Shown one piece after another: positions 1-64,000 of a stretch of 64,000 nucleotides of DNA. The stretch is from Nostoc sp. CENA543. GTDB lineage: Bacteria; Cyanobacteriota; Cyanobacteriia; Cyanobacteriales; Nostocaceae. The notes under the pieces are model-generated. The model saw only the letters and a list, made by a program, of their open reading frames with translations, was not told where the DNA came from and did not search any database. The DNA lies in contig NZ_CP023278.1 in NCBI RefSeq assembly GCF_002896875.1, positions 2,480,001 through 2,544,000 on the forward strand. The letters are read 5' to 3'. A program made the translations under genes and the position numbers. Every line of letters begins with the position of its first letter. Positions within the stretch are counted from its first letter, which is position 1.

Positions 1-1
1 A

Positions 2-172
2 GTACAATTAGTATTTGGCATTGTGCCGATGTTAGTAATTGCCGGAATTATTGAAGGCTTTTTCTCTCCTAATCCTATAATTCCCGACCCGTTTAAGTAT
101 CTATTCGGTTTAGGATTATTCATAATTCTAGTCATATATTGTAACCGCAAACGTACATCAGCCAATAGTTAG
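2..172 (+). CDS. SpoIIM-like (DUF95) membrane protein, C-terminal end
   Basis: The window opens inside this gene; 56 residues remain before a TAG stop. The visible part has a hydrophobic helix with VPMLVIAGIIEGFFSP, a PDPFKYLFGLGLF linker and a last hydrophobic helix ending in a basic tail (CNRKRTSANS). The IAGxIEGFxSP pattern before the last helix is what I associate with the end of stage II sporulation protein M / DUF95 integral membrane proteins, which are common in cyanobacteria that do not sporulate. Function there is unknown. The assignment rests on this short tail only. Confidence 0.55.
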   Translation, partial: VQLVFGIVPMLVIAGIIEGFFSPNPIIPDPFKYLFGLGLFIILVIYCNRKRTSANS

Positions 173-459
173 AAATTTTTCCAAATTTCTTTTACCTTTT
201 ACCTTTTAACTTTTGCCTTTCCATGTACGGTTATTGCTATCTATAACGTTCATGAAACCGAACCTCCAGCTATTTTATAGTGATCTAGTGTGGTAGTGAG
301 GAAGCTTAAAAAAAGCTTTACAACACAGAACACTGAACCATAAATATACTGCTGTGCATTCAGTAAACAAGCTTAAAATTATACCAATTTCAAGATTTTG
401 AATTTTGAATTGGCATGAGGCTTCCTAATACTAGGTAGTGCATTTTCAGAGGTGATATT
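173..459. other. Intergenic region upstream of hsp20, with an ATACCAATT-bounded repeat
   Basis: There is no convincing gene. A short repeat lies at 381-416, bounded by ATACCAATT and AATTGGCAT with TTTTGAA heptamers inside; the same ends bound larger elements at 25407-25552 and 35470-35662. The hsp20 ribosome-binding site (GAGGTGAT) lies just before 460. No heat-shock operator (CIRCE) is visible. Confidence 0.5.
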
Positions 460-927
460 ATGGCACTTATTCGTTGGGAACCTTTCAGAGATATTGAACG
501 CTTAGAACCATTCCGTGAAATCGACACATTGCAACGGCAAATGAATCGTCTATTTGAAAGATTAATGCCAACAGACGGTGCAGAAAGAATGGGATTTGCA
601 TTCATACCTGCGGCTGAAATCGAAGAAAAAGAAGATGCAATTCACCTGAAATTAGAAGTACCTGGCTTAGAATCCAAAGATATTAGTGTAGAAGCTACAC
701 CAGATGCAATTGTGATTAGCGGTGAACGCAAATCCGAAACCACAACTGAAGAAGGCGGCGTTACCCGTTCTGAATTCCGCTACGGCAGATTCCAAAGAGA
801 AATACCTTTACCTTGTCAAATTCAAAACGACAAAGTCCAAGCCGAATACAAAAATGGCATCCTACGCTTAACGCTACCAAAAGCAGAATCAGAAAGACAA
901 AAAGTGGTGAAAGTTAATGTGGGATGA
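460..927 (+). CDS. hspA: Small heat shock protein, Hsp20/alpha-crystallin family
   Basis: This is an ATP-independent holdase chaperone of 155 residues, the usual size for bacterial Hsp20. The N-terminal arm (MALIRWEPFRDIERLEPFRE, then LQRQMNRLFERL) is typical of cyanobacterial HspA. The alpha-crystallin domain spans about residues 47-145 and has the conserved VPGL, the FRYGRFQREIPLP strand and the AEYKNGILRLTLPK motif (A-x-x-x-N-G-[IL]-L). GAGGTGAT precedes the ATG at a good distance. It lies 137 bp upstream of dnaK on the same strand, a sensible pairing since Hsp20 holds clients that DnaK refolds. The symbol follows cyanobacterial usage; paralogs are possible elsewhere in the genome. Confidence 0.93.
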   Translation: MALIRWEPFRDIERLEPFREIDTLQRQMNRLFERLMPTDGAERMGFAFIPAAEIEEKEDAIHLKLEVPGLESKDISVEATPDAIVISGERKSETTTEEGGVTRSEFRYGRFQREIPLPCQIQNDKVQAEYKNGILRLTLPKAESERQKVVKVNVG

Positions 928-937
928 GAGTGAGTTG

Positions 938-978
938 TGAGTGCTGAGTGTTGATTTAGTACATATACTCAGCACTCA
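938..978 (+). terminator. Hairpin between hsp20 and dnaK
   Basis: A perfect 12-bp inverted repeat (TGAGTGCTGAGT at 938-949, ACTCAGCACTCA at 967-978) with a 17-nt loop lies just after the hsp20 stop. No strong T-tract follows, so it may act as a 3'-end stabiliser or partial terminator. A C-rich tandem tract (ACACCCTC-type units) fills about 998-1048, just before the dnaK ribosome-binding site. Confidence 0.4.
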
Positions 979-1064
979 TACGTCATTATTATTACCCATA
1001 CACCCTCACACCCTCACACCCTTACACCCCCACACCCCTACACCCCTAAAAAAAGGAAATTCTT

Positions 1065-2933
1065 ATGGCAAAAGTAGTTGGTATTGATTTAGGGACGACG
1101 AACTCTTGTGTTGCTGTTATGGAAGGGGGACAACCAACGGTTATTGCTAATGCAGAGGGACAACGTGTCACGCCTTCTGTGGTTGCATACACCAAAACAG
1201 GTGAACGTTTGGTGGGTCAAATTGCCAGGCGGCAAGCTGTAATGAACCCAGAAAACACCTTTTATTCTGTCAAACGCTTCATTGGACGGAAATTTGATGA
1301 AGTTACCCACGAGTCTACAGAGGTGTCTTATCAAGTTGTGCGTGACAGTAATGGCAATGTGAAACTGAACTGTCCCGCCGCTAGTAAACAATTTGCCCCG
1401 GAAGAAGTTTCTGCTCAAGTGCTGCGGAAATTGGTAGATGATGCTAGCAAATATTTAGGTGAAAAAGTGACTCAAGCCGTAATTACAGTTCCGGCTTACT
1501 TTAATGACTCCCAACGCCAAGCTACTAAGGACGCTGGGAAGATTGCTGGTATAGAAGTTCTCCGCATCATTAATGAACCCACAGCCGCCGCCCTCGCCTA
1601 CGGTTTGGATAAGAAGCAAAACGAAACTATCTTAGTGTTTGACTTGGGTGGTGGTACTTTTGATGTTTCCGTTCTAGAGGTGGGTGAAGGTGTATTTGAA
1701 GTCAAATCTACTAGTGGTGACACCCATTTAGGTGGTGACGACTTTGATAAAAAAATAGTTGATTGGCTGGCTAGTGAATTTCAAAGTAACGAAGGTATAG
1801 ATTTACGCAAAGATAAACAAGCACTGCAACGATTAACAGAAGCAGCCGAAAAAGCCAAAATTGAACTTTCCAGCGCGACTCAAACTAATATTAATCTGCC
1901 TTTTGTCACAGCTACGCAAACAGGGCCGAAACATCTAGATATGATCCTGACACGGGCGAAATTTGAAGAGATGTGTGCAGATTTGTTTGACCGTTGCCGG
2001 AAACCAGTACAACAAGCCTTACAAGATGCGAAAATCTCCCACGCCCAACTTGATGAAGTTGTACTTGTGGGTGGTTCAACTCGCATTCCTGCGGTGCAAG
2101 CATTAGTCCGTCAGATAACTGGGAAAGAACCCTGTCAAGGTGTAAACCCAGATGAAGTGGTAGCAGTTGGTGCAGCCATTCAAGCGGGTGTATTGTCAGG
2201 GGAAGTCAAAGACATATTACTGTTGGATGTGACACCGTTGTCTTTGGGTGTAGAAACTCTCGGCGGTGTCATGACGAAGATTATTGAACGGAACACTACG
2301 ATTCCTGTCAAGAAGTCAGAAACTTTTTCCACAGCCGCCGATGGACAAACTAATGTGGAAATTCATGTGTTGCAAGGAGAAAGAGAATTAGCTCAACATA
2401 ACAAGAGTTTGGGTAATTTTCGTTTAGATGGTATTCCACCAGCACCTAGAGGTGTACCGCAAATAGAGGTAACTTTTGATATTGATGCCAATGGGATTCT
2501 CTCGGTGACAGCAAAAGACCGGGCGACCAATAAACAGCAGTCAATTTCGATTACTGGGGCTTCTACTTTGGATAAACGCGATGTGGAACGCATGGTGAGG
2601 GATGCAGAAGCCCACGCCGCCGAAGACCACAAACGCCGTGAACAAATAGACACCAAGAATTTAGCCGATTCTTTGGTGTATCAAGCAGAAAAACAACTGC
2701 GAGATTTAGGTGATAAGGTTAGTGCTAGCGATAGGAGTCGAGTAGAAGGGCTAGTTAATGATTTACGCGAGGCCATTAACCAAGATAATAGCGATCGCAT
2801 TAAATCTTTAAGCAATGAGTTACAGCAAGCCCTCATGCAAGTTGGTAGTGCTGTTTACGCCCAAGCCGCAGGCGAACAAAGAAGTGGTGGCGATGATGTC
2901 ATTGATGCGGATTTTGTTGAAAGTAATAATTAG
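1065..2933 (+). CDS. dnaK: Molecular chaperone DnaK (Hsp70)
   Basis: This is an ATP-driven chaperone of 622 residues. The N-terminal ATPase domain (about 1-380) shows the phosphate-1 motif [42 protein letters not shown] and [14 protein letters not shown]. The substrate-binding domain starts near [14 protein letters not shown], followed by a helical lid and a C-terminus ending in [12 protein letters not shown], close to the EEVD-like acidic end of canonical DnaK. AAAGGAAA lies just upstream of the ATG. Cyanobacteria carry several dnaK genes; the sequence does not show which numbered paralog this is. No dnaJ or grpE is adjacent, but hsp20 lies upstream. Confidence 0.97.
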
Positions 2934-2952
2934 TGGTAAGTGGTGAGTGGTG

Positions 2953-2983
2953 AGTGCTGAGTAAGATATTTTTACTCGGCACT
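2953..2983 (+). terminator. Stem-loop after dnaK
   Basis: A 12-bp stem (AGTGCTGAGTAA at 2953-2964 with TTACTCGGCACT at 2972-2983, one G-T pair) with a 7-nt loop begins about 20 bp after the dnaK stop. Only TTT then C follows, so termination strength is uncertain. The stem arms resemble the gagtgctgagt repeats elsewhere in the window. Confidence 0.45.
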
Positions 2984-3558
2984 TTCACATAGGAATCTGA
3001 TTTGATTATGTTATTTGTGTAGTTAGGAAATGTCTCAAGCAGGAACAGGAAACAGTAGGTGTGGTAATTTTTGTTCAAAAATGAAATCTGAATCGTATAA
3101 ATACTTATATCTGCTTTTCACAGGACAAAATTCACTAAAACTTCTCCCTCAAGAAACTTACTCCCAGAGTAGCAAGACAACTTTGGTTTAGACGGTTTAG
3201 GTACTTCCCTGGCATCTTGCTATGAGCATAAAAATTTATAACTAAAAGTACAATGTTTACAATCGTGAAAGTTTGTCATAAATTTTTGTGAAGAAAGTTT
3301 TCAGCTAGCTGGTTTCTAAATTTTTGGTGTTTAATACGCCAAAAATATGGCAGTCAATAGTACCTAAATGTCGATAATGAACTATATGCTAATAAAACAA
3401 CTAATTGATTGTTCCTGGTTTCTACTATGCCTACTTTACATCTGTCCTTCTGCACAAGATTGCTGATGAGAATCAAGTAGACGACAAAACACACACGGAT
3501 CTCAATTTGTTTGCTTGAATAGCTATATTGATAGGATTGCAACTTCACTTTTTTGATT
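2984..3558. other. Gene-poor intergenic region between dnaK and the Zn-ribbon protein
   Basis: This AT-rich stretch of about 575 bp has no reading frame I would support on either strand. It contains several A/T tracts. The region probably carries the promoter of the small downstream gene, but I cannot point to a clear -35/-10 pair. Confidence 0.4.
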
Positions 3559-3804
3559 ATGCCCAGTAAGTTAATTGATGTTAGAGAATATACAGTCAAA
3601 GCTCATCAAAGGCTGATTCACACTCGCGTGTTTAATTTTGTCTGTAAAGAGTGCAACGAAGCTACAAAACGTGAGACTTTCGGCCCTCGTCCTTTATATT
3701 GTGAAAGATGTCGTCCGCCACAACCACCGAAAAAATCTCAACAGCCATCTCGCAAGGCTAAACCTCGACCCATGTCTTATAAAAGTGATACTGATTTAGG
3801 TTGA
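3559..3804 (+). CDS. Small protein with a CxxC-x(n)-CxxC zinc-ribbon-like motif, unknown function
   Basis: This 81-residue protein has Cys pairs in FVCKECNEA and [11 protein letters not shown], about 22 residues apart, which suggests one bound zinc. The C-terminal third is basic and Pro/Gln/Ser-rich ([18 protein letters not shown]), as in a nucleic-acid-binding tail. I chose ATG at 3559; a TTG two codons earlier (3553) is possible. No good ribosome-binding site is visible for either. The stop is 14 bp upstream of the next start, so the two genes are probably co-transcribed. I do not recognise a named family. Confidence 0.65.
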
Positions 3805-3818
3805 TTGAGAACTACACA

Positions 3819-4796
3819 ATGAATAATCAATTAAATTTAGAACCCCCCCCGCAGGACTTCATCTCACCATTATTAGAACTCAGGGACTACTACAGTCGTC
3901 TTGTAGAAGAGTATGAAACTCTGTACACACAGGCGCGATCGCAACTTGACCATGTACAAGCATTATTAGCAAATTGGTCTGTGGCTACAGAAACTAAAAG
4001 CCAGGTTGCTACCCTCGAAGTTAGTCAAGATGTATCCAAAAATCTTCAAGATGAGCCTTTGTTGTCTTCGTCTGATCAAGTTTCCCAAGTAGTTATTGAT
4101 TCAGTAGAACCCAGCGCGGACAGTGAAGAAAACGAAGAAGCAGTAACCGTTGCAGAAACGAAAGTTGCATCCACTCCAGAGGTGACAGCAGAAAGCATTA
4201 AAGGAATTGACTTCCCCATGCTGCCTGAGTATAAAGCGATGAGTCGGATGGAAGCTATTCAAAAGTTACTACAGGAACACTTGGGTGCTGTATGTCATAT
4301 AGATTTCATCGTGCGATCGCTCTATGGTGAGTTAGATCCACATATTTTTAAAGTAGTTAAAGGTAGAGTCCAATCTTCCCTCACCCAAGGTAGAGAAAGA
4401 AAGGTATGGTTTGGGATACCTGACGAACCTGGTTGTTACACCATAGACTTAACTTTGGTTAATTCTAATCGCACTCATACTTACTCTCGCAATGGCAAAA
4501 GTAAGAGGAAGCCACCTTTAATAGTTCCGAAAGCTAAAGTTGTGCCGATGCTCAAACCCTATGAAGGTCAATTTTTAATTGATGCTCTCACTGTTTTCTT
4601 TCGACACAATCCAGGAAAAGTATTTAGTGTGGCGGAAGTCGTCACAGGTTTATATGGAGACATCAATGATGAAGATTACCGCGAGGTTAAAGGCAAAGTC
4701 TTAAATGAACTATCACGCGGTTATCGCATCGGCAGATTCGACAGAATGCCGGAAAAGGTTGGTTTTTATACTTTGGATGTAGATTTGGCGAATTAG
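3819..4796 (+). CDS. Uncharacterised protein with two tandem winged-helix-like repeats
   Basis: This 325-residue protein has three parts: an N-terminal stretch predicted as coiled coil (about 15-55, YYSRLVEEYETLYTQARSQL), an acidic low-complexity linker (about 60-130), and two related C-terminal modules. The modules share ...LL/LTVF..H.G.V..v..iVrsLYGel/gdi....(F/Y)+vVKG+V...L..GR..+.WF/iGRFD+.P...G.YTLDv.L, at about 145-215 and 255-323. The repeats resemble DNA-binding winged helices in length and pattern; that is inference. ATG at 3819 was preferred over an in-frame TTG at 3801 that overlaps the stop of the previous gene. It converges on glpK. Confidence 0.7.
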   Translation: MNNQLNLEPPPQDFISPLLELRDYYSRLVEEYETLYTQARSQLDHVQALLANWSVATETKSQVATLEVSQDVSKNLQDEPLLSSSDQVSQVVIDSVEPSADSEENEEAVTVAETKVASTPEVTAESIKGIDFPMLPEYKAMSRMEAIQKLLQEHLGAVCHIDFIVRSLYGELDPHIFKVVKGRVQSSLTQGRERKVWFGIPDEPGCYTIDLTLVNSNRTHTYSRNGKSKRKPPLIVPKAKVVPMLKPYEGQFLIDALTVFFRHNPGKVFSVAEVVTGLYGDINDEDYREVKGKVLNELSRGYRIGRFDRMPEKVGFYTLDVDLAN

Positions 4797-4825
4797 GGAT
4801 TGGGGAGGCAAGAGGCAGGGGGGCA

Positions 4826-4868
4826 GGGGGCAGGGGGAAATAGGGCAATTTTTCTCCCCCTTGCCCCC
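4826..4868. terminator. G/C-rich inverted repeat between convergent genes
   Basis: A G-rich left arm (4826-4837) and C-rich right arm (4856-4868) flank an AT-rich loop containing TTTTT. The element lies between the convergent ends of the winged-helix-like gene and glpK, so it could end transcription in both directions. It is built from the ggcaggggg repeat common elsewhere in this window, so a purely repetitive origin is also possible. Confidence 0.3.
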
Positions 4869-4891
4869 CGCACCCTGCACCAATTCCTCTT

Positions 4892-6391
4892 CTATGCCCA
4901 ATCTAAGGTGCGTTTGACGGCTTTTTGCCAGGTGGTAAAGTTATGTGTGATGGGGTTTGGTTCAAATATGCGGTCAATTTGTCTTTGGTTGACTAATGCT
5001 GTGTAACTGTCCCAAAATCCTACGGCTAAACCGGCGGCAAAGGCTGCACCTTGGACTGTGGTGTCGCGCATGGTGGGACGTTCTACCGGAATTCCTAATA
5101 CATCGGCTTGAAATTGCATGAGGAAATTATTCTCACAAGCACCACCATCGACTATTAAACGTTGCATGGGATGACTGCATGAGGCGTTAATGGCTTGTAC
5201 TACTTCTACCACTTGATAGGCGATCGCTTCTAATACGGCTCTGACTAAATGCTGGGGTTGGACACTGGCGGTAATGCCTAAGAATGCGCCTCTAGCAGTC
5301 ATATCCCAGTAAGGCGCGCCTAATCCACTAAAAGCAGGGACAAAATAAACTCCGCCGTTGTCTGATACCTGCGTCGCCATTGTCTCTGTTTCCGCCGCCG
5401 TTTTAATAAACTTGAGACTGTCTCGCAACCATTGGATACAAGCACCACTAGTAAACATACTACCTTCTAGGGCATAGCCGACATTTAAATTTTGACTGGC
5501 ACTGGTTTGTGTCCAAGCAACTGTAGAGATTAATTTATTTGGCGATCGCACAATCTCCTTTCCAGTGTGAGCCACTAAAAAGCTACCAGTGCCGTAAGTA
5601 CATTTCATCAAACCAGGGCGATCGCAGCCGTGACCAAATAAAGCGGCTTGCTGATCACCTAAAATAGCTGTGATGGGAATGGCTGCACCGAGTAAATCAG
5701 CATCGGTAACGCCAAATTCGCCTAAGCTGGGTTGGATTTGCGGCAATATCTGCGTCGGAATTTGGAAAATATCTAATAATCTCTCATCCCACTCGCAGGT
5801 TTGGAGATTCATTAACATCGTGCGGCTAGCGTTGCTGTGGTCGGTGGCGTGGACTTTCCCACCTGTTAATTTCCACAGTATCCAGGTATCAATTGTACCT
5901 GCTAAGACATGACTTAAATCAACATCGGTCATTTGGTCTAATAGCCATCTGAGCTTAGTTGCCGAGAAATAAGCATCGATAACTAAACCAGTGCGATTAT
6001 ATATTTCTTGAGCATAGCCTTGCTCTTGTAATTGATTACACAAAGGAGCAGTCCGCCTATCTTGCCAAACAATGGCTTTGTGTAACGGTTTCCCTGTGGT
6101 TTTATCCCAGAGTAAACAAGTTTCTCGTTGTACAGTCAAACCAATAGCAGCAATTTCTGATGGGGTAATTTGAGCGTGCGAGATAGCAGTTTTAATTACC
6201 CAGCAAGCATCATGCCAAATTTGTTGCGGGTCATGTTCCAACCATCCCGGCTGGGGATAATATTGTGTGAGTTCTTTATATGCTTGTCCGACAATCTTAC
6301 CATCTGCGTTGAAGATAAAAGCGCGGTTGCCTGTCGTACCTAAATCCAACGCTAAGATATACCGTGATGATGTGCTGCTCAATGTCTGCAT
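4892..6391 (-). CDS. glpK: Glycerol kinase
   Basis: This FGGY-family kinase phosphorylates glycerol to glycerol-3-phosphate in the cytoplasm. From ATG at 6391 the product is 499 residues, the standard GlpK length. GAAGGGAG lies at the right distance before this ATG; an upstream in-frame start at 6484 would add 31 residues not seen in the family. Motifs include ILALDLGTTGNRAFIF (phosphate 1), VQRETCLLWD, WQDRRTAP, GTIDTWILWKLTGG, ILGDQQAALFGHGC, KCTYGTGSFL, and the C-terminal FGGY-type sequence LIVDGGACENNFLMQFQADV. No glycerol facilitator or G3P dehydrogenase lies next to it. Confidence 0.96.
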   Translation of the reverse strand: MQTLSSTSSRYILALDLGTTGNRAFIFNADGKIVGQAYKELTQYYPQPGWLEHDPQQIWHDACWVIKTAISHAQITPSEIAAIGLTVQRETCLLWDKTTGKPLHKAIVWQDRRTAPLCNQLQEQGYAQEIYNRTGLVIDAYFSATKLRWLLDQMTDVDLSHVLAGTIDTWILWKLTGGKVHATDHSNASRTMLMNLQTCEWDERLLDIFQIPTQILPQIQPSLGEFGVTDADLLGAAIPITAILGDQQAALFGHGCDRPGLMKCTYGTGSFLVAHTGKEIVRSPNKLISTVAWTQTSASQNLNVGYALEGSMFTSGACIQWLRDSLKFIKTAAETETMATQVSDNGGVYFVPAFSGLGAPYWDMTARGAFLGITASVQPQHLVRAVLEAIAYQVVEVVQAINASCSHPMQRLIVDGGACENNFLMQFQADVLGIPVERPTMRDTTVQGAAFAAGLAVGFWDSYTALVNQRQIDRIFEPNPITHNFTTWQKAVKRTLDWA

Positions 6392-6537
6392 TCTCCCTTC
6401 AGGGAATTCAAAATTTTTAGAATTAATATAAATCGTTGGTGTATCGTTAGTGTGTAGGTGCAAGCCATCACACGTCACAGGCATCGTTGTTAATTATAAT
6501 GTGATTGTATGCAGTTTTTATTTATAGATAACTTATT

Positions 6538-6843
6538 ATGCAATACCAGATTTTTGTGCAGAATCAACAGAATAACTCTATCGCCTCAGTGGTTGGTATG
6601 CCCAATGTCATAGCAGAGGCTAATACAGAAGCAGAAGTAATTGCCAAAATTAAATCTGTCTTAGAAGCACAATTAGCTACAGGTAAGTTTATGACTATTG
6701 AAGTCAACCCAGAAACAGTTCCTCATCAGGAAACAACTCAGATGAAGTATGCTGGCATATTTGCTGATGATCCATCATTTGATGATTTTATGGAGAAATT
6801 AGCTATTATCCGTGCAGAATCAAATGCTCATACAGATGAGTGA
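6538..6843 (+). CDS. Antitoxin-like protein (HicB/VapB-type) upstream of a truncated PIN toxin
   Basis: This 101-residue protein has an N-terminal half (MQYQIFVQNQ...ASVVGMPNVIAEANTEAEVIAKIKSVLEAQLATGKF) with the alternating strand/helix layout of small antitoxin folds. The acidic C-terminal tail (YAGIFADDPSFDDFMEKLAIIRAE) is typical of VapB-type antitoxins that wrap a PIN toxin. Its TGA overlaps the ATG of the next frame (TGATG at 6841-6845), the coupled arrangement usual for toxin-antitoxin pairs. The partner is broken (see 6843-6989), so this appears to be an orphan antitoxin. The exact antitoxin family is uncertain. Confidence 0.65.
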   Translation: MQYQIFVQNQQNNSIASVVGMPNVIAEANTEAEVIAKIKSVLEAQLATGKFMTIEVNPETVPHQETTQMKYAGIFADDPSFDDFMEKLAIIRAESNAHTDE

Positions 6844-6989
6844 TGACAAATTACATTTTAGATACAGATCACTTAAGTCTTTATGGCAGAAATCACCCTA
6901 ATCTTATATCCAGACTCCTAACAGCAAAAATCCAATTAACAACAACTGCAATTAATGTTGAGGAACAGTCAAACAATTTTAGATTTTAG
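6843..6989 (+). pseudogene. Truncated VapC-type PIN-domain toxin
   Basis: A 48-codon frame starts at the ATG that overlaps the antitoxin stop. It reads MTNYILDTDHLSLYGRNHPN then LISRLLTAKIQLTTTAINVE. This matches the start of VapC PIN RNases: first catalytic Asp in ILDTDHLSL, then the ITTxxINVEE segment with the conserved Glu. A full VapC has about 130 residues. Here the frame runs directly into a heptameric repeat (ttttaga units) and stops, so the two later acidic residues are missing. I infer that repeat insertion or deletion removed the C-terminal two thirds. Confidence 0.7.
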
Positions 6990-7222
6990 ATTTTGGATTT
7001 TAGATTTTAGATTGACTGCACCCATAAAACCAATTCGCAATGGACTAAAGTCCCGCTACGCTCTAAGCGCAGCTATGCCGCAGGCTTTACGCAATTAATT
7101 CAGCCACCCACGGTGGGGCTTGTACCAAAAACAATCCAAAATCCAAAATTTAAAATGTAGATGTGTACTAGCCCAATGAATCATCCACAACAATTCACCA
7201 CCGAGAAATCAGGCAAACATAC
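6990..7222. repeat. Repeat-rich gap upstream of the DGR target gene
   Basis: It begins with (attttag)-type heptamers, then holds a 63-bp repeat at 7036-7098. This is the reverse complement, with one mismatch, of 35534-35596. It continues with aattcagccacccac followed by a ggtggggctt arm (a GC hairpin) at about 7096-7122. The sequence cgcaattaattcagccaccc recurs inside the reverse transcriptase gene near 10423, so the same repeat family occurs on both sides of the target gene. Confidence 0.75.
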
Positions 7223-7228
7223 TATAAT
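7223..7228 (+). promoter_or_regulatory. Candidate -10 box for the DGR target operon
   Basis: A perfect TATAAT lies 39 bp before the ATG at 7267. No good TTGACA-like -35 is found 16-18 bp upstream, so this would be a -10-dominated or activator-dependent promoter. It is the only consensus -10 in the gap before the target gene. Confidence 0.35.
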
Positions 7229-7266
7229 CGGTTAACAGCGTCATTTATCTCACTTTTCTACCCAAA

Positions 7267-8952
7267 ATGGCAGAGGTATCGCCCAAGGTATTCATTTCCT
7301 ACTCACACAAAGACGAACCCCTGAAAAATGAACTCATTAAACACCTGATAATTTTAAAACGGGATAAAGTGATTTCTCTATGGCACGACCGTGAGATATC
7401 GCCTGGAGTTGAGTGGGATCAACAAATCAACGCTAATCTTCAAACCGCCGATATCATTCTGCTGCTCGTTAGTTCAGACTTTATTGCTTCTGATTACTGT
7501 TGGGGTGTAGAAGTTAATACAGCAATAGCACGTCATAACGCTGGAAATGCTCGCGTTATTCCTGTGATTCTCAGAAATGTTATGTGGCAGTCAGCACCCT
7601 TTGCCAAACTGCAAGCTTTGCCCACAAATGCTAAACCTGTTAAATCTTGGCCGCATGAAGATGATGCGTTTACTGATATTGCTCAGGGTATTCGGGACGC
7701 TGCCAAAGAATTAATTCAGGAACGTCAGCAAAAACAAGCAAGAGCGAATAGAGAAGCAGCTTTAGCTGAATATCGCCGAAAAGTTGTAGAATTTGCTGCC
7801 GATGGGGAAATTTCCTTGGCGGAGTCTTTTATCTTGCAAGATGAACAAAAAAGGCTGGGGCTGACAGACCAAGAAACTGAGAAAATCAGAGAGCAAGTAT
7901 TAGAGCCTTATGGAATCTATAAAGAAAATTTGGACAAATATCGGCAATTTTTCACGCAGTTAGTAGAAGCACAAGGATATCCACTACCAGAAAAGGCTAA
8001 AGGTGAATTAAGTAAGCTACAAAATTACTATAGTCTAAAAGATGAAGATATAGACCGGATAGAACAAGAACAAAAAAATATAGAGCAGCAAAATCAATCT
8101 CAGTGGTTTGAGTTTAAAACTGCTAAAGTAACTGTAATATCAGGAACATCTTGTATAGTTAATTACAGCCAAGGTAAAGCCGAATTCTTCAATGAACGCC
8201 TAGATCATGGTATTAATCTAGAAATGGTTGCTATTCCTGGTGGACAGTTTCTCATGGGTTCGCCGGAAAGTGAAGAGAAGCGCGACAGTGATGAAAGTCC
8301 CCAGCACCATGTAAAGATTCAACCCTTTTTTATGGGTAAATTTCCCGTTACTCAAGCTCAATGGCGAGTGGTTGCGGCTTGGGATAAGGTAAATATTGAT
8401 TTAGACCCTGACCCCTCCAGATTTAAAGGGAATAATCGTCCTGTAGAGTGTGTATCATGGGATCATGCTGTAGAGTTTTGTCACCGCTTATCGAGAAGGA
8501 CGAATAAAACCTATCGCTTACCTAGTGAAGCGGAATGGGAATATGCTTGTCGTGCTGGAACAACTGCACCATTCTGTTTTGGCGAAACTCTCACCACTGA
8601 CTTAGCAAATTACGATGGTAACTTTACCTACGGTGCAGGGTCAAAGGGTGAATATCGTAAACAAACAACCGATGTAGGAAGTTTTCCAGCGAATTTGTTT
8701 GGTTTATACGATTTGCATGGTAATATATACGAATGGTGTGAAGATGTTTGGCATGATAACTACAATGGTGCGCCGAATGATGGCAGTGCCTGGGTAAATA
8801 ATAAAGATGAAGATGCGCGTCGGCTGCTGCGCGGTGGTTCGTGGTACGGCCTTCCGTGGTACTGTCGCTCGGCTAATCGCGTTAGGTACGCGCGTGGCAA
8901 TAGGTACGACGACGTGGGTTTTCGGGTTGTGATTGCCGTCCTCAGGACTTAA
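7267..8952 (+). CDS. DGR target protein: TIR domain fused to FGE-sulfatase (C-type-lectin-fold) domain with variable C-terminus
   Basis: The protein has 561 residues in three parts. The TIR domain (about 5-140) starts KVFISYSHKDEPLKNELIKHL and keeps the Glu of YCWGVEV (E82), at the usual position of the TIR NADase catalytic Glu. A charged, helical linker follows (about 145-290). The FGE-sulfatase/SUMF1-type domain (about 300-558) has MVAIPGGQFLMGSPESE, YRLPSEAEWEYACRAG, LYDLHGNIYEWCEDVW and LLRGGSW. Of the two FGE active-site Cys only C533 remains, so the domain probably binds a ligand. The last 43 residues are encoded by VR (8821-8945). Compared with TR, residues 527, 528, 529, 531, 532, 539, 541, 544, 547, 548 and 549 differ, all from TR codons containing A. 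It leads the operon with avd and RT. Inference: the lectin-fold end senses a variable ligand and the TIR end signals or acts. Confidence 0.93.
   Translation: MAEVSPKVFISYSHKDEPLKNELIKHLIILKRDKVISLWHDREISPGVEWDQQINANLQTADIILLLVSSDFIASDYCWGVEVNTAIARHNAGNARVIPVILRNVMWQSAPFAKLQALPTNAKPVKSWPHEDDAFTDIAQGIRDAAKELIQERQQKQARANREAALAEYRRKVVEFAADGEISLAESFILQDEQKRLGLTDQETEKIREQVLEPYGIYKENLDKYRQFFTQLVEAQGYPLPEKAKGELSKLQNYYSLKDEDIDRIEQEQKNIEQQNQSQWFEFKTAKVTVISGTSCIVNYSQGKAEFFNERLDHGINLEMVAIPGGQFLMGSPESEEKRDSDESPQHHVKIQPFFMGKFPVTQAQWRVVAAWDKVNIDLDPDPSRFKGNNRPVECVSWDHAVEFCHRLSRRTNKTYRLPSEAEWEYACRAGTTAPFCFGETLTTDLANYDGNFTYGAGSKGEYRKQTTDVGSFPANLFGLYDLHGNIYEWCEDVWHDNYNGAPNDGSAWVNNKDEDARRLLRGGSWYGLPWYCRSANRVRYARGNRYDDVGFRVVIAVLRT
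8821..8945 (+). repeat. DGR variable repeat (VR)
   Basis: This 125-bp repeat at the 3' end of the target gene pairs with the template repeat at 10775-10899. Compared base by base, 14 positions differ (8845, 8848, 8849, 8851, 8852, 8857, 8860, 8881, 8882, 8887, 8897, 8905, 8908, 8911). All 14 are A in the template, and are T, G or C here. The 97 template positions that are not A are all conserved. The last 34 bp (8912-8945, starting ACGTGGG) are invariant and correspond to the initiation-of-mutagenic-homing segment. Similarity stops at 8946, where VR has G and TR has C. Confidence 0.96.
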
Positions 8953-8961
8953 ACTAGTCCT
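8944..8961 (+). promoter_or_regulatory. Hairpin immediately after VR (candidate target-recognition stem-loop)
   Basis: AGGACT (8944-8949) and AGTCCT (8956-8961) form a 6-bp stem with a 6-nt loop that spans the target stop codon and the end of VR. Some studied DGRs need an inverted repeat just downstream of the VR homing site for efficient retrohoming, so position fits. The template copy has a different short stem (CAGCA and TGCTG, 10897-10912). A simple terminator role is the alternative. Confidence 0.45.
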
Positions 8962-9060
8962 TTACACTTTTCCCCTTTTGCCCTCTGCGCTGTTTTCTTT
9001 GTTCTTACTTCTCTCCGCCGCAGGCGGATAAATTTTTTTTAGTTTTTTTTAGGTTTTCAG

Positions 9061-9432
9061 ATGAGTGACTTACCAATCATACAAAAAACATACGACTTAA
9101 TCAAGTGGTACGTCCCGATTCTTAACCGCTTACCCAGAGATCATAAGCTACTCTTAGGTAATCGCATCATCACAGAACTTTATAATCTGCTAGATGGGTT
9201 AATCATAGCACGCTACGCCAAACAAAAGTTAACTCAACTAGAAACGTTAAATACCAAGCTAGATATATTACGTTATCAAACCCGATTGCTTTTAGACTTC
9301 GATTTAATGAAAACAGAGCGTTACGAATATGCTCAAAAACTTATCAATGATATTGGCGTAGATTTAGGTGGTTGGATTAGACAACAAAAGAACCAAAATC
9401 ATGGGATAGTAGCAACTTCCCATGCCAACTAA
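9061..9432 (+). CDS. avd: DGR accessory variability determinant (Avd), four-helix-bundle protein
   Basis: This 123-residue, mostly helical protein has the Avd/four-helix-bundle pattern: [33 protein letters not shown], then [14 protein letters not shown], then [29 protein letters not shown] and a basic end with GGWIRQQ. Known Avd proteins form positively charged pentameric barrels that bind the RT and template RNA and are required for mutagenic retrohoming. It starts 108 bp after the target stop and ends 8 bp before the RT start, so avd and RT are translationally close and surely co-transcribed. Confidence 0.9.
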
Positions 9433-9440
9433 GATTATAT

Positions 9441-10511
9441 ATGAAAAGATACGGTAACTTGTGGCAAGATATTACAGCATTTAGCAATTTACTCGCCGCC
9501 TCAAAGCAAGCACAAAAAGGTAAAAGATTTAGAACTAACGTTTTAGAATTTAACTACAATCTAGAGCAGGAATTATTTCATTTACAACATCAATTACTAT
9601 CAAAAACGTATTCTCCTGGAGAATACCGCACATTTTATATTTTTGAACCAAAGCCACGGATGATTTCGGCTGCTCCCTATCGAGATAGAGTCATACATCA
9701 CGCTTTATGTAATATTATTGTCCCCATTTTTGAACGCACATTTATTAGTGATTCCTACGCTAATCGAGTCGGGTTTGGTTCTCATCGGGCATTACGTCGC
9801 TTTACTGAATTTGCACGCTCTCATCAATATGTTTTGCAAGCAGATATCTGTAAATACTTTCCCAGCATTGATCACGAAATACTAAAATCCCTCATCAGGC
9901 GGAAAATAAAATGTGCTGATACACTGTGGTTAATAGACACTATTATTGATAACAGTAATTCTCAAGAATTAGTAATTAATTATTTTACAGGTGATAATTT
10001 ACTCACACCCACAGAAAGAAGACATGGCTTACCAATTGGTAATTTAACAAGTCAGTTTTTTGCGAATGTATATCTAAATGGCTTTGACCATTTTGTAAAA
10101 GAAGAACTTAAGGCTACTCAATATATTCGTTATGTTGATGATTTCGCATTATTTTCTGATGATGAAATATTTTTAGAAAAAGCCAGAGTTAAAATTGAAG
10201 AATATCTTGCCAGCCTCAGACTAAAGATACATCCCATTAAAAGCCAATTATTTGCAACACAATACGGAGCTAATTTTGTTGGATTTCGTATTTTACCAAA
10301 TCGCATTCGGGTAAGAAATGACAATTTACGCCAAGCCAGAAGGCGATTAAAGCAAATGCGGCTAGACTACGACCAAGGGAAAATAGAATATAAAACCAAT
10401 TCGCAATTCGCAATTCGCAATTCGCAATTAATTCAGCCACCCACAAGGGGTGGGGTTTTTACCTACCTTGGGAAACAAGGATTTTTTCGCCCACCAGGGG
10501 CGAGGTTTTGA
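9441..10511 (+). CDS. DGR reverse transcriptase, C-terminus replaced by an inserted repeat
   Basis: This 356-codon frame is an RT with the palm motifs of DGR enzymes: catalytic Asp in [16 protein letters not shown] (D135), [18 protein letters not shown] (about 196-213; IGNxTSQ is the DGR signature in place of the retroviral QGxxxSP), and [11 protein letters not shown] with YVDD at 231-234. [10 protein letters not shown] and the thumb helix [11 protein letters not shown] follow. Native similarity ends near T319 (10395-10397). Residues 320-356 are encoded by a dispersed repeat (aattcgc heptamers plus three GC hairpins). The genuine end of the protein is found after the repeat in another frame (see 10514-10615). 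The enzyme is therefore either C-terminally shortened or inactive. It follows avd by 8 bp. Confidence 0.93.
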
Positions 10512-10512
10512 A
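10397..10512. repeat. Repeat element inserted in the RT gene
   Basis: The element is about 118 bp. It starts with four aattcgc heptamers, then aattcagccacccac shared with 7096-7112. Three consecutive hairpins follow: ccacccacaaggggtggg, ccttgggaaacaagg and cgcccaccaggggcg. Its length is not a multiple of three, so it shifts the reading frame and creates a TGA at 10509-10511. Boundaries are inferred from where RT similarity stops and resumes, give or take a few bases. Confidence 0.7.
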
Positions 10513-10513
10513 C

Positions 10514-10615
10514 CTATCTTTTTCCAATAAAAAAATCTCTCAATCTCTGCAAAGTTGGATTGCTCACCTGAAACATGGAAATACCTGGAAACTACGCCAA
10601 AAAATATTTAATTAG
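10514..10615 (+). pseudogene. Displaced C-terminal segment of the DGR reverse transcriptase
   Basis: In the frame +2 to the RT, the sequence reads LSFSNKKISQSLQSWIAHLK then HGNTWKLRQKIFN and a TAG stop at 10613-10615. DGR RTs typically end with a conserved SWxxHxxHaxTxxLRxxIF block, so this is the original end of the enzyme at 9441, separated by the repeat insertion. It has no start codon or ribosome-binding site of its own. Confidence 0.75.
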
Positions 10616-10655
10616 CTTAATAGCAATTTTCTATGAAGTTGCGCCGAATAAATAA

Positions 10656-10685
10656 TGTAGAGACTTTGCATGCAAAGTCTCTACA
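10656..10685. repeat. 30-bp perfect palindrome between RT and TR
   Basis: A perfect palindrome centred on GCATGC, with arms TGTAGAGACTTTGCA and its complement, sits between the RT and the template repeat. It could fold in the RNA carrying TR or be a dispersed REP-like sequence. No T-tract follows, so a terminator is unlikely. Confidence 0.7.
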
Positions 10686-10774
10686 GTACAGAATAAAATT
10701 CATCTTCCTCAAGAAAAGATATAACTAGATTATATAAATTAATATGTTAAACTTCTCTATGGGATAGGCAATTC

Positions 10775-10899
10775 CGGCTGCTGCGCGGTGGTTCGTGGAA
10801 CAACAATCCGAGGAACTGTCGCTCGGCTAATCGCAATAGGAACGCGCGTGACAATAGGAACAACAACGTGGGTTTTCGGGTTGTGATTGCCGTCCTCAG
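10775..10899 (+). ncRNA. DGR template repeat (TR)
   Basis: This 125-bp non-coding template lies on the same strand as the RT, 160 bp after the displaced RT stop. It aligns without gaps to VR (8821-8945). It has 28 adenines, of which 14 are changed in VR, and no other base is changed. Many adenines lie in AAC or AAT codons when read in the VR frame (N-N-N-P-R-N, N-R-N, N-N-N). These codons allow many amino acids after A mutagenesis but no stop codon. Established DGR mechanism: TR RNA is copied by the RT/Avd complex with errors at A and the cDNA replaces VR. TR itself stays unchanged. Confidence 0.95.
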
Positions 10900-11039
10900 C
10901 ACTCTTTTGCTGTCAGAATTAGTGAATGGGAATTCATTGAGCGTACCATAGAAGAGTCCAGACCTATTCCAGTGAAGTTGGTAACAATTTCCGAAAATAA
11001 AACCGAGTTGGGTAGCTTGGTAGGCTGTAAAGTCGAACA

Positions 11040-11326
11040 GTTATCTGACTCACCTAAAATCTTATTTTTTAAATTCAATACTCGGATTTCACTCAATTCT
11101 GTAAGTTCAAACCCTGAATCTGCTAAATCGGCATTATTAGAAACTAAAATTAAGCTGCGTGTCATTAATGTAGCCTCAATCAAGGTCTATTTCCCTTCTA
11201 CATCTGCATCAAAAATTGCTATTTGTTTAGGCGTTAAATCATTGAGTGTACCTGTAATAGCTTCTAAAACTAGAATAATATTAATTCTTGCTGTTAAGAC
11301 ATCCTCTAATTCATACAACTGTTAAG
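11040..11326 (-). pseudogene. Possible remnant of a toxin-antitoxin pair (antitoxin end joined to PIN-domain end)
   Basis: On the minus strand, one frame from about 11326 reads LYELEDVLTARINIILVLEA then ITGTLNDLTPKQIAIFDADV and ends EGK-stop at about 11194. The same frame continues after the stop as TLIEATLMTRSLILVSNNAD then LADSGFELTELSEIRVLNLK. The second part resembles the C-terminal half of VapC-type PIN domains (xLIAATA...LtLVtrNxxDFadsG...vlN). The N-terminal PIN half with its first Asp is missing. I infer a decayed module; family assignment is weak. Reading frames on the opposite strand look like shadows. Confidence 0.3.
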
Positions 11327-11602
11327 TTAATAATGAACATTTAACTGACAGTCTAGTAAGATTGCCTACGCTACAAATACGCTTGACAGAAGTTCTGAGA
11401 ATAGTAGAATCTACAACTAAGTCAAAATCACCGACCCATAGCTAACCCATGCGGAAATTTAAAAATTCTGCGGGTTTTTTATCAAAAGCTATGCTGTTCA
11501 CCAAATTCCAGGCTAGGATGATTGGTTAGCGGTGCTTTGATTAAATATCGAGTTCAATTTTTGAGATTTTATGGACAAAAGTCCAACTGATGGCAGTATT
11601 AT
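11327..11602. other. Gap upstream of mgtE
   Basis: No gene is supported here. At 11451-11480 there is an imperfect stem (GCGGAAATTT paired with AAATTCTGC) followed by GGGTTTTTT, a possible rho-independent terminator on the plus strand. The rest is unstructured to my eye and may hold the mgtE promoter. Confidence 0.35.
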
Positions 11603-11654
11603 CCTCCTCTAAGCTGGCGAGAGAGTCTCCCAGCGCGGGGGAGACTCTAGGAGG
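11603..11654 (+). promoter_or_regulatory. Structured mgtE leader with hairpin next to the ribosome-binding site
   Basis: A perfect 10-bp stem (AGAGTCTCCC at 11622-11631, GGGAGACTCT at 11639-11648, 7-nt loop) directly abuts the strong ribosome-binding site AGGAGG (11649-11654). CCTCCT at 11603-11608, upstream of the stem, is exactly complementary to that site. An anti-ribosome-binding-site pairing is therefore possible. It does not look like a full M-box magnesium riboswitch, which is larger. Confidence 0.45.
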
Positions 11655-11661
11655 TATCATC

Positions 11662-13014
11662 ATGCTCATACAAGATATTCGCAATTCAGGTTTGGATATT
11701 GCTGATTTAAACCAGCTCAAATGGGATTTAAATCAGCTACCACCGGTGGATGTGGGAGAATATATCGGACAATTACCCGAAAAACAGCGCGCGATCGCAT
11801 TTCGTTTACTCAACAAAGATCAAGCAATTGATGTATTTGAATATTTGCCCACAGAAATTCAAGAAGAACTGATCAATTCTCTACATGATACCCAAGTCGT
11901 ACAATTGGTAGAGGCGATGAGTCCTGATGAACGGGCAGAATTATTTGATGAATTACCTGCTGTAGTCATCAAAAAGCTATTACGAGAACTCAGTCCTGAA
12001 CAACGACAAGCCACCGCCACGATTCTCGGCTATCCCGAATATACAGCCGGAAGAATCATGACGACGGAATACGTCCGCTTGCGGGAAGGTTTGACTGTCG
12101 GTGAAGCCCTCAGTAAAATTCGCCGTCAGGATGAAGACAAAGAAACCATTTACTATGCTTACGTCACCGATGATAACCGCAAGCTAGTCAGGGTTGTGTC
12201 ATTGCGGCAATTATTATTTACCTTCCCAGAAGTTTTGATTCGGGATATTGCCAGCGATCGCGTGATTAGGGTAAGAACTGATACACCCCAAGAAGAAGTC
12301 GCCCAAGTCATGAAACGCTATGACTTGATTGCTGTGCCTGTGGTGGACAAAGAAGATAGATTAGTCGGTATTATTACTATTGATGATGTCGTCGATGTTC
12401 TAGAAGAAGAAGCCACAGAAGACTTTCAAAGATTGGCAGGTGCTAGCGGTGATGAAGAAGCTTTATCTCCCGCCCACATCACCATTCGCAAACGTTTGCC
12501 CTGGCTATTGGGGATTATGGCATTGTATATTGGTGCAGCCAGTGCGATCGCGCCTTTTCAATCGGTAATTTCAGCTGTGCCTGTCTTAGCTGTGATTATG
12601 CCCATATTTTCTAACACAGGTGGCACTGTCGGCATCCAAGCCCTCACAGTCACAATTCGGGGTTTAGGGATAGGGGAAGTCACACCTAAAGATACAATGA
12701 AAATTCTGCGGAAAGAAATCCTCGCAGGCTTAGGTACAGCCGTAGTTTTAGCCCTCACCATGTTTGCCCTATCTTTAATTTGGGCAAGACCCCAGGAAAG
12801 ATGGGTGGCTTTAATTGCCGGTGTGGTCATGGCAACTAATACAATGGTAGCTGTCACCTTGGGAACTCTCCTGCCGATGGCACTCAAACGCCTCAAGCTA
12901 GATCCTGCCCTGATGAGTGGCCCTTTAGTCACCACCATGCTAGATACAATTGGATTCCTAACCTTCCTCACAATGATTTCCGTATCGTTGAAAGTATTTA
13001 ATTTACCTAGTTAG
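11662..13014 (+). CDS. mgtE: Magnesium transporter MgtE
   Basis: This is a Mg2+ channel of the inner membrane with 450 residues, the normal MgtE length. The N-terminal helical superfamily domain (about 10-130) includes [17 protein letters not shown] and [29 protein letters not shown]. The CBS pair (about 135-255) ends in [29 protein letters not shown]. Five transmembrane helices follow, with [26 protein letters not shown] at 11662 was chosen because AGGAGG lies 7 bp upstream and it gives the family length. An in-frame ATG at 11590 would place the leader hairpin inside the coding region. pyrB follows on the same strand. Confidence 0.95.
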
Positions 13015-13099
13015 GAGGAGGCAAGGGGGCAGGGAGCAGGGGGCAGGGGAGAAAAAGAAAATGCCCAATGCCCAATTCCCAATTCCCAATTCCCAATCT
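13015..13099. repeat. G-rich and cccaatt heptamer repeats before pyrB
   Basis: The gap consists of ggcaggg-type units (13021-13048) and then cccaatt/cccaatg heptamers (13063-13098) that run up to the pyrB start. In-frame ATGs within the heptamers would add a repeat-encoded peptide and are probably not used. Confidence 0.7.
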
Positions 13100-14104
13100 A
13101 TGCCTACATCAACTTGGAATCGTCATCACGTCCTCTCTTTGGCTGACTTCACGGCGGCTGAATACGATACTGTCCTTAAAACTGCTGCTAGTTTTCGTGA
13201 GGTATTGTCACGGCGGACGAAGAAAGTCCCAGCTTTGCAAGGACAGGTGGTGGCGAATTTATTTTTTGAACCATCTACCCGTACTCGCAGTAGTTTTGAA
13301 ATCGCCGCTAAACGTTTGAGTGCAGATACTCTCAACTTTGCTGCTGCTACTTCGTCCATGACTAAGGGCGAGACAATTCTGGACACTGCGAAAACTTATC
13401 TGGCGATGGGAACTGATATTATGGTGATTCGCCATAAAGAAGCCGGAGTACCAAATGCGATCGCTGATGAAATGGATCGTTTAGGTGTCAAAGTTAGTGT
13501 CCTCAATGCCGGCGATGGACAACATGAACACCCTTCCCAAGCACTGCTAGATTTATTCACTATTTGTAGTCTGATGGACGCAGAAAATCCGCGTTTAGAA
13601 TTACTCAAGAATAAGAAAATTGCTATTGTCGGGGATATTCTGCATTCGCGTGTTGCCCGTTCTAATATTTGGAGTTTAATTGCTAGTGGCGCGGAAGTAC
13701 ATCTAGCTGCACCGCCAACTTTATTACCTAAATTCTTTGCTGAATATATCTATGCAGAAGGAATAGACGTACCCCCAGGTAAACTATTTATTCATTGGCA
13801 ATTAGAACCAGCTTTAGCAAATGCAGATTTTGTCATGACGTTGCGTTTACAAAAAGAACGGATGACAGCCCATTTACTGCCAAGTTTGCGAGAATATCAT
13901 CAGTTATTTGGAATTACGCGCGCTAAATTGCAGCTATGTCAACCTCATGTCAAAGTATTGCATCCAGGGCCAGTCAATCGCGGTGTAGAAATCAGTTCTG
14001 ACTTGATGGATGATCCAGAATTTAGCTTGATTCAGTCCCAGGTGACAAGCGGCGTGGCTGTGCGAATGGCGTTGTTGTATCTATTGGGTAGTGGGAAAAC
14101 GTGA
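13100..14104 (+). CDS. pyrB: Aspartate carbamoyltransferase catalytic subunit
   Basis: It catalyses carbamoyl phosphate plus aspartate to carbamoyl aspartate, the committed step of pyrimidine synthesis. The product is 334 residues. The carbamoyl-phosphate loop [13 protein letters not shown] is intact, as are [12 protein letters not shown], the aspartate-domain [42 protein letters not shown] and the [12 protein letters not shown] segment. ATG at 13100 begins the conserved protein ([14 protein letters not shown]); an upstream ATG at 13061 would read through repeats. No regulatory pyrI is next to it. It converges on the eCIS operon. Confidence 0.96.
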
Positions 14105-14168
14105 TATTGGGCATGGGGCATTGGGCATTGTCTTTTTCTCTCCTGCCCCCTGCCCCCTTGCCTCCTCA

Positions 14169-14369
14169 TCAATCATCCGCTTTGATTTTACCGATTTCTC
14201 CTACCCAACGACGGCGATCGCGATGTTCTAAACTGATAATATCTGCTAAACTCCAGTGAAAATGATACGCAATACAGGCTACCTCCTCATCTAGCAGTTC
14301 TGAGGGGTAGCCAACTATTCCCCCGCTAAGGCTAACTCCACTTGAAACTGACTCTGACACTGGGGACAC
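14169..14369 (-). CDS. DUF6760-like small eCIS-associated protein
   Basis: This 66-residue frame has the core GGIVGYPSELLDEEVACIAY then HFHWSLADIISLEHRDRRRW. This matches short proteins found next to phage-like tail tube genes (DUF6760 type): GYP, a helical HWS-x-x-DI-x-x-LEHxxRRRW segment and a short tail. Function is unknown. It is the last gene of the minus-strand eCIS operon. No ATG is available: GTG codons at 14369 and 14360 are the candidate starts and both overlap the end of the upstream gene, which suggests translational coupling. Confidence 0.65.
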   Translation of the reverse strand: MSPVSESVSSGVSLSGGIVGYPSELLDEEVACIAYHFHWSLADIISLEHRDRRRWVGEIGKIKADD

Positions 14370-14692
14370 TGCACAGGAATATAAACATCACCTTGTTGAT
14401 TAATGCGATTATAAAACTCTCTTAAATAAGCCAAGTCTTTAGAAAAAAGATTCTCTAATAAATCGGGAGTTATTTCCGTCAAACTGCCTAATTTAGTGAT
14501 GACTCTAGATAACATGACAATCACAGCATAACTAGAATTTTCTTGAGCATCGCGGTTTCTCTGCACCATAATTTCATCTTTAGCAGTCGTCAGACGCATC
14601 ACACCATGACGATGTAAATTACCCTCTGTATCCAACAAACCTCTAGGTAAAATAAATTCAAATTCTGTACAAAAAATCTCTTCATTATTCAT
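14315..14692 (-). CDS. eCIS/phage tail assembly protein with C-terminal zinc-ribbon motif
   Basis: This 125-residue protein has the family pattern FEFILPRGLLDTEGNLHRHGVMRL, a helical middle (AVIVMLSRVITKLGSLTEITPDLLENLFSKDLAYLREFYNRIN) and an added C-terminal VQCPQCQSQFQVEL with a CxxC pair. It is probably a small chaperone or tail-assembly factor acting on the tube or sheath. It is a paralog of the gene at 14858-15154, which lacks the Cys segment. It overlaps the next gene by about 55 bp. Confidence 0.8.
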   Translation of the reverse strand: MNNEEIFCTEFEFILPRGLLDTEGNLHRHGVMRLTTAKDEIMVQRNRDAQENSSYAVIVMLSRVITKLGSLTEITPDLLENLFSKDLAYLREFYNRINQQGDVYIPVQCPQCQSQFQVELALAGE

Positions 14693-14857
14693 ATATATAT
14701 AATCAAATATTAGAAAAAAATCATAATTTTAAATCTCTATTCTCTGACCACCATTTTATATAAAATTAGGATAGGTGGTATTGTTTCAAGATTCTGGAAT
14801 AGTCTAATAATCTAGGCTTTTAATCCAAAATCCAAAATCCAAAATCCAAAATTGGCA
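14693..14857. repeat. Spacer with ccaaaat heptamers
   Basis: The gap between the two tail assembly genes contains a run of five ccaaaat-type heptamers at about 14820-14852. No gene is seen. Confidence 0.6.
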
Positions 14858-15154
14858 TTATTCCTCTTTTAATTCATTAATTTGACGATAAAATTGTTGT
14901 AAATAACTCAAATCGCAGGCAAAAAAATTTTCTACTACAGCAGGTGTCACTTCATCTAATGCACCTAAGCGAATAATCACACGAGATAAAATAATCACAG
15001 TTGCATAAGCAGGATTGGTTTTCACACGCGGATCACGCAATGGCACAATTTCATCAATTGCTCTAGATAAACGCATTACTCCTGTGCGATGTAAATTTCC
15101 ATCTTCATCCAGATAGCCTTTCGGTAAAGTAAATTCAAACTCAGTTTGTAACAT
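14858..15154 (-). CDS. eCIS/phage tail assembly protein
   Basis: This 98-residue protein reads FEFTLPKGYLDEDGNLHRTG, then VMRLSRAIDEIVPLRD, then VIILSRVIIRLGALDEVTPA. It aligns along its length with the first two thirds of the neighbour at 14315-14692, sharing LP+G.LD.+GNLHR.GVMRL, LSRVI..LG.L.E+TP and the DL.YL..FY..IN block. It ends at INELKEE without the CxxC extension. The two genes look like a tandem duplication with later change. Role: probable tail tube/sheath assembly factor of the eCIS. Confidence 0.8.
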   Translation of the reverse strand: MLQTEFEFTLPKGYLDEDGNLHRTGVMRLSRAIDEIVPLRDPRVKTNPAYATVIILSRVIIRLGALDEVTPAVVENFFACDLSYLQQFYRQINELKEE

Positions 15155-15490
15155 CAGTAAGTCTCATGCTTTATTAACTAATAGCACGATATATATAGGA
15201 TTCCTACTTGATTGTTGAACAGATACGTAGGGGAGACAATATCGCAGTGTGGATTTTCCTCATGCAATATTGCCGTTGTGTTAGCAGCGAGAGTACAGCA
15301 ACTAGCACCAAGGCTTTTGATGCGTTACGGCTTACGCCCAACACACCCTACAAACACTAATAACAGGATATTAACCACCTATATTATCTTGTTATCTGGA
15401 AGTGAAATCCTATTGATCGCGGAAATTAACATTTATTTTATAATTTATCTGTACAAAATTCTGTATTTTGACACTAAACAAGCAAAATTA
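15155..15490. other. Repeat-bearing gap in the eCIS operon
   Basis: It contains the dispersed sequence gcgttacggcttacgccc followed by aacacaccctac near 15320-15352; related repeat sequence is found at 17144-17180. A plus-strand reading frame through 15212-15616 overlaps the tube gene and has no family features, so it is not reported as a gene. Confidence 0.5.
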
Positions 15491-15982
15491 TTAAGTTACT
15501 TTCACCCGTTTGAGTTCTTCAACAACCATTTCTATTTCTTCAATTTCATGTTCACTACCTTCAGCCTTGACATCAGAAATTGTATAACTAGTAGGCCAGG
15601 CATTTTTAAATTCTAATCTAAATTTTTCTTCTGCTGCTTGATTATAAATAACTAAAGAACCATCACGCCTTTCATCACCCCATTTACCTTCTTTAATAGC
15701 TGCTAACCAATTCCACATAGTCATAGAAATAGTTAACCCACGGCGTAAAACTATATTAGAATAAGTGATATTTCCAGGGATTTTACTACGCACAATCCGC
15801 CCATTAGCAGCACCTGTTTTACCCCAGGTAAGAGGTGTTACTTCTGATATTTCTATGACTTCCTGAGTAGTTTTAAAACCTTGACATTCCATAAAGTAAC
15901 CATCAATTGGTTCTTGACTGCCAGTCAGTTTTAATTCTAAATAAAAGCGACTATTAGTAAGAATTTCAGGAAATTCTGCCAT
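15491..15982 (-). CDS. eCIS tail tube protein (gp19-like), third copy
   Basis: This 163-residue protein is of the T4 gp19/phage tail tube family. It shows NSRFYLELKLTGSQEPIDGYF, a glycine-poor core (ECQGFKTTQEVIEISEVTPLTWGKTG), RRGLTISMTMWNWLAAIKEGKWGDERRDGSLVIYNQ and the family ending LEFKNAWPTSYTISDVKAEGSEHEIEEIEMVVEEL. It is the most divergent of three tube proteins in the operon. In known eCIS, paralogous tube proteins form the main tube and the rings contacting the baseplate; this one is more like the baseplate-adjacent type. Transcribed after 16066-16530. Confidence 0.85.
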   Translation of the reverse strand: MAEFPEILTNSRFYLELKLTGSQEPIDGYFMECQGFKTTQEVIEISEVTPLTWGKTGAANGRIVRSKIPGNITYSNIVLRRGLTISMTMWNWLAAIKEGKWGDERRDGSLVIYNQAAEEKFRLEFKNAWPTSYTISDVKAEGSEHEIEEIEMVVEELKRVKVT

Positions 15983-16005
15983 GATTAATTACCTCTTATG
16001 TGTTT

Positions 16006-16055
16006 GTAGTAAGGATGTTAGTCCCCAAAGAAGAAAGGACTAAAGTCCTTACTAC
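16006..16055. repeat. Inverted repeat between two tube genes
   Basis: Arms of 19 bp (16006-16024 and 16037-16055) match at 17 positions and flank a 12-bp loop. The stem lies in the 83-bp gap between tube genes and would form in the operon mRNA. Related sequence ggactaaagtcc also appears at 7042-7053. Confidence 0.6.
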
Positions 16056-16065
16056 GAACTTATAT

Positions 16066-16530
16066 TTACTTTTTGCGTTCAAAATAGGTAAAGCCTATCG
16101 TCACTGTTTCTGTCAGTAAATCACCAGAACCGGCGGTAAAATCACTGGTTGCATAGCTAGTGGGAAAGACATCTGTAAATTCATACTGTACTTTTTCTTC
16201 CGCACCATCATAAATAGAAAGCTTTCCTAATTTACGATTAGTACGACCTTCGGCTTTACCACCAGAAAGAGCCTCAGCATGGCATTTGTTATACCAATCA
16301 AGCAGTTGCTTAGAGTCAGCAGTGGCGACACATTCAAGAGTAATTTCTGAACATTCTACGCCCCCAATTGTAGCTTGCGTTTGAGTTTTACCATCTTTGG
16401 TGACACCAATAGGCGCATCTCCGCCTGCTACCGTCATTTTCATTTGCATCCCACTAATCTTTTGAATCAAAATTTCAGTGAGTCCATCAGCTTCCCAGTA
16501 GAACTTAGCATTAGAAATAAACTCTGGCAT
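16066..16530 (-). CDS. eCIS tail tube protein (gp19-like), second copy
   Basis: The 154-residue gp19-like protein starts MPEFISNAKFYWEADGLTEI. It has KDGKTQTQATIGGVECSEITLECVATADSKQLLDWYNKCH, RKLGKLSIYDGAEEKVQYEF and the family end DVFPTSYATSDFTAGSGDLLTETVTIGFTYFER. It forms the inner tube through which cargo is ejected when the sheath contracts. About 65 bp separate it from the first tube gene. Confidence 0.88.
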   Translation of the reverse strand: MPEFISNAKFYWEADGLTEILIQKISGMQMKMTVAGGDAPIGVTKDGKTQTQATIGGVECSEITLECVATADSKQLLDWYNKCHAEALSGGKAEGRTNRKLGKLSIYDGAEEKVQYEFTDVFPTSYATSDFTAGSGDLLTETVTIGFTYFERKK

Positions 16531-16595
16531 AAATTAATCCTCCCAAACGACTCCAGATTAGATGATATAAATCGGTGCAATTGCAGCAGTTAATT

Positions 16596-17081
16596 TTATT
16601 TAGTCCTGTTGATATTTTCACAGGTTAATGTATAGGTTTCTTCAATATAGTCATTGCCATTGACATCTAAATCTCCAATTTTATATTCAGAAGGCCAAGC
16701 TTCTTTTAATTCCCAACGTAATACCTCATTGCCATCAGTATCGTAGGCGGTAATAGAGCCTGTTTTTTTGCTGTCTAGCCATTTGCCTTCACCTTTTTCA
16801 GCTTTGGGCATACACTTTTTAAACCACTCATACATTTTTTTGCTGGTGCTATCACTATCACCACTCATCAGGGTTGTGACTTCGATTGTGAATAGCCCTT
16901 CAAAACCAGCAGAGTTGATTTGTCGAATAGTCTTGCCGCCTTTAGTAGACATTAAAGGTTTATCTTGACCTTTGACTTTAGCTTCAAATTTGACACCACC
17001 AACTTTAGTAAAAGCCATGTCGGTCATGCTATCAATTTCAAAGTAAAAATTACTGGCGGCAATTGGTTTTAATTCAGGCAT
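16596..17081 (-). CDS. eCIS tail tube protein (gp19-like), first copy
   Basis: The 161-residue protein reads ASNFYFEIDSMTDMAFTKVG, then GGKTIRQINSAGFEGLFTIEVTTLMSGDSDSTSKKMYEWFKKC, KTGSITAYDTDGNEVLRWEL and EAWPSEYKIGDLDVNGNDYIEETYTLTCENI. This is the closest of the three to the canonical main tube protein of contractile injection systems (Afp1/Pvc1 class). It follows the sheath gene, the usual order in these loci. Confidence 0.9.
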   Translation of the reverse strand: MPELKPIAASNFYFEIDSMTDMAFTKVGGVKFEAKVKGQDKPLMSTKGGKTIRQINSAGFEGLFTIEVTTLMSGDSDSTSKKMYEWFKKCMPKAEKGEGKWLDSKKTGSITAYDTDGNEVLRWELKEAWPSEYKIGDLDVNGNDYIEETYTLTCENINRTK

Positions 17082-17143
17082 ATTGACAACTCCATTAAAT
17101 TAGCAACAGTATTTGTGTTTATTTTGGGTTCTTCCTCGTATTT

Positions 17144-17180
17144 GGTGGGGTGCGTTAGCCTATGGCATAACACACCCTAC
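17144..17180. repeat. Inverted repeat between sheath and tube genes
   Basis: GGTGGGGTGCGTTAGCC (17144-17160) and GGCATAACACACCCTAC (17164-17180) pair around a TAT loop with a few mismatches. It lies in the 196-bp gap after the sheath gene, followed by (ttttgaa)n heptamers at about 17244-17276. Sequence of the right arm recurs near 15340. Confidence 0.65.
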
Positions 17181-17277
17181 AAATTATCAATTCTTCAAAA
17201 TCCAGTAATATATTCAAACTTAGAAACAATATATTTGTCTTAATTTTGAATTTTGAATTTTGAATTTTGAATTGGTA

Positions 17278-18948
17278 TTACTGGTTAGGAGACCACTGAC
17301 TAAAGCGGAAGATGACAAACTCCGCCGGACGTACAGGACAGACACCAACTTCAATGTACAAACGTCCTAACATCATGGTTTCGTGAGTGTTGATGCTAGA
17401 GTCACATTTGACATAGAAAGCTTCTGCGGCTGTCGCACCAAATAAAGCACCTTCGCGCCAGAGTCTTTCTAGGAAGTTGCTGACGGTACGGGTGACACGC
17501 GCCCATAGGTCTTGGTCGTTTGGTTCAAATACTACCCACTGTGTACCCAATTCTACGGACTTCTCAATGTAGCTCATCAAGCGGCGGACGCTGATATAAC
17601 GCCATTGCACGTTGTCTGGTTCGACCAAGGTACGCGCACCCCAAATTCTGATACCTCGGTTGGGGAAGGTGCGGATACAGTTGATACCCAAGGGGTTGAG
17701 TAATTCTTGTTCGCGGAGGTTGGTTTCATAGGCTAAACCGATCACACCTCTGGGTGTGTCATTGGCTGGTGCTTTATACACGCCGCGTGTTTCATCGGTG
17801 CGACACCAGACCCCTAGCATATGACCGGCGGGAGGAACGAGGATGGGTCTACCACCGTTGCGGGGGTTGGGGACTTTAATCCAAGGATAGTAGAGGGCGG
17901 CAAATTGCGATCGCCTGTTAAATGCACTCAACCACTGAGCAATATGCTGGGGTTTGACTTGGGTGGGAGGCACAGGATCACCACCTCCTTTGCAGGGGGG
18001 TGGGTCTAACACTACCATCCGGTTAGGCGCAGTGTTTTCGCACAGGCTGACCATTGTCTCCATAATTCCATGCACTTGATCCAAGTCCAAGATGCCGTTT
18101 TGATAAACGCGCATCAAGTCAGGACAAGCAATCATGGTTACTTCGTCAATTTCAAAGATACCTTGCATACCGGTGCGATCGTCTCTCACACCTTGGACAT
18201 CACGAGGGAAGCGGTCTGGTGTGGAGACTACAGGGGGGGGACTGACTTCGTAGTTACCATTGGCTGGACGACGAGACAGAGGTTGTCCTGGTGTTTGTAA
18301 GTCTACGGCGTTGACAAACTCTGATGTTTCTAAAGCCGTCACTACATAAGTACCTGCCTCTGCTGCTACTTCTGGATTCATCGAGAGGTTGTCATACTCC
18401 TCTAGAATTTCCCCATTACGGCTAATGGTGACTTTAAAGAATTCACCTGTATTTAGAGGTGGTTCGGCGGCTGGGTCGGCTGGTGGCAGTGGTTCACTTT
18501 CGGTAATGGTGATATTGAATCTACCGCCATCATCATCAGCATCATCACCCTCGGCGGGTTTGAGTGCGAACTGTAAAGAAGGACGATTTCCTGTTGTACG
18601 AATCTTGAGAGCTGTTTCATCAACTGATGGTGCTGGTGAACCAGGTAATTTTGTCCCGATACTAACTACCCAACACCGTCCACCACCGTTTAAGAACCAA
18701 CCATTGACAGCAAAAGGTAAATAGGCATCAAAATCTGTATAACCGTCGGAACCTTGTTTAGCAAAGTATTCTAAATACTCGTTCCACGATGTCACCAACA
18801 TTGGTTTGAACAATTCGGCATCACCGCGTATATCTTCAGTAAAGCCAATGAATCCGGCAATATTTGTACTCACGCCCTCAATTGGACGACTACCTCGGTC
18901 TACTTCTTCGACGTAGACCCCAGGAGCGAAATAATCTAATCTAGGCAT
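17278..18948 (-). CDS. eCIS contractile tail sheath protein
   Basis: This 556-residue sheath protein contracts to drive the inner tube into a target. The N-terminus YFAPGVYVEEVDRGSRPIEG then VSTNIAGFIGF is diagnostic of gp18-like sheaths. The C-terminal domain has RGIRIWGARTLVEPDNVQWRYISVRRLMSYIEKSV, LWARVTRTVSNFLERLWREGALFGATAAEAFYVKCD and VCPVRPAEFVIFRFSQW. Residues about 130-255 form a variable, acidic and proline-rich surface insertion (DDADDDGGRFNITITESEP). It follows the DUF4255 gene and precedes three tube genes, as in eCIS clusters. No baseplate, spike or AAA ATPase gene lies in the window. Confidence 0.95.
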   Translation of the reverse strand: MPRLDYFAPGVYVEEVDRGSRPIEGVSTNIAGFIGFTEDIRGDAELFKPMLVTSWNEYLEYFAKQGSDGYTDFDAYLPFAVNGWFLNGGGRCWVVSIGTKLPGSPAPSVDETALKIRTTGNRPSLQFALKPAEGDDADDDGGRFNITITESEPLPPADPAAEPPLNTGEFFKVTISRNGEILEEYDNLSMNPEVAAEAGTYVVTALETSEFVNAVDLQTPGQPLSRRPANGNYEVSPPPVVSTPDRFPRDVQGVRDDRTGMQGIFEIDEVTMIACPDLMRVYQNGILDLDQVHGIMETMVSLCENTAPNRMVVLDPPPCKGGGDPVPPTQVKPQHIAQWLSAFNRRSQFAALYYPWIKVPNPRNGGRPILVPPAGHMLGVWCRTDETRGVYKAPANDTPRGVIGLAYETNLREQELLNPLGINCIRTFPNRGIRIWGARTLVEPDNVQWRYISVRRLMSYIEKSVELGTQWVVFEPNDQDLWARVTRTVSNFLERLWREGALFGATAAEAFYVKCDSSINTHETMMLGRLYIEVGVCPVRPAEFVIFRFSQWSPNQ

Positions 18949-19072
18949 TGGATCATTTTCCTGTGTTGAACGAATAACTGTTCTTAGCCCAATTCTGAAA
19001 AATTCAAGAACACATCGAAAACTTTGTGAATATTGAATTTTGAATTGGTTTTAGTCCTCTCTAGCTGATTAC

Positions 19073-19594
19073 TCAAGCATTTTTGAGCAATACTTCCTCA
19101 TCGGAATGATGAATCAAAGGATCGCTTTGCAGATTCAAAGGAATAGTCAACGTCACATACAAAGCTGGACGTAAAGGTACACCTAAAGCACTCCACAAAG
19201 TTGCAGCATCAATGGGATTAATGGTGCAAACGGTCATAGATAATTCACCGTGACCGCGTAACGCCGGCGCAAGTAGATCCTCTGGTAAACAGTGGTGATG
19301 TAACAGTAATCTCAAAGCCTCTGACAACAAACGTTGTTCCCCCAAACTGGTACAGTCCCACGCACTCAATAAGAAAGACACATCAAACCACCGAGGCGGC
19401 GGTAGAGGTTTTATTTCTTCTTTAGTTGGTTGCTCTATGTAAACATTTTCCTGAATGTTGTAACAATACAAATTCAATCTAGGGTTTACATTTTGGCTCA
19501 TAGCAGGGTGGTTAAAATCAATTTGCTCCGTAGAAAGCAGAGAAATGCCACCAGCTAAAATTTCTGCTAAAGTCTGGGTAGCAGCTGGAATCAT
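19073..19594 (-). CDS. DUF4255/Pvc16-like eCIS protein
   Basis: From ATG at 19594 this gives 173 residues. Landmarks are ATQTLAEILAGGISLLSTEQIDF, RLNLYCYNIQENVY, RWFDVSFLLSAWDCTSLGEQRLLSEALRLLLHHHCLP and LWSALGVPLRPALYVTLTIPL. This is the pattern of the N-terminal DUF4255 domain of Pvc16/Afp16-type proteins, which cap or finish the tail sheath. An upstream TTG at 19672 would add 26 residues and is less likely. It leads the minus-strand eCIS operon. Confidence 0.8.
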   Translation of the reverse strand: MIPAATQTLAEILAGGISLLSTEQIDFNHPAMSQNVNPRLNLYCYNIQENVYIEQPTKEEIKPLPPPRWFDVSFLLSAWDCTSLGEQRLLSEALRLLLHHHCLPEDLLAPALRGHGELSMTVCTINPIDAATLWSALGVPLRPALYVTLTIPLNLQSDPLIHHSDEEVLLKNA

Positions 19595-20049
19595 AAGACA
19601 CAACAGCAGGGTTTTATGAACATGACCCCAAATACTACCAGTCACTTGATTTGATGTATTTGATGCCACCAAAAAATAATGTGTGGTACAGGGGGTATAC
19701 TGACCAGAGTTGTTTATGCAATCGGGACAAAGTTATGACTTTGTGGTTTGCAAATAGGGAAATTTAAGTGCCGACAGCACAAAATAAACCTTTGCCAGAG
19801 GCTTTAAATTGGATTTACAGTTCTGGGACTAAATGTTTATAGCTTAGAGATCCAAGCCGTTAGAAGTTATTAGACTTTGGTCGAGATTCTAAATAATTGT
19901 TTTAAATTGCATAAATTTCATACCTGTGCAGTAAGCTAATTCTGTCCGTAGTTATACAGTCAGCAGCTTGATTTCTACTACAGGCAGAGAATATCTGCAT
20001 GGGGGTAAAATCTGCAATGCTGTTTGCTATTCAAGTATACGGGGGATTA
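19595..20049. other. Divergent control region between the eCIS operon and its two-component genes
   Basis: This region separates the minus-strand eCIS operon from the plus-strand kinase. A TATACT (19695-19700) with a preceding G-rich stretch could be a plus-strand -10 box. I see no clear direct or inverted repeat that would mark a response-regulator site. Confidence 0.35.
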
Positions 20050-21180
20050 ATGATGAAGGTTGCCACCCAAAATTTCACTGCTCCGATACCTCTACCTTCG
20101 TCCATACAGAATCTAGCAAATAAATCGCAAGTGGAGATTAGTAAAATTTGTCATCTGATGATGGAACAGTTGGCGAATCTACTCCCATCTGTCATTGTAT
20201 GGACTCTATATCACAGCATAGATACAGGTAAACGCGAATCTGTCGCCTATCCTGTACCCATAACTGCGTCTAGGCAGCCCATGACTATATCATATTTACA
20301 ACAAGAAAAATGGTTATTAAATGATTTATCTTTTCTTCAAGTAACTCAACTTAATTTAGTCAATGAATACAAAGTTTATATTTGTTGTATAGGAGAACAA
20401 AAAGCGATCGCCGCCGAATATATCTTAATCTGTACAGAAGAAACACTCACAGACCAGCAGCAGCAACACTTTTACAATCAAGCTCAAATTTTGAGTCAAT
20501 ATTTAATTATGTATCGGGAGCGTTCAGAGCATCTCGCGCAAATTAATACTTTGTCTCAAGCCTGTGGCAAAATTGAACATCAACTGCGAAATCCTTTAGC
20601 ATTAATTAATCTTTACGCTGAAAACCTGCGGTTAGCCTTACCGGATAGTTCTTTACAAGAACAAGCTGCATTAATTCGACAAACAGTTGATGAATTGAGT
20701 AACAAACTCACAGATTTACTATATTTCGGTCAACGAGCTAAACTACATATTCAATTACAAAATTTACAAACAATTATTGCTGAATGTATTAAAACCTTAG
20801 AACCTGGGTTAAAAGAAAAAAATATTACCGTATTGTATCCCGAAAAACCTGTAAATATTAATGTTGATTGCTGGCAAATCAAACAGGTATTTGATAACTT
20901 ATTGAGCAATGCCATTTATTTTAGTCCATGTAATGGGACAGTAACCTGTAATTGGCATATTTATGCTCAAGAAATATTAATAGAAATTTGCGATCGCGGT
21001 TCAGGAATTTCCGAAACAGACTTGAAATTAATTTTTAAACCCTATTATTCTCGCAGAGTTGGTGGTACAGGCTTAGGACTGGCGATCGCCCAAAAAATTA
21101 TCCACGATCACAAAGGCAACCTCTGGGCAGAAAACCTCCCCGAAGGCGGCGCGCAATTCTCCTTTACATTACCAAGATAG
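20050..21180 (+). CDS. Sensor histidine kinase next to the eCIS operon
   Basis: This cytoplasmic-looking kinase has no obvious membrane helix. Counting from the longer start at 19999 (393 residues), about 40-180 form a GAF-like sensor region. The phosphoacceptor block KIEHQLRNPLALINLYAENL has H194. The N box QVFDNLLSNAIYFSP, G1 ICDRGSGIS, F box and G2 GGTGLGLAIAQKII complete the ATPase domain. I prefer ATG 20050, which has GGGG just upstream (376 residues), but 19999 is possible. The response regulator gene follows after a 171-bp repeat-filled gap. Confidence 0.88.
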   Translation: MMKVATQNFTAPIPLPSSIQNLANKSQVEISKICHLMMEQLANLLPSVIVWTLYHSIDTGKRESVAYPVPITASRQPMTISYLQQEKWLLNDLSFLQVTQLNLVNEYKVYICCIGEQKAIAAEYILICTEETLTDQQQQHFYNQAQILSQYLIMYRERSEHLAQINTLSQACGKIEHQLRNPLALINLYAENLRLALPDSSLQEQAALIRQTVDELSNKLTDLLYFGQRAKLHIQLQNLQTIIAECIKTLEPGLKEKNITVLYPEKPVNINVDCWQIKQVFDNLLSNAIYFSPCNGTVTCNWHIYAQEILIEICDRGSGISETDLKLIFKPYYSRRVGGTGLGLAIAQKIIHDHKGNLWAENLPEGGAQFSFTLPR

Positions 21181-21351
21181 AGAATGGTGCATTGGGCATT
21201 GGGCATTGGCTATGTGGCATAGAGCATTGAAATAAAATCTCTCTTATCTTTTATTTTCCATTCCCTATTCCCTATTCCCTATTCCCCATTCCCCATTCCC
21301 CAATACCAAGTCCCCAATCCCCATTCCCCATTCCCCATTCCCAGCATAATC
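21181..21351. repeat. Short tandem repeats between kinase and regulator genes
   Basis: It contains ttgggca units, then about ten heptamers of ttcccta/ttcccca type at roughly 21253-21345. No gene is seen. The repeat comes to within about 10 bp of the regulator start. Confidence 0.7.
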
Positions 21352-22032
21352 ATGAACACAAAAAAAGAACCTATTTCAATTTTGCTTGTTGATGATGAAC
21401 CACATTTTCGGCAAGGCATCCGCACTCTATTAAACTTTTATAACAACAGTAGTTATTTAGATTTTGATATAGTTGGCGAAGCAGCTTCTGTAGAACAAGC
21501 TGTTAAATTAACTAACGAACAACACCCCGCTTTAATTTTATTAGATTTAGAATTACCTCCAGAAGATGGGATTACCGCTTTAATTCGGTTAGGACAAATA
21601 TCTTATAACGGCAAAGTTTTAATATTATCAGCACATCAACAAGATGAATGGGTATTTAAAGCCATGCAAGCTGGTGCTTGGGGTTACGTTTTTAAAGATA
21701 AATTAGCCACCCAATTATGTGAAGCGATTAATACTGTTGTTGAGAATAAAGTCTATCTGCCGCCAGAAGTAGCAACAGCTTTTTTCCGTCTATTTCATTA
21801 CTATACTGGACAATCCTTAGTTGCTAATACTGGTGTTCACTTAACAGAAAGAGAACAAGAGGTACTTAATTGGCTAGTACAAGGAGCATCTAACGAACAA
21901 ATTGCTGCTCATCTTTATATTACAGTTGCCACAGTTAAAGCTCACTTAACAGCCATCTTTGATAAGTTAAGTGTGACAAGTCGCACTCAAGCAATTGTCA
22001 AAGCTTTAAAGTTAGGTTTAGTGTGTCATTAG
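21352..22032 (+). CDS. NarL/FixJ-type response regulator
   Basis: The 226-residue protein has a receiver domain (about 7-125) with the acidic pair D14/D15 in LLVDDEPHFRQG, phosphoacceptor D65 in LILLDLELPPEDG, and K115 in GYVFKDKLA. A LuxR-type helix-turn-helix follows (about 160-222: LTEREQEVLNWLVQGASNEQ, then IAAHLYITVATVKAHLTAIFDKLSV). It is probably phosphorylated by the kinase just upstream and acts as a DNA-binding transcription regulator. Because the pair sits between the two DUF4255 genes, the eCIS operon is the obvious candidate target; this is inference. Confidence 0.92.
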   Translation: MNTKKEPISILLVDDEPHFRQGIRTLLNFYNNSSYLDFDIVGEAASVEQAVKLTNEQHPALILLDLELPPEDGITALIRLGQISYNGKVLILSAHQQDEWVFKAMQAGAWGYVFKDKLATQLCEAINTVVENKVYLPPEVATAFFRLFHYYTGQSLVANTGVHLTEREQEVLNWLVQGASNEQIAAHLYITVATVKAHLTAIFDKLSVTSRTQAIVKALKLGLVCH

Positions 22033-22412
22033 TCAATGGTCAATGGTCAATAGTCATTAGTCATTAGTCATTAGTCATTAGTCATTAGTCATTAGTCAAT
22101 GGTAAGAATGAAGATAAGGAGAAATAACGAGAAATATAGACCATAGGCTAATCACTAGTAATTATATATAATCAACAGTCAATAGTAAAAATGAAGATAA
22201 GGAGAAATAACAAGAAATATAGACTATAGGCTAATAACTAATAACTAATGACTATGGATTAATGAGTAATGAGTAATAAGTAATGAGTAATGAGTGATGA
22301 GTAATAAGTAATGAGTAATGAGTAATGAGTAATAAGTAATGACTAATGACTAATGACTAATGACTAATGAGTAATGACTAATGACTAATGACTATTGACT
22401 ATTGACTAATAA
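22033..22412. repeat. Large heptanucleotide repeat block
   Basis: Two arrays fill this gap: agtcatt/ggtcaat units at 22034-22100, and gagtaat/gactaat units at about 22258-22410. Between them an imperfect direct duplication recurs (aatgaagataaggagaaata at about 22108 and 22190). The array ends a few bp before the next start codon. Confidence 0.85.
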
Positions 22413-22415
22413 CTA

Positions 22416-23681
22416 ATGAGTAATTATTTAGCTATTGCAACGATAACTGCAACTCTACAAAGAACCTTGCAGGCGAGTGTCCAAATAGATGTAGATGGGG
22501 CGAGGGTAACGACTGTTAGACCCGATCGCCTCGGTAGTGGTTCGCCGGAAGCTGGTGTAAATATTTATCTGTACGATATTTTAATGAATCCGGCTTGGCG
22601 GAGTGCAGATTTAAGACAACGCCATTCAGAAGAGAAATATATTAAGCGATCGCAAACAGGTTTGGATCTCTACTACTTACTCACTTGCTACGGTAACGAT
22701 GTGGAGTTAGAACCACAACGGCTGATGGGTAGCATTATCCGTACTTTTAATAGTAAATCTAATATCACGACAGAATCGATTCGGGAGACTGTCACAGATT
22801 CTACCTTGGCATTTTTGGCTGATTCTGACCTAGCTGAACAAGTTGAGACAATTTCTATTAGTCCTGTTGATTTGAATGTGGAAGAAATCTCCAAAATTTG
22901 GTCAGTATTTTTTCAGACTCCCTACAGTTTATCTATTGCTTATAAAACTAGTATCGTGTTAATTGATGCTGGAGATATACCGAAAAAACCCTTACCTGTA
23001 CGCAATCTTCAGCGTCATGTTACACCATACCAACCAGCGATCGCTCAAATCAAAGTCAAAGAAGAACTCTCAAAAATTTGGCAAACACAACTAGCTACAA
23101 ATCCATTGATTTTGGCTTCCAGCACCTTATTAATTAAAGGGGATAAACTAAGTGCAGATATTACCCAAGTCCGCATCGGGAATGTCACAGCCACACCCCA
23201 AAAAGTGACGAATCAAGAAATTACCCTAGAATTAGCCTCCATCCCCGTAGAATCATTACGTGCAGGAATGCAGAGTTTACAAGTCATTCATCCCCAGCAA
23301 CGGGTAAACTCGAATATAGTCCCGATATTGTTACGTCCCACCATTGAAGAAATCACAGTATCTAATTTAAAGGGTAGAGGAAATGATCCGCGATCGGCTG
23401 AGATTACTGTGCGTGTGAATGTCAGCATCGAGTCAACACAGCAACTGACGTTAGTTTTAACAGAACTATCACCATCACAATTTGCGGGATACTCCTATGA
23501 AAAAACCAAAAATCGCCAAAACATTTCCCACTCCGTCACCTTCATAGTTAACGACTGTCCCCCAGGAACCTATCTAGTCCGTTTAGTAGTAGACGGTGCA
23601 GAGAGTCTGTTAACAGTAGATACAGATCCCCAAAGTCCCACCTTTGAGCAGTATATTGCACCTTTAGTAGTAATTTCTTAA
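22416..23681 (+). CDS. DUF4255-domain eCIS protein with C-terminal Ig-like region
   Basis: The 421-residue protein begins with the DUF4255 domain (about 1-190): LAIATITATLQRTLQASVQID, GVNIYLYDILMNPAWRSADL, LDLYYLLTCYGND, LAEQVETISISPVDLNVEEISKIWSVFFQTPYSLSIAYKTSIVLID. A linker and beta-rich tandem segments follow (about 225-420, FSGDKLSADITQVRIGN-like and VNVSIESTQQLTLVLTEL). Paralog of 19073-19594 in its first domain. Probably a sheath terminator or cap of the eCIS. It starts right after a repeat block, with no visible ribosome-binding site. Confidence 0.85.
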   Translation: MSNYLAIATITATLQRTLQASVQIDVDGARVTTVRPDRLGSGSPEAGVNIYLYDILMNPAWRSADLRQRHSEEKYIKRSQTGLDLYYLLTCYGNDVELEPQRLMGSIIRTFNSKSNITTESIRETVTDSTLAFLADSDLAEQVETISISPVDLNVEEISKIWSVFFQTPYSLSIAYKTSIVLIDAGDIPKKPLPVRNLQRHVTPYQPAIAQIKVKEELSKIWQTQLATNPLILASSTLLIKGDKLSADITQVRIGNVTATPQKVTNQEITLELASIPVESLRAGMQSLQVIHPQQRVNSNIVPILLRPTIEEITVSNLKGRGNDPRSAEITVRVNVSIESTQQLTLVLTELSPSQFAGYSYEKTKNRQNISHSVTFIVNDCPPGTYLVRLVVDGAESLLTVDTDPQSPTFEQYIAPLVVIS

Positions 23682-23737
23682 AGGCAAAAGTAAAAAGGTA
23701 AAAGGTAAAATATGATTAATTCCCCAGTCCCCAATCC

Positions 23738-24475
23738 CTAATCCCCAGTCCCCAACTTCATCCTCGCTAAACCTAAATAACGAATACCTTCGGGGGAAAT
23801 ATCGAAGCGACAGGGTAATACTTCCACACCAAGAGCGATCGCATCTCGCAATAACTTACCATATACTGGATCAGCACTATCCCCAGGGGCAAACTCAGTA
23901 CAATCACCACGATTAATAAAATACAGCATTACTGCTCGCATATTAGGTAATAACGCCATTAATTCCCGTAAATGCTTCTGTCCTCTGGTGGTTTCTGTGT
24001 CGGGGAATAATGCTAAAGTGCCTGTACACCAAGTTGTATTTTTTACTTCCAAGTAAATAGGACGTTCTGTATCATTTCCCGTCAATAAGAAATCTATGCG
24101 ACTTTTTTTATCTACACCGTAAACTACCTCTCCTTTAATTTGACTATAATCACCTAATTCTGGAAATAAGTGCTTTGACAAAGCTAACTTCACTATCCGA
24201 TTTGGCAAAGCTGTATTCACCCCTACCCATGTCGGCTGGTTATCGTGTACTTGAATTAGTTCTAAGGTATAAGCCAGTTTACGGTTAGGGTTATCACTTT
24301 GAGAAAGTTGTACTGCACTACCGATAGTTGAAACTCCAGTCATGGGGCCAGTATTAGGACAGTGTGCTGTCACTACTTCCCCAGACGCTAGTTGTACATC
24401 AGCAAAAAAGCGTTTGTAGCGTTTGAGCAGAATACCAGGCTGTAAAGGTGGATAACGGTAGAGCCAATCAGTCAT
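23738..24475 (-). CDS. sfsA: SfsA family protein (sugar fermentation stimulation protein homolog)
   Basis: The 245-residue protein has all SfsA landmarks: GILLKRYKRFFADVQLASGE, VTAHCPNTGPMTG, ELIQVHDNQPTWVGVNTALPNRIV, RIDFLLTG, YLEVKNTTW, FPDTETTRGQKHLRELMAL and FAPGDSADPVYGKLLRDAI. In other bacteria SfsA is linked to maltose-gene regulation and has a nuclease-like fold; its cyanobacterial role is unknown. ATG at 24475 gives the family length; a GTG at 24538 would extend it by 21 residues. Confidence 0.93.
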   Translation of the reverse strand: MTDWLYRYPPLQPGILLKRYKRFFADVQLASGEVVTAHCPNTGPMTGVSTIGSAVQLSQSDNPNRKLAYTLELIQVHDNQPTWVGVNTALPNRIVKLALSKHLFPELGDYSQIKGEVVYGVDKKSRIDFLLTGNDTERPIYLEVKNTTWCTGTLALFPDTETTRGQKHLRELMALLPNMRAVMLYFINRGDCTEFAPGDSADPVYGKLLRDAIALGVEVLPCRFDISPEGIRYLGLARMKLGTGD

Positions 24476-24722
24476 GTTTTCGAGGATAAATTCTTGATGA
24501 ATAGATACTGCATCAGTCAATGAATCCTCAATATACACTTAACTCTGCACTCTGACTTTTTTGATCAATCATTGCACAAAATTTGTATCAAGGCTTTATC
24601 ACAATTTGTCAATTTTTGTAGTCATTTTAACGACAACTTAATAAAAAGCAGCATATACTCGGTGGTATAAACCTCCCTCAAAGAAAAAAGGGGAGAAACA
24701 CAACTGCAAGGACAAAATTCCT

Positions 24723-25391
24723 ATGCAAACAGTCGGGGGAATCACGGAAATAGAATATGCCTTTCTGTTTACCTTAAGAAAGGTAAATTCAATTAATGTA
24801 GAAGATTTTCAACCTTTTTTTAATAATTTGCCTGTAGATCCTTATATTAAAGGCAAATATCGTTTAAGAAGATTATCACGCTTTACAGTTGCAGGAGATA
24901 AATTAATTAAACTACCGCATGGATATCTTTTTCAAAGTAGAGAATATAATCCATTGGTAGGGGATGTTAAAAGAGAGTTTGCTGAATTAGAAGATGGCAT
25001 GATTGAACTAGAGAGTTTCACAAAGTTAATCTTGGCATTTAGTGATTCATGTAAACTGCATCCCGAAGCAGAAATTGGTGTACATCAAATCCGAACAATT
25101 TGTTCTCCTGATAATTTTGGCAATCCTGCACCGGAAGGTATTCACCAAGATGGTACTGATTTTATTGGGATATTCTCTGTATATAGAGACAATATCCAAG
25201 GTGGTGAAACACATTTATATACTGCCAAAAAAGAAAAGCCAGTATTTAGCAAAGTTCTCCATCCAGGGGAATTACTATTAGTCAACGACCACGAATTTTT
25301 CCACTTTACTACACCAATTAAACCACAAACCGCAGCCCAAGGAATTAGGGATGTATTTGTGCTGACTTCTCCAAGTTTATTGATTGATTAA
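24723..25391 (+). CDS. 2-oxoglutarate/Fe(II)-dependent dioxygenase (PF10014 / isoleucine-hydroxylase-like)
   Basis: This 222-residue protein shows the Fe-binding facial triad: HQDGTDFIGIFSVYRDNIQG (HxD) and HEFFHFTTPIK with the distal His, followed by GIRDVFVLTSPSLL with the Arg that would bind 2-oxoglutarate. The N-terminal YRLRRLSRF and LPHGYLFQS patterns match the PF10014 family, whose studied members hydroxylate free amino acids such as L-isoleucine. The substrate here cannot be read from sequence. It stands alone between sfsA and a MITE-like element. Confidence 0.82.
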   Translation: MQTVGGITEIEYAFLFTLRKVNSINVEDFQPFFNNLPVDPYIKGKYRLRRLSRFTVAGDKLIKLPHGYLFQSREYNPLVGDVKREFAELEDGMIELESFTKLILAFSDSCKLHPEAEIGVHQIRTICSPDNFGNPAPEGIHQDGTDFIGIFSVYRDNIQGGETHLYTAKKEKPVFSKVLHPGELLLVNDHEFFHFTTPIKPQTAAQGIRDVFVLTSPSLLID

Positions 25392-25406
25392 GGGTGTAGG
25401 GGTGTA

Positions 25407-25552
25407 ATACCAATTATTTATGAAGCTGCATATAATTCGATCCCCCCTAGCCCCCCTTAAAAAAGGGGGAACAAGAAATAAAATCAAAGTCCCCCTTTTT
25501 AAGGGGGACTTAGGGGGATCTGAATATGTGTAACTTCACATAAAATTGGTAT
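25407..25552. mobile_element. MITE-like element with ATACCAATT terminal inverted repeats
   Basis: This 146-bp element begins ATACCAATTATTTATGAAG and ends with CTTCACATAAAATTGGTAT, which are imperfect inverted repeats of about 35 bp. Its interior is a near-perfect hairpin of gatcccccc/agggggatc and ccccctttttaaggggg arms. No coding capacity. Such non-autonomous elements are typical of Nostocales genomes. Confidence 0.75.
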
Positions 25553-25615
25553 AAAGAGAATTAATTACCACACTCAGCACTCAGCACTCACAACTCAGCA
25601 CTCAGCACTCCCAAC

Positions 25616-26746
25616 TCAGCACTCAAATATCTGACAATCTACAAGATAGGGGGAATTGAAATTAGTCATTTCCCCTGCTTTTTTATTGGGGATGGGAAAT
25701 AATCTGGCGGAGAGTGGTTTATTGAGTTTAAAAGCTAAGGTTGTCATATCTATTAATATGGCTGTAATTTTACCTATGGAAATATCGCCAGGAATCGGCA
25801 CAGTATCCAAACCACAGCCGCATACAGATGAATACAATAATAAATGGGTAATATCATAAGTTTGCTCATTAGCTCTAGTCGCTAAACCGATATCTTCACA
25901 AACTGGTAGCATTAAGCCAGAATAACCACAGGTTTTGACGGGGATACTTTTTAAAACTCGTGTTAGCATTCCAGAAATGGCGAGAGTTCCAGGATTACCA
26001 AATTTACCATTTAATAACTGTTCATAGGCAAAAGCGATACTATTTTGTTTATCTAAAGATGCTGCGAGAGAAGTATCTATACCATGATAATTTATTTGCA
26101 ATTGAGTAGATATTTGTTTGGCGATCGCTTCTACTTTTTTAACTTCTTCTCCTAAAATTATTTGCAATTTACTTTCAGCTTCTGGGATATTATTAGCTTC
26201 AGAAAATACTTGCATAACAAAATCAGCTAACTCTAAACCAATGGCGAAAGATGTTTCACCCACATGATACGATGTGGGAAAAAATGGGATTCCTGGCTGA
26301 CAATTTGCACCCACACAAAAGCGAAAATTTCCATAACCATTTTCAGTTTCTTGAGAGATACGCTTAATAGCTTTGGCTGATTCTCTGGCGTTTTCAAATT
26401 GATTGCCAATTTTACTTGAACAGTAAACTATTGATGTATTTTTATTAATTTCAGGAATTAACTCTATCGTTTCAGCAGTGCTAGCATAACCAATATTAAA
26501 GAAACTGATATTTAAGCTTTGGCAAAATGCTTCTAAATTTTGAATTCGATTAATAATTTCAGTTGGCGATAAAATAGAGAGATATTCTTCCCAAGGGTTA
26601 GTAGTAATTCTAGTTGTTTGCACTTCGTAACCTTGTTGTGCAAAAATTGCCTGTGCTTTTTGGTTAAAATCAGCCGCTATTTTGATTTTGTCTGTTTCCT
26701 GTGGCAAATCCAGTGATATACCTGTAGTGATAGTTCTAATTTTCAT
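25616..26746 (-). CDS. DUF711 (UPF0210) family protein
   Basis: The 376-residue protein has features I associate with DUF711: IRTITTGISLD at the start, VVYCSSKIGN-like and GNFRFCVGANCQPGIPFFPTSYH, INYHGIDTSLAASLDKQNSIA (the GxDxS motif), CGYSGLMLPVCEDIGLATRA and LLYSSVCGCGLDTVPIPGDI. Structures of the family have been linked to a glycyl-radical-like fold without known activity. Many conserved Cys and Asp suggest an enzyme. It converges on the MITE-like element. The function is unknown. Confidence 0.8.
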   Translation of the reverse strand: MKIRTITTGISLDLPQETDKIKIAADFNQKAQAIFAQQGYEVQTTRITTNPWEEYLSILSPTEIINRIQNLEAFCQSLNISFFNIGYASTAETIELIPEINKNTSIVYCSSKIGNQFENARESAKAIKRISQETENGYGNFRFCVGANCQPGIPFFPTSYHVGETSFAIGLELADFVMQVFSEANNIPEAESKLQIILGEEVKKVEAIAKQISTQLQINYHGIDTSLAASLDKQNSIAFAYEQLLNGKFGNPGTLAISGMLTRVLKSIPVKTCGYSGLMLPVCEDIGLATRANEQTYDITHLLLYSSVCGCGLDTVPIPGDISIGKITAILIDMTTLAFKLNKPLSARLFPIPNKKAGEMTNFNSPYLVDCQIFEC

Positions 26747-26840
26747 AGTTGAATTCTTTAAACGATTAGGAATAGTGATAATTCACAGTGAATATTTAAG
26801 ATATAAGGCTAATAACTAGCTAAGTTGGGTAAAAACGGTG

Positions 26841-28109
26841 ATGAATAACGACTTTTACAATCAGGGACTAGAAAAAGCCAGACAAAAAGATTACACTGGT
26901 GCAATTGAGGAATTTAGCAGGGCAATACAACTAACTCCCTATGATGCCGAAGCTTATTTAAAACGGGGGCTAGCATATTATGATTCAGGATCTGTTCTTC
27001 AGGCTGTGGCTGATTATACCGAAGCCCTCAAGATAAATCCTGAAAGTGTAGAAGCATATTATAGTCGTGCTTTAGCTAGATTAGCCCTGAAAAATTTACC
27101 AGGGGCGTTAGAAGATGTAGACAAGGCGATTTCTATTAATTTTAATTATGCAGCAGCCCATGATCTACGGGGAATAGTGCGCCGCAAACAAGGGTATATT
27201 CAAGATGCGATCGCTAGTTTAAAAAAAGCTGCTGATTTATATTTACAACAAAAAGATGCAGAAAATTGCCGTCTGTGCTTAGAACGAATTAAGCAGTTAC
27301 AACCCAAACAACAACAAGTTACACAGCCAGTAGTTGCAAAGACTGTACCAATTACATCTGTGAGTGACTATTTTAGTCAGTTACTGCAAAAAGCCGAAAA
27401 GGGCGACACAAAACAAGCCATTGCCGATTTAAATTGGATATTACAGGCTGATTCCCAAGATGCACAGGCTTATTGCTGTCGGGGTGTGGTGCGGTGCAAA
27501 ATGGGGAATTATCGAGAAGCGATCGCAGATTTTAATCAAGCCTTACAATTAAACTTTCAAGATGCTATCGTCTATCGTAACCGAGGTAAAGCCCGTTCTC
27601 TATTAGGAGATCATCAAGGTGCGATCGCGGATTTTAATCAAGCCATTCAAATCCAACCCCAAGATACTTTAAATTATGTTGCCAGAGGTAACACCTATCG
27701 CGCAATGGGTAATTATCTCGGCGCAATTGCTGACTATGGAAACGCCTTAAAAATCAACCCCAATGATGCCTCAGCTTACTACAATCGTGGCATGACCTAT
27801 ACTTTTTTAGAAGAAATGCAAAATGCTGTTGCAGATTATCAAAAAGCTGCCAGTATTTTTTGTGAACAAGAAGACTGGGAAAATTATCAGCAAGTTTTAG
27901 ACAGCCTCAAACAAATTCAAAAATCTGTTCCTGAAGCCAAGCAGCAAAAATTTAATATCTTACGTCAACGACTTTTGCGCCTAGTTGGGGGATATTGGGA
28001 AATCGCCCAAAGATTAATTGAACAGAAAAAAGATTATTATCCAGGGATGACAGAAGAATGGTATTTACAAAAAGTCATCGATGATATTGAACGGGATAGA
28101 AGTAGGTAA
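26841..28109 (+). CDS. Tetratricopeptide repeat protein
   Basis: The 422-residue protein has two blocks of TPR units: about residues 3-150 (for example YTGAIEEFSRAIQLTPYDAE, SVLQAVADYTEALKINPESV) and about 180-350 (NYREAIADFNQALQLNFQDA, DHQGAIADFNQAIQIQPQDT, NYLGAIADYGNALKINPNDA). A Gln-rich linker joins them. The end (about 360-422) is helical and charged. No signal peptide is visible. TPRs mediate protein-protein contact; the partner is unknown. ATG at 26841 was preferred over GTG one codon earlier. Confidence 0.9.
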   Translation: MNNDFYNQGLEKARQKDYTGAIEEFSRAIQLTPYDAEAYLKRGLAYYDSGSVLQAVADYTEALKINPESVEAYYSRALARLALKNLPGALEDVDKAISINFNYAAAHDLRGIVRRKQGYIQDAIASLKKAADLYLQQKDAENCRLCLERIKQLQPKQQQVTQPVVAKTVPITSVSDYFSQLLQKAEKGDTKQAIADLNWILQADSQDAQAYCCRGVVRCKMGNYREAIADFNQALQLNFQDAIVYRNRGKARSLLGDHQGAIADFNQAIQIQPQDTLNYVARGNTYRAMGNYLGAIADYGNALKINPNDASAYYNRGMTYTFLEEMQNAVADYQKAASIFCEQEDWENYQQVLDSLKQIQKSVPEAKQQKFNILRQRLLRLVGGYWEIAQRLIEQKKDYYPGMTEEWYLQKVIDDIERDRSR

Positions 28110-28266
28110 TACAATTTTAGATTTTGGATTTTGGATTTATATTAAGGGACTTCCAGAAAATAAACTATCCAATTTATTTTCTCCAAAACAACTGTCTTTC
28201 CCCCTGCTCCCTGCCCCCTGCCCCCTTGCCATCAACGTGATAGTATATTTTTTTAGTTGGAAGTCC

Positions 28267-28845
28267 CTAAACTTGTCCAGCTGTTAATACTTGGGATGCT
28301 GTCAAATTTAGCTGGGGAAAAGTTGCTGATTTAATCATATCTGTTCCCTGAAATATTGTTTCTTCGTAAAATCCATCTACTAAAGTTAGTAGGGTAATTT
28401 TGGCTTGATTCGCATCAACAATGCAGTATTCAGGGATACCTCGTGCAGCATACTCTGAACGCTTATAACGATAGTCTCTATCCTCATTTTCCTTTCCAGG
28501 AGAGACAACTTCAACCACCATTGCAGGAGATGGCATATCTGGAGTGATTGTAGCGCGTTTGAGAGCGATCGCCTCAAATAATTCCTGTGTCAATATCATC
28601 AAGTCGGGTAGTCGCACGCGAGTTCGATTACCTGTCACCACCAGTTCTGTATCTTTATGGCGAATTAATTGAATAGGGACAAACTTGAAAAACTGTGAGA
28701 GTAGATAGAGAGAAATTAAGTTATTTCTATCACTTTCTGGTGGCATTGCAACCAACTCTCCATCCACAAGTTCATACTTGGTATCTGTGCCGTCATCATA
28801 AGCAAGATACTCTTCCAGGTTGAGTTTCTTGACTGTTGTGGTCAT
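28267..28845 (-). CDS. Uma2 family endonuclease-like protein (DUF820)
   Basis: The 192-residue protein follows the PD-(D/E)xK layout of cyanobacterial Uma2/DUF820 proteins: LNLEEYLAYDDGTDTKYELVDGELVAMPPE, VRLPDLMILT, AMVVEVVSPGKENEDRDYRYKRSEYAARGIPEYCIVD and ITLLTLVDGFYEE. The catalytic-type residues E (YELVDGE), D (PDLMI), E (VVEVVSP) and K (YKRSEY) are present. Families like this exist in many copies per cyanobacterial genome, and a role with mobile DNA has been suggested. No partner gene is adjacent. Confidence 0.9.
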   Translation of the reverse strand: MTTTVKKLNLEEYLAYDDGTDTKYELVDGELVAMPPESDRNNLISLYLLSQFFKFVPIQLIRHKDTELVVTGNRTRVRLPDLMILTQELFEAIALKRATITPDMPSPAMVVEVVSPGKENEDRDYRYKRSEYAARGIPEYCIVDANQAKITLLTLVDGFYEETIFQGTDMIKSATFPQLNLTASQVLTAGQV

Positions 28846-28859
28846 AAACTTCTATTTTT

Positions 28860-29060
28860 ACCACTCTAGACTTAACAATTCAAAATTCAAAATGACGCTC
28901 GCGGACTCGCTAACGCTGCGCTAACAAAATTCAAAATTAAAGACATTTTCAGTCGGGGATTTCAACCCCCACTGAAAATATGCTACGTATAGACGTAGGG
29001 GTCTTAAACCCTCTGATTTACGATAAATTTTATCATTTTTTGTTTGACCAGATAGCAGTA
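28860..29060. repeat. Repeat cluster with a long stem-loop
   Basis: The stretch has ttcaaaa repeats, a gctcgcggactcgctaacgc unit, and an inverted repeat ATTTTCAGT (28945-28953) with ACTGAAAAT (28971-28979) enclosing GGGG and CCCC arms. A second cluster, ctacgtatagacgtaggggt, follows at about 28983. The loop sequence resembles a dispersed element. No gene is supported. Confidence 0.55.
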
Positions 29061-29080
29061 TCACCCTGAAAATATATAGC

Positions 29081-29764
29081 TTATTTCCCATTTCTTTGAT
29101 ACACAATCCGCATTTGTTGAACTTCAGTTTCTTGAGATTCTAAAAATAGCATCTCCTCTATTTTTTGTAGTCCTAAATTTTCTAACTGTGCGAGTTCAGC
29201 AGCAGATAATGGCCAAGGAGGGCCTGAAGGTTCGGCTTCTGTATCCCGCACACGGGTAATTACTAATAAAGTTCCGCCAGGGGAAAGCACAGAAGCAACA
29301 GAGGAGATAACGGAAGTTCTTACACTCAAAGGTAAAGCTTGGATATTACGACATTCAAAAACAAAATCAAAAGCCTGATTCCATTGCTGAGGAATTGCCA
29401 ACAAATCAGCTACTTGATAGTTAACTGAAGAATCAGGAAATCGCTTTTGACACCAAGCAATGGCTGTGGGAGAAATATCAAAAGCTGTGACTGCAAATTC
29501 TAATTTTGCTAAAGCTTCCGCATCATCTCCTAAACCACAACCAATTACCAAGGCTTTTTTACCTTGAGTAGAGATTTCATGATTTTCTAACCAATCTTGC
29601 AGGTAGGGATGGGGTGTTAATTTTGCCCAGGGAATTTGTGCTGTGTCACCATTAGCTGAAGCATATAAAACTTCAAACCATGCTGTTGGTTCTGATTTAT
29701 TAATAGCTTCAGATGCTAAATCTTGTACTTTCTGGCGTAAGTTTTCTGGTTGTTGTTCAAACAT
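29081..29764 (-). CDS. Class I SAM-dependent methyltransferase, TPMT-like
   Basis: The 227-residue protein has the SAM loop KALVIGCGLGDDAEALAKL (about 68-86), the acidic residue in VTAFDISPTAIAWCQKRFPD, and the YQVADLLAIPQQW segment. The opening EPTAWFEVLYASANGDTAQI then PWAKLTPHPYLQDWLE is typical of the thiol/thiopurine S-methyltransferase group (PF05724). The substrate cannot be inferred from sequence. It stands alone. Confidence 0.85.
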   Translation of the reverse strand: MFEQQPENLRQKVQDLASEAINKSEPTAWFEVLYASANGDTAQIPWAKLTPHPYLQDWLENHEISTQGKKALVIGCGLGDDAEALAKLEFAVTAFDISPTAIAWCQKRFPDSSVNYQVADLLAIPQQWNQAFDFVFECRNIQALPLSVRTSVISSVASVLSPGGTLLVITRVRDTEAEPSGPPWPLSAAELAQLENLGLQKIEEMLFLESQETEVQQMRIVYQRNGK

Positions 29765-29889
29765 GAGTAGTTAAATTAAACTCAAAAGATAATCAGGTTA
29801 TTTAATAGGAAGTAAAAAATCATTTTATTTCCATTAAATGAATAACCGAATTGCATTTTATATATGAGATTATATCATGTTTGCTAGTA

Positions 29890-30429
29890 TTAATTATCCT
29901 CAGCACATATAGTATAAAGAGTATCATCGCTCCAAGGATAACAACTTTCTCCACCAAAAAATGCGGGAGTTATTTGTTCTTGTTCTACAATAGGTTCTCC
30001 TTCATCACCGCACCAAGTCATGTACAACATCAGATGAGCAAGATGAATATGGTCGCGGAGATAGTGACCGAAAGAAATCACTGCATCATGGCATTCTTGC
30101 CAAAACAGACGTTGTTTTTGCTTATAAACATCAATACTAGGATACTCTTGATTAAACCATTTACTCAGATTTACATCGTATTTTAAAGAATCAATGTAGT
30201 CATTTAACTCTTCTTCTCTTTCAACGCTGCTTTCATATTGAAAATAACAACCACATAAATCATTAGGATAAACACCATATATGTATTGTGCTTGCGGGAT
30301 AAGTTTACGAATATTTTGTGGTGGGCTTGTGTATTCTGGAATAACTTCAATAGTGAGGTGAGGATATTGTTGATCTTGCTTGATTGTTGGTAGCGGTTTG
30401 TCGGATATTAAGTATAAAACGTGGCACAT
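29890..30429 (-). CDS. Uncharacterised 179-residue protein
   Basis: ATG at 30429 is chosen because AGAGG lies 6 bp upstream; an in-frame start at 30459 is weaker. The sequence starts MCHVLYLISDKPLPTIKQDQ and has patches YIYGVYPNDLCGCYFQYES, AVISFGHYLRDHIHLAHLML and FFGGESCYPWSDDTLYTICA. It is rich in Tyr, Cys, His and Trp, without membrane helices or signal peptide. I do not recognise a family. Confidence 0.7.
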   Translation of the reverse strand: MCHVLYLISDKPLPTIKQDQQYPHLTIEVIPEYTSPPQNIRKLIPQAQYIYGVYPNDLCGCYFQYESSVEREEELNDYIDSLKYDVNLSKWFNQEYPSIDVYKQKQRLFWQECHDAVISFGHYLRDHIHLAHLMLYMTWCGDEGEPIVEQEQITPAFFGGESCYPWSDDTLYTICAEDN

Positions 30430-30719
30430 ATTAGCCTCTGGTGATAGTTTGCATATCAAGAAGCAAGACAGTTAAGGAATATCAGCAAAATATCAGTGTT
30501 AAAGTTTCTGGAAACTATAACAGAGGTGTTGCTTAACTCCCGCAAACTATTCTTGATAAATCCAGAGTAACCAAGCCATATTCCCCTAAGCAATTTGCAG
30601 ATGTACAAACCTCAAACCCTTGTAACATCAAGCAAAGATTGCTAGGGGAAGTTGTTTTAGTTCAGGGAATCCCTTAACTTTTCCGACTCACCTCCGTAAG
30701 GAAATTGCACCAAAATCAT
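30430..30719. other. Gap upstream of the MITE at the mutS end
   Basis: I see no gene or strong structure here. It separates the 179-residue protein gene from the MITE-like element at 30720-30864. Confidence 0.35.
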
Positions 30720-30864
30720 TAGACCTCTTGCACGAATAATTGAACACTCCGAATACATAAATTCAAGAGTAATCTTTTTGCGTTCTTCTTTGCGTCTTTG
30801 CGCCTTTGCGTGAGCTTTTAAATAGTATTGTTAGCAACACCAAAGTATTTATGCAAGAAGTCTA
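30720..30864. mobile_element. MITE-like element abutting the mutS stop codon
   Basis: Terminal inverted repeats AGACCTCTTGCACGAATA (from 30721) and ATTTATGCAAGAAGTCT (to 30863) match at most positions and are flanked on both sides by TA, as expected for IS630/Tc1-type insertions. The 143-bp interior contains ttctttgcgtctttgcgcct, a sequence widespread in cyanobacteria. It has no coding capacity. The right TA provides the last two bases of the mutS TAG stop on the minus strand, so insertion or excision here can affect the mutS 3' end. Confidence 0.75.
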
Positions 30865-33435
30865 TTCCAAATTCTTTAACCCAAGGGCAATCTTACTGTG
30901 TTTCTCTATTTGTCCCATAACTTGTTTTGCTCGTTTAATTACTACAGCAGGTAAACCCGCCAATCTTCCGGCTTCAATTCCGTAAGATTTATCAGCACCT
31001 CCTGGTTGAACTTGGTGTAGGAAAATAATTTGGTCGGGTAATTCTTTCACGGTAACTTGATAGTTAGCAACATTAGGTAACATTCCGGCTAATTCATTTA
31101 ATTCATGATAGTGAGTTGCAAAAATTGTTCTAGCTTTGATTTCTGTCGCTAAATATTCGGCTACCGCCCAAGCAATAGAAAGTCCGTCAAATGTAGCTGT
31201 TCCCCGCCCAATTTCATCTAGTAAAACTAGAGATTTTGCTGTAGCGTGGTTGAGAATATTGGCGGTTTCATTCATTTCTACCATGAAGGTAGATTGACCC
31301 GTAGCTAGATCATCAACTGCACCGACACGGGTGAAAATGCGATCGCATACTCCCAATTTCGCTGACTTAGCTGGGACAAAACTCCCAATTTGCGCCATGA
31401 GTTGAATGAGTCCCACTTGACGCAGATAGCAACTTTTCCCACTGGCGTTAGGCCCTGTTAAAATCACGAGGTCGGGAAGTGGGGTGTGATTTTCTGCACT
31501 ACTTCCTAATTGTGTGGAGTTGGGGACGAAGAAACCCGCAGGTAAGGACTGTTCAACTACGGGATGGCGACCATCAATAATTGCGATTTCCCTGCTGGGA
31601 ATCATTTGGGGACGACAGTAACCTTGCTGTACCGCTAATTCCGCCAAGCCACACAACACATCAGCCGCAGCAACGGCGCGGGAAAGGTTGCGGATGGCTT
31701 CGGCTTCTTTGGCTATTTCTTCCCGTAAGGCGACAAACACCTCATATTCCAACTGATTTAAATCATCCCTGGCGGTGAGAATTCTGGCTTCTCGTTCTTT
31801 GAGTTCAGGGGTGATGTAGCGTTCTTCGTTGGTGAGGGTTTGCTTGCGGATGTAATTATTCGGTACTTGGTCAGCTTTGGCGCGAGAAATACTAATATAG
31901 TAACCAAAGGTTTTATTAAATCCTACCTTGAGGGTGGGTATACCTGTCCTGGCTCTTTCATCTACTTCTAAATTAGCAATCCATTGCTGGTCTTTTTCTA
32001 CTGTCGCCTTCCTTTCGTCTAATTGGGGATTGACTCCTGGTCGAATGAGTCCGCCTTCCTTGAGATGTATGGGCGGAGATTCGACAATGTGGGCGTGGAT
32101 ATTTTGGGCTAGTTCTTCTAAAATCGCCGGGACTTTTTGCAAAGCTTTGAGGAAGGGAGAACTCGCATCAGCAACTAAGCGGGCTAATTCTGGTAAGCGG
32201 GAGAGAGAATCAGCTAAAGCAACTAAATCTCTGGCGTTCGCACTTCCCGAAGTTGTACGACCTGTGAGGCGTTCTAAATCGTAAATTTGCCGTAATAATT
32301 GCCGTAAATCCTGACGTAGAGGTGTATTTTCGGCTAATTCTTGAATGGTATCTTGTCGGGCGCGAATACCTTTAATATCTAGTAGGGGTTGGAGTAACCA
32401 CCGCCGCAAAGACCGGCTACCCATTGCGGTGCTAGTTCTATCTAAAGCCCACAACAGCGAACCATGAAAAGTTCCATCGCGGACGGTTTGGGTAATTTCT
32501 AAGTTGCGGCGGGTTTGGTGGTCAACAATTAAATAGTCGGTGATGGTGTAGGTTCTGAGTCTTTGTAGGGAAATGGGGCTTTCCTTTTGGGTATCTTCTA
32601 CATATTCCAATAAGCCACCAGCCGCCCTCACCGCCAAGGGGAGATGGTCACAACCCAAACCTTCGAGCGATCGCACCTTAAATATCTGCAATAATTTACT
32701 TCTGGCTTCACCTTGAGAAAAGGGGACTTGCGATCGCAGACTATAACAAAATGATGGTGGTAAACATTCTGGCAAATAGGGCGAAGTTTCTCCAGGACGC
32801 AGCAAACTACCCAAGTCAGGCGCGTTGGTGGGAACTAAAACTTCCGCCGGCTGCAAACGCATCAGTTCCTGGGTGAGATGTTCTAAATTACTATCTTGGG
32901 TGGTGAGAAATTCCCCCGTGGAGATATCTGCATAGGCTAAACCCCAGTGGTTTCCAGTAATAACCACAGCCGCTAAGTAATTATTGCGACTAGATTTGAG
33001 CATTCCCTCTTCTAATAATGTCCCAGGGGTGAGGATGCGTGTCACTTCCCGACGCACCAAACCCACCGCCTCGGAAGCATCTTCTACCTGGTCACAAATC
33101 ACCACAGCATAGCCTTTCTCTACCAATTGCGTAGTATAACGTTCCCATGCGTGGTGGGGTACGCCAGTCATCGCCACACGACCGATTTCACCCCCATGTT
33201 TACTGGTGAGGACTAATTCTAATTCTCTAGCTACCGTCACCGCATCTTGAAAAAACGTCTCAAAGAAATCTCCCACCCGATACAGCAACAGCGCGTGAGG
33301 ATACTTATCTTTCACCTCAACATAGTGCTGATACATCTTACTTAGCTTACTGCGGTCTACCTGTCGCGTATCGGTATGGGGTGCAGTCGCAGGATTCGGT
33401 TCTGTTGGCTGGAGGTCAGAGTGAGAAACGGTCAT
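30862..33435 (-). CDS. mutS: DNA mismatch repair protein MutS
   Basis: MutS recognises mismatches and starts repair. The 857-residue protein has the mismatch-reading motif in [17 protein letters not shown] (F-x-E), the connector and core domains, and the ATPase: Walker [34 protein letters not shown], Walker [24 protein letters not shown] and [10 protein letters not shown]. The N-terminal 30 residues before the conserved [12 protein letters not shown] are low complexity, as in other cyanobacterial MutS. The C-terminal stop lies in a MITE-like repeat end. mutL is not adjacent. Confidence 0.97.
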
Positions 33436-33824
33436 AGGTTAGATGCTAGGAGTTACGCACAAAAAGCCACAAGATCCGATGATAACGTGATGTGAAAATT
33501 TCCGGGCGATCGCTCAAGGTTTTTTTATGATGTCTGGTCATGTGGTGAGTAGGCGATCGCGACTCTCTAAAATTTTCCTCCATAGCCAAACTTTTGCCCA
33601 ACCCTGTTTTGCCACTGAAAAATCACCCGTTGATCTTAGTCAGGATATATTTCATGACTATGCAGTTTGCTGACGACAAAATCCGGCTGCAATATTTTTT
33701 AATTTAACAGACATCTTTTTGTCATAAACCTGCCATATCTCTGTCAATATCCTGTGTAATTCTAATATTTAAGGTTGAATAACTCACCTCAATCTATTTT
33801 AGCAAAAAGAGTGAAATCAATCAC
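33436..33824. other. Gap between mutS and the peptidoglycan-binding protein gene
   Basis: About 390 bp carry several HIP1-like GCGATCGC sites (33508, 33555) but no supported gene. The promoters of divergent mutS and the secreted-protein gene are expected here. Confidence 0.35.
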
Positions 33825-33844
33825 GAGTTTGTCAGCACAAACTC
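33825..33844 (+). promoter_or_regulatory. Leader hairpin upstream of the peptidoglycan-binding protein gene
   Basis: A perfect 8-bp stem (GAGTTTGT and ACAAACTC) with loop CAGC lies 47 bp before the start codon. It has only a weak pyrimidine tail, so it may be a 5'-UTR stabiliser or weak attenuator. Confidence 0.4.
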
Positions 33845-33891
33845 TTCTTCTTAATGTCACAAAGTTTTGATCACTAAAGGAAGCCAAAAAT

Positions 33892-34296
33892 ATGAATAGC
33901 AAACTATTAGGTTTAATTTCTGTTATCAGCATTGCTGCTACCGTTCCTGCTTACGCTGCTACTCCTACTCCTACAACCAAGACTAATTCTGTTTCCCATA
34001 TGGTACAAAATACCAAACCCGGTGCCACTATGCAGTCTCATAAAGTAGAGCCTAAAGCTAATGCTAAACATCCTGCAAATCAAGTAGCTAGCCGTCCTAA
34101 TATCCTCAGAATCGGCAGCAGAGGAGAAGCAGTTAAAACCGCCCAAAATCTCCTCAAGCGCAAAGGCTTTTACACTGCCAATGTCAATGGTATTTTTGAT
34201 AAAAATACCCGGTTAGCAGTGGTTAAATTCCAGAAGAAAGAAGGCTTGAGAGCCGATGGCGTGATTGGACACAAAACTTTAGCTGCTTTGCAATAA
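33892..34296 (+). CDS. Secreted peptidoglycan-binding domain protein
   Basis: The 134-residue precursor starts with a signal peptide (MNSKLLGLISVISIAATVPA, cleaved after AYA). A Thr/Pro/Lys-rich linker is followed by one PG_binding_1 domain (about 70-133: ILRIGSRGEAVKTAQNLLKR, then VNGIFDKNTRLAVVKFQKKE, then GVIGHKTLAAL). It should sit in the periplasm, bound to cell wall, possibly as a non-catalytic wall-binding factor. AAGGAAG lies upstream of the ATG, and a terminator follows at 34359. Confidence 0.9.
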   Translation: MNSKLLGLISVISIAATVPAYAATPTPTTKTNSVSHMVQNTKPGATMQSHKVEPKANAKHPANQVASRPNILRIGSRGEAVKTAQNLLKRKGFYTANVNGIFDKNTRLAVVKFQKKEGLRADGVIGHKTLAALQ

Positions 34297-34358
34297 CCCC
34301 AATTTCTTCTTACGAATATCATCATCCCTTTGAGTTTTGCGTATAGTATGATTGCGGT

Positions 34359-34392
34359 GGTTACTTGTTTTTCATTGAACAAGTAACCTTTT
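34359..34392 (+). terminator. Rho-independent terminator
   Basis: A perfect 11-bp stem, GGTTACTTGTT (34359-34369) and AACAAGTAACC (34378-34388), with an 8-nt loop, followed by TTTT, lies 63 bp after the peptidoglycan-binding protein gene. Confidence 0.8.
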
Positions 34393-34470
34393 GTAATCAC
34401 CTGGATAATTGTATTATTTTTGGTTGATTGATTATTGTCAAATAATTGTTAAATCTTGCTGTTGCCTTCA

Positions 34471-34504
34471 GGTGTGTTAATGTTTAGTTTACACACCTTT
34501 TATT
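34471..34504. terminator. Second stem-loop, terminator-like
   Basis: AGGTGTGT (34471-34478) pairs with ACACACCT (34492-34499) around a 13-nt loop, followed by TTTTATT. It could terminate the plus-strand transcript as a backup, or the minus-strand gene that ends at 34529. Confidence 0.5.
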
Positions 34505-34528
34505 ACTTTATAATGTGTTCATACAAAG

Positions 34529-35365
34529 TTACCTTTTAATTTTGGCTGCTGCTTTAGGGTAATTCCCTAACCATTCAGATTGAGGGTTAATCTCAAATAA
34601 AGTTGTTTCTATCATCGAGAGCAGCAGATTTCTACGGCGCATAGTTTGCCGACGAAACTTTGCTGCGTCCTGTTCTATCTTTTCTAAAAACGCTACAGAA
34701 ACATCTCTACATGAATAGATATTTAAATCATGGCAGATTTGCTCTCTAAATTTTAAATGTTCTTGAAATAATACAGGCAATTTTAGATGAGGATGATATC
34801 GTCTAATATGTTGGGGATGTCGCCAAATGTAAGATATACCGTCCAAATTGTTAATTTCTCTATTAATTTCAGCTAATATCCAATCCCGCTCTAAAACACT
34901 AAATAGAGAAAAGTGTCGTGTAATCACACTACCCGTTACCTGAAAAATTTGCCCGATTTCCGCAAAGCAATACTTTTGTGGATGTGCAAAACACCTTGAA
35001 AATCCCAAAGCTAACGGGACATCATGGTCAATCAAATGGACAAAACCCAAGGATTCTAGAATAGCAGTTTCCTCGGTCAAAGAAGCTACATCTAACCAGG
35101 GGTAATCCTTTGGTGATACTTTGTTAAACTGCACATGATCTACTAGTGGTCGGAGTAATTGTGATTTGAGATGGGATAAGAACCACAACAACGGAGATAT
35201 GGCGACAGCAACAAGTATCACCAAACCCACAAAATCTGGCAAATCAAATAAATTACGCCATTTCCAGCCATTAATTGCTAAAACACACAAACATAAAACT
35301 AAACCCGAAAGCAGATTGAAAACTACCGAATTCCAGAAATTCTTGATGCCTGCACTCAGTTGCAT
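34529..35365 (-). CDS. Uncharacterised protein with two N-terminal membrane helices
   Basis: ATG at 35365 gives 278 residues. Two adjacent hydrophobic helices lie at about 14-33 (VVFNLLSGLVLCLCVLAI) and 43-63 (FVGLVILVAVAISPLLWFL), then a soluble domain rich in His and aromatic residues: HLIDHDVPLALGFSRCFAHP, YIWRHPQHIRRYHPHLKLPV and a basic coiled end (KFRRQTMRRRNLLLSMIETT). An upstream in-frame start exists at 35431 but would add a Cys-rich extension. I do not recognise the family. Confidence 0.7.
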   Translation of the reverse strand: MQLSAGIKNFWNSVVFNLLSGLVLCLCVLAINGWKWRNLFDLPDFVGLVILVAVAISPLLWFLSHLKSQLLRPLVDHVQFNKVSPKDYPWLDVASLTEETAILESLGFVHLIDHDVPLALGFSRCFAHPQKYCFAEIGQIFQVTGSVITRHFSLFSVLERDWILAEINREINNLDGISYIWRHPQHIRRYHPHLKLPVLFQEHLKFREQICHDLNIYSCRDVSVAFLEKIEQDAAKFRRQTMRRRNLLLSMIETTLFEINPQSEWLGNYPKAAAKIKR

Positions 35366-35469
35366 TGCTGTCTCTGTTGGTATACTGTGTACCCAGTTAG
35401 AATACCCAGGACAGCAGCTACAATTTTTCAATGCAACATTTTAGCCTTGCCACGCCAATATGATGCGTT

Positions 35470-35662
35470 ATACCAATTCTCCAAAATTAAGCAACAGATG
35501 CAAAGCTTGAAACCCAGGTGGTATCTGACTTTCTTAATTGCGTAAAGCCTGCGGCATAGCTGCGCTTAGAGCGTAGCGGGACGTTAGTCCATTGCGTTAG
35601 CGGAGCGGGGCGTTAGCCCATTGCGAATTGCGAATTGCGAATTGCGAATTGCGAATTGGTAT
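35470..35662. mobile_element. Composite repeat bounded by ATACCAATT ends
   Basis: The region starts ATACCAATT and ends AATTGGTAT. It contains the 63-bp repeat 35534-35596 (inverse, one mismatch, of 7036-7098), a second gttagcggagcgggg unit, and five attgcga heptamers. It looks like a small non-autonomous element that has collected secondary repeats. It has no coding capacity. Confidence 0.65.
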
Positions 35663-35668
35663 GAATAT

Positions 35669-36418
35669 TTACTTTATAAATAGGCTTTGGGAAAAACTTG
35701 TGAGCATTTGAATTAATTCCTCGGATAAGTCAATAGCAGATGCTTGCTTTTGAAATAAAATACCTGCCAAGCCATAATATTCACCAGAGTAGAACGCCAT
35801 ATTATTGCTTCGCAATTCTTCTATGTGTCGTTTCACCTTTGGTTCTGAGCTATAGTAACCGAACTTTAAAGGTAAAATAACGAAATCACTAATACTATAT
35901 CCTTGTGCTAATGCTTGTTCAATCGTACCTATAGGATTAGAAAAGCTAGAAACTAAAACTACTACATTTTCATAGTCTAAAGCTAAAAGTTTATTAGTAA
36001 TTTCTGCCCCATCTTTTCCACCTGAGAGTAATGGCATATAAATATCATTATCTGGTGCTGGTAAATATGGGGGATTAGCTATCAGATAGTTTGCTTGGGG
36101 TTGATCAGACTCAAATAAACATGAATTATTGATTATATATTGCTCATGCAGATTATATTCATTGACTGCTGATATGGCAGCTTGCCAGGCAGTAGGATTT
36201 AACTCAAATCCATGTATAACACCCTCAAATTTATTCTTCAATAATAAATTAATTACAGGACTGCCATCCCCTGAGCCAAATTCCACAACGGAATCCGAAT
36301 CATCACAATTACTAAAAACAAACTTTTCTATACAGTTTGAGTAAAAATTAGATTCTTCAGGACAGAAAAATATTTGTTTGAAGTTCTTAGTGACAATTTT
36401 AGTTTGGGTAATACTCAT
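35669..36418 (-). CDS. Methyltransferase with NPPY motif (N-methyltransferase-like)
   Basis: The 249-residue protein has a Rossmann SAM-binding site VVEFGSGDGSPVINLLL (about 44-60), the acidic FELNPTAW, and the catalytic-type LIANPPYLPAPD at about 106-117. NPPY is used by enzymes that methylate amide or amine nitrogens in proteins or nucleic acids (PrmC/HemK and RNA N2-guanine types). Whether protein or RNA is the substrate is not clear. It starts at ATG 36418 and stands alone on the minus strand. Confidence 0.8.
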   Translation of the reverse strand: MSITQTKIVTKNFKQIFFCPEESNFYSNCIEKFVFSNCDDSDSVVEFGSGDGSPVINLLLKNKFEGVIHGFELNPTAWQAAISAVNEYNLHEQYIINNSCLFESDQPQANYLIANPPYLPAPDNDIYMPLLSGGKDGAEITNKLLALDYENVVVLVSSFSNPIGTIEQALAQGYSISDFVILPLKFGYYSSEPKVKRHIEELRSNNMAFYSGEYYGLAGILFQKQASAIDLSEELIQMLTSFSQSLFIK

Positions 36419-36571
36419 TTTTAGTTACTGTGATGAATTGTCTGATTTTGGTTTTCAACGCTCTTGCTTAATTTTTACAAGACATTTTTTAGGAAAAATT
36501 AAGCAATATTCTTGAGTTTAGTGAGTGTTTTGTCACTAAAAGATAGTCCTATTATTGCCAGTAAAAATTAG

Positions 36572-37681
36572 TTAATATTTAATTTTTTCTGCTTGGCGGA
36601 TGGAATTTACAACAGCTTTAGCCGCGCGATCGCTCATTAATTTCTCTTGGTCATATCCTAGTAATAATTCCCAAGCATCATCGGGATATAATTCTGCTAA
36701 AGGTAAGGCTACATCCTCTAGCATCCAGCGTCCGTGGCGTTCATCTTCTTTGATATGTAGTTCCCAATAACCCATCGCTGCATCTGATAATCCTAATCTT
36801 TGTGCAGCTACAAGATAATTTTTATAAGCCGCAGGGCCAGCTACTTCAAAATACGTCAATCCTCCACTATAACGGAGGTAATAACGTCGCCGTTCGGTGA
36901 GTAAAAAATTATGATTTGCACAAGCTAAAACTTCCCAAGGTACTAAGTCGAAATATCCCTCTGGTTCAGTATTCATTCCGAACTCATCGAGCATTTTGGC
37001 GAAAAAAGTTGAATGTTTGCGTGATAAACGGCCGTTACCGTATTCTTCCAGCAGTACCCGTACTAAGGTACATTGCACCTCATTCGCCGCACCGCCTAAA
37101 ATTCGAGAAAGACGGCTACCTTCAACTAAGCCATCAAAAGAAGCAATTGCTAACAAATGACAGTAGCCAGTTTTAGACATTTCTTCCCGGATATATCGAC
37201 TAGCTGGTGATAACAGTGGTTCTAAATCAGCATTAGCACGCTCAATTAATGCTTGTTTAACATTTAAATTCTTTAATTCCGTAACATCAATTTGAGCCAG
37301 TTCCCACTTTTGCCAACTTGCTTCAATATGATTACGACATGAGGATAAATAAAGCGATCGCTCGTTAGTATACCGCCGTAAATCATCATACCAAAACAGA
37401 TTTAGGCGATTAATCCAGTAGAGTATCCGTTGCAAAAAACAATGTGCTGAATTGTCTTGACTATCATGCTCATAAGCCGTATCAATAGCCATTGCCACTG
37501 CTTTTTCAAAATCTCTGATAATGGCAAATTTTTTATCTAAGTTATTATCTAAATCCTCAGTCGCCAAAAGTTCTAAAAATTGCTGTTCCGCACGCTCGTA
37601 TTGAGTAACGCTTTTTTCCTTGACTTGCGTATCTTGTCTGGAAAACTCAGCGATTGGGAACATAACTAAATTGCTCTGCAT
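36572..37681 (-). CDS. Iron-containing redox enzyme family protein (heme-oxygenase-like diiron fold)
   Basis: The 369-residue protein is all-helical and His/Glu/Asp rich: LGGAANEVQCTLVRVLLEEYGNGRLSRKH, FMAKMLDEFGM-like, WEVLACANHNFLLTERRRYYLRYSGGLTYFEVAGP and YWELHIKEDERHGRWMLEDVALPL (ExH...DERHG). This layout matches the heme-oxygenase-like diiron oxidase superfamily, with metal ligands in the YWELHIKEDERHG helix and the EEYGNG...H helix. Substrate unknown. ATG at 37681 is used; GTG at 37723 and ATG at 37663 are alternatives. Confidence 0.75.
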   Translation of the reverse strand: MQSNLVMFPIAEFSRQDTQVKEKSVTQYERAEQQFLELLATEDLDNNLDKKFAIIRDFEKAVAMAIDTAYEHDSQDNSAHCFLQRILYWINRLNLFWYDDLRRYTNERSLYLSSCRNHIEASWQKWELAQIDVTELKNLNVKQALIERANADLEPLLSPASRYIREEMSKTGYCHLLAIASFDGLVEGSRLSRILGGAANEVQCTLVRVLLEEYGNGRLSRKHSTFFAKMLDEFGMNTEPEGYFDLVPWEVLACANHNFLLTERRRYYLRYSGGLTYFEVAGPAAYKNYLVAAQRLGLSDAAMGYWELHIKEDERHGRWMLEDVALPLAELYPDDAWELLLGYDQEKLMSDRAAKAVVNSIRQAEKIKY

Positions 37682-37877
37682 GGAATCTTTAGTGATTTTG
37701 CCAAGGTGTAAAATTAATTTCACCCTTAATATTTAAGATTCCATACGAGTAACACTATCTACCTCTTTCTTCAGTTATAAAGTCAAGATTAAGTTTAGAG
37801 GCGCAGAAATTAGTTCCTCTCAAACACGCTTACTCTTAAATTTAAAATTTTGCATCCTCCTTGGGAAAAACAAGGGT

Positions 37878-37973
37878 AGATTCGGATAAGCATTTATATT
37901 TGGTAATGCAGAGGAAAAAAGTTCTCCTTTCATCCTCTGCTTACCTCTACAGATAAATTGCTTATCCGAATCT
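37878..37973. repeat. Nested palindromic element
   Basis: Outer arms of 15 bp, AGATTCGGATAAGCA (37878-37892) and its exact complement at 37959-37973, enclose a second stem GCAGAGGA (37908-37915) with TCCTCTGC (37933-37940) and short GGTAA/TTACC extensions. The 96-bp element would fold almost fully. It lies between the iron-enzyme gene and the DUF1400 gene, where it could terminate the latter's transcript. Confidence 0.7.
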
Positions 37974-37992
37974 TAAATTGTACGCTTAACTT

Positions 37993-38556
37993 TTAACCTG
38001 CGAATCCGAAGATTTTTGCCAAGTTATTGAGTTTTTCATAGACAGGGATAATCCTTTCTCCTTCTAGTTCGACGGTAGCATCTGGATAATTACGAATAGC
38101 TCCTAGTAGTGTAACTTCGCCTTCTTGCTTAATTGATGCAGTCACAGCAGTTCGGAGTGCATTTTGGTCTAGTGGTTTTGCGGGAGGATGAACTACTTCC
38201 CCAATTTGAGAAACTAAAATCGGGCCTGTCCAACTCGAAAGCAAGCTATTTAACAAAGCAGGATCAGCTTTGATGCCGTCTTGAAGTGCTTTACGAGCTA
38301 CGGCTGGGTCTTGTTGAGATGCTTGGAAATAAGCCGACAAAGTGGGTGTAGTTTCACCAGTAAGTGCAAATCGATTTAATTCCTGAACAGAAATCGGACT
38401 TTGAAAATTGCCATATTTTAAAATAACCTGTTCAGCCGCATAAGCATGAGTATTTGAAAAGAGAACCCCCATGCTCACCCCTAAAGCTGCGGTTTTAGAA
38501 AATAATTTCTTAAGTGGATATTTGTGAAATTGCCGAAAAATGGAGAGAATCTGCAT
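37993..38556 (-). CDS. Secreted DUF1400-domain protein
   Basis: ATG at 38556 gives 187 residues. A signal peptide (KKLFSKTAALGVSMGVLFSN, cleaved after THAYA) precedes a helical domain: VILKYGNFQSPISVQELNRF, LTGETTPTLSAYF, then WTGPILVSQIGEVVHPP and AIRNYPDATVELEGERIIPVYEKLN. DUF1400 is found in cyanobacteria as a stand-alone domain or fused to an alpha/beta hydrolase; here it stands alone, so an enzymatic role is not supported. GTG at 38589 is an alternative start. Confidence 0.85.
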   Translation of the reverse strand: MQILSIFRQFHKYPLKKLFSKTAALGVSMGVLFSNTHAYAAEQVILKYGNFQSPISVQELNRFALTGETTPTLSAYFQASQQDPAVARKALQDGIKADPALLNSLLSSWTGPILVSQIGEVVHPPAKPLDQNALRTAVTASIKQEGEVTLLGAIRNYPDATVELEGERIIPVYEKLNNLAKIFGFAG

Positions 38557-38846
38557 TTGGTTAACATTCCTAGTAGATAAAGCGGACACAAGTTTAAATC
38601 AAACAAGTTTGATTAATGGCAACACATCTACTAGCTTATCTAAATGAATTCAAATTTCTCATGATTTACAGTAATTTTGTACTTGGAATTTTAAATTTCA
38701 AGTCTCGATTTATAGACTATTCCCAAAGATATAAAAAATAGTGAAGATCTCAATTTGTCTAGCAGCAAGATTAAAAAAATTAATTGTGAAAGGTTAAATC
38801 AGCAAAAATCCCAGATGATTGATCAAATAACAATATTTGGTATTTT

Positions 38847-39965
38847 TTAATGCACTGATTGATAAAGAGATAAAGCATTTTCACGTAAAATTGCTATAGC
38901 GATCGCCTCAGCTTCAGCAATGGTAATATCAGAGTCGATGACTGCTTGCTCTAGCACTTCTTTTAACAGTTGGCGACCCCATTTTGCACCCAAATAATAC
39001 AATTCTGGAATTGAATGAGCATCAGAAGCATACATTAGTTTGGTAGTAGGAGTTAATTCCAATAATTGTCTGATAGCTTCCCGCATTCCAGATATACTTA
39101 AAAAAGGGATTGCCAAGCCAAAATCCACATAGACTTGCGGATATACCGAAGCCAAATAACCAGCCTCCTGCATATAAGGATAGGAAGCGTGTAGTAAGAC
39201 TATTGGTGCATGGCGATATTGTGGCGACTCTAATAAATGACGCAGATATAAGGGATTAGCGAACCGTAAATCTAAATCGGGATCACCGTAGCCAGTGTGT
39301 AACTGTACAGGAAGACGGTATTTTGCTGCTACTAATAAAGCCTGTTGCAACAAAAAATCAATCAGGGGTTTATCTGTGAGTCGCAGAGGTTGAGTCGAGA
39401 ATTGTTTAAGTTGTTCAAAATGAGTCGCCGCTACTTCTGGTGTCACAGGTTGGATATGCAACCCACTCCGGTAACAAGCAATGCTTTTAAAAGCCACTAC
39501 CCCAGATGGTGGCGGATCAATTTCACTGTTAAATCTGTCTAGGAAAGTGGCAAAATCTGGTGATTGGGAAATTAGCTGTTCTGCTAACTGTTCTAATCTC
39601 AAAATTCGTCGCACAGAAATAAATCTTTCATGCCATGACAGAGGTAGGATAGTTTCTGGCTGTAAACCATCATCCAAATAAATCGCCTCTAAATTAGCAG
39701 CCTGAAAATAAATCTGTGTGAGTGCTTCTAACCCTAAACTTTCCCGCCTGGCTAAAATGGTGGTTTCTTCTGCTTCACAGTTCAACAACGCCGCAATATC
39801 CCGCAAACTACGCCGATAAAACAACGTATGGTGAGCATGGTGGTGAATAATTTCTGGATAATAACTTTCAGTGAAAGCTGCTGCATAAGGATACTGAGCA
39901 GCTACCTCTGGTTGTAATATGTTGTGAGCGTGTTGGTCAATTAAGGGAATAGTAGCTAAATCCAT
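38847..39965 (-). CDS. Amidohydrolase family protein (FluG N-terminal-domain-like)
   Basis: The 372-residue TIM-barrel protein starts IPLIDQHAHNILQPEVAAQY, with the first metal-binding HxH. Further ligands appear in LPVQLHTGYGDPDLDLRFANP, PIVLLHASYPYMQEAGYLAS and MYASDAHSIPELYYLGAKWG (Asp-x-His). It starts 17 bp after the glutamine-synthetase-like gene, so the two are one operon. In the fungal protein FluG, an amidohydrolase domain and a glutamine-synthetase-like domain are fused in the same order of function, so the pair may act together on an amide substrate. The substrate is unknown. Confidence 0.85.
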   Translation of the reverse strand: MDLATIPLIDQHAHNILQPEVAAQYPYAAAFTESYYPEIIHHHAHHTLFYRRSLRDIAALLNCEAEETTILARRESLGLEALTQIYFQAANLEAIYLDDGLQPETILPLSWHERFISVRRILRLEQLAEQLISQSPDFATFLDRFNSEIDPPPSGVVAFKSIACYRSGLHIQPVTPEVAATHFEQLKQFSTQPLRLTDKPLIDFLLQQALLVAAKYRLPVQLHTGYGDPDLDLRFANPLYLRHLLESPQYRHAPIVLLHASYPYMQEAGYLASVYPQVYVDFGLAIPFLSISGMREAIRQLLELTPTTKLMYASDAHSIPELYYLGAKWGRQLLKEVLEQAVIDSDITIAEAEAIAIAILRENALSLYQSVH

Positions 39966-39982
39966 TGGCAATGGCGAGATTT

Positions 39983-41332
39983 TTAGTATTTATCTAATAA
40001 TTTGTCTACTTCTGTCTGTAATTCCCAATCTTTCATAGCTTGCCACTCTGCTTGACGCACGGCTAAAAAAGCTTTGGCTAACTGTGGATTTAACGCTGTT
40101 AATAGGATATCGTCTTGTTGGAGATGAGCGATCGCTTGTCCTAAATTCTCTGGTAATTGGTCGATACCATGAGCCTGACGTTCTTCTATTGATAAATATC
40201 CAGGGTCTTGATTTACAGGATTTGGTGGTGTCAAACCACGCTGCACACCATCTAGTCCGGCAGCAATCATTGCACCCAAGGCTAAATAAGGATTAGCGGC
40301 AGCATCCACAGTTTTTAATTCTAAGTGAGTGGGACAACCCAAACCAGGGTCACTAGGAACTCTCACAGATGCTTCTCGATTATCTAATCCCCAACAGCGA
40401 AAAGCACCACTCCAACTATGAGGACGAAGGCGACGATAGGAATTTACACTGGGAGTAGTTAAAGCCATCAGTGCTGGTAAGTGGTGCAGAATGCCAGCCA
40501 TAAATTGTAATGCGGTGGGAGATAGACCACAAATACCTTTTGGGTCTGGTAAGAGATTTTTGCCATGATGCCACAAACTAAAATGAATGTGACAACCACT
40601 ACCAGCCGCATCAGGGAAAATCTTGGGTAAAAAAGAAGCGGTGAGGTTGTGGCGTTTGGCGATCGCTTTGACAGTTTCTCGAAAAGCAATTTGCCAGTCA
40701 GCCGCTTGTAAAGCATCGGTGTAGCGCATAGAGATTTCCTGCTGACCAGGGCCAGACTCAGGATAATATTGCTCTACAGGTATGCCCTGAAAGATAAGTG
40801 CATCAGCGATCGCATTAATGACTTCACAGTTAAGATCCATTGCCTGAGTCGAGGCAAAAACGGTGCGATCGCCTGGAATAATCCCTTCAGGTGTGGGTCG
40901 CAGCAAGTAAAATTCATTTTCAAAGGCTGCTTGTACTTCCAAACCTTGAGATTTAGCGGCGGTAATCATCCGCTTTAAGAAGTCACGCGGACATAACGCC
41001 CAAGCCACATCATTGCGTATCATATTGCCCATAACACGAGCATGACCAGGGGCATAAGGCAAAGGCTTTAAGCTAGACCAATCGGCCACTAAGCGAATTT
41101 CACCGACGGGGCCTAAATCCGTTTCTGGGACGACGGCATCATACATTACAGGCACTCCCTGCTGACCGACGGAAATACCCACCCCATGCTCAAAATAGTG
41201 AGAAAGCATTTCTATGTGTACAGCTTTGCCTCGAATCACATTGGCATTATCACACCACAGAAACCGCACGAACTTTACACCTGTTTCTTGCAAAAATTTC
41301 CGTATTTTTTTGGGATGATTTTTTTCAACCAT
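39983..41332 (-). CDS. Glutamine-synthetase family protein (GlnA-like, FluG C-terminal-domain-like)
   Basis: The 449-residue protein has the GS ligase core: FVRFLWCDNANVIRGKAV (N-terminal grasp), FENEFYLLRPTPEGIIPGD (metal-binding Glu), YYPESGPGQQEI, GSGCHIHFSLWHHGKNLLPD (His loop), SYRRLRPHSWSGAFRCWGLDNREASVRVP and ELKTVDAAANPYLALGAMIAAGL. It is not the main GlnA: the length is shorter and the loops differ from both GSI and GSIII. It may ligate glutamate to an amine. Start: ATG 41332; an upstream TTG at 41371 is less likely. Operon with amidohydrolase; GNAT lies just upstream. Confidence 0.85.
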   Translation of the reverse strand: MVEKNHPKKIRKFLQETGVKFVRFLWCDNANVIRGKAVHIEMLSHYFEHGVGISVGQQGVPVMYDAVVPETDLGPVGEIRLVADWSSLKPLPYAPGHARVMGNMIRNDVAWALCPRDFLKRMITAAKSQGLEVQAAFENEFYLLRPTPEGIIPGDRTVFASTQAMDLNCEVINAIADALIFQGIPVEQYYPESGPGQQEISMRYTDALQAADWQIAFRETVKAIAKRHNLTASFLPKIFPDAAGSGCHIHFSLWHHGKNLLPDPKGICGLSPTALQFMAGILHHLPALMALTTPSVNSYRRLRPHSWSGAFRCWGLDNREASVRVPSDPGLGCPTHLELKTVDAAANPYLALGAMIAAGLDGVQRGLTPPNPVNQDPGYLSIEERQAHGIDQLPENLGQAIAHLQQDDILLTALNPQLAKAFLAVRQAEWQAMKDWELQTEVDKLLDKY

Positions 41333-41407
41333 TGCTTTATAAAACCCTCTTTCTCCCTGCCCTGATGGCAATTAATCGTAAGATACTGAGTTAATTCCTC
41401 AGAGAAT

Positions 41408-41839
41408 TTAATTTTCAATCTGTTTTTGCAAAAAATATCTCTCATGTCCTGGCGGGTAGTCTGGTAGGACACCAAATATTTGATAGCCCAAACTTTGATA
41501 AAAACCCAAGGCTTGAAAGCTAAATGTATCTAGGTAAGCGTGACTACAACCCCGTTTTTTAGCGGCTTGTTCAGCTTTCAGTAAAAGTTGCTTGCCATAA
41601 CCTTGACCTCGTAAAGACTCAGCTACCCACAGGTGGGAGACAAACAACCATCCCCAATGTGTTTTCCCAACTAAACCACCCACAATTTCACCTTGAGCAT
41701 CCCGAATGAAAACGCCTAGAGGATAAGCAATATCATCATCCTGGTAACTACCTTTGTTATATTGCAGGATTTTGCTGATTACTGTCCGAATATCTTCGGG
41801 ATCAGGGTTATCTTCTACATATACTGTTACATTTGTCAT
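41408..41839 (-). CDS. GNAT family N-acetyltransferase
   Basis: The 143-residue protein has the GNAT acetyl-CoA motif (LWVAESLRGQGYGKQLLLKA, R/Q-x-x-G-x-G/A) and the strand-helix-strand end AYLDTFSFQALGFYQSLGYQ. It lies about 75 bp upstream of the glutamine-synthetase-like gene and is probably in the same transcript. Substrate unknown. It is divergent from agrE. Confidence 0.88.
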   Translation of the reverse strand: MTNVTVYVEDNPDPEDIRTVISKILQYNKGSYQDDDIAYPLGVFIRDAQGEIVGGLVGKTHWGWLFVSHLWVAESLRGQGYGKQLLLKAEQAAKKRGCSHAYLDTFSFQALGFYQSLGYQIFGVLPDYPPGHERYFLQKQIEN

Positions 41840-42006
41840 TTGTGACTTAAATAAAATCCAACAAAATTTATCAGAGATTCCAGCCGCAGAGTATACTACT
41901 AAGTCCTTATCCTTAATAGGTTTGTTAGCATTACTTTGGCTTTTGTGGTTATAAAATCACAGTCAAACCTGTGTCAGTCTGACAACTATCTCAGGATAGT
42001 AAAGTA

Positions 42007-42020
42007 GTGACATATGATAC
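42007..42020 (+). promoter_or_regulatory. Candidate NtcA-like site upstream of agrE
   Basis: GTGACATATGATAC matches the nitrogen-regulator pattern GTA-N8-TAC with one change (GTG-N8-TAC). It lies 59 bp before the agrE ATG. The sequence TTGACA follows at once, but a good -10 box at the expected spacing is not evident, so this is weak. Confidence 0.25.
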
Positions 42021-42078
42021 TTGACATCGAAAAGCTCATGTTTGTCATCATCAGCCTGTAGCAATTGGTGGTATTTTT

Positions 42079-44190
42079 ATGAATTCCCGGATTCGTTTTT
42101 TGATGTGCGCTCCTGACCACTATGATGTAGACTATGTGATTAATCCTTGGATGGAAGGGAATATTCACAAATCATCACGCGATCGCGCCGTAGAACAGTG
42201 GCAAGGACTACACCAAATCCTCAAGGAACACGCAATTGTGGATTTAGTGACACCGGAAAAAGGCTGGCCAGATATGGTGTTCACGGCTAACGCTGGTTTG
42301 GTCTTGGGGGAAAATGTGGTTTTAAGTCGCTTTTTACACAAAGAGCGTCAGGGAGAAGAACCATATTTTAAACAATGGTTTGAAGGTAATGGTTATACAG
42401 TTTATGAATTGCCTAAAGACTTACCCTTTGAAGGTGCAGGCGATGCACTGCTAGATAGAGAAGGGCGTTGGTTGTGGGCTGGTTATGGTTTCCGTTCAGA
42501 ATTAGATTCTCATCCCTATTTGGCTAAATGGCTGGATATTGAAGTTTTATCCCTACGGTTAATCGATGAGCGTTTCTATCATTTAGATACTTGTTTTTGT
42601 CCTTTAGCTAACGGTTATTTACTCTATTATCCTGGCGCGTTTGATTCCTACTCCAACCGCCTGATTGAAATGCGTGTGGCTGCTGACAAGCGTATCGCCA
42701 TAGCCGAAGCTGATGCTGTGAACTTTGCTTGTAATGCGGTGAATGTAGACAGCATCGTGATTATGAACAAAGCCAGTGAAGGCTTAAAATCTCGACTAGC
42801 GGATGTGGGTTTCCAGGTTTTAGAAACACCCCTTACCGAATTTCTCAAAGCGGGTGGTGCGGCGAAATGTCTAACTTTACGTGTCACTGAACCAGTACGG
42901 GCGGAAGTTCACGCCAATGTTTCCGTCGAAAGTCGGATTATTCGCTTAGAAGGGCATTTGCTCGACTCTGGCTTGATTAACCGCGCCTTGGATATGATCG
43001 TCGATACTGGTGGTAGTTTCCAAGTCCTCAATTTCAATTTGGGAGAACAACGTCAAAGTACCTCCGCCGCAGAGGTGAAAGTTTCTGCACCTTCTCATGG
43101 GGTGATGGAAGAAATTATCTCCCTACTAATTGATTTAGGTGCGGTAGATTTACCACAAGATGAGCGAGATGTCAAGCTTGAACCCGTAATTCAAGATGGT
43201 GTCGCCCCTGATGATTTCTATGTCAGTACAATTTATCCCACGGAAGTCAGAATCAATGGGCAGTGGGTGAAGGTAGAAAATCAACGCATGGACGGTGCGA
43301 TCGCCATCACTCAAACCCCCACAGGCTTACTAGCACGGTGTAAAATCTTACGTGACCTGAAAGTGGGTGAACAGGTGGTAGTGGATGTGCAAGGTATCCG
43401 CACCATCCGCAAGACTGAATCACGGGAACAACGCAACTCTCAAGAATTTAGCTTTATGTCCTCTGGTGTTTCCAGTGAACGCCGTGTGGAATTAGTGGTG
43501 GAACAAGTCGCTTGGGAATTGCGTAAAATTCGGGATGCTGGCGGTAAAGTAGTAGTCACGGCTGGGCCTGTGGTGATTCATACTGGTGGCGGCGAGCATC
43601 TCTCACGACTGATTCGGGAAGGTTATGTACAGGCTCTGCTGGGCGGAAATGCGATCGCAGTCCACGACATCGAACAAAATATGATGGGTACATCCTTGGG
43701 TGTAGACATGAAGCGGGGTGTAGCTGTGCGTGGTGGACATCGCCATCACCTCAAGGTAATTAATACCATTCGTCGTCACGGTAGCATTGCCAAAGCCGTA
43801 GAAGCTGGGGTAATTCGTAGCGGTGTGATGTATGAATGTGTCCGCAATCAAGTACCCTTTGTTTTAGCTGGTTCCATTCGGGATGATGGCCCCTTACCCG
43901 ATACCCAAATGAATTTGATTGCAGCACAAGAAGAATACGCCAAAAACCTCGAAGGCGCGGAGATGATTTTAATGTTGTCATCCATGCTGCACTCCATTGG
44001 CGTAGGGAATATGACCCCATCTGGTGTGAAAATGGTCTGTGTGGATATTAACCCAGCCGTCGTGACTAAATTGAGCGATCGCGGTTCAATAGAATCAGTC
44101 GGCGTAGTCACAGATGTGGGATTATTCCTCAGTCTGTTAATCCAGCAATTAGATAAGTTGACAAGCCCCTACGTTTCTAAGGTAGGTTAA
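42079..44190 (+). CDS. agrE: Bifunctional arginine dihydrolase / ornithine cyclodeaminase AgrE (ArgZ)
   Basis: The 703-residue enzyme breaks arginine into ornithine, ammonia and CO2 and can convert ornithine to proline. It has a guanidine-modifying domain (about 1-270) with INPWMEGN (N22), PDMVFTANAG (N71), YHLDTCFCPL (H168) and catalytic C264 in GGAAKCLTLRV. The C-terminal LOR/ornithine cyclodeaminase-like domain has GGEHLSRLIREGYVQALLGGNAIAVHDIE, MKRGVAVRGGHRHHLKVINT and LAGSIRDDGPLPDT. It matches in length and residues the studied Nostocales AgrE, which degrades the arginine from cyanophycin. The neighbouring minus-strand nitrogen genes may be functionally linked. Confidence 0.96.
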   Translation: MNSRIRFLMCAPDHYDVDYVINPWMEGNIHKSSRDRAVEQWQGLHQILKEHAIVDLVTPEKGWPDMVFTANAGLVLGENVVLSRFLHKERQGEEPYFKQWFEGNGYTVYELPKDLPFEGAGDALLDREGRWLWAGYGFRSELDSHPYLAKWLDIEVLSLRLIDERFYHLDTCFCPLANGYLLYYPGAFDSYSNRLIEMRVAADKRIAIAEADAVNFACNAVNVDSIVIMNKASEGLKSRLADVGFQVLETPLTEFLKAGGAAKCLTLRVTEPVRAEVHANVSVESRIIRLEGHLLDSGLINRALDMIVDTGGSFQVLNFNLGEQRQSTSAAEVKVSAPSHGVMEEIISLLIDLGAVDLPQDERDVKLEPVIQDGVAPDDFYVSTIYPTEVRINGQWVKVENQRMDGAIAITQTPTGLLARCKILRDLKVGEQVVVDVQGIRTIRKTESREQRNSQEFSFMSSGVSSERRVELVVEQVAWELRKIRDAGGKVVVTAGPVVIHTGGGEHLSRLIREGYVQALLGGNAIAVHDIEQNMMGTSLGVDMKRGVAVRGGHRHHLKVINTIRRHGSIAKAVEAGVIRSGVMYECVRNQVPFVLAGSIRDDGPLPDTQMNLIAAQEEYAKNLEGAEMILMLSSMLHSIGVGNMTPSGVKMVCVDINPAVVTKLSDRGSIESVGVVTDVGLFLSLLIQQLDKLTSPYVSKVG

Positions 44191-44286
44191 TGAGGAAGTA
44201 GAGGGCAGGGGAGCAGGGAGCAGGAGAGAAACTCATTACCCTGCACCCTACCTCTAATTAACTTACACAAGACGCATAAAAAGGAA

Positions 44287-44811
44287 ATGGTAAGAGTCGC
44301 TTTAACAAGAGAGTTGCAAATTAACTGGGTGAGTTTCATCGCTGACTTTATGTTAGTGGGAATGGTTTTCGGCCCTCCTATTGCTCCTTTTTTGGCTGCG
44401 TCTGGAGTTTGGTTACTTGGCGGTATTGCGGACATCATTTATTTCATGGGTAATCATGTCTGTCCGCAACCAGATATGGGCTTAGATTTAGCACCCCCAT
44501 TTATCATGGCTGTGTGTATGCGCTGTTATGGTACTGTCACAGGATTACTCATCACCCGTTTGCTATATGCTGTAACTGGTGGTAGCGGATTTTATTGGCT
44601 CAGTCAATACGGTTGGAATGGTGCGGCGTTAGCTAGTGTATTAATGATGGCGTATCCTCTGGAATTAGCAGCGCAAATTTTTGGCTTGTGGGATTTTAAT
44701 AATTATTTAGTTACGCCCTTTGGGTTAATTACAGGTTTAGCTTGGGGTTTGTTCATGATGCCATTTTTACATAGTTGGCAGCGTGATTACACCAACAAAT
44801 TATCCTCATGA
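44287..44811 (+). CDS. DUF2085 membrane protein
   Basis: The 174-residue protein has the DUF2085 Cys signature HVCPQPDMGLDLAPPFIMAV then CMRCYGTVTGLL (H-x2-C ... C-x2-C-x-G), next to at least three hydrophobic helices (FIADFMLVGMVFGPPIAPFL, WLLGGIADIIYFMG, LASVLMMAYPLELAAQIFGL). Function unknown. The ATG at 44287 is very near an AAGGAA, tighter than usual, so a start a few codons downstream is possible. The stop overlaps the next ATG (ATGA), suggesting coupled translation with the Rpn-like gene. Confidence 0.8.
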   Translation: MVRVALTRELQINWVSFIADFMLVGMVFGPPIAPFLAASGVWLLGGIADIIYFMGNHVCPQPDMGLDLAPPFIMAVCMRCYGTVTGLLITRLLYAVTGGSGFYWLSQYGWNGAALASVLMMAYPLELAAQIFGLWDFNNYLVTPFGLITGLAWGLFMMPFLHSWQRDYTNKLSS

Positions 44812-45608
44812 AAACCGACTCTATTTTTTATCAACTATTTCAGAACTTTCCCCATATATTCTTTGAATTGATTGGGGCATCATCTATTACAGGTGATGCT
44901 TATAAATTCATATCCGTCGAAATTAAGCAAACCGCTTTTCGGATTGATGGTCTATTTTTACCATCTCTTGATTTAGCCGATCAACCTATATATTTTGTGG
45001 AAGTTCAGTTTCAAACTGATCCTAGATTTTATTCGCGTTTTTTTAGCGAAATATTCTTGTATTTACGCCAGTATGATGTGCCTAATGATTGGCGGGGCGT
45101 TGTGCTGTATCCTCAACGGAGTCTGGATTCAGGAGTACCAATTCAGTATCGTGGTTTGTTACTCACAGAACAAGTACAGCGTATATATTTAGACGAGTTA
45201 GATAGGAAAGCAGACAATTCAGTAGGTATTAGTATAGTTCAACTAATTGTAGAGTCAGAAACAACAGCGATCGCATCAGCCCAACAGTTAATTAACAAAG
45301 CTGGACAACAAATTGATGATGCAACTTTGAGAACAAAGATTTTAGAATTGATAGAAACGATACTAATATACAAGTTTCCACAAATGACTCGCCAGGAGTT
45401 AGAAGCTATGTTTGGATTTAGTGAGTTAAAGCAGACAAGATATTATCAAGATGTTAGGGAAGAGGCAAAGCAGGAAGCGTTATTAGCAGCAATACCTCGA
45501 TTGTTGGCGTTGGGATTAACGGTGGAGCAGGTTGCTGAAGCTTTAGATTTAACTGTTGAACAAGTACAGCAAGCAACCAGTAAACAACCTCTGGAGACTG
45601 AAGAATAA
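44808..45608 (+). CDS. Rpn-family nuclease/putative transposase-like protein (DUF2887)
   Basis: The 266-residue protein has the Rpn/DUF2887 layout: DSIFYQLFQNFPHIFFELIG at the start, FRIDGLFLP and IYFVEVQFQTDPRFYSRFFSEIFLYLRQYD (PD-(D/E)xK-type nuclease core, D-x(n)-E-x-Q), then a C-terminal helical tail with LLAALGLTVEQVAEALDLTVEQVQQA. Such proteins are present in many copies in cyanobacterial genomes and have been proposed to promote recombination. The start overlaps the DUF2085 stop by 4 bp. Confidence 0.9.
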   Translation: MKTDSIFYQLFQNFPHIFFELIGASSITGDAYKFISVEIKQTAFRIDGLFLPSLDLADQPIYFVEVQFQTDPRFYSRFFSEIFLYLRQYDVPNDWRGVVLYPQRSLDSGVPIQYRGLLLTEQVQRIYLDELDRKADNSVGISIVQLIVESETTAIASAQQLINKAGQQIDDATLRTKILELIETILIYKFPQMTRQELEAMFGFSELKQTRYYQDVREEAKQEALLAAIPRLLALGLTVEQVAEALDLTVEQVQQATSKQPLETEE

Positions 45609-45639
45609 TACAAAAGAGTTTGGAACTTGAAAAACTCAA

Positions 45640-46308
45640 CTACTTACTTCTAAACCACTCAGTAATCGCCTCTGCTAAAACTTTGACTAACTTCTTTTGT
45701 TCCTGGGGATTTGTCGCCACCTCAAAGTCGTCAGGGTTACTCATAAAACCTAACTCCAATAATACCGATGGTGCAGTATGGGGACGTGTAAGTGCTAAAT
45801 TTTGCCAATACAAACCATAAGAAGGCCTACCCAAATCATTAACTAAGCGGTTATGTAGTAAAGTAGCCAAGCTATGGGCTTGGGGATGATACCAATAGGT
45901 ACTGACACCCCTGGTGTTTTCCGCATCACCATCATCGGGGAGAGAGCGATAGTGAAAAGTAAGAGCGATCGCAGGTAATTCTTGCTCTATAATTTTCTGA
46001 CGTTCCACCAGGGATAAGTCTCGATCATCTTCCCTCGTCATCACCACAATTGCACCCAGCCGCACTAACTCATCTCGCAATAGCTTGGTTACTTGCAAAT
46101 TCAAGTCTTTTGCTAACAAACCAGTAGCCCCGACTGCACCCAATTCTTTACCACCATGTCCAGCATTGAGTAAAATTTTGATTCCAGATAAAGGCTTTTC
46201 AAGAGAAGAATTAGCTAGATTTGGAGTTTTATCTTGCGCCCAAGTCACAGTGGGAGTGATCAGAGAATTTAAAGCTACTAATCCTATCAATAGTGGGATG
46301 AATTTCAC
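45640..46308 (-). CDS. N-acetylmuramoyl-L-alanine amidase, short paralog
   Basis: It cleaves the stem peptide from MurNAc in the cell wall. GTG at 46308 is chosen because AGAGGAA lies 5 bp upstream and the product then starts with a clean signal peptide (FIPLLIGLVALNSLITPTVT, cut after TWA); ATG at 46326 is an alternative. The Amidase_3 domain shows zinc ligands H of NAGHGGKELG and E in GGKE, H in ALTFHYRSLPDDGD, and catalytic E in LLELGFMSNP. Oddly the usual DPGHGG is NAGHGG here, and NSLPD is RSLPD. It closely resembles the C-terminal domain of 50535-52364 but lacks the other domains; the pair is a duplication with one truncated copy. Confidence 0.87.
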   Translation of the reverse strand: MKFIPLLIGLVALNSLITPTVTWAQDKTPNLANSSLEKPLSGIKILLNAGHGGKELGAVGATGLLAKDLNLQVTKLLRDELVRLGAIVVMTREDDRDLSLVERQKIIEQELPAIALTFHYRSLPDDGDAENTRGVSTYWYHPQAHSLATLLHNRLVNDLGRPSYGLYWQNLALTRPHTAPSVLLELGFMSNPDDFEVATNPQEQKKLVKVLAEAITEWFRSK

Positions 46309-46332
46309 TTCATTTCCTCTGCTCATTCTTGA

Positions 46333-48501
46333 TTATGGTAAGCCGAAGAATTTAGTAATCAAAGGCAACAATTTACTACAGGCTTCCACTAAAGTTGCTG
46401 TTGCAGGTAAGTCAGCAATTGTACCTTTCAAAAATTTCAGAGCCGTTTTTGCTGTTTTTTGCATTCCTCCATCTTCTGGTTTTTGTCCTGCTTCTGCAAT
46501 TGCTTTTACCTGTTCTAAAGCTTCTGCTTTGTCTTCTTCCCCTAAATTATTATCAGCTTCAATAGCAGTTTGTAGTTCAGTTAGTAGTTCTTTGATTCCT
46601 GGTTTATCTGGTTCAGAAGATGCGGGTAACTGATTAATAGTATTGCTCACACTGCCACTAATTGCACCAATGGCAACGCCTGTCATTGCAGAATTTTCAC
46701 CCACGGCAGAAATCCCACTGATATTACCTTGAGAACCACTAATATTGACATTTCCTTTGCTTTGTGACATAAAAATTTCTCCTTGATTTTGATATGTTTC
46801 TACATAAAATTTGGGTTGATGTATGGCATTTTCTAGCAGTTTTTCTAAACTTTGAATCCGTTCTTCTTTTTCTTTAATACCTAAAAGTAATGCTTGTAAA
46901 TCACTATACGTTAAAGACTGAATTTCAGTATATTTTTGAAAATATTCTTGATAAAGTTCTGAACGATTGGCATCATTAGCAACTATAGCTTGCAGGCGAA
47001 TCTTGTCTTTACCTCTGCCTTCTAAAGCCACAATTTCTAATCCAGCTTCTGGATGATTTTCTGCTAATTGAGTAACAGCGATCGCAGCAGCCGTGGGATC
47101 AATGCCTTCATAATGGAATAAATCCAGAGTTTTGAATTTATTAGCTACTTGTCGCGGATCAATATTTTGTGTTTGGTATAGGTTGAGTGTTTTGATAATT
47201 GGGGCAATAAATTCGGCAAAGTCCCCTGTTTGAAAAATTTCCCGACGATTATCGGGTTTGCGACAAGGATCGGGATCATCCTTGGTTGGTAACTGCATAT
47301 ATATGTAATCACATTTGATTTCTGCTAGTTGAGTATCAGTAGAAATCCCCCAATTTTGAATATAAGCTCCTGTGAGACAAGCTTGATTAAGAATAGTTTG
47401 ATATAGCTGTGCTTGAGCAAGTTTTGCCCCTGCTAAATTAGCATTTTGTAAGTTAGCTTCGCTCAAATCCGTCCCGATAAAACTAGCATCTTGTAAGTTA
47501 GCATTTTCCAGATTTAATTCTCTCAAATTTAAGCGATCAAAATTTTGTTCTCTCCCTTCTTTGGTAACAACTAATTGCCGTAATTTGGGGTTTTCTAAAT
47601 ATGTACTTTCTAAACGCGCTTGAGCTAGATTTTTTGTTTGCAACCAACAAGTACGGGTGAGGGTAGCTTGGCGGAAATCTACACTTTTGAGGTTAGCTTG
47701 GGTAAAGTTCGTATCCGTTAAATTCGCACCACGAAAGCTAGTTCCACCTTGGGAAACAATGCTAATAGCCAAAGAGCGAATGAGCAAGTATTTCTGGTTT
47801 CCAATTATGGCTTGCCAACCTACGTACATACCGATGGCGATCGCCACTAAACCAACTACCCCAGCCATCAGGTATGCTGAAACTTGTGATCGCACTCCCA
47901 ATAATGCACCCAAGACAGCACCCAAGACAGCCATTAATCCAGTTGAACTTACAATTCCAGGCAAAATCATGACTCTGGCTATGGCTAAAGCTAAAGCCAT
48001 ATTCACAACACCAACAATTGCGCCAGCCATAGCTAGGATCACTAGCACTACTGCAACTGCTGAAGAATTCCCTACGTCATTTTCGGGCAACAATGCTAAT
48101 ACAATGATTGAGCAAGCAGCTAATACTTCCGCTAATGTTGCTAGTAGTAAACCTAAACCTTGCCAGAGAATAGTAATAAATAAAATTAATAAAATAACTG
48201 TTGATATTACCCCAAAAGCAGAAGGAATATTAGCATTACCGCTTAACAAATCCCCAATAATCGCTCCAGCATAAGCAGCTATTAATCCAGCTAACAAAGA
48301 TACAATTAATGATAAAATAACATAACTGATAGCATAAAAAATTGGCAACCCAGCTTTCGTATAGCTAAAGTTGGCATCGACAAGAATAGCATTACTAAAG
48401 TTCGCACCACGAATATCAGCATGACTGAAATCGACTCCAGTGAAATTTTTTCCCCGGAAGTCTTTACCCCTTAAATTAGCATTTTTAAACTCATTTACCA
48501 T
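46333..48501 (-). CDS. Pentapeptide-repeat protein with a central membrane domain
   Basis: The 722-residue protein has N-terminal pentapeptides (NLRGKDFRGKNFTGVDFSHA), then a membrane block of about seven helices (about 50-235, e.g. VILSLIVSLLAGLIAAYAGA), then more pentapeptides (about 245-375, FRGANLTDTNFTQANLKSVD). A soluble region follows (about 400-600), then a Gly/Ser-rich stretch (SQGNISGISAVGENSAMTG) and a helical end. It belongs to the common cyanobacterial class of membrane pentapeptide proteins of unknown role. ATG 48501; a TTG at 48519 is possible. Gaps of 19 and 24 bp to the HEAT and amidase genes suggest one operon. Confidence 0.85.
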   Translation of the reverse strand: MVNEFKNANLRGKDFRGKNFTGVDFSHADIRGANFSNAILVDANFSYTKAGLPIFYAISYVILSLIVSLLAGLIAAYAGAIIGDLLSGNANIPSAFGVISTVILLILFITILWQGLGLLLATLAEVLAACSIIVLALLPENDVGNSSAVAVVLVILAMAGAIVGVVNMALALAIARVMILPGIVSSTGLMAVLGAVLGALLGVRSQVSAYLMAGVVGLVAIAIGMYVGWQAIIGNQKYLLIRSLAISIVSQGGTSFRGANLTDTNFTQANLKSVDFRQATLTRTCWLQTKNLAQARLESTYLENPKLRQLVVTKEGREQNFDRLNLRELNLENANLQDASFIGTDLSEANLQNANLAGAKLAQAQLYQTILNQACLTGAYIQNWGISTDTQLAEIKCDYIYMQLPTKDDPDPCRKPDNRREIFQTGDFAEFIAPIIKTLNLYQTQNIDPRQVANKFKTLDLFHYEGIDPTAAAIAVTQLAENHPEAGLEIVALEGRGKDKIRLQAIVANDANRSELYQEYFQKYTEIQSLTYSDLQALLLGIKEKEERIQSLEKLLENAIHQPKFYVETYQNQGEIFMSQSKGNVNISGSQGNISGISAVGENSAMTGVAIGAISGSVSNTINQLPASSEPDKPGIKELLTELQTAIEADNNLGEEDKAEALEQVKAIAEAGQKPEDGGMQKTAKTALKFLKGTIADLPATATLVEACSKLLPLITKFFGLP

Positions 48502-48520
48502 TGCTGTTTTACAGTACAAA

Positions 48521-49351
48521 TTACGAGCATTTCCATTTTAAGACCGACCTGATTACTGGGATTCTGCACATAGCCAAAGGGTGATTTGCTCGATAAATTG
48601 AGGTTTCTTCCCGAAGCCTTGTTGGACGAGAATAATAACAGCGTTGATAACAATGCCACCGGATCTTTCTGAGAATAGACGATACATGACGACGGACAGA
48701 AATATCTGGGTCTTTTAGTGCATTCCTCAGAGATGGAATAGCATCTTCTGCTAGTGTTGCTATTTCTTCCAGTGCATAGGCTGCTTTGAAACGGACGTTT
48801 TTATCTGGGTCTTTCAGTGCATTGATTAAATGCGGAATGGCATCTTTGGCTTCTGTACTCAGTTGTCCTAAATTATAAGCAGCTTGTTGGCGGATTTGAG
48901 AGTCTGAATTTTGCAGAGCCAAAATTAAAACAGGAATAGGATCTTGACCAATTTTTTTGAGAGCATTCGCCGCCATTAACCGTACTTCTTTGTTTTTACC
49001 GTTTAATAAATCATGCAGCTTTAATGATGGTATTGCTGATGAGCCTCGTAAACCAATTTCACCCAGTGCGGCAATGATGATAATGCGGAGGTTTTGATCA
49101 CGAGTTTTCATGGCTTTGAGCAAAGCTGGAACTGATTTTGAGTCGCACGCCACCAGTGCATCAAAATCAGCAGATGCGCCTTTATTTAGTTGCTGGATAT
49201 GCTGTTGCATTTCTACCTCACTACATTGAGGCTGAGTTAATGAAGTTTGGGCGATCGCCTGGCGATTGGTCACAAGATGTATAATTATAGACCCCGATAG
49301 CACTAGATTTGTGAATATAGCTGCTTTATATTTTCTAGTATTTTTACGCAT
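48521..49351 (-). CDS. Exported HEAT-repeat protein, first copy
   Basis: ATG at 49351 gives 276 residues with a signal peptide (AAIFTNLVLSGSIIIHLVTN, cut near AIA). Five to six HEAT/PBS-lyase-like repeats follow: IIIIAALGEIGLRGSSAIPS, VRLMAANALKKIG, IRQQAAYNLGQLSTEAKDAI, VRFKAAYALEEIATLAEDAI, and a short Cys-containing end MCRIPVIRSVLKWKCS. It is a paralog of 49618-50466: signal region, repeats and the last 16 residues are shared. Such repeats bind proteins; no enzyme motif. It precedes the pentapeptide gene by 19 bp. Confidence 0.85.
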   Translation of the reverse strand: MRKNTRKYKAAIFTNLVLSGSIIIHLVTNRQAIAQTSLTQPQCSEVEMQQHIQQLNKGASADFDALVACDSKSVPALLKAMKTRDQNLRIIIIAALGEIGLRGSSAIPSLKLHDLLNGKNKEVRLMAANALKKIGQDPIPVLILALQNSDSQIRQQAAYNLGQLSTEAKDAIPHLINALKDPDKNVRFKAAYALEEIATLAEDAIPSLRNALKDPDISVRRHVSSILRKIRWHCYQRCYYSRPTRLREETSIYRANHPLAMCRIPVIRSVLKWKCS

Positions 49352-49617
49352 GAATGAACCATCGATAAAAAACAAGTTTCACGCTAGATACACAGCGATC
49401 GCATTTTCATCTCGGTACTTTACGGCAAAAACTCCCCTAATTTATTTTTTATTGCTCAATCAAATTTTATGCTCTTCGCTCTACTAAATCATCTCCTAAT
49501 TACTGAGTCAGTATGGTTTATGAAGATACCAAAAAATAAATTATCAAATTTGATAAGACATATATACTCATAAGAGAGTCTGAATATTTTTGATTTAGAA
49601 CTTATTTATCTACAAAA

Positions 49618-50466
49618 CTAAGGGCATTTCCATTTCAGTACAGACTTGATTACTGGGATTCTGCACATGACTGGAGGGTTGTTTCTCACATGAGTCAGGG
49701 CTGTTTGCTTTAGTTCAGGTGTACCGACATTTATCAAGCCATCTGGTACTGGTCTATCAAAAATGCTTGCCAAGCTAGAGTATTGTATCTTTTTCAAAGC
49801 CTGATCTGCATTAGCACTGACTTGATGATCTGGATCTTGAGCCGCATTCCTCAGAAATGGGATAGCATCTTTTGCATCTGAACCCATTTCTCCCAAAGCA
49901 TAAGCTGCACTAGCACGAACGGTATTTACTGGATCTCGCAACGCGTTAGTCAGAGATGGAATAGCTTCCTTGGCTTCTATACTTAGTTTTCCTAAACTAT
50001 CAGCAGCCTTTTGGCGGATTTGAGGATCTGGATTTTGGAGAGCCAACATTAGGGGAGGAACTGGATCTTTACCCATTTTCTTGAGGATATTGGCAGCCAT
50101 TACCCGCACTCCTTGGCTTTGATCGGTTAATAAATCATTAAACTTTAACAAGGGTACAGCTGATGAATCTTGCAAAGCAATTTCACCAAGTGCAGCAGTA
50201 ATCATGATGCGGAAATTTTCATTTTTTCTGGCGAGGGAGTTGATGAGAGGGCGAACAGCTTTAGATCCACAAGCTACCAGTGCATCATAAGCCCCTATCT
50301 CATCCCGATTGAGTTGATAGATATATTTTTGACTTTCTACCTCAGTACATGGAGGCTGAGTTAAAGAAGTTTGGGCGATCGCTTGAGTATTTATAACGGT
50401 TGTAGTCCCGATGAGAGCTAGAGTCGTCAAGATAGCGGTGGGATATTTTCTGGTATTTTTCAGCAT
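49618..50466 (-). CDS. Exported HEAT-repeat protein, second copy
   Basis: ATG at 50466 (TGGAG upstream) gives 282 residues: signal peptide (AILTTLALIGTTTVINTQAI, cut after AIA), an N-terminal Cys pair region (QPPCTEVESQ, ALVACGSKAV), four to five HEAT repeats (IRQKAADSLGKLSIEAKEAI, VRASAAYALGEMGSDAKDAI) and the same end as its neighbour (PVMCRIPVIKSVLKWKCP). The two HEAT genes are probably a tandem duplication. The gap of 68 bp to the amidase upstream suggests co-transcription. Confidence 0.85.
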   Translation of the reverse strand: MLKNTRKYPTAILTTLALIGTTTVINTQAIAQTSLTQPPCTEVESQKYIYQLNRDEIGAYDALVACGSKAVRPLINSLARKNENFRIMITAALGEIALQDSSAVPLLKFNDLLTDQSQGVRVMAANILKKMGKDPVPPLMLALQNPDPQIRQKAADSLGKLSIEAKEAIPSLTNALRDPVNTVRASAAYALGEMGSDAKDAIPFLRNAAQDPDHQVSANADQALKKIQYSSLASIFDRPVPDGLINVGTPELKQTALTHVRNNPPVMCRIPVIKSVLKWKCP

Positions 50467-50534
50467 GATCAACTCCAGACAGCTAACACTCAACAGTCAA
50501 CACTTTTGTTTATGTTTCACTTTCAGCAAATATG

Positions 50535-52364
50535 CTATTTAACGCTGCTAAACCATTCAGTGATCCCATCTGCTAAAGTTTTGGCTAACTTTTTCTGTTC
50601 TTGGGAATTTGTCACCCACTCAAATTCATTGGGGTTACTCATAAAACCCAACTCTAATAATACTGAGGGGGCGGTGGCTGGGCGTGTGAGTGCTAAGTTA
50701 TTCCAAAATACACCGTAGGAAGGTCTGCCGAGTTTCTGTACTAAATAATTGTGCATGAACACAGCTAAACTGTGAGCTTGAGTATTATACCAAAACGTAC
50801 CAACACCCTGTGTATTTTCCGCATCACCATTATCCGGAAGAGAATTGTAATGAACAGAAAGGGCGATCGCAGGTAATTCTCGATTGATAATTGCTTGACG
50901 CTCTGGTAAAGACACATCCCGATCATCTTCCCTCGTCATCACCACAATTGCACCGCGCTTAACTAATTCCTCCTGCAACAACTTAGATACAATCAAATTC
51001 ACATCTTTTTCTAAATATCCAGTCGGCCCAGATGCACCAGATTCTTTACCACCGTGACCAGGATCTAGTAAAATCTTGATACCAGATAGGGGCTTTTGCC
51101 TACTCTGCTTGATAACAGGCGCATGACGCAAAGCCAAAACCAGGGTTGTACCGTTATATTTCAGCTTGTATCCCCATTGTTGACGTTTTTTGAGGTTAAA
51201 GGTGTATTTTACCTGTCCTGGGGCTACCTGCTGCCAATCTAGGCGAGAAATTAAGGGGTCATCATCCAGGCGAATAATATCAGTTTGGGCAGTGGTGTTG
51301 TAGAGTGTGAGGCTCAAAGTTTGCTCACCTTGCTCTACACTCACAGGGACAGGAGCTTGTAGAGGGAAAACCATCTCTGTTGTACCGGGAAGTCTCCGAT
51401 ATCCCACACTGCGAATGATTGCGCGTGGCGAAATAGCTCCTGGTAAAGTCCTGGTTTCTTTGCTATTAATCCAGCCACCATAGTCTAAACGCAACCATTC
51501 ACCCTCTATTCCTGTGACAGTTCCCCTTGTTCCCTGGGGTAATGGAGTTAGCCGAGAATAATCTGTACTAGGGCCAGTTCGAGCCACACCAGCTTCTGGT
51601 GTCACCTCTATGACTGGTAACTGCGTTGGTGAGAGGATTGTTACTTTACCATTTCCTGGTTGAGCGATCGTCTTACCATTTAAAGTTAACTGAAATTCCG
51701 GTTTACCCAGATCAACACTATTTTGGTTTGAATCAGGAATAAAGTCACCAGAAATGATGTTATTCCCGATCAGAAAGGAGAAAGAGTTATCAGATTGGAG
51801 GGTGGTGCAGCCCTCATACTTACCGGCGTTAGACTGGGTAGTAGGTTGGTTTTGTCCCGTCAAAGCAGCCAAATTACTTGGTAGTTGTGCTTGTTGCGGT
51901 TGAGGTAAAAGTCTCACAGTCTGATTCGCCAATTTCACAGAGACACTGGCGTTAGGTGGTGCAACTGCGCTAAAACAAATTAGTTCTCCCGGTAGTCTGG
52001 CGATGTCAGCAACTGGAGTGAGAGAACCTTGAGCAAAAGCTAATCCCTGTGGAATTTCCGGCTGGTTGCTAATCCTGTTCACTTTCATCTCAATCACTTG
52101 ATTTTGGTGACGGATGGTAAAAATATTCTCTCCCAACTTTAAGGGAAAGCTAGGTGCAAAGTGACCATCTCGACTGCGGTTTATTGGCTTACCATTAATG
52201 AGAACTTGTCCATTAGGTGGTGCTGTACCAATAAAAAAGATTTTTTCCGCACTTGTCTGATGATTGGTGGGAGGGTAAACAACTTTTAATGGTGTTGGTT
52301 GGGCCAATGCTACAGAGGAGGTGAGAAAGCAGCTTAAGATTACTGAGACAAGGATTTTTTTCAC
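50535..52364 (-). CDS. N-acetylmuramoyl-L-alanine amidase, full-length, with SH3b-like and AMIN-like domains
   Basis: A GTG at 52364 gives 609 residues with a signal peptide (KKILVSVILSCFLTSSVALA). An N-terminal beta domain follows (about 20-115), then a Pro/Gln-rich linker, an SH3b-type region (about 265-325: VARTGPSTDYSRLTPLPQGT) and an AMIN-like region (about 330-410). The C-terminal Amidase_3 (about 425-605) has zinc ligands in LLDPGHGGKESGASGPTGYL and ALSVHYNSLPDNGD, and catalytic E in LLELGFMSNPNEF. It is an intact relative of 45640-46308. An upstream TTG would extend it. It probably acts in cell-wall remodelling or septum splitting. Confidence 0.9.
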   Translation of the reverse strand: MKKILVSVILSCFLTSSVALAQPTPLKVVYPPTNHQTSAEKIFFIGTAPPNGQVLINGKPINRSRDGHFAPSFPLKLGENIFTIRHQNQVIEMKVNRISNQPEIPQGLAFAQGSLTPVADIARLPGELICFSAVAPPNASVSVKLANQTVRLLPQPQQAQLPSNLAALTGQNQPTTQSNAGKYEGCTTLQSDNSFSFLIGNNIISGDFIPDSNQNSVDLGKPEFQLTLNGKTIAQPGNGKVTILSPTQLPVIEVTPEAGVARTGPSTDYSRLTPLPQGTRGTVTGIEGEWLRLDYGGWINSKETRTLPGAISPRAIIRSVGYRRLPGTTEMVFPLQAPVPVSVEQGEQTLSLTLYNTTAQTDIIRLDDDPLISRLDWQQVAPGQVKYTFNLKKRQQWGYKLKYNGTTLVLALRHAPVIKQSRQKPLSGIKILLDPGHGGKESGASGPTGYLEKDVNLIVSKLLQEELVKRGAIVVMTREDDRDVSLPERQAIINRELPAIALSVHYNSLPDNGDAENTQGVGTFWYNTQAHSLAVFMHNYLVQKLGRPSYGVFWNNLALTRPATAPSVLLELGFMSNPNEFEWVTNSQEQKKLAKTLADGITEWFSSVK

Positions 52365-52548
52365 AGCAAAATCACAGAAAATTTCATGATGTGACACCAA
52401 TTCACGAAAATTCTGCCATAAAATTCAAAATTACTGGTAAATACCGGATTTCTTAATTTTAAGTTTTGAATTTTGTAGCAAGATCCCGTAAGGTATGGGT
52501 GAATTTTGAATTGGTAAGACGGGATGTTCTTTTGGAAGTTATTTTTAG

Positions 52549-54210
<1,662 letters not shown>

Positions 54211-54579
54211 ACAATTTACAATCCCCTACATTGATCCAAGGAAAAAGCATCTACCAAATCAAACATAGATTTTTGCAATTGTGCATCAACAAACAACAGC
54301 ACTAAACTTATGACAGGGAAAACAGAGAAGTGGGAGTGGAGATTTTCTTTGCTCCCAACTTCCAAGGAACAGGGAATAGGAAACAGAGAGAAGTTGGAGT
54401 GGAGGCTTCCTTGGCTCCCAACTTCAACAGAATAGGGAACAAATTTCAAAGTTTCTGAGCATCAAGCTTTATTCTGAAAATCTGTACTGCCTTGACCTGT
54501 AATCTACTGTATGAAATCTAGTGATTTCGTAAAATACAGGGTAAACATCAATCATGAACTTGGGACTTGAGGAGATGTT
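54211..54579. repeat. Gap after pyrG with a tandem duplication of a hairpin unit
   Basis: Two diverged tandem copies of about 56-64 bp lie at about 54313-54368 and 54369-54432. Each has an acagag...agtTGGgAGTGGAG left part and a GCTCCCAACTTC right part that can pair as a stem. No gene is supported here; a minus-strand frame over the repeat is an artefact of it. Confidence 0.6.
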
Positions 54580-55002
54580 GTGGCGTACTGGGTAAAAGTT
54601 TTTTATGAGAGGAAGGAATATGTGATTAATTTTGACCGTGTTAATGCTTTTTGTTATGAAAAAAACGGCAGAGTAACCTTTTGGTTGCCTGATAGTGCCA
54701 TTCCTGTGGTAATCAACCCCCAAAATAATCTAGAAGACTATCAAAAAATTCTAGACTATATAGAGAAAGTTACTGGATTAGAAGTGGAAAATGCCTATTG
54801 GGTGAAAATCCTCTATGAAAGAAATGAATATGTGATTAACCTCAATTGCATTAGTTCTTTTTGTCAAGAACAAAATGGCAGGATAACCTTTTGGCTACCC
54901 GATGGCACTATCCCCATTGTCATCAACCCTGTAAATAATCCAGAGTCATACAACAAAGTATTACAATTCGTGCAGAAGACTACTGGGTATTCTTTTTCTT
55001 AG
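54580..55002 (+). CDS. Small protein made of two copies of a ~70-residue unit
   Basis: A GTG start at 54580 follows GAGGAGA by 5-6 bp. The 140 residues split into two homologous halves: AYWVKVFYERKEYVINFDRV and AYWVKILYERNEYVINLNCI. Each continues as ..FC.E.NGR+TFWLPD..IP+VINP.NN...Y.K+L.++.K.TG. The repeat is about 70 residues long and beta-rich, with no signal peptide or membrane helix. I do not recognise a family. The high similarity suggests a recent internal duplication. Confidence 0.75.
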   Translation: MAYWVKVFYERKEYVINFDRVNAFCYEKNGRVTFWLPDSAIPVVINPQNNLEDYQKILDYIEKVTGLEVENAYWVKILYERNEYVINLNCISSFCQEQNGRITFWLPDGTIPIVINPVNNPESYNKVLQFVQKTTGYSFS

Positions 55003-55094
55003 TCAATAGTCATTAGTCATTAGTCATTACTCATTACTCATTAGTCATTAGTCATTAGTTAATAGTCAGTAGTCAATAGTCATTAGTCATTACT
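55003..55094. repeat. agtcatt/actcatt heptamer array
   Basis: About thirteen units of agtcatt/actcatt/agtcaat lie between the duplicated-domain gene and the ROK gene. Cytosine-rich ccctgcccc units follow, and the end of the ROK reading frame lies in them. Confidence 0.8.
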
Positions 55095-55131
55095 CAGCAC
55101 CGGCTAAACGCCGCGCTACCGCTAACAGCAC

Positions 55132-56061
55132 TCATTCCTTGTCCCCCTGCCCCCTGCCCCCTGCCCCCTGCCCCCCTGCCTTCCTCCACGCTAACTTGGC
55201 TGCACCTACCATCCCAGCAGAATTACCTAACTGCGCGGGGAGAATTTGTAAGCCTGCGCGGGATGTGGGCATGACTCGCTTTTCAATTTCTGCTTTGACG
55301 GCTGGGTAGAAAAACTCGAAGCTAGCACTGACACCACCACCAATGACGATCGCTTGTGGTGTTAAAACGTAAATTAAACTGGTTAAACCAATACCTAAGT
55401 ATCTACCGTATTCTTGCCAAAATTCTAAAGCTTTGACATCTCCGCTTTGCGCTCGCATTCCTAATTCTATAGGTTCACAGCCAGTCATGCGGCGAATGGC
55501 TTGAACCGAAGTATATTGTTCTAAAGAACCTGGATTACCACTCTTACACATTGGCCCATCAGGTTGGAGTGTAATTAATCCCAGTTCTCCGGCTGCACCT
55601 TGATGTCCCACAAACAAATTACCATCGAGGATAATCGCACCACCAACGCCAGTTCCCAAAGTCAGCATCATAAAATTGCGAAACTGACTACCTGCACCTA
55701 ACCAAGCCTCGGCGACACCTGCACAATTAGCATCATTCTCGATAATAGTCGGTTTGCCTGTTTTGGTTTCTAGCCAATCAGCTAACGGGATATTCAGCCA
55801 TCCTGGTAAGTTAATCGCAATTTGGGCGATGCGTCCTGTAGCATCAGCCGGGCCAGGAGTACCCACACCAATAGCTATAGTTTGATTATCTGGGTCAACT
55901 TGTGCGATCGCATCCACCATCACCGCCAACACAGCTTCCGGTGTTGCTGGTTGGGGTGTGGCGACAGTCAAAGATTGCAGACAACTACCATCTTGACTAA
56001 ATCGCCCCAACTTAATCGCCGTTCCCCCTAAATCAATCCCAATTACTTGAGAATTTTCCAC
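55132..56061 (-). CDS. ROK family sugar kinase (glucokinase-like)
   Basis: GTG at 56061 with GAGG upstream gives 309 residues. ROK landmarks: VIGIDLGGTAIKLGRFSQDG (phosphate 1), IAIGVGTPGPADATGRIAQI, IIENDANCAGVAEAWLGAGS, TLGTGVGGAIILDGNLFVG and HQGAAGELGLITLQPDG. The zinc motif expected after this (CxCGxxGCLE) is here MCKSGNPGSLEQY, so only one of the usual Cys remains; many ROK kinases need this zinc for activity. The last 16 residues ([15 protein letters not shown]) are encoded by a G-rich repeat and probably do not belong to the original protein. Confidence 0.85.
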   Translation of the reverse strand: MENSQVIGIDLGGTAIKLGRFSQDGSCLQSLTVATPQPATPEAVLAVMVDAIAQVDPDNQTIAIGVGTPGPADATGRIAQIAINLPGWLNIPLADWLETKTGKPTIIENDANCAGVAEAWLGAGSQFRNFMMLTLGTGVGGAIILDGNLFVGHQGAAGELGLITLQPDGPMCKSGNPGSLEQYTSVQAIRRMTGCEPIELGMRAQSGDVKALEFWQEYGRYLGIGLTSLIYVLTPQAIVIGGGVSASFEFFYPAVKAEIEKRVMPTSRAGLQILPAQLGNSAGMVGAAKLAWRKAGGQGAGGRGQGDKE

Positions 56062-56144
56062 TTTCAAAGCCTCACACAACAATCAATCAGCTAGCAGTGA
56101 CGTAGCTGATTAAAGTCTCTCCTATTCCCTTTCACACAAGCATA

Positions 56145-56351
56145 CTAGCTTTTTTGAGCATCTCCATTCACAAATGAGTTGAAGTCATCAGTCTGTTTTG
56201 CAGGGACACTGACATTAGTAGCAATAGTAGGACTCAAATTTGATTGTTCCCGCCAAGCCGTCACAGGCGCACCGTGTAAAATCCCCGCTAAAGTCACAGA
56301 AAGCATAAATCCACCAGCCGCCGCCGCAATTAAAGAAATGTTGTCTTTCAC
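56145..56351 (-). CDS. Small predicted membrane protein, 68 residues
   Basis: A GTG at 56351 follows GAGAG by about 8 bp. One hydrophobic helix (LIAAAAGGFMLSVTLAGILH) is followed by a polar tail (AREQSNLSPTIATNVSVPA-like, ending GDAQKS). No known family. It lies between the ROK gene and the ABC permease, with about 120 bp on each side. The good ribosome-binding site and helix support a real gene. Confidence 0.55.
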   Translation of the reverse strand: MKDNISLIAAAAGGFMLSVTLAGILHGAPVTAWREQSNLSPTIATNVSVPAKQTDDFNSFVNGDAQKS

Positions 56352-56473
56352 TCTAATCTCTCATTTACAAATACAAAAATATTGCAAATCAATAGTCCAA
56401 AGTCCAAAGCCTATAGTTTCTAGTCTCAATCTAAATAACTAATGACTAATGACTCTTGACTATGGACTATTGA

Positions 56474-57370
56474 CTATTTCCGGTTTCCATTTTCTCCCCG
56501 TAATTTAGGATTGACAAATTCATTTAACCCCTCACCGAGTAGTGATAACCCTACCACCATCAAAGTCATCGCCAAACCAGGAAACAGAGTAGTCCACCAA
56601 ACACCAGTAGGTAAAGCTTCTAGTGCTTGTTTTAAATCATGTCCCCATTCGGGTACTTCTTCCGGTAAGCCTAACCCTAAAAAGCCTAAACCACCAAGCA
56701 CCAAAATTGCGTCGGCGGCGTTGAGAGTGAAAAGTACAGGTACACTTTGAATGACATTCAAAAACAGATAGCGCGACAACACAACCCAAGTAGAAGCACC
56801 CATTGCTTGAGCCGCTTCAATAAACACTTCTGTCTTGACGCTCACCGTATGATTACGGACGACTCGGTAATATTGGGGGATGTATGCAATACTAATAGCG
56901 ATCGCAGCGTTGAATATGCCTCGCCCCACAACAAACGCCAGTGTTACCGAAAGCAGCAGTCCTGGTAAGGTGTAGATGCTGTCCATGAGAAACAGCAACA
57001 TCTTATCTAACCTACCACCGAGGTAGCCACTTAACATTCCCAGAGGTACACCAACCACCATACTGAGTGCAGTAGCCAAAATCACCACTTGCAAAGCCGC
57101 TTGTGCGCCAAATATTGTCCGGGAGAACACATCATGTCCTAAGCGACTAGTACCAAACCAGTATTTAGCAGAAGGTGCCTCTTGTATTGGGTTAGAGAGA
57201 AATTCTTTGGGATTTTGTAGCCAGCCCCAAGATTGCAATACAGGTGCAAAGAAAGCCAGAAAAATGAAGAATAAAGTAATGGCTAACCCAATCAACATTA
57301 ATTTTTGGGAAAGACTGGGATTTTTAGCAAAACTTACCAACTTTGGCAGACGACGTTTAGTGATGGTCAT
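56474..57370 (-). CDS. ABC transporter permease, DppC/OppC type
   Basis: The 298-residue inner-membrane permease has an N-terminal helix (LMLIGLAITLFFIFLAFFAP), the periplasmic segment WFGTSRLGHDVFSRTIFGAQ, several helices (VVGVPLGMLSGYLGGRLDKM) and the cytoplasmic EAA loop EAAQAMGASTWVVLSRYLFL. The GDH/LGHD and EAA motifs are typical of peptide/nickel/oligopeptide importers. No partner permease, solute-binding protein or ATPase is adjacent, so the rest of the system must lie elsewhere. ATG 57370 is preferred over a start six codons upstream. Confidence 0.92.
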   Translation of the reverse strand: MTITKRRLPKLVSFAKNPSLSQKLMLIGLAITLFFIFLAFFAPVLQSWGWLQNPKEFLSNPIQEAPSAKYWFGTSRLGHDVFSRTIFGAQAALQVVILATALSMVVGVPLGMLSGYLGGRLDKMLLFLMDSIYTLPGLLLSVTLAFVVGRGIFNAAIAISIAYIPQYYRVVRNHTVSVKTEVFIEAAQAMGASTWVVLSRYLFLNVIQSVPVLFTLNAADAILVLGGLGFLGLGLPEEVPEWGHDLKQALEALPTGVWWTTLFPGLAMTLMVVGLSLLGEGLNEFVNPKLRGENGNRK

Positions 57371-57471
57371 GGGCAATATGAGAAGCAAAATACGCTGACC
57401 ATTTTAATGATTAGTTAGTCATTAGTCATTAGTTATTAGTCAATGGTCAACAGTCAATAGTCTATAGTCAT

Positions 57472-57927
57472 CTATAAATACTTGAGTTGAATCTGAATGT
57501 TGGTGTTGGGGCCTGCTAATAGGAAAGCGGCTTCTCTGAATTCAGGTGCTTTGGTGCGAATTTCGGGGTTTCCGGAAAAACCAAAGCCTTCTATGGGTAT
57601 ACCTAGACTATTTCTGTTTAAGGTGCGATCGCTATTTTGATCATGAATCACAGCCACAGCATAACTACCAGCTTGTAAGTTATCAAAGCTGACTTTTACC
57701 GGAGTTTCACCAATTGTAATACACTGACTCTGGACAACACGTTTGCGATCGCTGGGAAATCCTTTACTGGCAGTAAAGACGCTAGCGCAAATTTGACCTT
57801 TTTGATTTTTCAAGCCATCAATTTCTACAGTCAGCGTGCCATTGAAGTTTGCTTTTACACTTGATGACCACGTTAAACCTCCAAACGCTGCAAGCAGCAT
57901 TACGCTAACTGTCATTTTTTTCAGCAT
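57472..57927 (-). CDS. DUF2141 secreted protein
   Basis: ATG at 57927 gives 151 residues: a signal peptide (MTVSVMLLAAFGGLTWSSSV, cut after KA) and a DUF2141 beta-sandwich (GTLTVEIDGLKNQKGQICAS, VFTASKGFP, VSFDNLQAGSYAVAVIHDQN, RNSLGIPIEGFGFSGNPE, REAAFLLAGPNTNIQIQLKY). The family is periplasmic or outer-membrane associated in many bacteria; its role is unknown. An upstream ATG at 57972 would add a second hydrophobic stretch. Confidence 0.88.
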   Translation of the reverse strand: MLKKMTVSVMLLAAFGGLTWSSSVKANFNGTLTVEIDGLKNQKGQICASVFTASKGFPSDRKRVVQSQCITIGETPVKVSFDNLQAGSYAVAVIHDQNSDRTLNRNSLGIPIEGFGFSGNPEIRTKAPEFREAAFLLAGPNTNIQIQLKYL

Positions 57928-58017
57928 AAGATTTTTAGTTAAAACAAATACCAACAGTGAGTGCAGATTCATACTGACACGGAACTGTCAATCTAGGCAA
58001 GGGAGTGGAAGCGATGA

Positions 58018-58205
58018 GTGCTGAGTAATGAGTAATGAGTAATGAGTAATGAGTAATGAGTAATGAGTAATGAGTAATGAGTAATGAGTAATGAGTAATG
58101 AGTAATGAGTAATGAGTAATGAGTAATGAGTAATGAGTGCTGAGTAATGAGTAATGAGTGCTGAGTAATGAGTAATGAGTAATGAGTGCTGAGTAATGAG
58201 TAATG
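58018..58205. repeat. gagtaat heptamer array, about 25 units
   Basis: The longest short-tandem array in the window: gagtaat heptamers, broken by a few gagtgct units, run from about 58018 to 58205. The array ends just before the histidine kinase stop codon. No unique spacers are present, so it is not a CRISPR. Confidence 0.9.
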
Positions 58206-58213
58206 ACTATTGA

Positions 58214-59575
58214 CTATTGACTATTCGGAATATGAATAATGAACTCAGCACCTCTACCTACTGTTGATACACAGTAGATTTGTCCCTGATGTTTCTCTAC
58301 AATAATTTGATGACATATTGATAAACCTAATCCTGTGCCTTTACCTACTGGTTTAGTGGTAAAAAAGGGGTCAAATAATCTTTTTTTCACATCTTCGGGA
58401 ATTCCTGCGCCATTATCAGCTATGCGAATCATGATTTGCTGATTGTTCATGCTTTCAGTCCGAATCTGAATTTGTGGTTGAGTCAATGATTCTGGACTGT
58501 TACTTATAGATTCTTCTAACGCGTCAATTGCATTGGCGATGAGGTTCATAAAGACTTGATTGAGTAAGCCAGGATAACAATCTACTGGGGGGATATTACC
58601 GTATTCTTTAATAATTTTTATACCAGGATGCTGGTGATGAGGTTTGAGGCGACTTTGTAAGATTAACAGTACACTATCAATACCTTCATGAAGGTCTACT
58701 ATTTTTTTGTCAGATTCGTCTAAACGGGAGAAATTACGCAAAGAACGCACAATTTGCTCAATGCGTCCACAACCTGTTTTCATGGAAGTTAAAAGCCTAG
58801 GAAGATCACTCATCATAAACTCAAATTCATTTTGAGCGATCGCGTTAGCAATTTCTTCTACTGGTTGGGGATAATGCTGACGATATAAGTTAATCAAGTC
58901 ACATAAATCATCAATATATTCCAAGGCATGAACCAGATTACCCGCAATAAAATTGACGGGATTATTGATTTCATGAGCAATACCAGCTACCAATTGACCT
59001 AAAGAGGCCATTTTCTCATTTTGTAATAATCTGCTATAGTTTTTCTTTAAATCCCGAAACCCGGCTTTGGCTAATTCTGATTGTTCTTCTACACGCTGTA
59101 ACTGAGTCAGAGTGAGAGCATGAATTTGGGAGTTAGCTAATAGTAGTTGATGAAAATCGATGATGCCGTATTTACCGGACTGAGTTCTAATGATAATTGG
59201 TTCGTAAACAAGTGCAGGCGATCGCTGCAATGCTGCCTGAGTTGCTTCTACAATTGTCATATCTTGGTCAAAGATGCACACTTCAGGCTGAAGAAAATTA
59301 TACAAAGCTTCGATGGGACGCATAGAGAACAACCCGAAACTGTAAGGACGACTCATATGCTCAAAAAATCTCTGTCGTGAAATCATCCCGACAAAATATT
59401 GATTTTTAGTCAAAATAATTCCTGGTAATAATGTTTCGGCTTCAAATGCTTTAATTAATGTATTTCCTGGGAGATTTAGCTCAATTTGGATTTCCCAAAT
59501 GGGTAGTTCTTGTAAAGTCGAATCCAATTGCAAGCCCGGTTGACTAGCATCGTTCATGCTATGGATAGCAAGCAT
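58214..59575 (-). CDS. Hybrid-free sensor histidine kinase with an N-terminal CBS-like pair
   Basis: ATG at 59575, with AAGG 9 bp upstream, gives 453 residues. The first part (about 30-165) resembles a CBS-domain pair ([40 protein letters not shown]). A coiled linker and HisKA domain follow, with H in [20 protein letters not shown]. The ATPase has N box [18 protein letters not shown]1 [24 protein letters not shown] and G2 [15 protein letters not shown]. No receiver domain, no membrane helix. An ATG at 59584 is also possible. No response regulator is adjacent. Confidence 0.9.
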
Positions 59576-59873
59576 AATCTCCATCCTTTTCGCTTGGTGT
59601 GATATCGCTTTTAGTTGCGTCGAAGAAATCTTTCTTCCGTTCCAGCGCAAATCATCAGAACCAACATGATTGCTAAATTCAGTGTTCCCAAAATTGCTTT
59701 ACAAATTTTAATCACAGCTAGAATTTAGCTCAACTTTACTCAATCTTTACAGGCTAACTTTTCTCAAAAAAGGAAAATTTGATATCCAATACCTAGTCCC
59801 CAATCCTTCCCATGCGTGAGACAATCAGGTAACACAATCGCAATACAAGCGGTTAAAGTACGGAAGGAACAAG
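59576..59873. other. Divergent gap between the kinase and ilvD
   Basis: I see no gene. The ilvD ribosome-binding site (AAGGAAC) lies just before 59874. A promoter for either gene is expected, but no clear pair of boxes was identified. Confidence 0.35.
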
Positions 59874-61562
59874 ATGTCAGAGAATTTTAGAAGTAAAGTT
59901 GTCACACAAGGCGTGCAGCGATCGCCCAATCGCGCTATGCTGCGTGCAGTAGGTTTTCAAGATGAAGACTTCAATAAGGCAATTGTCGGGATTTCTAACG
60001 CCTACAGTACCATCACTCCTTGTAACATGGGCATCAATCAATTAGCCCAAAGAGCCGAGGCAGGAATTAGACTAGCTGGGGCAATGCCGCAAATGTTCGG
60101 TACAATCACCATTAGTGATGGTATTTCGATGGGAACAGAAGGGATGAAATATTCCCTCGTCTCACGAGAAGTAATTGCTGACTCCATTGAAACCGCCTGC
60201 AATGGTCAAAGTATGGATGGTGTGATTGCCATCGGTGGCTGTGATAAGAATATGCCAGGGGCAATGATTGCTATGGCCAGGATGAATATTCCAGCTATCT
60301 TTGTTTATGGTGGCACCATTAAACCCGGACACTACAACGGCCGCGACTTAACTGTTGTCAGTTCCTTTGAGGCTGTGGGTGAATATAGCGCAGGAAAAAT
60401 TGACGACACTGAACTCATCGCAGTCGAACGAAACGCTTGTCCTGGTGCTGGTTCTTGCGGTGGGATGTACACAGCTAACACCATGTCTTCAGCTTTTGAA
60501 GCGATGGGGATGAGTTTACCCTATTCTTCTACCATGTCGGCAGAAGATGACGAAAAAGCCGATAGTACCGAAGAATCAGCCAAAGTATTAGTAGAAGCAA
60601 TTCGCAATCAACTATTACCCCGGCAAATTATTACGCGCAAATCTATAGAAAATGCTATTTCCGTAATTATGGCTGTGGGTGGTTCAACAAATGCTGTATT
60701 ACATTTTCTGGCGATCGCACGGGCGGCTGGTGTAGAACTAAATATAGATGATTTTGAAACTATCCGTGGTCGTGTCCCCGTTTTATGCGACTTGAAACCC
60801 AGTGGTCGCTATGTCGCCACAGACTTACATAAAGCTGGTGGCATTCCCCAAGTAATGAAAATGCTACTTGTGCATGGGTTACTCCACGGAGATTGCATTA
60901 CTATTACTGGCAAAACTGTCGCCGAAGTTTTAGCAGATATCCCCGACGAACCACCCGCCGGACAAGACGTGATTCGTCCTTGGCATAACCCTATGTACGC
61001 ACAAGGTCACTTAGCCATCCTCAAAGGGAACTTAGCCACAGAGGGCGCGGTAGCTAAAATTACTGGGGTAAAAAATCCCAGCATTACTGGCCCAGCTAGG
61101 GTATTTGATTCCGAAGAAGAATGTTTAGACGCTATCCTGGCAGGTAAGATTAAAGCCGGAGATGTGATTATTATCCGCTACGAAGGCCCCAAAGGCGGCC
61201 CCGGTATGCGGGAAATGTTAGCACCCACCTCTGCAATTATCGGTGCAGGTTTGGGTGATAGCGTGGGATTAATTACCGATGGGCGTTTTTCCGGTGGTAC
61301 TTACGGCATGGTAGTGGGACACGTTGCACCAGAAGCTGCCGTTGGTGGTGCGATCGCTCTAGTGGAAGAAGGTGATAGCATCACTATTGATGCTCATTCC
61401 CGCCTATTACAAATCAACATCTCTGACGAAGAATTAGCCAGTCGTCGCGCTAAATGGCAACCCCGTCCACCCCGTTACACAAAAGGTATCTTAGCGAAAT
61501 ACGCTAAGTTAGTCTCTTCTAGTAGTGTCGGTGCTGTCACAGATTTGGATCTATTTAATTAA
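59874..61562 (+). CDS. ilvD: Dihydroxy-acid dehydratase
   Basis: It catalyses dehydration of dihydroxy acids in branched-chain amino acid synthesis and carries an iron-sulfur cluster. The 562-residue protein has the cluster Cys in [34 protein letters not shown] and [40 protein letters not shown] and the substrate-loop [14 protein letters not shown] follow. AAGGAAC precedes the ATG. It converges on the Rieske oxygenase gene; a palindrome lies between them. Confidence 0.97.
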
Positions 61563-61630
61563 CTAAATCTGCGGAAGTCCCTACCCTCAAAGAAGTAGAG
61601 TAGGGATAACAAGGAAAAAATTGAGGTCAT

Positions 61631-61663
61631 AGAACCCCGACTTTTTGAAAAAGTCGGGGTTCT
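61631..61663. terminator. Near-perfect palindrome between ilvD and the Rieske gene
   Basis: AGAACCCCGACTTTTT (61631-61646) and its exact complement (61648-61663) are separated by one base, so the stem has 16 bp. It sits between two convergent genes and includes T and A tracts, so a bidirectional terminator role fits. The sequence is also of a dispersed repeat type in Nostocales. Confidence 0.6.
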
Positions 61664-61707
61664 GAACAACAGCAACCTGCCCAATAAAATCTCCAAAGTG
61701 GTTGCAG

Positions 61708-63147
61708 TTAAACTTGATTTTTCTCCGGCAGATTTCTCGGTGGGGTGTCCTCTCCTTGATAAAATTGTCGCTCCAATTTGCCCAAACCAAACCAAATCAA
61801 AGCCCCAGATATCATCACCAGAGTAGCCACAACGACAGTCACTAGAGAAATCCGATTCTCAATCAACATCCATAAGGGAAGCAAACCCCAAATTAAAGCC
61901 GTCACTACTGCTACTGCTACTCTCAATCTTTGCAGGTTAGTTAAAGCAGATTTACAACTAGCGCATTTCTCGGTGTGGGAATGATATCTATCAAGCAATA
62001 CTTCTTTTGGCAGTGGTGGTGATAGAGACTCTGCTTTAAATGGTTCAGCCTGGTATTGCTTGACCCAAGAACGGAACTCAGACACAAACAAGTCTGCTTT
62101 AGTTGGTAAATAAAACGCTTTAGTAAAGTTAGCACTACCACCAAGTTTTTCTAGATAGCGTTCTTGGTAATGTAAGAAAATCTGATCGTCTTCCAGGACG
62201 CGATTTTGACCCAGATGAGAATACCAACGCGGAGTCAGCTTTAGAAATATGCCTGGTAATTTGGATGAAAACTTGAAAGGAAAACGGGCAAATAAACGAC
62301 ATTCTCCCTTACGAATAGGAGTCGCATAAACTACTGTGAGTGTTCTGCCATATTGTTTAGAGGTGAGGTCATGCCACATTAATCCAGGTGCAATAAACGT
62401 GGTGTCTTGTCGTCCTAAAGTTCCTTTGCGTGGGCCTTCTGCCCAAGTCCCTTTAAAACCCCACTTGCCTGATTCTGTAATCTCTAAATTGACTGGAGAC
62501 ACATTAGCCCGATTTCCGACGGTACGGTGATGAGTGTAAGGAATATGGCTGGTGTCAAGCACATTTTCCATTAATGTCAGTGCATCATAGGGTAAATCTC
62601 TAAATGTGTTCAGGCAAACCCAACCATCTGGCTCGTCTTCTAATGCTTCAACTATAGGAACAAGAGTTTTATCTGCATTTTCGGCTTTGCCCGGATAGAC
62701 AAACAACAGTCCTTGACAAACTTTAGTCGGTAGAGACTTTACACAAGCCCGTGGCGAAACTTCTGCTTTTGTCTGTTGTGTTTGCTGCGGGATACTCTCA
62801 CATTTACCTGTCCCCGAAAAAGCCCAGCCATGATAAGGACATTCTAACCATCCCTCATGATTAATTCTGCCTTCTGAAAGCGGTGCTAAACGATGTGGAC
62901 ATTGATCTATAAATGCGCGCCATGTCTGTGCATTTTTGTCCCACCATAGAACAATATCTTGCTCTAACAAAGTAAAGCGAGTAAGTTGAGATTTATCGAG
63001 GTCTTCCAGGTAGTGAACAGGATACCAAACTTCTTGCCAATCGAAGCTATTTGGATCTAATCCACCGGCAGGTAACGCTTGTAATAAGTTAGTTGGAGTT
63101 GTGACTGCTTGTGGAGAACTCTCTTGAGGTAAAACACTCTGGGACAT
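61708..63147 (-). CDS. Rieske-type oxygenase, pheophorbide a oxygenase (PaO/Lls1)-like
   Basis: The 479-residue protein begins with a Rieske domain: CPHRLAPLSEGRINHEGWLE then CPYHGWAFSGTGK (C-x-H ... C-x2-H). The mononuclear-iron region (about 165-330) has ENVLDTSHIPYTHHRTVGN (D-x2-H-x3-T-H-H) and the PaO C-terminal part YHSHTEKCASCKSALTNLQR with a CxxC pair, then two membrane helices. In plants this family opens the chlorophyll ring or acts on chlorophyllide/other pigments. In cyanobacteria the substrate is less certain. Confidence 0.9.
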   Translation of the reverse strand: MSQSVLPQESSPQAVTTPTNLLQALPAGGLDPNSFDWQEVWYPVHYLEDLDKSQLTRFTLLEQDIVLWWDKNAQTWRAFIDQCPHRLAPLSEGRINHEGWLECPYHGWAFSGTGKCESIPQQTQQTKAEVSPRACVKSLPTKVCQGLLFVYPGKAENADKTLVPIVEALEDEPDGWVCLNTFRDLPYDALTLMENVLDTSHIPYTHHRTVGNRANVSPVNLEITESGKWGFKGTWAEGPRKGTLGRQDTTFIAPGLMWHDLTSKQYGRTLTVVYATPIRKGECRLFARFPFKFSSKLPGIFLKLTPRWYSHLGQNRVLEDDQIFLHYQERYLEKLGGSANFTKAFYLPTKADLFVSEFRSWVKQYQAEPFKAESLSPPLPKEVLLDRYHSHTEKCASCKSALTNLQRLRVAVAVVTALIWGLLPLWMLIENRISLVTVVVATLVMISGALIWFGLGKLERQFYQGEDTPPRNLPEKNQV

Positions 63148-63261
63148 GATGCAATTGAGTAACTATGTTATTTTCCATCCACCAAAAATGTAACTATTTT
63201 TTAATTCTATTGGCGAGAAAAAGTTGAGGAATCAGTCTTGAGTCTCAAGTAGTTCAGGTTT

Positions 63262-64000
63262 CTAGAGGGCAATTTCAGCTTTCATCACAGTAGTATCGCT
63301 GGTAACTTCCACACGAAAGCCGAGTTTTTCACAAACTCGTTGCATCCCGTAATTATCAGCTAGGATATCAGCCCTGATGTGGGTAATTTGCTCATCACGC
63401 CCGACTTGTAGTAGTCTTTTGACAAGTTCTGTACCTATGCCTTGACATTGATAGCGATCGCTGACTAACATTGCAAACTCAGCAGTATTTGTCCCATGCA
63501 ATTTACTCAATCTTCCCACTGCCAAGATTTGCCGTGTTCCGGTTTGAGCATCTTGATGTTCCACCACTAAGGCCATTTCACGGTCATAATCAATAAAGCA
63601 GATACGGGTTAACCGTTCGTGGGTAATGCGGTGGCTTAATTTCATCATGTGGAAGTAGCGAAAATAAACGCTTTCTTCGGAAAGTGTCTCGTGAAATTTC
63701 ACCATTAATGGTTCGTCTTCGGGACGAATGGGACGGATAGTTACAGGTGTACCGTCTTTCATTGTCCACTCTCCCACATATTGCGTAGGATAGGGACGAA
63801 TGGCTAACTTGGGTAATTGCGCTTCTGTAGTTTCCGACTCATGCAGCACTACCCGCGCATCTAAAGCAATTAATCCACCATTACCTTGATTGTGTGGGCT
63901 GGGAGGAGTCGCCAACAAGGGATTAATATCAATTTCTTTAATCCAACGCTGTTCAACTACCAAGTGACTAAACGCCACTAATAGTTGTTCTAGGGCATCC
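63262..64000 (-). CDS. C-terminal part of an acyl-CoA synthetase (NDP-forming)-GNAT fusion protein
   Basis: The reading frame runs off the right edge of the window. Visible order: end of an ATP-grasp/CoA-ligase beta-type segment (DALEQLLVAFSHLVVEQRWI, KEIDINPLLATPP, ALDARVVL) and then a GNAT acetyltransferase (RPIRPEDEPLMVKFHETLSE, ARLSKLHG-like, VSDRYQCQGIGTELVKRLLQ with the acetyl-CoA Q-x-x-G-x-G motif). This is the layout of Pat-like protein acetyltransferases that carry an inactive or active acetyl-CoA synthetase module. The start lies beyond 64000. Confidence 0.88.
   Translation of the reverse strand, partial: DALEQLLVAFSHLVVEQRWIKEIDINPLLATPPSPHNQGNGGLIALDARVVLHESETTEAQLPKLAIRPYPTQYVGEWTMKDGTPVTIRPIRPEDEPLMVKFHETLSEESVYFRYFHMMKLSHRITHERLTRICFIDYDREMALVVEHQDAQTGTRQILAVGRLSKLHGTNTAEFAMLVSDRYQCQGIGTELVKRLLQVGRDEQITHIRADILADNYGMQRVCEKLGFRVEVTSDTTVMKAEIAL

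Follow-up and report, generated by a model that had tools for sequence, protein, structure and literature searches.

Nostoc sp. CENA543 carries a chromosomal, nostocacean diversity-generating retroelement (DGR) that until recently probably generated variants of a TIR-FGE protein at its variable face, and whose reverse transcriptase (RT) has very probably been silenced by a short interspersed repeat. It lies in the 64,000 nt stretch of DNA analysed here (the window), and is identified by adenine-only differences between a variable repeat (VR) and a template repeat (TR), an Avd protein, an RT core and a covarying spacer RNA; the RT C-terminus has been lost from its frame. The clean signature is a mark of recent past activity, not of present intactness. 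The features are:

7267–8952, + strand: target gene, 561 aa, N-terminal TIR and C-terminal FGE-sulfatase domains (Pfam, PADLOC)
8821–8945, + strand: VR, 14 substitutions relative to the TR, all at TR adenines
8946–8949, + strand: end of VR/TR similarity, IMH-like boundary, 4 bp past the VR
9061–9432, + strand: avd, accessory protein (Pfam bAvd, 1.7e-18; NCBIfam NF033474)
9441–10511, + strand: RT ORF, 356 aa (Pfam RVT_1), residues 1 to about 319 native, tail repeat-derived
10390–10532, + strand: insertion in the RT gene, a 131 bp repeat (10396–10526) between ATAAAA copies at 10390–10395 and 10527–10532
10529–10615, + strand: displaced RT remainder, out of frame, KKISQSLQSWIAHLKHGNTWKLRQKIFN then stop
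10775–10899, + strand: TR, 28 adenines
10900–11060, + strand: structured spacer RNA directly 3' of the TR, six helices, 43 pairs (sub-threshold match to Rfam RT-14)

The VR/TR pair and its associated genes

The VR and TR (125 bp, offset 1954) differ at 14 positions, 14/14 at TR adenines, and all 97 non-adenine TR positions are identical in the VR. The preliminary description had given these counts and the number of TR adenines, and all were exact on recount. The adenines were changed to T (7), G (6) or C (1), and chance alone would confine 14 mismatches to 28 of 125 positions with a probability of 3.3e-11. Ten substitutions are at codon position 1 and four at position 2, and substituting adenines in the TR frame produced a stop codon in 0 of 225 codon variants. 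Past the VR, the single non-adenine difference is a G at 8946 opposite a C at 10900 on the TR side, which sits at the place expected for an IMH/IMH* difference; this assignment is by sequence only, and the orthologous DGR in G001, a genome of the same genus, has the same G/C difference. A non-adenine difference no more than 12 nt from the VR/TR 3' end was found in 19 of 24 ungapped loci.

The VR occupies codons about 519–560, at the C-terminus of the FGE-sulfatase domain (Pfam 1.2e-56, aa 319–555), as in a DGR target; the fold is assigned from sequence matches, and the domain is described as C-type-lectin-like in the literature. The N-terminus matches Pfam TIR_2 (2.7e-16) and, over aa 6–192, the PADLOC ThsB model (2.6e-57). 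Judged from these domain matches, the FGE domain would sense a ligand and the TIR domain would signal, as in putative antigen-sensor systems. Variation would arise when RNA of the TR and spacer is bound by RT and Avd and copied with errors at adenines, the cDNA then replacing the VR (mutagenic retrohoming).

In the VR core of the window, 0 of 83 non-adenine positions are mismatched, and zero was also found in 20 of the 30 RT-bearing loci counted, a comparison that left out L014, L023, L136 and L137 (no good ungapped VR) and kept L068 (12 non-adenine mismatches) and L070 (20) on the RT-bearing side. Duplication and divergence of an FGE-coding segment without any DGR mechanism would fit the FGE paralogues found elsewhere in the CENA543 genome, but is already refuted by the adenine bias (P about 3e-11) and its conservation in those 20 loci, and by the adjoining avd and RT genes; its probability is negligible.

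The target, avd and RT genes do lie in that order and all on the + strand, as previously described; in BPP-1 the order is avd-TR-brt (PMC12875486). A VR 5' and a TR 3' of the RT gene is the order in most relatives; the VR was found beyond the TR in six RT-bearing loci of the VR-core comparison. Avd scores 137.2 bits against NF033474 (DivGenRetAVD; cut-off 80), and Avd-like matches at C1:3215152 and C1:5439162 were rejected, both being below the curated cut-off. The RT has motifs of the DGR type, IGNLTSQ at residue 199, which follows the (I/V/L)GxxxSQ definition for DGR RTs (PMC3521204, section 8), and YVDD at 231, and it retains a basic stretch after motif 7 (8 R/K of 21). Its identity to the cyanobacterial relatives detected is 63–80% along the full length, its best PDB match is 8ub7 (6.5e-51), and dN/dS over residues 1–159 is 0.069 at a dS of 0.51. 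A genome search found no second DGR RT in CENA543.

The 43 pairs of the spacer RNA are all intact in the window. Rfam RF02921 (RT-14) matches it over its full length (model 1–144) at 42.3 bits, under the gathering score of 48.1, while the spacers of the G001 orthologue and L026 score 48.9 and 63.4 bits. Across 22 loci, 96.4% of cells are paired and 31 of 43 pairs have changed on both sides (0/500 shuffles); this alignment contains 22 of 24 stretches with hand-trimmed ends, L016 and L068 having been left out. No sigma-70-type promoter was found in 10500–11200, where 1.5 are expected by chance.

The insertion in the RT gene

The preliminary identification as a DGR holds for the adenine-only VR/TR pair, Avd, the RT motifs and the FGE target, but it overlooked the disruption of the RT gene. 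The net insert of 137 bp (10396–10532) is not divisible by 3 and shifts the frame near RT residue 319, so that a repeat-derived tail of approximately 37 residues follows and the C-terminal S-W-x-A-H motif is thrown out of frame; the window RT is in this respect not full length. In an alignment, the RTs of relatives read through the insertion point without a break.

Counting the window, there are 38 distinct RT loci, and 34 of them (34 of the 37 relatives) have the motif in frame: 33 by the pattern SWxAHL, plus L067 with SWFAHF. It is missing from the frame in the other four, the window itself and three truncated genes of 160, 188 and 240 aa. The RT of Nostoc foliaceum (L063) is among the untruncated ones. 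The 38 were obtained from 40 listed by dropping the fragment L096 and counting L035/L045, which are one locus, once; loci below 60% identity and L086, whose ORF runs off its contig, were excluded, and the loci of two collections were de-duplicated by identical RTs only. As RT alignment A1 consists of 30 of the 33 SWxAHL loci, the invariance of S, W, A, H and L there is partly by choice, and 34/38 is the fairer figure for conservation. A profile of the 30 relatives' RTs aligned the motif stretch with PDB 8ub7 'Reverse transcriptase', which we take to be the bRT of BPP-1. The BPP-1 DGR is a phage element. In an AlphaFold model of the window RT, pLDDT is below 50 for residues 318–345 and 347–356, and block values over 321–350 are 38–45 versus 58–67 for the intact relative L014. 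Confidence is also modest in the L014 model (64–79 over 291–340), and the window model still has helices at 317–330 and 338–345, mostly below 50.

It is unlikely that the DGR is still active, with the altered RT sufficing and the clean VR reflecting ongoing retrohoming. The VR core free of non-adenine mismatches, the retained YVDD, IGNLTSQ and basic patch, and the intact spacer pairs all fit such activity, but the displaced motif is present in 34 of 34 untruncated RTs and aligns with 8ub7, the RT tail is modelled at pLDDT below 50, and the G001 orthologue has an RT without the YVDD catalytic core, which makes it plausible that this lineage depends less on the RT. The window shows that an adenine-only signature, however perfect, does not prove that a DGR works.

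The repeat has 43 matches in the CENA543 genome, mostly partial, including a copy that is 99% identical. That the assembler misplaced such a multi-copy repeat into the RT gene is nevertheless highly improbable, as the genome is in six contigs with a main contig of 6.99 Mb, the two best copies differ at one base and have different flanks, and the insert is surrounded by a 6 bp duplication. However, ATAAAA also stands before the repeat copies in L053–L056, and could belong to the element or be its preferred site.

In G001, the sequence downstream of the insertion point is uninterrupted, and the deletion in its own RT gene ends beside that point. The window and G001 TRs differ at four non-adenine positions, and at three of these each VR follows its own TR; the remaining 17 VR differences are all at TR adenines. 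As the VRs track their TRs at 3/4 sites, both DGRs worked after the split, and the comparison shows TR-to-VR transfer since then. This tracking, the VR core without non-adenine mismatches and the RT dN/dS argue for late activity. Loss of the conserved C-terminal motif, the uninterrupted relatives, the repeat copy elsewhere and the presence of only this DGR RT in the genome argue for silencing. We therefore favour a recently active DGR in which an RT without its C-terminal motif would no longer work and the present VR would be frozen, although it may be that the altered enzyme has kept its function, or that the insertion is specific to this strain or arose in the laboratory. The window and G001 then come from two genomes of one genus whose shared sensor gene underwent diversification and was afterwards apparently frozen, through a different RT lesion in each.

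Spacers and cassettes without an RT

In 59 genomes, the spacer model R1 found 43 copies, spread over 24 of them, matches to the 22 stretches on which it was trained being there by construction. An RT gene adjoins 24 of the 43, and 19 (14 strong, at least 115 bits; 5 weak) have none; spacers and RTs were matched by eye, and an RT was afterwards looked for at each of the 19. RT-based counts may therefore understate the number of sensor genes with a DGR past, and the spacer model detects DGR remnants that are invisible to an RT-gene search. Five genomes have target-VR and TR-spacer cassettes but no full DGR RT, and in G024 and G030 RT-less cassettes occur in a genome that has an RT elsewhere. One apparently orthologous site (IspE-KsgA-target-Uma2-kinase) is occupied by an intact DGR, an RT-less VR and TR pair, or targets fused to a TR and spacer, and these intact, RT-less and collapsed forms make the order of decay testable.

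RT-less loci have more non-adenine VR changes. The window VR has no sign of lost activity, its non-adenine count being like that of RT-bearing loci.

Three other CENA543 loci were rejected as partners of the window TR. L039 (C1:2175423) is not a remote VR, as 19 of 21 mismatches are at non-adenine sites; it is a caspase-FGE gene with a TR-like end followed by a spacer RNA that scores 142.9 bits with R1 and keeps 35 of 43 pairs, though an Rfam search of L039 gave no match. C1:6580588 and C1:2842364 are enriched for differences at TR adenines (16 and 15 of 26 sites), but have 18 and 23 mismatches at the 83 non-adenine positions, and are at best old paralogues rather than current remote targets.

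DGRs of heterocystous cyanobacteria might cycle, RT loss freezing a selected sensor, and RT-less cassettes persisting until reawakened or diversified in trans by a later or distant RT, with the spacer RNA as the lasting mark and the window at the first step. We regard this scheme as quite improbable.

Comparison with known systems

By similarity, the window DGR appears to belong to the cyanobacterial DGR clade, which comprises 58 DGRs in 52 genomes (PMC7517822), is clade 5E of PMC10907252 and includes Nostoc PCC 7120 all3497. Its RT identity to relatives stands against a clade average of 67% (PMC7517822), the target is of the FGE/CLec type, and TIR is among the reported target domains. Unlike these, the window RT is broken by a short repeat and the target N-terminus matches a Thoeris ThsB model.

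DGRs with a disrupted RT and a VR changed at adenines only were published as early as 2012 (DiGReF, PMC3521204); the legend of Fig. 4 there lists a stop codon in R. gnavus, an insertion in Acaryochloris marina and a frameshift in Bacteroides. With its disrupted RT ORF, adenine-only VR/TR pair and putatively inactive RT, the window adds an example to this published class, and the truncated RT led to the same inference of very recent inactivation. Here, however, the comparison extends to an orthologue whose RT is damaged in another way, and to RT-less loci with more non-adenine changes. In Thiohalocapsa PB-PSB1, MITE-like repeats and transposons likewise interrupt or replace DGR RT genes (PMC10907252, section 7), and one target has CHAT and TIR domains. 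That is another phylum, where intact and interrupted forms coexist in long reads (PMC10907252).

The BPP-1 DGR (PMC12875486) also has an RT-Avd-TR RNA complex, a structured spacer 3' of the TR and a C-terminal motif that could be aligned, but the order is avd-TR-brt and the window RT has no in-frame motif. TR RNA is reported to be made in Nostoc punctiforme (PMC12691664). In Nodularia spumigena, PMC3610870 places a strong start site of the DGR1 ncRNA 199 nt past the RT gene, which suggests that TR RNA is produced there too, and reports 70 copies of the ncRNA element in one genome, at least 98% identical and read as insertions. Spacer-type copies apart from an RT are thus already in print; unlike the Nodularia copies, the RT-less cassettes found here adjoin FGE target genes.

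The diversified target and its repeats

The adenine-only signature set out in the preliminary description was recovered in full. The variable repeat (VR) and the template repeat (TR) differ at 14 of 125 positions, every one an adenine in TR, and the non-adenine TR positions are all identical (97/97). The probability of such placement by chance is 3.3e-11.

7267–8952: target gene, TIR and FGE-sulfatase domains
8821–8945: VR, within the target gene
10775–10899: TR
10900–11060: spacer RNA, adjoining TR on its 3′ side

Ten of the VR changes fall at codon position 1 and four at position 2, and in the TR frame none of the 225 codon variants produced by substitution of A is a stop codon. A G/C difference directly past the repeats (8946/10900) is identical in the orthologous diversity-generating retroelement (DGR) of G001, a genome of the same genus. 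A non-A difference at most 12 nt from the 3′ end was found at 19 of 24 ungapped loci, which fits expectation for IMH versus IMH*, terms that follow PMC12875486. The TIR part of the target matches the PADLOC ThsB model at 2.6e-57, and in most relatives, as here, the RT gene lies between an upstream VR and a downstream TR. Elsewhere in the window, the minus strand at 14315–19672 carries phage-tail-like genes; of the two tested, one encodes a sheath protein and the other a tube protein like T4 gp19, components of the sort found in contractile injection systems.

A broken RT gene in a recently active element

Of the genes previously assigned to the DGR, avd stands (Avd scores above the NCBIfam cut-off) and the RT motifs IGNLTSQ and YVDD are present, but the RT gene is, on its sequence, broken by a frameshifting insertion. 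Alignment with relatives stops at approximately residue 320, beyond which the ORF, closing at 10511, consists of repeat sequence that includes TTCGCAA heptamers, while the native remainder, KKISQSLQSWIAHLKHGNTWKLRQKIFN, lies downstream of the insert and out of frame. The insert is 131 bp flanked by two copies of ATAAAA, and the net gain of 137 bp thus shifts the reading frame. The insertion point is uninterrupted in the RTs of relatives; in G001 the downstream side is uninterrupted, but that element's own deletion stops immediately beside it. A 99% copy of the repeat (L053) is found in the main contig of the same genome, G000, at 5810166–5810296, together with many partial copies. ATAAAA also precedes L053 and copies L054–L056. 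No further DGR RT was found in G000.

A C-terminal S-W-x-A-H-L motif is in frame in 33 of 38 distinct RT loci, the window counted. L067 has SWFAHF, and the motif is missing in frame from four, the window and three truncated genes. L339 and I343 are invariant in this stretch in an alignment of 30 relatives, where the invariance of S, W, A, H and L is partly due to the choice of RTs with the motif. The RT profile aligns the stretch with PDB 8ub7, which we take to be the bRT of BPP-1. AlphaFold block pLDDT at 321–350 was 58–67 in an intact relative (L014) versus 38–45 in the window ORF, and helices are drawn there in both models.

Judged from sequence comparison, the window DGR worked until recently. 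Between the window and G001, dN/dS is 0.069 for RT residues 1–159 (dS 0.51), 0.121 for avd, 0.193 for FGE minus VR and 0.417 for TIR. The two TRs have four non-A differences, at three of which the VRs match their own TR, and the remaining 17 VR differences are all at TR adenines, a pattern that requires transfer from TR to VR since the two genomes diverged. On the assumption that TR drifted without constraint once the element had died, with neutrality and a constant rate, zero non-A differences at 97 sites would confine the silent time of the window to less than approximately 12% of the branch (95% bound), and the single one in G001 to less than approximately 19%. An internal deletion in G001 has taken out the RT from profile position 160 to about 311, including YVDD; the sister elements therefore carry different RT lesions.

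The spacer RNA and loci that lack an RT

The 160 nt directly 3′ of TR are conserved and contain six helices. Across 22 loci, pairing holds in 96.4% of cells and 31 of 43 pairs have changed on both sides; cells changed on both sides number 160, versus 14–28 in slid controls, and none of 500 shuffles reached any measure. All 43 pairs are intact in the window. Rfam RT-14 matches the window spacer at 42.3 bits, under the gathering score of 48.1, and scores 48.9 in G001 and 63.4 in L026. Among the 15 sources listed, which do not include the window copy (L001), six have RT-14 matches, two exceeding the gathering score. It seems that RT-14 is the spacer found 3′ of TR in the template RNAs of cyanobacterial DGRs; a literature search for RT-14 found no paper, and we do not claim the link as novel. 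PMC12875486 assigns two roles to the BPP-1 spacer, which is likewise 3′ of TR: it recruits bRT-Avd and it primes cDNA.

The spacer model (E ≤ 1e-6) found 43 copies in 24 of 59 genomes, and an RT search (E ≤ 1e-40) was positive in 16 of 59, at 26 sites that include 22 full-length RTs. When the two lists were matched by place, 24 spacers adjoined an RT, namely all 22 full-length and two broken (window and G001). The other 19, 14 of which score at least 115 bits, have no RT in the fetched stretches surrounding them.

Spacer loci without an adjoining RT
L128–L130, L132–L136 (n = 8): FGE-type VR, followed after 145–393 bp by TR and spacer; avd and RT absent
L039 (G000, main contig 2175423–2175710, L039:8424–8711), L131 (G001): caspase (Peptidase_C14)-FGE target; 3′ end TR-like, undiversified in L039, fused directly to spacer RNA
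L138, L139: FGE genes terminating in diversified VR at the spacer
L127, L137: TR and spacer, no target upstream
L140 (weaker): avd start, then spacer-like match, 91 bits
L141–L144 (weaker): spacer matches, 39.6–82.9 bits

The VR of L136 is gapped, and its FGE domain was recognised at the VR end only. Host genomes of the eight cassettes include some with and some without an RT elsewhere, and the L139 contig has one approximately 10 kb away. No other DGR parts were found in L141. By eye, L039 and L131 differ at 2 of approximately 135 end positions, and their caspase protein parts are 74% identical. G021 and G035 gave no RT matches, G018 has an 86-residue RT piece and one low-scoring RT, and G003 and G034 have low-scoring RTs only, taken as other kinds of RT.

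Non-A VR/TR differences are more numerous in RT-less loci (1, 2, 2, 3, 3, 6 and 12 in the seven counted) than in RT-bearing loci (0 in 20 of 30, 1 to 20 in the others; Mann–Whitney p = 6e-4). In L132 (G003, reverse complement), TR (4696–4823) and VR have in common an A-poor segment, TTCGCCGATGCC, where related TRs carry AACAACAATGCC; the arrangement looks like the product of copying from VR back to TR. In G014, an RT breaks off at approximately residue 165, and another repeat, 129 nt long and present three times in tandem, stands directly after it (L049:8063–8449).

One apparently shared locus in three states, and published systems

G000, G001 and G003 share the locus IspE-KsgA-target-Uma2-kinase, its neighbours being genes that we take to be IspE, KsgA and Uma2; in G014 it was identified by the Uma2-kinase side, the only one on the contig. 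It holds a full DGR with a kinase-FGE target in G014, VR and TR with no RT in G003, and the fused form in G000 and G001. On the simplest reading, avd-RT was lost and VR and TR then recombined, an order of events that we infer. As the N-terminal domain of the target is a kinase in G014 and a caspase in L039, domain exchange also occurred.

PMC7517822 describes the cyanobacterial DGR clade, lists TIR among target domains and reports a paralogue in PCC 7120 that retains traces of TR-VR homology without an RT in its vicinity. RT genes replaced by MITE-like repeats appear in PMC10907252, where antigen sensors are proposed. According to PMC12691664 and PMC3610870, Nostoc punctiforme expresses TR RNA strongly and shows hypermutation specific to adenines, and Nodularia has a strong start site 3′ of RT and an ncRNA element in 70 copies. 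Inactivated RTs beside A-only VR/TR, with the same inference of recent loss, are found in PMC3521204. As both the clade and inactivated A-only DGRs are already in print, the window element belongs to a known kind.
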